This document shows, piece by piece, positions 1-21,289 of a stretch of DNA of 21,289 bases. Position 1 is the stretch's first letter. The number at the start of each line of letters is the position of its first letter. The translations under genes and the position numbers were made by a program. Below the pieces are notes generated by a model, which worked only from the letters and a program-made list of their open reading frames with translations, did no database searches and had not been told where the DNA came from. Origin of the DNA: a virus; IMG/VR virus record IMGVR_UViG_3300017989_000498, positions 1 to 21,289 of that record. One strand, written 5' to 3'.

Positions 1-333
1 CTTTACTGTGTATGAATTAGTAGCAGTAGTAAATTGTTGTAGTGCAATTACTCATTCTTCATATACGAAGTCAGCATTGATATTGAGGTTACCTGCTGGG
101 TCTAGATATAATACTCTGTTGGGAGTTCCTCAACCAATATTATCTCATATGCTAGCCCCTCCAGTAGAGAAGTCAGATTGTTTTAATAGTCTCCAATTCA
201 AAGGGTAAGAAGCAAGCAAAAAATATCATCTTTTATCATCTAGTTCTATAATAGAACCGTTTGTTAATGCTTGTTCTACTCAAGATGAATCTTCCTCTTT
301 TACTGTTCAGCTTCATGTGTATTTTAATAGCAT
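1..333 (-). CDS. Tail fibre-type protein, N-terminal part (partial)
   Basis: Starts at ATG 333 and runs off the window with 111 codons visible. The visible part (GTVKEEDSSGVEQALTNGS, RGYFLLASYPLNWRLLK) leads to GDNIGGGTPNRVLYLDPAGN, a well-known phage tail-fibre repeat (consensus near 'GgGTpg.vLfvD.sGnL'). Two glycines of that motif are TGA. Seven in-frame TGA occur in total. It follows the 116-residue gene by 25 bp, with AT-rich spacer. Probably a second fibre or appendage of the tail tip. Confidence 0.78.
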
Positions 334-358
334 TATATATTATATAAGAAACTAAAAA

Positions 359-709
359 TTATTTTTTCGTTATTTTATTATTTATCTCTGTGAGTATTCC
401 TTTCATCTCAACAATCTTTGTGTCGATTTCATCAACAGGTTCTCAAAGCTCCTGTAAAGCCATTTTTCTCAAAGCCAACGCTTCAGCTTCTTTGATTTTT
501 TGTTCTTTTAGCTCCTCGTCTGTTGGTTCAGGTTCGGGTATTGGCTCAGGTTGTGGAATTTCTACAACTTTCTTTTTCTCCACATCAAACCTATGTGTCT
601 TTGCTTGTAGCTTACGAGCATCGTTTTCGTTTATATCTAATACCTCTATAGCTTTTTTACTAGCTATTCAGAGTAGGTATTCGTTGTTTGGTAGTATTGA
701 TAGTTTCAT
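359..709 (-). CDS. Small Pro/Glu-repeat protein, 116 residues
   Basis: A 116-residue frame between the fibre genes. The N-terminus (SILPNNEYLLGIASKKAI, then LDINENDARKLQ) is followed by a low-complexity Pro-Glu hinge (PQPEPIPEPEPTDEE) and a helical, Lys/Glu-rich C-terminus likely to form coiled coil (EQKIKEAEALALRK, VEMKGILTEI). Two TGA codons read as Gly. No family recognised. A hinge between two helical parts suggests an adaptor or trimerising chaperone for the adjacent fibre proteins; this is inference. Confidence 0.75.
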
Positions 710-730
710 AGGAATATTTATAAATAAAAA

Positions 731-3037
731 CTATAATGCTTGACGAGGTTGTGGTGAAACCCTATCTCATCTTAGCCTAAAGTTTCTAACTGATACAAAA
801 TAGTCGTTGTCGCTAGTGTATCACCAAACTTCTATTGTATCTCATGCTGATGCTTCAATATATTCACTAAATCAAACCCAAGAAGTTCCTGTTGTTGTCC
901 TAGGCGTACCAACTGCAGCTCAGTTTATATATATAGTAAATGTTCAACTGTATGATGGTCATCACACACCCTCCCTTATTTCGAAATATACATTATATAA
1001 AAAGTCTCTATCAACTTCTATAGATTTACACATAACGGCAGTTGAGCCAGAACTATTAAGTATAGATACCGAAGCGTCGTCTGAAATCATATTGTAATTT
1101 TCTCAAGGAACATACAAATCTTCTCATCAGTCAACATACAGCTGTGTGTCGGATATAGAGTGTCAGATTACAAATCTATTCGTACCCTCAGAAGCACCAA
1201 TTGTTCATGGGGTGTCTTGTAAGAAATAAGTAACAGGTCAATCGTAAGACAGTCAAGAGAAGTTTTCATTTATCCCATACGTAGTACATATTACATTTTC
1301 TCATTCACTTTTTGTTTCTGTGGCTGCTCTTATTTTGAATGGTAGCTTATACTGATATGTTGCATCAGCTAAAGACAGCAATATTTCGTGCATCATAGAA
1401 CTATCTGTATATATGAATTTATCATCGTCTATAGCACCATAGGAACCTCCGTCATATAATATAGTTCATCTTGTTGTTGTATTGTCGTTGCTGTATCATA
1501 CTATAAAATAGTTGGCAGCATTTACTGTTTCAGAACCATATGTTCATTGGAATAATACCAAATAACACGGTCAATCATAAGAAAACGACCCATTAAATGT
1601 CAGCGATTCGTCTGCAGGTATTAGCTCAGTATCTATACTAACAATATTATAACCATCAGAATTATTTAATCCTCTCAAACTTCAAGTTATATAATCGAAG
1701 TTAGTTCCAGAAGGAAATGAAGCACCACCATCTCTTGCTCTTGTATAATTACCGAGGTCATCATCAACTTCAACCCTGAAATAATCCCCACTATTTATAA
1801 CAGTATTTCAAGAGAAAGTAACGGTGGTACCAGCAAAATTTGTAGTTTCTTCTAATATCATACCATCGTCATTTTTTATCATACCACGAGTGGCTCACGA
1901 CACATTCACATCTAATTCCAAGCTTTTTATTCTTATATCTCAATTAGCTTGTAGTCTATATCAACCAGCTCATTCATTAGAAGTTGTAGAACTATGATTA
2001 TTACCATTTGCGTCCGTTACTTCATCACAATTCGTCAAAGAACCAATAGCAACACTACCTTCTGCGTTAGGGTCTACTAAATTTCAACTAGGTTCAGAAC
2101 CACTGACGGTTTCTACCCTAAATCAAAAATCTACGGAAGGAGTTCACTTATATCAAACAGCTAATTTTAAGTCATCTCAAGATACACCATTCATGAATAT
2201 TTTTTTAACAACTCTAGTGTTAGCAGAAACATCTCATACATTTTGTCGTCTATTTACATTACTATAAGCTCTTTCTATCTCTGGAAATAACACATCTCAA
2301 GCCGTTGCATCTTCTCATAATTTATATGTGTCTTTATCTACCAAAGATTCAGCTCATGTGGCTTGCACTATTTGGTCATCTACATATTTCTTGGGAGCAA
2401 GTTCTCTGTCATGAACAGGAGCTAAATAAGCTTGTTGATACAATCTTAATGCTGTTACTATTCCTGAAAACACACCATTAGCTCATTCAACATTACCTGA
2501 AGTAATAATGCTTTGTGTAAGATTAGATAGGTCTGCTAAGTCTCCCTTTATCTGTGGATAATCTCTTAAATCAACCTTTGTCGGTCAACTGGTTATTTCA
2601 TATAATTTTATATAGTTTCAATGACTAGGATAACTCGTTTCGGATTTTATAGTACCAATATTAAGTCATTGTGCATAATCTGTACTTGGTGGAGTATCCT
2701 CAATTAACGTTGGGTCTTGAACAAGGGCATCATCAATCTCAATAAATATCTTTCTACCAACAGAAACGTTAACACTAACTGTGTCAGAACTTTGGAATAT
2801 TACATAGAACTCTTGGTTTGCTATTGGCTGGCTTGCTGTTCTCGTACATTTAACTATAGCAGTTCCAGCTGAAAGCTCTCATGCTCACAAATCCAAATCA
2901 AACTCAGGCTTGCTAGACAAGTCGCTAAACAACACTCACGTTGTAGCTCATTGTAAATACTTCTGTATTTTAGAAAAATCGTAATCTGAGTTCAACTGCG
3001 TATTGTTGCTGTTTATCATAGAAGTTCTTTGTACCAT
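731..3037 (-). CDS. Large tail fibre / receptor-binding protein
   Basis: A 768-residue beta-rich protein from ATG 3037. The coding pattern clearly continues upstream in frame to about 3106 (ANLVESKHSKPILKITLS), with no ATG, GTG or TTG there, so the true start may be an ATT (3104-3106) inside the hub gene. Notable features: a fibre-type segment DRELAPKKYVDDQ (about residue 205-220), then repeated beta domains with Asn, Ser, Gly and Asp, and at the C-terminus FTIYINGAA, GTSWVGFSEYIEASAG and VSVRNFRLRGD, resembling carbohydrate-binding jelly-roll folds. It carries over 40 TGA glycines, the densest use in the window. It likely contacts the host surface; no depolymerase motif was recognised. Confidence 0.85.
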
Positions 3038-3093
3038 TTCTTGTTGTAATGATAAAGTTATTTTTAGTATAGGTTTAGAATGTTTACTTTCAA

Positions 3094-4140
3094 CTAGATT
3101 TGCAATAGCTTAATGTTCTTTTTAATGCCCCTAAGAAACGAAACCGTATCAGACGGTGTTGTTACAAATTCTTCCAGTTCGTATGTTGTATTAAAGCTTC
3201 AATTATCTATTGTTGTGTTTTTTTTCTTAACAAACACGCTTCCGTTAAAATCAAAGAAGCTGTTTGTGTTTTCCACCACAAGCTTTATTTTATCTCATAT
3301 TTCTGCGTCAATAGTATTCTGTTCTACGTCTACACTATATGACCTTTGAAGCCTATTAACCTTATCTAGCTTCTGTGTTATCTTGTCCGATAGGTTTCAG
3401 TCCCTGAATACTTCATATTTCACGCCATATAGAACACTTGAATACTGCGAATTATCTACAGATTTACTTCAGCTAGAATCTACACCAACAACAACATTTG
3501 CCCTTAACGCCGTTCAAACCACGTCAATAGAAGCTATATTAGCGTTGCTTGGACTTGTTCAATTATACACAACCTCTTGATAGTTTGAGCCAGTAGACTT
3601 ATCCTCACCTATCTGCCTTTTGAATAATATTTCTCAGTTTTCTATCTTTCGTTGAGCTTCACATTGTTCTGCGAGTTCATCAAGTATGTCGTATAGGTTA
3701 TCTCCAGTCTTAACGTCAATACTAACATTCTTTGTGAAATCTGTATCTACTGTCCGATTTTCTCCATAAGAACTGTTATAAACAGAAACCAGTCATTCCA
3801 ATACGTCCTTAATGTCGTCAGAGGAGTAAGATGTGTCTGAGAGTACCAAACGCCTGTAGAGCATCGCCTTCTCTGCTCTAAGTGTTATTTCCATCAATCA
3901 GAACTGCTGTCGTATCGGTTTTATTTGATGTATATACCCCCTGAATATCAAAATATCTGTAACCTGAACGTTATATAGCTCAACAATAACATCTTCTTCC
4001 ACACCATCTATAATTGGCATAGTGAAGTTTGCGTATCAGAAATATTCTAAATCTTCGACAATATCTATTGTACTATCTATTTGTTGTTGTGCTATTACTG
4101 TATCATCTCGCAAAGATGTTATGAATTTTGCGTTTATCAT
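3094..4140 (-). CDS. Tail tip hub protein (gp37/Tal-like)
   Basis: A 348-residue protein between Dit and the fibre. It begins MINAKFITSLRDDTVIAQQQ, has FRGYIHQIKPIRQQFGLMEI (the strand-turn-strand of tail hub domain 1) and DNLYDILDELAEQCEAQ, a helix found in prophage tail-tip hub proteins. Then comes ENGEILFK and a series of beta strands. About ten TGA codons read as Gly. In CEAQ-x-KIENG the CGA would be Trp or Arg. The frame ends LLQI, and the next gene's likely true start lies inside this one, in the -1 frame. The C-terminus is shorter than Tal proteins with peptidase domains; no cell-wall-degrading domain is seen. Confidence 0.72.
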
Positions 4141-4144
4141 AAGA

Positions 4145-5023
4145 CTACGTTAAGAAATAAGAATCTCTCCAAGTTATCGTTACGCTTGAACTGTTTGGGT
4201 AATCATCAGCAAGAACAACAAGGTGGTTCTCTCAAGGTTCTAGGAATATATCTCCACCCTGCGTTCTGTATTGTTTTATATTCGTTCATTGGTCAGTAAC
4301 TATTAGTTGCTCAGTAGGACTGTTGTCTAGGTTTCTGTTGTCGTAAACAAGGTTAGTAGAAGTGTATGGATTACTTCCGTTTCCTATATAGTATTTTTGA
4401 GAGTTTGTTGTGTTTATAATTCTAGGATTATCACAACTACCAACTACATTAACCTTTATGGGTGCTGGTCGATTACCTTCGTTTGTACAAGATATTGCTC
4501 ATGCATATCAACTGAAAGGAGTTGGTAATGGCGTAGATAATGGAGTACCAATAAAAAATCATATTCAACCTGAGGCTGTTTTTTGTGTTGGCTCGTATAC
4601 TTTCTCACTTTCTGCATATAGAGAGAAGGTAAATTCTATAATAGGGTCATCTAATCAGTTTGTTGCTTCAGGAGCTTGATAAACCTTAGCCATTGTTGTC
4701 ATCTCTATTCCTCAGTCGGTTTCCCAAGTAAGTTCATAGAAGCCCCTGTTGTATGCGTTTGGATTTGGCTCTGGCTGAATAACGTCAATAAGTTTCTTTC
4801 GCCCAGCTCGCCTCTCAGCTTTTGTTTCTCCGAATATCTGTCCTCTAAATATAAATAGCCTACCTCAAGCCAACGTTGAGCTTGTGTATGTTCCGTGATA
4901 ATTAGCCCTATTGTATAGCTGTGTTCTCAAAGGTATGTTTCTTACGTTATCTATAAGAACTATGTCGCTTTGAACGCCATCTGTCAGGTCTAGTCATCTA
5001 TAAGCAAATTTTCTTCAGAGCAT
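4145..5023 (-). CDS. Distal tail protein (Dit-like)
   Basis: A 292-residue protein following the tape measure by 11 bp. The N-terminal half has the Dit/Sipho_tail layout: RNIPLRTQLYNRANYHGTY, LAGGRLFIFRGQIFGETKAE and a helix KKLIDVIQPEPNP, then YELTWETDGG. The C-terminal half is a galectin-like beta domain (NEGNRPAPIKVNVVGSCDNP, then NHLVVLADDYPNSSSVTITW). Dit forms the hexameric ring at the tail tip that binds the receptor-binding proteins. Around 13 TGA codons read as Gly. CGA occurs in AER-x-AG-x-KKL and EGN-x-PAP; the latter could be Trp. Stop TAG. Confidence 0.82.
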
Positions 5024-5034
5024 AATGTTATATA

Positions 5035-7443
5035 TTAGTTAAAGTTTTGTGTAGCATTTATTATTCAGTCGGTAACTATTTGAGCGTCAGCTTCGTTATT
5101 AACATTATTGTTTATGTTATTGTTAACAACAGTAGAACCTCCACCAAATCAACCAGCTTCGGCTGCTGCCCTTGCAGCTGCGGCGATTCTGTTTAAGGCT
5201 TCTATTCTCTTTGTAGCTTCAGCTTCTAATACTGCAGTCTGTTTTCTTTGCTCCAATGTGAACTGTTGAGTGAACTGTTCTTCTATTTTTATTCTCAAAT
5301 CAGCAAGTTCTTGTTGTTTTTTCAACTCAAAATCAATCTGTTCTTGTATCTGAGACTTCTGTCTTTCTAGTTCAGCCTCTTTGTCTAAAAGCTTTTGAAC
5401 TTCAGATTTAGCCTCTTCTGCTCTTATCTGTTCGAGTGCTTCAGTAGTTATATTTTGTTTAGCTAGGGCTAGCTCCTCCTCGAGTTTCTGTCTTTCTTGT
5501 ATGAGTTTTTGGTATTCAGTGTTATCTAGCTCTCATTCGTTTATCTCTGTATTTATTTTAGATATTTCTCTCTCTATTTCCAAAGCCCTTTCCCCAATAC
5601 TTGTTGCAACATCTTCGAGGTCATCATCTATCTTACCTATACTATCTCTTAATTTGTCAACAGTCTTAACGCTTTCTTCCGTTGCGTCGGCAATTCTTTC
5701 AAAAGCCTGCTCTCATTTTTTCGCAAGTTCGTCGTATTTTATATCTGCGGTTTCTTCGGCGTATTCTTTCATTTCTTTTTTAAGCTCTTCCACAGCGTCT
5801 TTCTGTTTCTTGGTCGACCTCGTCGTTTTTCAAAGTATATCATCTTGTTTCGTGAACTGCTCTATCTGCTCTGCAAGTGTTTGTGCCTGTTCTTGTTCTG
5901 CTTGCCTTAGCTCGCTTGTTGCAGAACTTGTTGCCTTAGTTGTGGAAGTAGCTTCCTCAAGTTTGTCGTTAACTTTTGCTATTGCTTTCTCGAAAGCAGA
6001 AGTATCCCTACCTAAAGCCCCGTATACTGAACTCAATCCACCCAAAACAGCTTTGAATGTATTAAGCAAACGCCTACCTAGCGACTCTCATATCGTTTGT
6101 GCTAAGCCCTCAACCTGTTCTTTTAATCTTATTATCCCAAATCACACATCAACTAAGAATCCACCAACTTTTGTTCTGAAGTTATTAAACCTATTGGTAA
6201 GTACCTGAAGTTTTGCGGAAGTTGTGTCTGTCGCAATACTTACGGCGTTTGCAAGAGAACCTTGTGCATCAGTCAATTCGTTTGTAGCTTTTGTGAATTT
6301 CTCGTATTGGGTTGTTCAAAGTGCGGCGATAAGTATTTGAGCTTCTCTTTCTGGTATAAGTTTTCTTATTACAGCAAGGTCTCCATCGGTAGCCTCCGCA
6401 ACTTCCCTAATAACCTCTCAGAGTCACTTCTGTTGTATGGCAGCTCTTCAGGTTTCTATACCAAGTTGCTCAAAAGCTTTTGCAGCCTCTGGTGTTGGTG
6501 CAATCAAAGACTGTATAGCTCCTCTCAACTGTGTTGTTACCCTGTTTGCGTCACCAGTAACTCACGTCAAAGTTGAGTAAACACCAAACAACTCCTCAAG
6601 AGATACTCAAGCCAACTTGGCTGTAATTGCAACCTGTTGTATACTACTCGCAACATCTCAAACTGTTGTTTGTCAAAGTTCGTTAGTCTTAAAAAATAAG
6701 TCCGCAACCCTTTGAGCTTGTTCTAATTCAAGACCATACCCCTTAATTACGGCTATTATACCATTAAATGCAGTAGTCACATCAGTACCTGCACCAACAG
6801 CAACTTCACTAGAGAGTCTTAATATTTCTGGTATCTTCTCGAACTCAACTCAAGCTGAAGCTATATTAAATGCAGCGTCAGCAAGCTGTTCTGTCGCGAC
6901 AGGTAAGTCGTTTGCTATAGCCTGTATCTCCCTTCAAAGGTTTTTTATTTCGTCGTCAGAACGTCTAGCTACGGTATTAACTCTAGCTAATGCTTGCTCA
7001 AAGTCTGCAAATTTCCTAACAGATTGACTGAAAAAAGAAGCTATCCTATCAAACGCAAAAGCACTTGCAAATGTCACTCAGATATTCCTTATCTGATTTC
7101 AGAGCCCTTGGAAGGCTCTACCAAATCTACTAACCTCTTTTTTTCAAGTATTTACATAGTTTCTTAATTCACGCTTAGCTTCAGTAAGTCACCTCTGTAA
7201 CCTGTTTGTTTCAACCCTTAACTCTATCTCAGCCTCTTTGTCGTTTGCTTTTTTTGCAGCTCTTAACCTTTTTCTTGCATCATCTAACTGACGTTGAAAT
7301 TTTGCTACTCATAATTCAAGGTTAACAAGCGTATCTCTGTCTAGCTTTTTTTTAGTATCTTTTGCAAAAAGCTCAGCATTCTTAAGTTGCTGTCTAAACT
7401 TCACATCACTAGCTTCAATCTCTACTCTAATTGGTTTTGCCAT
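5035..7443 (-). CDS. Tape measure protein (TP901-type)
   Basis: An 802-residue protein that fixes tail length. The N-terminus is helical and basic (coiled coil to about residue 120). Residues about 150-380 form the TP901 tape-measure core: ALARVNTVARRSDDEI, then ATEQLADAAFNIASAG, FNGIIAVIKGYGLELEQAQR, GQTTVGDVASSIQQVA, LAGVSLEELFGVYSTLTG and VTTQLRGA. Residues about 540-765 are long coiled coil rich in Glu, Gln and Lys. It ends in a Gly loop and an Asn-rich tail (STVVNNNINNNVNN). About 22 TGA codons read as Gly, including core positions such as SAG and LAGVS. It is short for the family, implying a tail around 100 nm or a little more by the usual proportionality. Confidence 0.92.
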
Positions 7444-7463
7444 ACTTCCTATAGGATATAAAC

Positions 7464-7994
7464 CTACATCTTAGTAACAACCTTCTCGTGAATAGTTTTT
7501 CAACTGTCTGGTATCCTAGCCAATCTCTTCTTGAGGTCTGCCATTTCTTCAGGCGTTCTTTCTCTCGACTTTCTTCTCAAGTTAATAGCCCTGTTCTTTG
7601 CCTTACCTGACTTTTTGTCCATCAAGTTTATATTCCATTCAACAGCATCACTAAGATATGCTACATCTTTTATAGTGCACTTCTCGTATAAATCAATAAT
7701 ACTTGTAGACGTCTCTTTTGCAATAAATGCCATATTCGCTTCTAATGGAGCTGTGTCTAAATGTTGTGATGATAAATTAAGCTCTCAATCGTTTTCTTTC
7801 TTAACCTCTGGCTTCTTTTCAAAGCATCAATCAAAGTAAGAGGACAATAACGTAGTTCGTACCGAGTAGTTTTTTACTAAGAGCGTCTCACGTTGTCGTT
7901 TGCGTAGCTTGGTGCTTGAGTGTTCTTCAACGAAGCTTAAAATTCGTTCATCGAGAGAAAATTTTGGTCTTTTTGACTTTCCAATGAAAATCAT
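7464..7994 (-). CDS. Tail-assembly chaperone candidate, 176 residues
   Basis: Sits between the major tail protein and tape measure, the position of tail-assembly chaperones. ATG 7994 has an AAGAG ribosome-binding site five bases upstream. The C-terminal half (AFIAKETSTSIIDLYEKC, VAYLSDAVEWNINLMDKKSG, then NLRRKSRERTPEEMADLKK) is helical and convincingly coding. The N-terminal half (RPKFSLDERILSFVEEH, TKLRKRQRETLLVKNYS) uses unusual CGN and ACG codons, and a competing 70-codon ATG frame (7801-8013) overlaps it. Three TGA read as Gly. Chaperones are often made through a frameshift between two frames; no convincing slippery heptamer was found. Function is by position only. Confidence 0.6.
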
Positions 7995-8064
7995 CAAATC
8001 TCTTATATTGCATTCTAGATATTGAACCTTAATCGTAGACTTTCTTCGTGTGAACTTTTTTCAG

Positions 8065-8117
8065 AAAAAAGAAAAAGAGCGTGTTAATACAATGTCTAGG
8101 TTGTATGTCTCACGCTC
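8065..8117 (-). terminator. Rho-independent terminator after the major tail gene
   Basis: In minus-strand sense a perfect 7-bp stem (GAGCGTG at 8111-8117 with CACGCTC at 8077-8083) encloses a second 6-bp stem (ATACAA/TTGTAT, 8101-8106 with 8087-8092). A T-rich run TTTTTCTTTTTT (8065-8076) follows directly. It lies 45 bases beyond the tail gene stop. Like the element after the capsid gene, it ends the transcript of an abundant virion protein. Confidence 0.9.
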
Positions 8118-8161
8118 CAAAAACATTCGATGTTTTTAAGTAGATAAACGAATATCTACAT

Positions 8162-8752
8162 TTAAGCTATTCTCTGGTCATTTACAAGGACAAATCCTCA
8201 TTTCTTACCAGCGATTTCAAATGGAGAAGCTGGAAGGTCTCCTGCTCTTACAATGTCTAGGAATGTGAACTGAAGGTCAGCGTTGATTCCTGCGTTGTAT
8301 AGATATACAGTCTTAACCTTATTGTTTTCATCTGGTTCAGTAACTACCTTAACGATAAGTTCTGGAATAGTTCTTGTGTTAAGTTTCATTCCATAGTCTA
8401 CTGAGTTCGGCGAACCAGCAACATTAAGTGAGTTAATACCGAGAAGGATTTTAAGAGCATCAACATCTCCTGTTTCAAACCAACTTCCAGTAAGATTAAC
8501 AGCAGGTTGTGAGAATGTCTTAAGAATACCATTGTCGTCTGATTCAACTTCCACAAGATTTTCTTGTAGGTTTATAGACATAGTAAGGTCGATAATAGAA
8601 GCTACTCTAGTATAAGTGAGTGCATCTAGTTCTCCTCTTAGTGTTTCAGCATTTGAGAGGTCGTTTAGGAACTCTGCTGAAAGGTCTACTCTTGACGCTA
8701 CATATAGCTTAGCTGCAACGTCTTGTAGTGCATTTGGATTAGTAGCTGGCAT
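8162..8752 (-). CDS. Major tail (tube) protein
   Basis: A 196-residue protein with the composition of siphovirus tail-tube subunits: a helical N-terminus (NALQDVAAKLYVASRVDLS), the beta segments AVNLTGSWFETGDVDALK and GMKLNTRTIPELIVKVVT, and a C-terminal strand with LQFTFLDIVRAGDLPAS. Position between tail terminator and chaperone/tape measure is diagnostic. A TGA near residue 186 is read as Gly; the TGA-as-stop reading would remove the last twelve residues. A strong terminator follows. Confidence 0.85.
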
Positions 8753-8760
8753 AGGTTATA

Positions 8761-8982
8761 TTATTTACTGAATAAAATCTTGTCTGCCTTTGCGAATGGA
8801 CTCTTTTTTAACTCTTCTATGGTGCGTGGTGATAGTCCTTTCACCCAACCATCTTTCATACTATATGTTCTACCAGCAACATGGGTCTGTTCTACGAACA
8901 TAACCTTGGTGTCGCTACTAGACTTTATACTTTTGTCTGCATAGCTTTTCAACTTCTTATTTGCATAGCCTTTTTTTGCCAT
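8761..8982 (-). CDS. Small basic protein, 73 residues
   Basis: A complete 73-residue frame with no TGA, ending in TAA. It is very Lys-rich at the N-terminus (MAKKGYANKKLKSYADKSIK), then VMFVEQTHVAGRTY and GWVKGLSPRTIEELKK. It lies 8 bp upstream of the major tail protein start, so it is probably translated with it. No family recognised. The absence of TGA, shared with the capsid gene and largely with the tail gene, suggests high expression. Confidence 0.75.
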   Translation of the reverse strand: MAKKGYANKKLKSYADKSIKSSSDTKVMFVEQTHVAGRTYSMKDGWVKGLSPRTIEELKKSPFAKADKILFSK

Positions 8983-8990
8983 TTTGCCTA

Positions 8991-9383
8991 TTAACTAACA
9001 AAGTAAAATCTCATATCTTGTATTATGTTCTTCTGGTTTTTCGTGTCGTATCATTGCCTAACACTTTCCTCAATTACTCCGTATACTTTCATATTACCGA
9101 AGTTTCTTATTCAGGTTAGTTGGTTTATTACAACCTCTCTAATATCCATAAGGTTTTTGAATGTTGAGTTGGCATCAGCAATGTATCTAAATTCTAATAA
9201 TGTTCATTTGCTATATTCTTGGTTAACTTCACTGACTATATTGATTGTTATATAAGGTCATGAGGTATCGACTTCATCGAAAGGCAGACCAAAATAGATT
9301 CTATTTCAAACAAGATTAGTAATAGGTACTAATGTATTCATGTAATCTATTATTTCATCTACTTGTATTTGGTTTCTTGCCAT
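8991..9383 (-). CDS. Tail terminator-like protein
   Basis: A 130-residue protein between the gp10-like gene and the tail tube gene, the usual place of the tail terminator (gpU/gp17-like), which caps the tail tube and binds the neck. It shows an N-terminal helix (VDEIIDYMNTLVP), a short strand with YFGLPFDEV, PYITINIVSE, and a helix (STFKNLMDIREVVINQL), the alternating pattern of that family. Six TGA codons read as Gly. The assignment rests mostly on position and predicted fold. Confidence 0.7.
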
Positions 9384-9393
9384 TGAATAGTGT

Positions 9394-9753
9394 TTATTCT
9401 AAAGCCTTATCTATTTCGTTGCGTATCAAGTCCTGACTTTCGTCTCTTGCCCTCGTAAACATTCTTGCACCAACTCAGATGTAATTTACTGTTCACTTTG
9501 GCTTATGATACCTATACGCCTTTCACTTAACTCAGAACTCTACGTATGCAGCATATTCTGTGTCGTTCTCTATAGCACCAACAACAGACGGTCATTGTCT
9601 TTGAGCCGAAACTATTCTATTATTCTGTAATAGTTTCTTGGTGTCTTCTGGCGTTCTTGCGTCCACCTCTCTTTGTAATACACCCAAAGCTTCATTGACG
9701 CCGTTAACGAGTTTGTCGGACACTTGTCTTGTTTCCTCGTCAAACATACCCAT
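9394..9753 (-). CDS. HK97 gp10-like neck/tail completion protein
   Basis: A 119-residue protein with the family pattern: a helical N-terminus, ARTPEDTKKLLQNN, then IENDTEYAAYVEFGVKGKAY and a Pro/Gly loop, then ARMFTRARDESQDLI. The EYA-x-YVEFG block is the most conserved part of HK97 gp10-like proteins, and its Gly is encoded by TGA. The final helix ends DKALE. These proteins sit in the neck and help join tail to head. The start overlaps the preceding stop. Confidence 0.85.
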
Positions 9754-10091
9754 TAGAGTTGCTTAGCTGTTAAAAAGACGTGATTGGCTGGCTGTCAATC
9801 AAACAATACCTGCACTTTTACGTCTTCGATTAAGAAGGTTCTATCTACTCAATCTATAGTTGCTTTGTCTCATTTCTGAACGTCTTGTTTATTGCCTTCG
9901 ATTATTATAGAGTATGTATTCTCTTTTGTCTCTACGGCAACCTCTGTGTTTGTTAATTTACCCCTATTTCTATAATACCTACATTTAATGTTTGAATATA
10001 CAGTAGAAAAAGACTTCTGTTGCTCACCACCCGAAGTAGTATAAGAAGTTCTTTCGATGGTTATTCTGTAGGGGAGCAATAATGATAGCAT
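9753..10091 (-). CDS. Head closure / head-tail adaptor protein
   Basis: A 112-residue protein starting MLSLLLPYRITIERTSYTTS, typical of the small beta-barrel head-closure proteins (SPP1 gp16-like, 'phage head-tail adaptor') that open with a hydrophobic strand, then a Gly/Glu loop and RYYRNRGK. The C-terminal part (DRTFLIEDVKVQVLFDGQPA) holds additional strands; three TGA codons read as Gly there. Order (connector, closure, gp10-like, tail terminator) matches the siphovirus neck module. The stop overlaps the next start (TAATG). Confidence 0.75.
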
Positions 10092-10097
10092 AGCAAA

Positions 10098-10676
10098 CTA
10101 GAGTGTAAACGTTTCGTAATGAGCAAGTACGCTATTGATAGAGGCGATATTTGCTGATGTCTCAGCACCACCATCTGCAAGAGTGACACTAACATCTCAG
10201 ACTTTATAAGACTTGACGCTCATACCTTTGTCTTCGTTGTATAGAAGTCATATAAGTTTGAGGACGGCAAATTTTAGGTCATCTGGGATTGGTGTAAGTC
10301 AAGCAGTATATTCAATAGTTATATAACAACTATTATAATCAATGTACCCTTCCAAAGACTTGAAACAAACCTTTCTGCTTTGTGGTTCTCTTATGAAGTA
10401 ATCAGTATTAAGCACACCAGAATAGGCAGTTCAATTTATACTATCTACCTGAGTGACTCATATATTACTTAATAGAACACAAAGTTCTCAACAACCTTGA
10501 TTAACTTCACAAACAGAAACTTGTTCTGTCTTAGTTCAAGGCTCAACATCTCCAATAACTTTTTTAACTATAGCATCAGCTGAAGATATAAGCAAGTTAA
10601 GGAAATCGTCTTGACTTGTGTCAGACGCATCAATTCTTAGGTATACTTTAACTTCTGATAGTGATACTAGAGCCAT
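10098..10676 (-). CDS. Head-tail connector (gp6-like adaptor)
   Basis: A 192-residue protein starting MALVSLSEVKVYLRIDASDT, the characteristic opening of HK97 gp6-like/DnaPack connectors (a first helix with 'vK.yLrid..dd', then helices binding portal). These form the ring below the portal. The remainder has the expected helical DDFLNLLISSADAIV and the late helix DDLKFAVLKLIGLLYNED, followed by a long insert. About eight TGA codons read as Gly. It is longer than the roughly 100-residue minimal family because of a beta-rich insert (residues 50-115). ATG follows the previous stop by 9 bp. Confidence 0.8.
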
Positions 10677-10685
10677 TGGTTTATG

Positions 10686-11015
10686 TTAAGAATTAAGTTT
10701 CTTTTTTATCCAAACGATTCATTCATCGTTTCTGTATCTGTTAGGCACTGGTTTTTTGAACACTTTTTCATATTCAGCCATAAGCGATTCCAACAATCAA
10801 TTTATTGGTGCTGGTTTATCTTCTGCATCTTTGCAGCTTATATCTGCTTTAGTGTCATCGGGAACAGCTTGCAATGTATAATGATTATGTTTAACTTCCG
10901 TCTCAACCACTTGTCCGTTTTCAACACGAGCCTTTGGTCTTACGTAGTCTTCTTTTCGGAGCTTAACCATAGTATATTCTGTTCCTACGTATTTATATTT
11001 ATATGTGTTAGCCAT
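10686..11015 (-). CDS. Hypothetical head-tail region protein, 109 residues
   Basis: The first gene after the capsid terminator. The product begins with a beta-rich segment (YKYKYVGTEYTMVKLRKEDY) and ends with a helical segment (ESLMAEYEKVFKKPVP, then NDEGIVWIKKKL). Two in-frame TGA codons read as Gly, one near residue 73 joining the two halves. Phages often carry a small protein between capsid and first connector with an N-terminal beta domain and a helical tail. I do not recognise the family, and cannot tell whether it is a structural decoration or an assembly factor. Confidence 0.75.
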
Positions 11016-11037
11016 GATGTAATATGTGGTAGTCTAT

Positions 11038-11069
11038 AAAAAAAGAAGAGGGGAGCCGAAGCCACCCTC
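11038..11069 (-). terminator. Rho-independent terminator after the major capsid gene
   Basis: In minus-strand sense: stem GAGGGTGGC (11061-11069), tetraloop TTCG (11057-11060), stem GCTCCCCTC (11048-11056), then TTCTTTTTTT. One mismatch and one G-T pair interrupt an otherwise 9-bp GC-rich stem. It lies 12 bases past the capsid TAG. It probably ends or attenuates the head transcript, giving more capsid message than downstream tail message. Confidence 0.92.
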
Positions 11070-11081
11070 GACTTATGTGAA

Positions 11082-12254
11082 CTATACAGTCACGTTGATA
11101 CCAGCAACTATAGAAGGCTCTGTGATACCAGCCTTTTTGTTGATGTTATCGAATCCGAAATACTGTCTAGCTTTGAAGAGTACACCTCTTTCGATGTCTC
11201 TGATGATATCGTATTCGAGTGCAGAACCGAATCCGTGTTGGATAACGTTTCTCTTAGCGATAACGATTTGACCCTTCGTGTTGTTTGAAGGAGTCGCACC
11301 AGATAGTTTACCATCAGCTTCAGTTTTTCTCATGTTTCTAGTAACAAACAAGTCCATACCAGCGATGTTCGTAAGAGCACCAGTAGTAATTGTTGATTGT
11401 CTACCATTGATAGAGAGGTCTTTGAAGTCTGAGAGTTTCATGAACGCATGGTAAGTAGCGTTGTCCATGATGATGATTCTATCCATTGGGTCTACGTCAC
11501 TTCTGAAGTATCCAGCCAATGTGAAGATGTCATCAGTAGAAGGAGCTCCAATGTTAAGGTAGTCTACTCCAGCAGAACCATTGATTGGTTGCTTTCTTAG
11601 ACCATTGTCGAAGAAGTATCTTCTGTCGAGTGCACCATCTGCAAATGTAGTAGTAGCCAATTGGTCATCAGAGTTGATGTTACCAGTTGAAGTTGCTGTA
11701 CTATCTGCATTAAGTACGATGTCTTCAATGTTGAATAGGAATTGTCTAGACATCTCTCCTTGAAGTCGTGCAAGCACGTCAATAACTGAGAATTGTTCTA
11801 GCTTATCAGAGATACCAGCTGTGTAGATAAGAGGCTTCTGTTGGATAGTAGCTCTTGCTGTGTCAGCTTGTCTGATAGGAGTTCCGTTAGCGTAAACGCT
11901 AGATGAAGTATCCCATTCTTCTGCACCTCTAACGTTTCCTACTTCACCAGTGATTGGTTTTTCAGTAACGAGCTGTAGGTTAGAACCAACAAATCCTTCA
12001 GAGAGAGCTCCTAGGAATGTGTCTTTTCTACCTGAGGCATCAATAAGTCCTTGAAGACCTTGTGTAGTAGGAATAAGTTCTGCTCCTCCTCCAGTTGAAC
12101 CAGAGTTAAGTGGTGCAGCTTTTTCCTGCATTTCCTCGAATTGCTTCATTTCTTCGAGTAGTTTTGCGTCAGCGTCAGCAACAGACTTTCCAGCTTTTTC
12201 AACTAGATGTCTTGCTTTAGCTTCCTTAATTTGTTCTGCTAATTGTTTAAGCAT
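11082..12254 (-). CDS. Major capsid protein, HK97 fold
   Basis: A 390-residue protein directly after the protease/scaffold gene. Residues 1-45 are a charged helix (delta-domain-like), followed by a Gly-rich hinge (NSGSTGGGAELIP), the likely protease cleavage zone. The body shows HK97-family features: the E-loop-like stretch EVGNVRGAEEWDTSS, the spine helix SDKLEQFSVIDVLARLQGEM, FLFNIEDIVLNADS, and the C-terminal HGFGSALEYDIIRDIERG followed by VLFKARQYFGFD. All of its roughly 36 glycines are GGN and none is TGA, unlike its neighbours. One CGA is present (VLA-x-LQGEM), where Arg looks at least as natural as Trp. An intrinsic terminator follows the TAG immediately. Confidence 0.93.
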   Translation of the reverse strand: MLKQLAEQIKEAKARHLVEKAGKSVADADAKLLEEMKQFEEMQEKAAPLNSGSTGGGAELIPTTQGLQGLIDASGRKDTFLGALSEGFVGSNLQLVTEKPITGEVGNVRGAEEWDTSSSVYANGTPIRQADTARATIQQKPLIYTAGISDKLEQFSVIDVLARLQGEMSRQFLFNIEDIVLNADSTATSTGNINSDDQLATTTFADGALDRRYFFDNGLRKQPINGSAGVDYLNIGAPSTDDIFTLAGYFRSDVDPMDRIIIMDNATYHAFMKLSDFKDLSINGRQSTITTGALTNIAGMDLFVTRNMRKTEADGKLSGATPSNNTKGQIVIAKRNVIQHGFGSALEYDIIRDIERGVLFKARQYFGFDNINKKAGITEPSIVAGINVTV

Positions 12255-12282
12255 CTTTCAAATAAATAAGAATAAAATAGTT

Positions 12283-14373
12283 TTAAGACATTCCGTCTTT
12301 CGCAGCCTGTAAGTCCATTGCTAATTTGGACATAGGTTTTGCGTCGGCAGTAAAGAGTTGCCCCTTTCTTGCCCAAGTGTTTCTTGCTCTTTCAATGATT
12401 TCGTTTTTCACTTCAAGAGACTTTGTGAGTTCTGTGATAGTTTCACTAGACTCATTTAGAAGCTCTTTAGCTTCAATTAACTCGCTTTCTGCCTCATGGA
12501 GACTTTCTGTGAGTTGTTTTACCTGTGTTTCAAGGTCACTAATTGCTTTACTTTCGGTACCCGTATTCTCAGGGTTTTGTGGCGTATCTCAGCCATTCAC
12601 CTTTCCTGTTAATATATTTCTAACATTTTCTGGTGCGTAATCAAGTTTTACTGAAGTTCATCTGTTTGCTGGAGTTGTCACAAACGAATATTCCAACCAA
12701 TCCAACTTAGTAATTACCATTCTGTACTTCTCGTATAGTTCAAAGTATTCTGCGAACGTTTCAACTTCTTCCATCTTTTTTCTAAATTGGTCTCTTGTTA
12801 TCATTTCACCTGTTTCTCTATCTTCGTATTTCCAATCCATTGGTATAAACCCAATAGAGAGTCATCTGTATAATCCCTTAGAAGCTTTGTTATCTGTGTA
12901 TTCATCGTAGATATATCCACCAACCTTAACCTGTGTATCTTCTACCTTAACCCATAATGGCAATCCAATAGGGTCTGATTTGTTGTGAGACAATAGAATA
13001 ACACCATTCTTAACAAAGTTATTTAGTTGCCCTTTGAAAGCTTCTGGCAATACTCTACTATCGTATCTATCTACACTGTCATCAGACACAACTCATTCAA
13101 AGTACATAGCACCTTGTGGAACTTTGTTTTTGTATTGTGAAGGAACTGGTATAAATTTAACTTCCTGTTCTACATCAAGAGTAGCTTTCGCCTCCTTCTC
13201 GCCAAGTCCTTGCGACTTCGCTTCCATAAGGTCTAATGTCTTAGCTTGTGTTTCTGGAGCATCTTCTGTTTCAGCTTCGTTTTCTTCATCAGCCTCAACT
13301 TCCTCCACTTCTTCTTCTGCATCTTCCTTATCTTCTTTTTCGTCACTATCGCCACTGGCTTCTTCTTCTGTTTCTTGCACTTCCTCTTGTTCAACTTCTT
13401 CATTATTTTCGTCAGCTTGTTCTTCTTCATTTTCTTTCTTTTCCTCCTCTACTTCTTCTGTAGGAGCTCCGTCCTCAGTTTCATCTTCAGGCTCTTCTTC
13501 ATTTTCTACATCAGCAGGAACTTCTTCTTGTTCCTCTTCTTGTTCCTCAGTTTCTGTTTCTTGTTCTTCTTCTGAAGTCTCCTCTTCGCTTTCTTGGTTA
13601 TCTTCTTCCGAAACTTCATGTTCGTTGTTATCTTTTTCTTCAACTTCCTCGTTAGAAGCCTCTGGCGTTTCTTCTTCTGATGTTTCAACAACTTCTTCTT
13701 CCTCAACTTCTTCCACCAATTCTACATCTTCTCCCATCTCTTTTGTTTTAGAGACAAGTGTTTTGAAACTCTTGTATAGTGGGAAGTCTTCTTCTTTTTC
13801 TACTTGGAACAATTCTTTGTATTCATCGTCAGACATTCCTTCTGGAATTTCATTTATGTTCTTAATAGAAGCTTTCGCATTCATAGGAACAGACACAAGA
13901 GATACTTCAAATAATTCAAGGTCAGTAATAACACGAACGTTATATCTTTTCCCATCAATTTCCATTGTTCTCTTTTCCGACTCTTTTACTCTGTAACCAA
14001 ACGACATAGTCTTAATAACACCTGTTCTGAGTTTTTGGAATACGTTATCGGTATCAATCTTAACTATTCCTTTAACTCGAAAACCAACATCGTCGATACC
14101 AGCTTCAACAATACTTCCTACTGGCTTATTCTCATCGTGTTGTAAGAATAGCTGCGGATTTTGCATAAACTCATTCAACGTTTTCTCGAACGCTTTCGGT
14201 TCAGTAATGTCAAATCATCTGTCTGGGTGTTTAGTTGAAGCATACCCTTCAAACTCTAAACCCTTGTATTCATTTCAATCTTCTCAAATGTAAGTAACTT
14301 CTTTTATAGATGGGCTTCAATCGTTTTGTTTAATCCCAACTTTAAAGAAACTCTCCAATGCTTTTTTACTCAT
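12283..14373 (-). CDS. Tandem prohead protease fused to acidic linker and coiled-coil scaffold
   Basis: A 696-residue open frame before the major capsid gene. Residues 41-170 form a complete HK97-type (U35) prohead protease: GYASTKHPDRGFD, the catalytic His in LFLQHDENKP (H79), the catalytic Ser in KTMSFGY (S124), and FEVSLVSVPMNAKA. Residues about 215-380 are an extreme Glu/Asp-rich low-complexity linker. Residues about 405-560 are a second complete protease: MYFEGVVSDDSVDRYDS, ILLSHNKSDPIG (H463), YRGLSIGF (S506), SFVTTPANRG. The C-terminal 100 residues are heptad-like coiled coil, as in scaffolds. These proteases cleave scaffold and capsid N-termini inside the prohead. TGA=Gly keeps the frame open at the domain-2 start and at LSIGF. 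ATG 14373 was chosen because domain 1 then has a normal N-terminus; ATG 14502 is possible. I saw no internal stop or frame break. Confidence 0.88.
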
Positions 14374-14519
14374 TACCATGTATAGTGGATAAAAACAATC
14401 GTATCATTTGGCGACCATGAGCAGTAATGCAGCCCACATAATACCGCAACCGTCATCGTCGCCATATCATAGGATTATACCCCCATAATAACTTTGTCGC
14501 ATAACGCTTGCAACTTTTT
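14374..14519 (-). other. In-frame open extension upstream of the protease
   Basis: A 146-bp gap between portal and the chosen protease start. It is open in the protease frame from just after the portal stop, with an ATG at 14502 that would add 43 residues (starting MRQSYYGGIILGYGDDDG, including IMWAALLLMVAKGY, rich in aromatic and hydrophobic residues). It contains two in-frame TGA. No ribosome-binding site is evident for either start, and the extension does not resemble protease N-termini. It may be a true N-terminal extension, a short separate peptide, or untranslated spacer. Confidence 0.4.
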
Positions 14520-15833
14520 TTAACTATCGCCGTTATTCCCTGCAATGCCCTGTCAGTCCATTCCGTTTTCTTGCCTTTCATCTATGAACTTCTCACTAGA
14601 TGAGATTGTGAACTTAGACATCTCTTCTGGAAGTCCTTCGATAGGCATATCGTATTCTTTTCTAAATTCCTCCCTACTTATACAACCTCATCTAACCAAT
14701 TCAAGAGATAACTTCATATCCTCGTATTCATTCGAGAATTTGTCGTTAACAGAAACAATCCTGTATCACTCAAACCCTCAGTTTGGGAAAAGGAATTTCT
14801 TAACACAAGTCGTAAGGAAGTTGTTTAGTATGTCGGCGTATTCAGAAATCTTAACGTTACCTTGTATTTGGGAAACAGAACTAATCTCAGCCCTACTTCC
14901 ACCTCATTCAACATTATATCAAATAAGTCTTTTGTCCAAACCAAAAGTAAGTCAAACTCTTGTGTCAATGTATTTTCTTAAATCTAATAGTTGGTTTTCG
15001 TTACTCTTCATTTCAATAACCTTAACATCTTCTACTCAAGCAGAAATGATTGGTTTGTTGTTGTTCTTTGAGCCAGCATACTTCTCTCTCCATTGTTTCT
15101 TGAAGTTTTCAAGCTCTTGGCTGTTCTGTAATAGAGAGTCCGATAACCTCACTATCATTCAAGGTCTAGCGTTGTTCTCAAAGTAATAGAAATTTGTCTT
15201 GCTTGCTTCAGAGTCCGTCATAGCGTCAACCAACAACCCTTGGTACATAGAAACTCATTGATACGGAAGGTCGTGGTCATAGAAAACTATATCATCAACA
15301 ATATCTTCTGGGCTAAATTCGTCAGCGTGTGTTCTGTCTGCTCAACCAGAATAGAAATACTTAATCGGTTCTCCATACTTGTTTATATCTATTTTCATTC
15401 CCCTGCTGTCTAGGACTTTCAGTTTCGTCTCACCAAGCATATTTATCTTACCAACTATACCGAACAGTTGCCCAGAACAGAAAGCCTGCGTATATACTTG
15501 TTGTTTCAATATATCTAAGTCTTGGTGTCATATAAACTTATATATCTCTTCCAATAGGCTTTCGTTGTCAACTATCTCGTTATTCATGTCATAAACAACA
15601 AATCCGTGTTTCGCGACCATCTTAACAATCTTTCTGTAATAACTGTTTATTGTTAGGTTATTCTTATGTATGTCGTAGAACGACTGTTTTGTGAAACGAA
15701 CATTACCACAAGCTGAGAGATTATCTCCAACGTAGCTTCGGTTACTTCCCATTATACTGTTGTAATACTTTACTTCGCTTGTTCCTTGTGCTTTACCAGT
15801 CACAAACGATTTGATATTATCTATAATAGACAT
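14520..15833 (-). CDS. Portal protein
   Basis: A 437-residue protein between terminase and the protease, in the position and size of siphovirus portals (HK97/SPP1-like), which form the dodecameric ring through which DNA enters and leaves the capsid. The N-terminus holds FVTGKAQGTSEVKYYNSIM; the middle has the wing/stem region ending GGSRAEISSVQIQGNVKISE. The C-terminal clip and crown part has ELVR-G-CISREEFRKEYDMP, matching the usual pattern of a Gly turn, an E/D-rich helix and a 'glP' motif. About a dozen TGA codons read as Gly (for example GADRTHADEF and PGMIVRLSD). ATG with a nearby purine tract; the stop is TAA. Confidence 0.88.
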
Positions 15834-15934
15834 GTGATATTTTGATATAAATACCTTTGGATTACCTTCAATATACCAAGAACAGAAACCAATGCAATAC
15901 TATTTATTATATACCATACTTTCTCAAATGCCAC
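15821..15934 (-). CDS. Possible small membrane protein, 37 residues
   Basis: A GTG-started frame preceded by AAGG six bases upstream, encoding a peptide with one hydrophobic helix (WYIINSIALVSVLGILKVI) and a short tail, ending in TAG. It overlaps the first codons of portal in another frame. No TGA is used and no family is recognised. The 142-bp gap between terminase and portal is otherwise unexplained; a competing 20-codon ATG frame (15900-15962) also exists there. Hydrophobic composition and a plausible ribosome-binding site are the only support, and it could be chance. Confidence 0.3.
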   Translation of the reverse strand: MAFEKVWYIINSIALVSVLGILKVIQRYLYQNITCLL

Positions 15935-15975
15935 ACAACCTTGTTAACGCTATACTAGACATTCCGTTAACAAAA

Positions 15976-17205
15976 CTATATATCCACAACCACTGCCGTC
16001 TTCTTGCCTGTGTTCAAATACCAAACAACATAACGCATCGCATCTAAAAGGTGGTCATCACTTTGAGCTGGAACGTCCAACGACTTACCTGTCTTTTTGT
16101 CTTCTAACCAACAATATCCTGATGATTCTTTGTATAGGTTCTCTCAGTTTATATGTATTCTGTGCTCCTTCACTTTGTTAATACCCTCGTATACAGAGTT
16201 CTTTGGTTTACTTACCCCTATAATATTATATCACGCTTGCTTTATGTCTTCTATCATCTCTGGTCTTGCACTATCTGCTATTATCAGCTTACTCTTATCT
16301 ATTTTAAGATTGTTCATTCTTATAATCAAATCTTTTGCTGTAAGCTCTCTTTCATACAAAAGTTCTTGTACAAACAAATCTTTTTTCTCGTCTATATCCA
16401 TAATAGATACACCAACCAAGGCAGTAGGGTCGTTATATCAAAAGTCTAACCCATAATAATCAGGAACAATTGGGTAATCAAATACGTTGAACGACGGGTA
16501 TATCTGTCACTTCAGCCCCTGTCCCCAAAGATTTAGTGCATATATCTTATACTTCTCTGGGTTGGTTATCTTCATTCTCTCCAGGTTGGCTAGATACGCT
16601 TCACCAACAAACTTATTATCTCGAGCAGTTTTCTCTATTCGTACTGTTGAGCTTTTGAAAGCCTCGCTATCTTGAATCTCTGTCTTAAGCCAATGGGTGT
16701 CAAGAATAGGATTGAACGTGCAAATGATTTTATGGTTAGTTCATCACCTCAAACGCAGGTCTAGCTGTGTGAACTCATCAAACGAAATCTCTGTAGCTTC
16801 TTCCACTCGTATTCGGTCAAGTCCTGCAACGGACTTAATCTTCTCTTCGTCATCTAGTCAGAACATATTTATAAGACCTCCCGACCTTGAATTAACAGTT
16901 AGGTTTTCTTTGGCTTCTACTATATCAGATACCTGCCAATCTCTTATAAGGTCTTTGAATAGCTGTAAACAAGAAGCTCTTAGTGTTGCTCTAATCTTTC
17001 TGAATACTCAAATTCTGTAATTATCCATGCAGTTCTGCAACAGTATCTGTCATACCAAGTGCGACTTACCTGCTCCAGCTCCACCCTTCAAGAAAATATA
17101 TCTTACGCTCTCGTCGTATAGTGCTTTAGTAAATTCTTCGTACCAATCTACATATATGGAAGTGTCCCGAAAGTCTATACGTGGTTTTGTGTTTACTGTA
17201 TCCAT
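15976..17205 (-). CDS. terL: Terminase large subunit (ATPase/nuclease)
   Basis: A 409-residue packaging motor. Walker A is GGAGAGKS (residues 41-48). The adenine-side block FGLDDEEKIKSVAG is followed by Walker B in the segment VEEATE (134-139), and then by LRLRGG and the coupling region CTFNP. The nuclease domain begins with GLDFGYNDPTAL, whose Asp is the first metal ligand, and continues to the late D-D pair in SDDHLLDAMRY. TGA falls on invariant glycines (LRLRG, DFGYNDP, IKQAGYNI). In DRI-x-VEEATE the x is CGA where most relatives have Trp. Length is normal for this terminase class. It starts 21 bp after the small subunit stop. It cuts concatemeric DNA and pumps it into the prohead through the portal. 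Confidence 0.96.
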
Positions 17206-17226
17206 AAGATGATTTGATAGTAAATA

Positions 17227-17679
17227 CTAATCGTCTTCTTCAGTCTCCTCATCTTTTGTATCTCGTCACTTTGGTTGTGGTGCACCTATCTTTCTTACCA
17301 ATATCTCCATTGGTGCGTCTGGGTCTGAGCTTAGTTGGCTCTTTGGTTTATACCTCTTATCTCTTACCTTCTTCCATTTCATAGCCAAGTCTGCTCTTTT
17401 GTCCTTATCAACAGTGTCATCATTTATGGCTGAAGTTATGACAGATGACGTCAAAACGTGCATAAACTCCTTAGAACGCTTAAATTCGTCCATTAAATCC
17501 TCATCTCAGTTAATTCGGTTATAGAAAGTTTGCTTTTTGATTTTAGCGTACTTACAAGCCCTTTCAACAGGGACATCGTTTCTTATAAGAGCCATAATCT
17601 CGTTCCAAAGTGATTGACTGAACTTTTTGTTTCAGTGGCTACTTTCTGTAATAGGTGTTTTGTCTTCTTTCTTAGGCAT
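17227..17679 (-). CDS. terS: Terminase small subunit
   Basis: A 150-residue protein immediately before the large terminase. Residues around VERACKYAKIKKQTFYN form a helix-turn-helix typical of small terminases, which bind the packaging site on phage DNA and load it onto the large subunit. It is followed by a helical segment (DLMDEFKRSKEFMHVL) likely to mediate oligomerisation, then a charged linker and an acidic tail. The codon after TFYN is CGA; family members typically read FYNW here, so Trp is more natural than Arg. Three TGA codons read as Gly. ATG lies in the arm of an inverted repeat, so initiation may be controlled by it. Confidence 0.85.
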
Positions 17680-17732
17680 TACATATGTGGTATAAGGTAA
17701 AAATATATATGTATTCTTACCTATATGTAATG
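17677..17732. repeat. Nested inverted repeat at the terminase start
   Basis: A perfect 10-bp inverted repeat (CATTACATAT at 17677-17686 and ATATGTAATG at 17723-17732) encloses a second perfect pair (AGGTAA at 17695-17700 and TTACCT at 17717-17722) with a 16-base AT-rich centre. The left outer arm contains the start codon of the terminase small subunit. It fills the only real gap between the 98-residue gene and the packaging genes. It is too AT-rich for a standard terminator stem, so a dyad operator, a promoter region, or an mRNA hairpin hiding the start codon are all possible. Confidence 0.6.
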
Positions 17733-17739
17733 ATTTTGG

Positions 17740-18036
17740 TTAATCAAGCAAGCATTTATTCACCTTCAGTCTTGTGCCGTCTAAGATATCTAGTTGTCAA
17801 GATAGCATAGGTATATCATCTTCGGATATGGTTTTTAGTCTGTCTTTGGGAGCAAGCAAGTAGTTAAACTTTTGGCTATTGGCTGGTTTGTAAATAACCC
17901 TAATAACAACACCTGTACTACGCAGATGGTCAAATACTCAAATATTTCAAGCAAACTCTCAAGAAGTTACTATGTAATGCTCTCATTCCTCAAATTTAGG
18001 TTCATCTGCATTATCTACGTTTAGTCTTTGAAACAT
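17740..18036 (-). CDS. Hypothetical protein with KOW-like motif, 98 residues
   Basis: Open from an ATG (in-frame TAA shortly upstream) to TAA. The segment EEGEHYIVTSGEFAGNIGVF resembles a KOW-type beta-hairpin, as in NusG and ribosomal proteins L24/L26, where a Gly preceded by an aliphatic residue begins a small SH3-like barrel. Five TGA codons read as Gly, three inside this motif. The rest (VVIRVIYKP, FNYLLAP, LDGTRLKV) continues as predicted beta strands. It lies between the Imm gene and the terminase genes, upstream of a nested inverted repeat. The KOW similarity is by eye and weak; the function is unknown. Confidence 0.7.
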
Positions 18037-18069
18037 TTCAGTAATTGCTGATTAAAAAACGCCAAACTT

Positions 18070-18255
18070 TTATTTCTTATCTTTTTCTCGAAATATCGCT
18101 AGTATTAGACATATAGCCCAAAATAATCAAGACCATCATAGGAATAGGTTCAGTATCATTATCCCTTGTCTTCTTTTGGTGTCTAAGGCATACGCAACAA
18201 ACGTAGGCACAAAGTAAAGCAGTAATCAGAATATTAAGAATACAATAGTTTCCAT
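18070..18255 (-). CDS. imm: Superinfection immunity (Imm-type) membrane protein
   Basis: A 61-residue inner-membrane protein with two hydrophobic helices (about residues 4-22 and 31-53) and a short charged tail. The pattern YFVPTFVAYAL, a basic turn, then LNLFLGW matches the Imm_superinfect family, whose T4 founding member stops DNA entry from later-arriving related phage. The Gly of LFLGW is TGA followed by TGG for Trp, a clean demonstration that TGA is Gly and not Trp here. Its ATG overlaps the sulfotransferase stop. Related small proteins of this family are also found as bacterial chromosomal genes of unclear role, so phage exclusion is likely but not proven. Confidence 0.85.
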
Positions 18256-18872
18256 TATATTGTCATTATATAGTGATAAAATTTGTCGTCTGCTTGTGTG
18301 AGATATTCTCTCTCCTCTCTTGTGAGGTGATTGAGATAATCTTTTTCGATATAGAACTTATAATCAAAGTCTATTCATTTCTTTCTTGTTCAATCTCATC
18401 ATCAATCTATAATTCGTCAGTCAACATCATTCTTAATTGGTACTACAACATTTATTTCTGAGCCTCATATGTTTAGTCAAGATTCTAATTCGAGCTTTGG
18501 GGCTTCTGTTAGCTTTTGTCTTAATAGTTCATCGTATGAAACAGTGTAGAAGCTACGATTCTTGTTTAGTAGCTGTCTTGCTATAATCTTTTGTGATATG
18601 TAGTATTCAGCAGCTTGATACAGGAATCCTTTATATGTTGCATCTGCCTTTCAGGTAGACATATATCTCTTGTAAGAATAGTATCGCATGTGTATTGGCT
18701 TTCGGACACTTACTATTATGTCCTCTTCGCCAAACTGTTTCATATCTGGCAATCAATGTTTTCGTCATCATTTTGTTATGCTGATTTCTCGTTCGGTGTT
18801 CTTTCTTAGGAGTTCTGTTACATAATTTGTTCAGGATTTTTGTAATCAATGAACCGTCGCTGTTTTTATCAT
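18255..18872 (-). CDS. Small sulfotransferase-like P-loop protein
   Basis: A 205-residue protein. The N-terminus TVHGLQKSGTNYVTELL (residues 6-22) matches the 5'-phosphosulfate-binding P-loop of PAPS sulfotransferases (typically P-[KR]-[ST]-G-T-[TN]). A strand with VSV-x-KP (54-59) followed by YYSYKRY (64-70) matches the 3'-phosphate-binding region, Ser66 being the expected Ser. These enzymes move a sulfuryl group from PAPS onto a hydroxyl, often of a sugar. At about 205 residues it is at the short end of the family. TGA occurs at several glycines, including a run of three near residue 150. CGA codons at 28, 37, 57 and 63 are ambiguous; GG-x-KHG (37) looks like a Trp site, while 57 would be Arg or Lys in classical family members. 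The stop overlaps the Imm start. An alternative is a sulfotransferase-fold kinase-like P-loop protein. Confidence 0.7.
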
Positions 18873-18958
18873 GTGGTATTTGAGTTCTAATTAAACACGT
18901 TTTGAATTATGTTGTTTTTGATATAAAAAGCAAATCTTTTTTTGGTTTTTTGTCTGTC
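18873..18958 (-). promoter_or_regulatory. Intergenic gap with weak candidate promoter
   Basis: An 86-bp AT-rich gap between the 159-residue gene and the sulfotransferase-like gene. A TTGCTT at 18928-18933 and CATAAT at 18906-18911 (minus-strand sense) are separated by 16 bases and resemble -35 and -10 elements. AT-rich sequence produces such matches easily, and promoter consensus in the presumed host group is poorly known. No hairpin terminator was seen here. Confidence 0.25.
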
Positions 18959-19438
18959 TTATTTCTTTAATTTCGGTGATTTTTGCCTTTGGAAATTACA
19001 GAACTCATCTAGTCTTGAAAGGGATATAGGCTCATTTCCATACTTGGTTTTTAGTTTTCATTCTTGAGCTTCTCCCTTGTGATATAAAAACGAGTGTCGG
19101 TCTTTCTTGCATATAAAAACAAAAGTCTCTCAATTGAGTTCAAGGCTCTCCAATTCTTTTATCCAAAAGCAATACTCCTTATCTGTGTTCCTACTGACGT
19201 ATTGTTTAACAACTTTGAGTATTGGGCGTTGTATAGCTATTGTCTTGTATTCTACTATTCTTTTTTCTACAGGCTTCTCTTTATATAGAACAATCTTCTC
19301 TCCCTGTTGTTTTGTGTAAGGCTCTGCTAATAATAATCAATCTATGAAGCCCCTATCGTAGCTAGTTGGCTTCGGTCATTCTTCTTTTCTTTGCTTATAG
19401 TCAGCAACCTTTCATTTAAGAATGTCTTTGAATTGCAT
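18959..19438 (-). CDS. Hypothetical basic protein, 159 residues
   Basis: The ATG directly abuts the TAG of the preceding gene. The 159-residue product is strongly basic (many Lys/Arg), begins MQFKDILKGKVADYKQRKEE and ends LKK. The middle is rich in beta-forming stretches and charged pairs (KQQGEKIVLYKEKPVEKRIV), with Cys in YCFWIKE and FICKK. About six TGA codons read as Gly. One CGA sits in KKD-x-HSF. No family recognised. A nucleic-acid or anionic-glycan binding role would fit the charge, but this is only inference. It is followed by the largest non-coding gap of the cassette (86 bp), so it probably ends one translationally coupled run. Confidence 0.75.
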
Positions 19439-19765
19439 CTACCTACGATAAGTAAATTCTTCACCAAATATGTCATCGTGTAAAATGTTAAATCTGTCTT
19501 GCTTGCAAAAGTACGTTGGGTGTATTAACTTCACAGTCTCTCAGTTGAATTGTTTTCAGTTCAGGAATTGATTGGCAAACTCAGCATAATTATCTTCTCT
19601 AACAAATACGGTCGTATATCAGTTTTCGAACTCTATTCTTACTTTTATTATATCACGTAAACATCTCATTATCTTTGAGGCAGTCTCACTGCTAATTTCT
19701 TTGTTACGTAATTCTTCATAGGTGAGTTCTTCTAAATCTTTTTTTGTGTAGTCTGTTTTATCCAT
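19439..19765 (-). CDS. Hypothetical protein, 108 residues
   Basis: An open frame of 108 residues starting at an ATG that overlaps the last codons of the glycosyltransferase gene (ATGGATAA) and ending in TAG. The N-terminal third is acidic and probably helical (DLEELTYEELRNKEISSET). The rest looks mixed alpha/beta with aromatic residues (GYTTVFVREDNYAEF, LIHPTYFC). Three TGA codons read as Gly; there is no CGA. No family recognised. Its overlap with the glycosyltransferase and direct abutment to the following gene suggest co-translation and a role tied to the accessory cassette rather than to virion structure. Confidence 0.75.
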
Positions 19766-20522
19766 GTTGGAACTCTATTGGAGTAAATCATTGAGCTACT
19801 GCAGATTTATAGAATTGTTGATATACGTCTTTCTGCGTGTTGTAATTAGCAACTTTATCTAATCATAGCTGTGGGTCTGTGTTTCATCGAGTTCTTTTGT
19901 CTTCTGTCATTGCTGGGATATACGTATATATTCAATATTTTGAGGCTCTGTAACTTATTCGCAGTTCTTCTCAAGCACGTGGCTGAAAGTCTTTTGGAAA
20001 TTGGTCAAACATATAAGGGAGTATATCTCTTGGGAAAAATCGACTGTGTCAGCTTATATCGACCCTTATAGTTGAGGCTGGTCTGTTTTTAGTTTCGGTT
20101 ATTACTGTTCTATCAAACCTATTCTCTAGGCTTTTGAACAACGAACCTCGACTTCAATATATTCATGGGGTTGCTATACATTCTGTTAGACACTTCTCTA
20201 ACCAATACTCTCATGGGATAATATCGTCGTCTACTACAAAGACATATTCAGAATTGCAGTTGAAAGCAGAATAGAATCTTGACCAAACACCAAGATTTCT
20301 GTTGCACATCATTATTGTTGTCTTGTCTCGTAATCATAATTCTTCTGTTATTGATTTTATTCTATGGTATATTTCAAATTCGACTTCATCTGTTGCTGAG
20401 GTGGAGTTTGCCCACACTATGTATTCTGACGGCTCTATGCTTTGTTTTTGTAACGAAACTAACTGAGCTTTCAGGTTGTCTATCCTCTTAAAAACATTTA
20501 TTACAGCACAGATGTCTTTCAT
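19758..20522 (-). CDS. Family-2 (GT-A fold) glycosyltransferase
   Basis: A 254-residue protein that resembles family-2 glycosyltransferases. The N-terminus (AVINVFKRIDNL) is the nucleotide-sugar binding strand and helix. The metal-binding DxD motif appears as VFVVDDDIIP (D98-D100). The block GHS-x-FFPRDIL (158-168) and the catalytic-base region GEEL (184-187) followed by SKYG follow in the expected order. About eight in-frame TGA codons read as Gly. CGA occurs at residues 65, 125, 161, 188 and 212; positions 161 (GHS-x-FF) and 212 (T-x-GN) correspond to Trp in the related proteins I recall. The start overlaps the stop of the methyltransferase, and its stop overlaps the next start region. It most likely transfers a sugar in the cytoplasm; donor and acceptor cannot be told from sequence. 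Confidence in the family is high, in the substrate nil. Confidence 0.9.
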
Positions 20523-21148
20523 TATTCTTGATAAGTGAAATAAACGGTCTTGTTCTTCTCTCTAGAGAATAATTTTACATAACCTAATTGCAATATATAT
20601 TGAAAAACCTCGTCGTCGTTTACCTCTACCATTAAATCTGGTTTATACAACTTGATTGTTTTCTCTCATCATTTCAGAACTTGTAATTCCACTCACTCAA
20701 CATCAACCTTTATTAATTTTATCTCAGGGAAATACATAGAATCCAATGTTTTTGTTTTCATTATTTCTTGCCTTCAATCGTCTTTTATTTTTTTTATCTT
20801 GTCTCAGCCCCTATTGTTTTGGTTTACTTTTATGCCAAAGGGGGCTTCCCTGTCTAACAACGCTATTTGGTGTATGGTTATCTCGTATTTATCTGTATTT
20901 TTTACCAATAATTCGTAGTTATCTGGAGACGGCTCAAATGCTATTACGTCATTTCACTTTCTTGCTCGATATTGTGAATGGTTTCAGATGTTTGCTCATA
21001 TATCGAGAATAACTCATTCTTTCTTACCAACTCTCTCTTGTGAAAATTTCAAATAATCTATTTCATAATAATCTCATTCTCTCGCTATATGTCTTCAAAT
21101 ATAGTCATTGTGTGTTTCTATTGTTATTCATGCGATGTTGTGTCTCAT
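20522..21148 (-). CDS. FkbM-family SAM-dependent methyltransferase
   Basis: A 208-residue protein with the two hallmarks of FkbM methyltransferases, which O-methylate sugars or polyketides using S-adenosylmethionine. Motif I, VILDIGANIGNH (residues 46-57), forms the SAM-binding loop and is followed by VIAFEPSPDNYELL (68-81). The conserved C-terminal block KVDVEGVELQVLKGG spans residues 147-161. Three of its glycines, plus two in motif I, are encoded by TGA, so this gene is among the best proofs of the TGA=Gly code. A CGA codon at residue 61 (QY-x-A) sits where homologues usually have an aromatic residue. ATG was chosen because an in-frame TAA lies just upstream. The stop overlaps the next ATG (TAATG), indicating translational coupling to the glycosyltransferase. 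The likely substrate is a glycan made or modified by that partner; this is inference. Confidence 0.9.
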
Positions 21149-21166
21149 TATATTTGGTCTACTTTA

Positions 21167-21289
21167 TTAAAAGTGTTTCTTCATTCATGGAAGTAGTTTC
21201 TTGTTTTCTTTCACATAATGTATTCATCTAATGTGCTTCAAACGTCTAAATACCTGTTCGTATCGTTTAGGTGTCGCAAATAATCTATC
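21167..21289 (-). CDS. C-terminal end of an unrecognised protein (partial)
   Basis: The 3' end of a gene whose start lies beyond the window. Forty codons stay open from the window edge to a TAA, with two in-frame TGA codons read as Gly. The peptide begins DRLFATPKRYEQVFRRLK and is rich in Lys, Arg and His. It contains one CGA codon (ninth codon), which may encode Trp rather than Arg. It lies 18 bp upstream of the FkbM methyltransferase start and is probably in the same operon. Given its neighbours it could be the end of a sugar- or glycan-modifying enzyme, but nothing visible in 40 residues proves that. Protein-like composition and exact operon spacing support it being real. Confidence 0.6.

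Follow-up and report, generated by a model that had tools for sequence, protein, structure and literature searches.

Head proteases of phages are related to those of herpesviruses, and it is still debated how these enzymes are activated and confined in the procapsid. In the herpesvirus assemblin-scaffold protein UL26 and in the gpO type of phage P2, a scaffold fused to the protease binds the capsid protein, and self-cleavage removes it. For the HK97 gp4-type prohead proteases (Pfam PF04586, Peptidase_S78; MEROPS S78), the capsid protein of HK97 is cut at K103/S104 (PMC10275583). The prohead protease gp245 of phage SPN3US auto-cleaves its C-terminal propeptide (PMC7411985).

The locus described here lies in a metagenome-derived IMG/VR virus record (IMGVR_UViG_3300017989_000498), whose whole 21,289-base stretch was analysed and is called the window below. 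It shares with the HK97 gp4 type the fold, the His, Ser, and Glu residues and the portal-protease-capsid order, and its capsid and linker junctions imply Lys-directed cleavage. However, the window protein has two protease domains per chain, whereas HK97 and about 240 other viral loci have one per gene. The protease-scaffold fusion resembles UL26 and the P2 gpO type, and the assemblin fold is matched by the model of domain 2. These proteins differ in having one protease domain and no long Glu-rich tether between two proteases, and their sequence similarity to the window is very distant or absent. SPN3US gp245 is comparable in its auto-cleaved C-terminal propeptide but is a single-domain protease of a giant phage. 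We describe what looks like a real, and so far the single, case of tandem S78 domains in a fused protease-scaffold protein, with both activities and the cut sites predicted. With two different complete proteases on one scaffold, single-residue changes can ask whether the pair acts together, shares substrates or cuts sequentially.

Genetic code and gene neighbourhood

The genes of the window are mostly on the minus strand, and only with TGA as Gly (code 25) are their frames open. The standard code and a code with TAG as Gln were rejected since both leave broken frames. In-frame TGA codons fall on invariant Gly columns of the terminase large subunit (G116, G154, G256, and G325), and another falls on residue G427 of protease domain 2, where Gly is kept in 46 of 50 S78 domains. 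These positions make code 25 well supported. Under this code, the protease gene gives one continuous protein of 696 residues (Table 1). The gene order is terminase small subunit-like gene, terminase large subunit, portal, tandem protease, capsid protein, connector, small head-tail genes, and tape measure. The tandem gene thus adjoins the portal gene and an HK97-fold capsid gene, the neighbourhood expected of an S78 prohead protease. As part of our best overall explanation, the virus is probably a siphovirus-like tailed phage using code 25, and the gene product its prohead protease-scaffold protein.

Table 1. Positions of the tandem protease gene, its parts and the flanking head genes in the window (a slash marks the candidate cut)
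Feature	Position	Strand	Basis
Tandem prohead protease/scaffold fusion gene	12283..14373	-	696 aa, code 25; longest in-frame upstream extension to 14502
S78 domain 1, residues 41-174 (D51, H79, S124, E156)	13852..14253	-	Pfam 74.6 bits; at most 62% identity to relatives; AF2 pLDDT about 75-90
K171, Lys directly after domain 1, candidate cleavage site	13861..13863	-	Invariant Lys column in alignment A6; K-S in relatives, K-N in window
Glu-rich acidic linker, residues 206-375, predicted disordered	13249..13758	-	Composition; pLDDT 27-46; equivalent linker in relatives
Candidate Lys/Ser and Lys/Ala sites before domain 2, K386/S387 and K396/A397	13186..13218	-	K386 column conserved in alignment A6
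S78 domain 2 core, residues 422-576 (D435, H463, S506, E561)	12646..13110	-	Pfam 24.9 bits; conserved columns; AF2; Foldseek
Coiled-coil helix, residues 606-672, scaffold-like	12358..12558	-	AF2 pLDDT about 71-81; weak sequence match to relatives' tails
K609/A610 (ESKAIS), candidate site 87 aa before the C end	12547..12549	-	Counterpart of relatives' conserved junction site
Short C-terminal helix, residues 683-694, possible capsid-binding tail	12292..12327	-	AF2; aligned with relatives' C-terminal helices
Major capsid protein	11082..12254	-	PHROG_10 and PHROG_267, family alignment; N-arm junction EMQEK/AAPL aligned with relatives' ETK/ANE
Portal protein	14520..15833	-	Pfam Phage_portal 64.6 bits
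Terminase large subunit	15976..17205	-	Pfam Terminase_3 115 bits

Two S78 domains in one chain

An initial annotation, made from the sequence alone, had described two complete prohead protease domains in this frame and named H79/S124 and H463/S506 as the His/Ser pairs that they keep. Both the domains and the exact residues were recovered on the minus strand under code 25. When the protein was split at the linker and each half was scored, neither domain failed the Pfam Peptidase_S78 profile of the HK97 prohead protease (74.6 bits for domain 1 and 24.9 bits for domain 2, with a cut-off of 21 bits). The corresponding scores against PHROG_80, the head maturation protease family, were 124 and 61.5 bits. 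Each domain keeps its Asp, His, Ser, and Glu residues (Table 1), and H79, S124, and E156 of domain 1 sit in invariant alignment columns.

Domain 2 is the more divergent of the two. Compared with 50 other S78 domains, it keeps every fully invariant column (D435, H463, S506, G508, E561, S563, and V565) and 16 of the 24 columns that are at least 90% conserved, losing the other eight. Its AlphaFold2 model has a mean pLDDT of 83.5 with a core above 90. By sequence, no relative of solved structure was found. By Foldseek, the model matched prohead proteases (best E 6e-12) and, in the PDB, the herpesvirus proteases (assemblins; E from 6e-5). We infer that domain 2 is a divergent but catalytically complete S78 domain and that both domains are proteolytic.

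Single-domain relatives and the rarity of the tandem

Single-sequence scans with the protease, the terminase large subunit, and the capsid protein gave no close relatives. Alignment-based scans were productive: about 40 distinct relatives came from metagenomes of the rumen, the gut, and other sources. Nearly all use code 25, and they have the portal, protease, capsid protein, and connector in common. In their protease gene, a single S78 domain is followed by a long Glu-rich stretch and a coiled coil, and a short helix ends the protein. The window protein has a corresponding layout: Asp and Glu make up 92 of the 170 residues of its acidic linker, and the whole-protein AlphaFold2 model ends in a 67-residue helix (606-672) and the C-terminal helix (683-694). 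The window coil matched the profile of the relatives' tails weakly, at 8.9 bits against 2.1 for the reversed sequence. The coiled coil that the initial annotation placed just before the capsid gene corresponds to this long helix, and the capsid gene follows. The acidic linker and the coil are not special to this protein: together they are the normal architecture in this code-25 phage lineage, and only the extra protease domain needs explaining. In the literature searched, no description was found of this protease-acidic tether-coil architecture with its conserved Lys junction.

The single-domain code-25 relatives in IMG/VR (L174, L175, L177, L094, L102, and others) share domain 1, the acidic linker, and the flanking genes in their order, and they have a coiled coil and a conserved Lys junction where the window protein has its predicted coil and candidate Lys site. 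They differ in having no second S78 domain, and in some of them this part of the linker holds another small module. Such an unnamed module is present in L174, L175, and L177, which are the closest relatives, and also in L190; this indicates that the linker stretch tolerates inserted domains. The small module (...NEFVFNHYLYAEEGGFDKYYRRGYKMEDGDVVLEGENVEVES..., L174:4540-5000, also in L175, L177, and L190) has no Pfam match. The L190 copy weakly matched phrog_760, a family of unknown function, and L094 has yet another module in its linker.

The tandem arrangement had been called unusual, and our survey agrees, since no second case was found. Of the viral loci retrieved with an S78 domain, about 240 in all, only the window has two in one frame, and a second domain was present in none of about 150 bacterial S78 loci. 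Two bacterial phyla were surveyed as well, one with 399 genomes (101 of them carrying S78) and the other with 386 (11 carrying S78); neither set contained a neighbouring S78 pair. In the bacterial genome G427, two S78 pieces 260 bases apart proved to be halves of one split domain. Of the 960-1500 records with matches in a phage collection, a few at most had a second S78 place; in one of these, Salmonella phage 118970_sal3, the place that was inspected holds an ordinary protease of 217 aa. The scan for relatives of domain 2 reached 30-35% identity at best, with no tandem among the matches. As to whether other phage proteins have the same tandem order, as the initial annotation had asked, the single-domain relatives share the layout and none shares the tandem. 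No paper on tandem prohead proteases was found in the literature searched.

Candidate cleavage sites

A Lys followed by Ser or Asn and a hydrophobic residue lies 80-103 aa before the C end, at the acidic-to-coil junction, in 27 of 33 relatives. In 1000 regional shuffles, such a site occurred in 4.2 of the 33 on average and in 10 at most. The counterpart in the window, K609-A610-I, is at the expected place but has Ala where the relatives have Ser or Asn. In each of 22 full-length proteins, a Lys immediately follows the protease domain. In the adjacent capsid proteins, an [E/D]-x-K/A junction comes after a short N-terminal arm, with Lys in 32 of 35 relatives and Ala next in 29. Given the Lys cut of HK97, these conserved Lys junctions are promising cut-site candidates for this family of proteases, and the Lys sites of the window are likewise putative cut sites. 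With the conserved junction of the relatives, scaffold release can be tested directly in phages of code-25 bacteria.

The candidate sites K386, K396, and K609 bracket domain 2, the two before it having been picked after the alignment was seen. Processing at the bracketing Lys residues could release domain 2 as a fragment of about 210 residues, which is the typical length of prohead proteases. The initial annotation had asked whether the acidic part is an internal scaffold released by self-cleavage. This was right in direction: the acidic segment and the coil look like a fused scaffold, the conserved Lys/Ser-type junctions make self-release plausible, and the self-cleavage idea gains support from these predicted sites. 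Sequence and models together show both domains with their residues and folds, the overall layout, the Lys junctions and their conservation, and the synteny.

Proposed role in capsid assembly

In our best overall explanation, which we think probable, the protein has the usual layout of the lineage (N-terminal S78 domain, disordered acidic tether, coiled-coil scaffold, and capsid-binding tail) with a second S78 domain between the tether and the coil. This tandem is known from one genome only. During procapsid assembly, the tail and the coil would bind the N-arm of the capsid protein, which would bring both protease domains inside the procapsid. Upon activation, cuts by the proteases after Lys would fall at the junction of tether and coil, on either side of domain 2, and, at K45/A46, in the N-arm of the capsid protein. 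These cuts would remove the tether and the scaffold and leave two free protease domains of normal size. A more specific version is possible though doubtful: the protein may be a tandem-protease capsid assembly factor with two non-identical active S78 proteases on one scaffold, perhaps forming a built-in pseudo-dimer or dividing the substrates between them. Lys-directed self-cleavage would free each of the two, and the second would have been captured without loss of the first.

Origin of domain 2 and alternative readings

In the tree, domain 1 groups with L174, L175, and L177 at 100/100 inside the code-25 clade. Domain 2 forms a very long branch (4.28) elsewhere, and the trees do not support it as a recent copy of domain 1. 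Its identity to the S78 domains of the relatives is 26-36%. A regression over 91 pairs of relatives, which are non-independent, related the identity of the proteases to that of the portal and capsid proteins. For the window and L174, 45% identity was predicted; domain 1 has 62% (+3.9 SD) and domain 2 has 31% (-3.1 SD). Domain 1 is thus more L174-like than the divergence of portal and capsid predicts, suggesting its import beside another protease. In the simplest reading, domain 1 and the tether would have come by recombination, and domain 2 would be the resident protease or another foreign one. It is also likely, if less firmly so, that an L174-like protease-tether segment was fused in frame ahead of another protease-scaffold gene with both domains kept.

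The membership of both domains in the same family and the same gene would suit an old internal duplication of domain 1, since diverged, and the AU test did not reject a sister grouping of the two (p = 0.09), so such an old event is possible. We consider it unlikely, however, as the best trees hold the domains apart, with domain 1 among its relatives and domain 2 outside them. Whatever its source, domain 2 could be under relaxed selection, as its branch length hints, and could have lost activity in ways that the catalytic residues do not reveal. It may then be retained as a spacer in the structure, as a module that binds substrate, or as the partner of domain 1 in a pseudo-dimer, with domain 1 alone cutting. 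Herpesvirus assemblins are active as homodimers, and the match of the domain 2 fold to these dimeric enzymes fits such a role, as do its divergence and the eight lost columns. Yet drift would be expected in the absence of selection on catalysis, and every column invariant in the other S78 domains is kept; this makes a non-proteolytic domain 2 rather improbable, though somewhat less so than the duplication.

The metagenomic source of the contig, the GAA/GAG-rich repeats, and the single instance found would fit a chimeric assembly in which two phages were joined via the low-complexity Glu-rich region. Such a chimera is very improbable: the portal upstream matches L174, and so do, in the same order, the capsid, connector, and head-tail genes downstream; for the portal, domain 1, and the capsid protein, no relative matches better than L174. 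Domain 2 itself uses code 25, with its TGA at a conserved Gly, and the base composition is level across the gene. A tether normally follows a protease domain, and the chimera would need an in-frame join of the tether to where another gene starts. Scaffold genes are often nested, as in lambda C/Nu3 and herpesvirus UL26/UL26.5. An internal start would here give a separate domain 2-coil protein, hence two proteins from one frame. The tandem gene contains in-frame ATGs (e.g. M213 and M383), and those at 13227 (M383) and 13107 are just ahead of domain 2. However, the genes of this genome have no clear ribosome-binding-site signal, hence nothing marks these ATGs, and the one-domain proteins of the lineage are continuous. 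We therefore regard an internal start as unlikely too, and keep the fused tandem protein as the preferred reading.

Other features of the window

Across the window, the sequence upstream of gene starts is A/T-rich and shows no clear ribosome-binding-site signal. The gap of about 150 bases between the portal and protease genes (14374-14519) contains an in-frame upstream extension of the protease frame under code 25. It also holds a short overlapping frame that ends in a stop shared in part with the start of the protease gene, and translational coupling is possible. A host inference from the bacterial match L221 (JAFQOI010000086.1, a goat colon MAG) was dropped, since the MAG's size of 2.2 Mb casts doubt on a CPR host and the contig could be mis-binned. 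L221 is a code-25 phage contig inside this bacterial MAG, where it is probably mis-binned or else a sign of a wider host question. The TGA-richest frame of the window (731-3037; 768 aa with 43 in-frame TGA codons) had no relative among ten relatives compared. Near the head genes, sulfotransferase-like (18255-18872), glycosyltransferase-like (19758-20522), and FkbM-type methyltransferase-like (20522-21148) proteins were suggested by eye.
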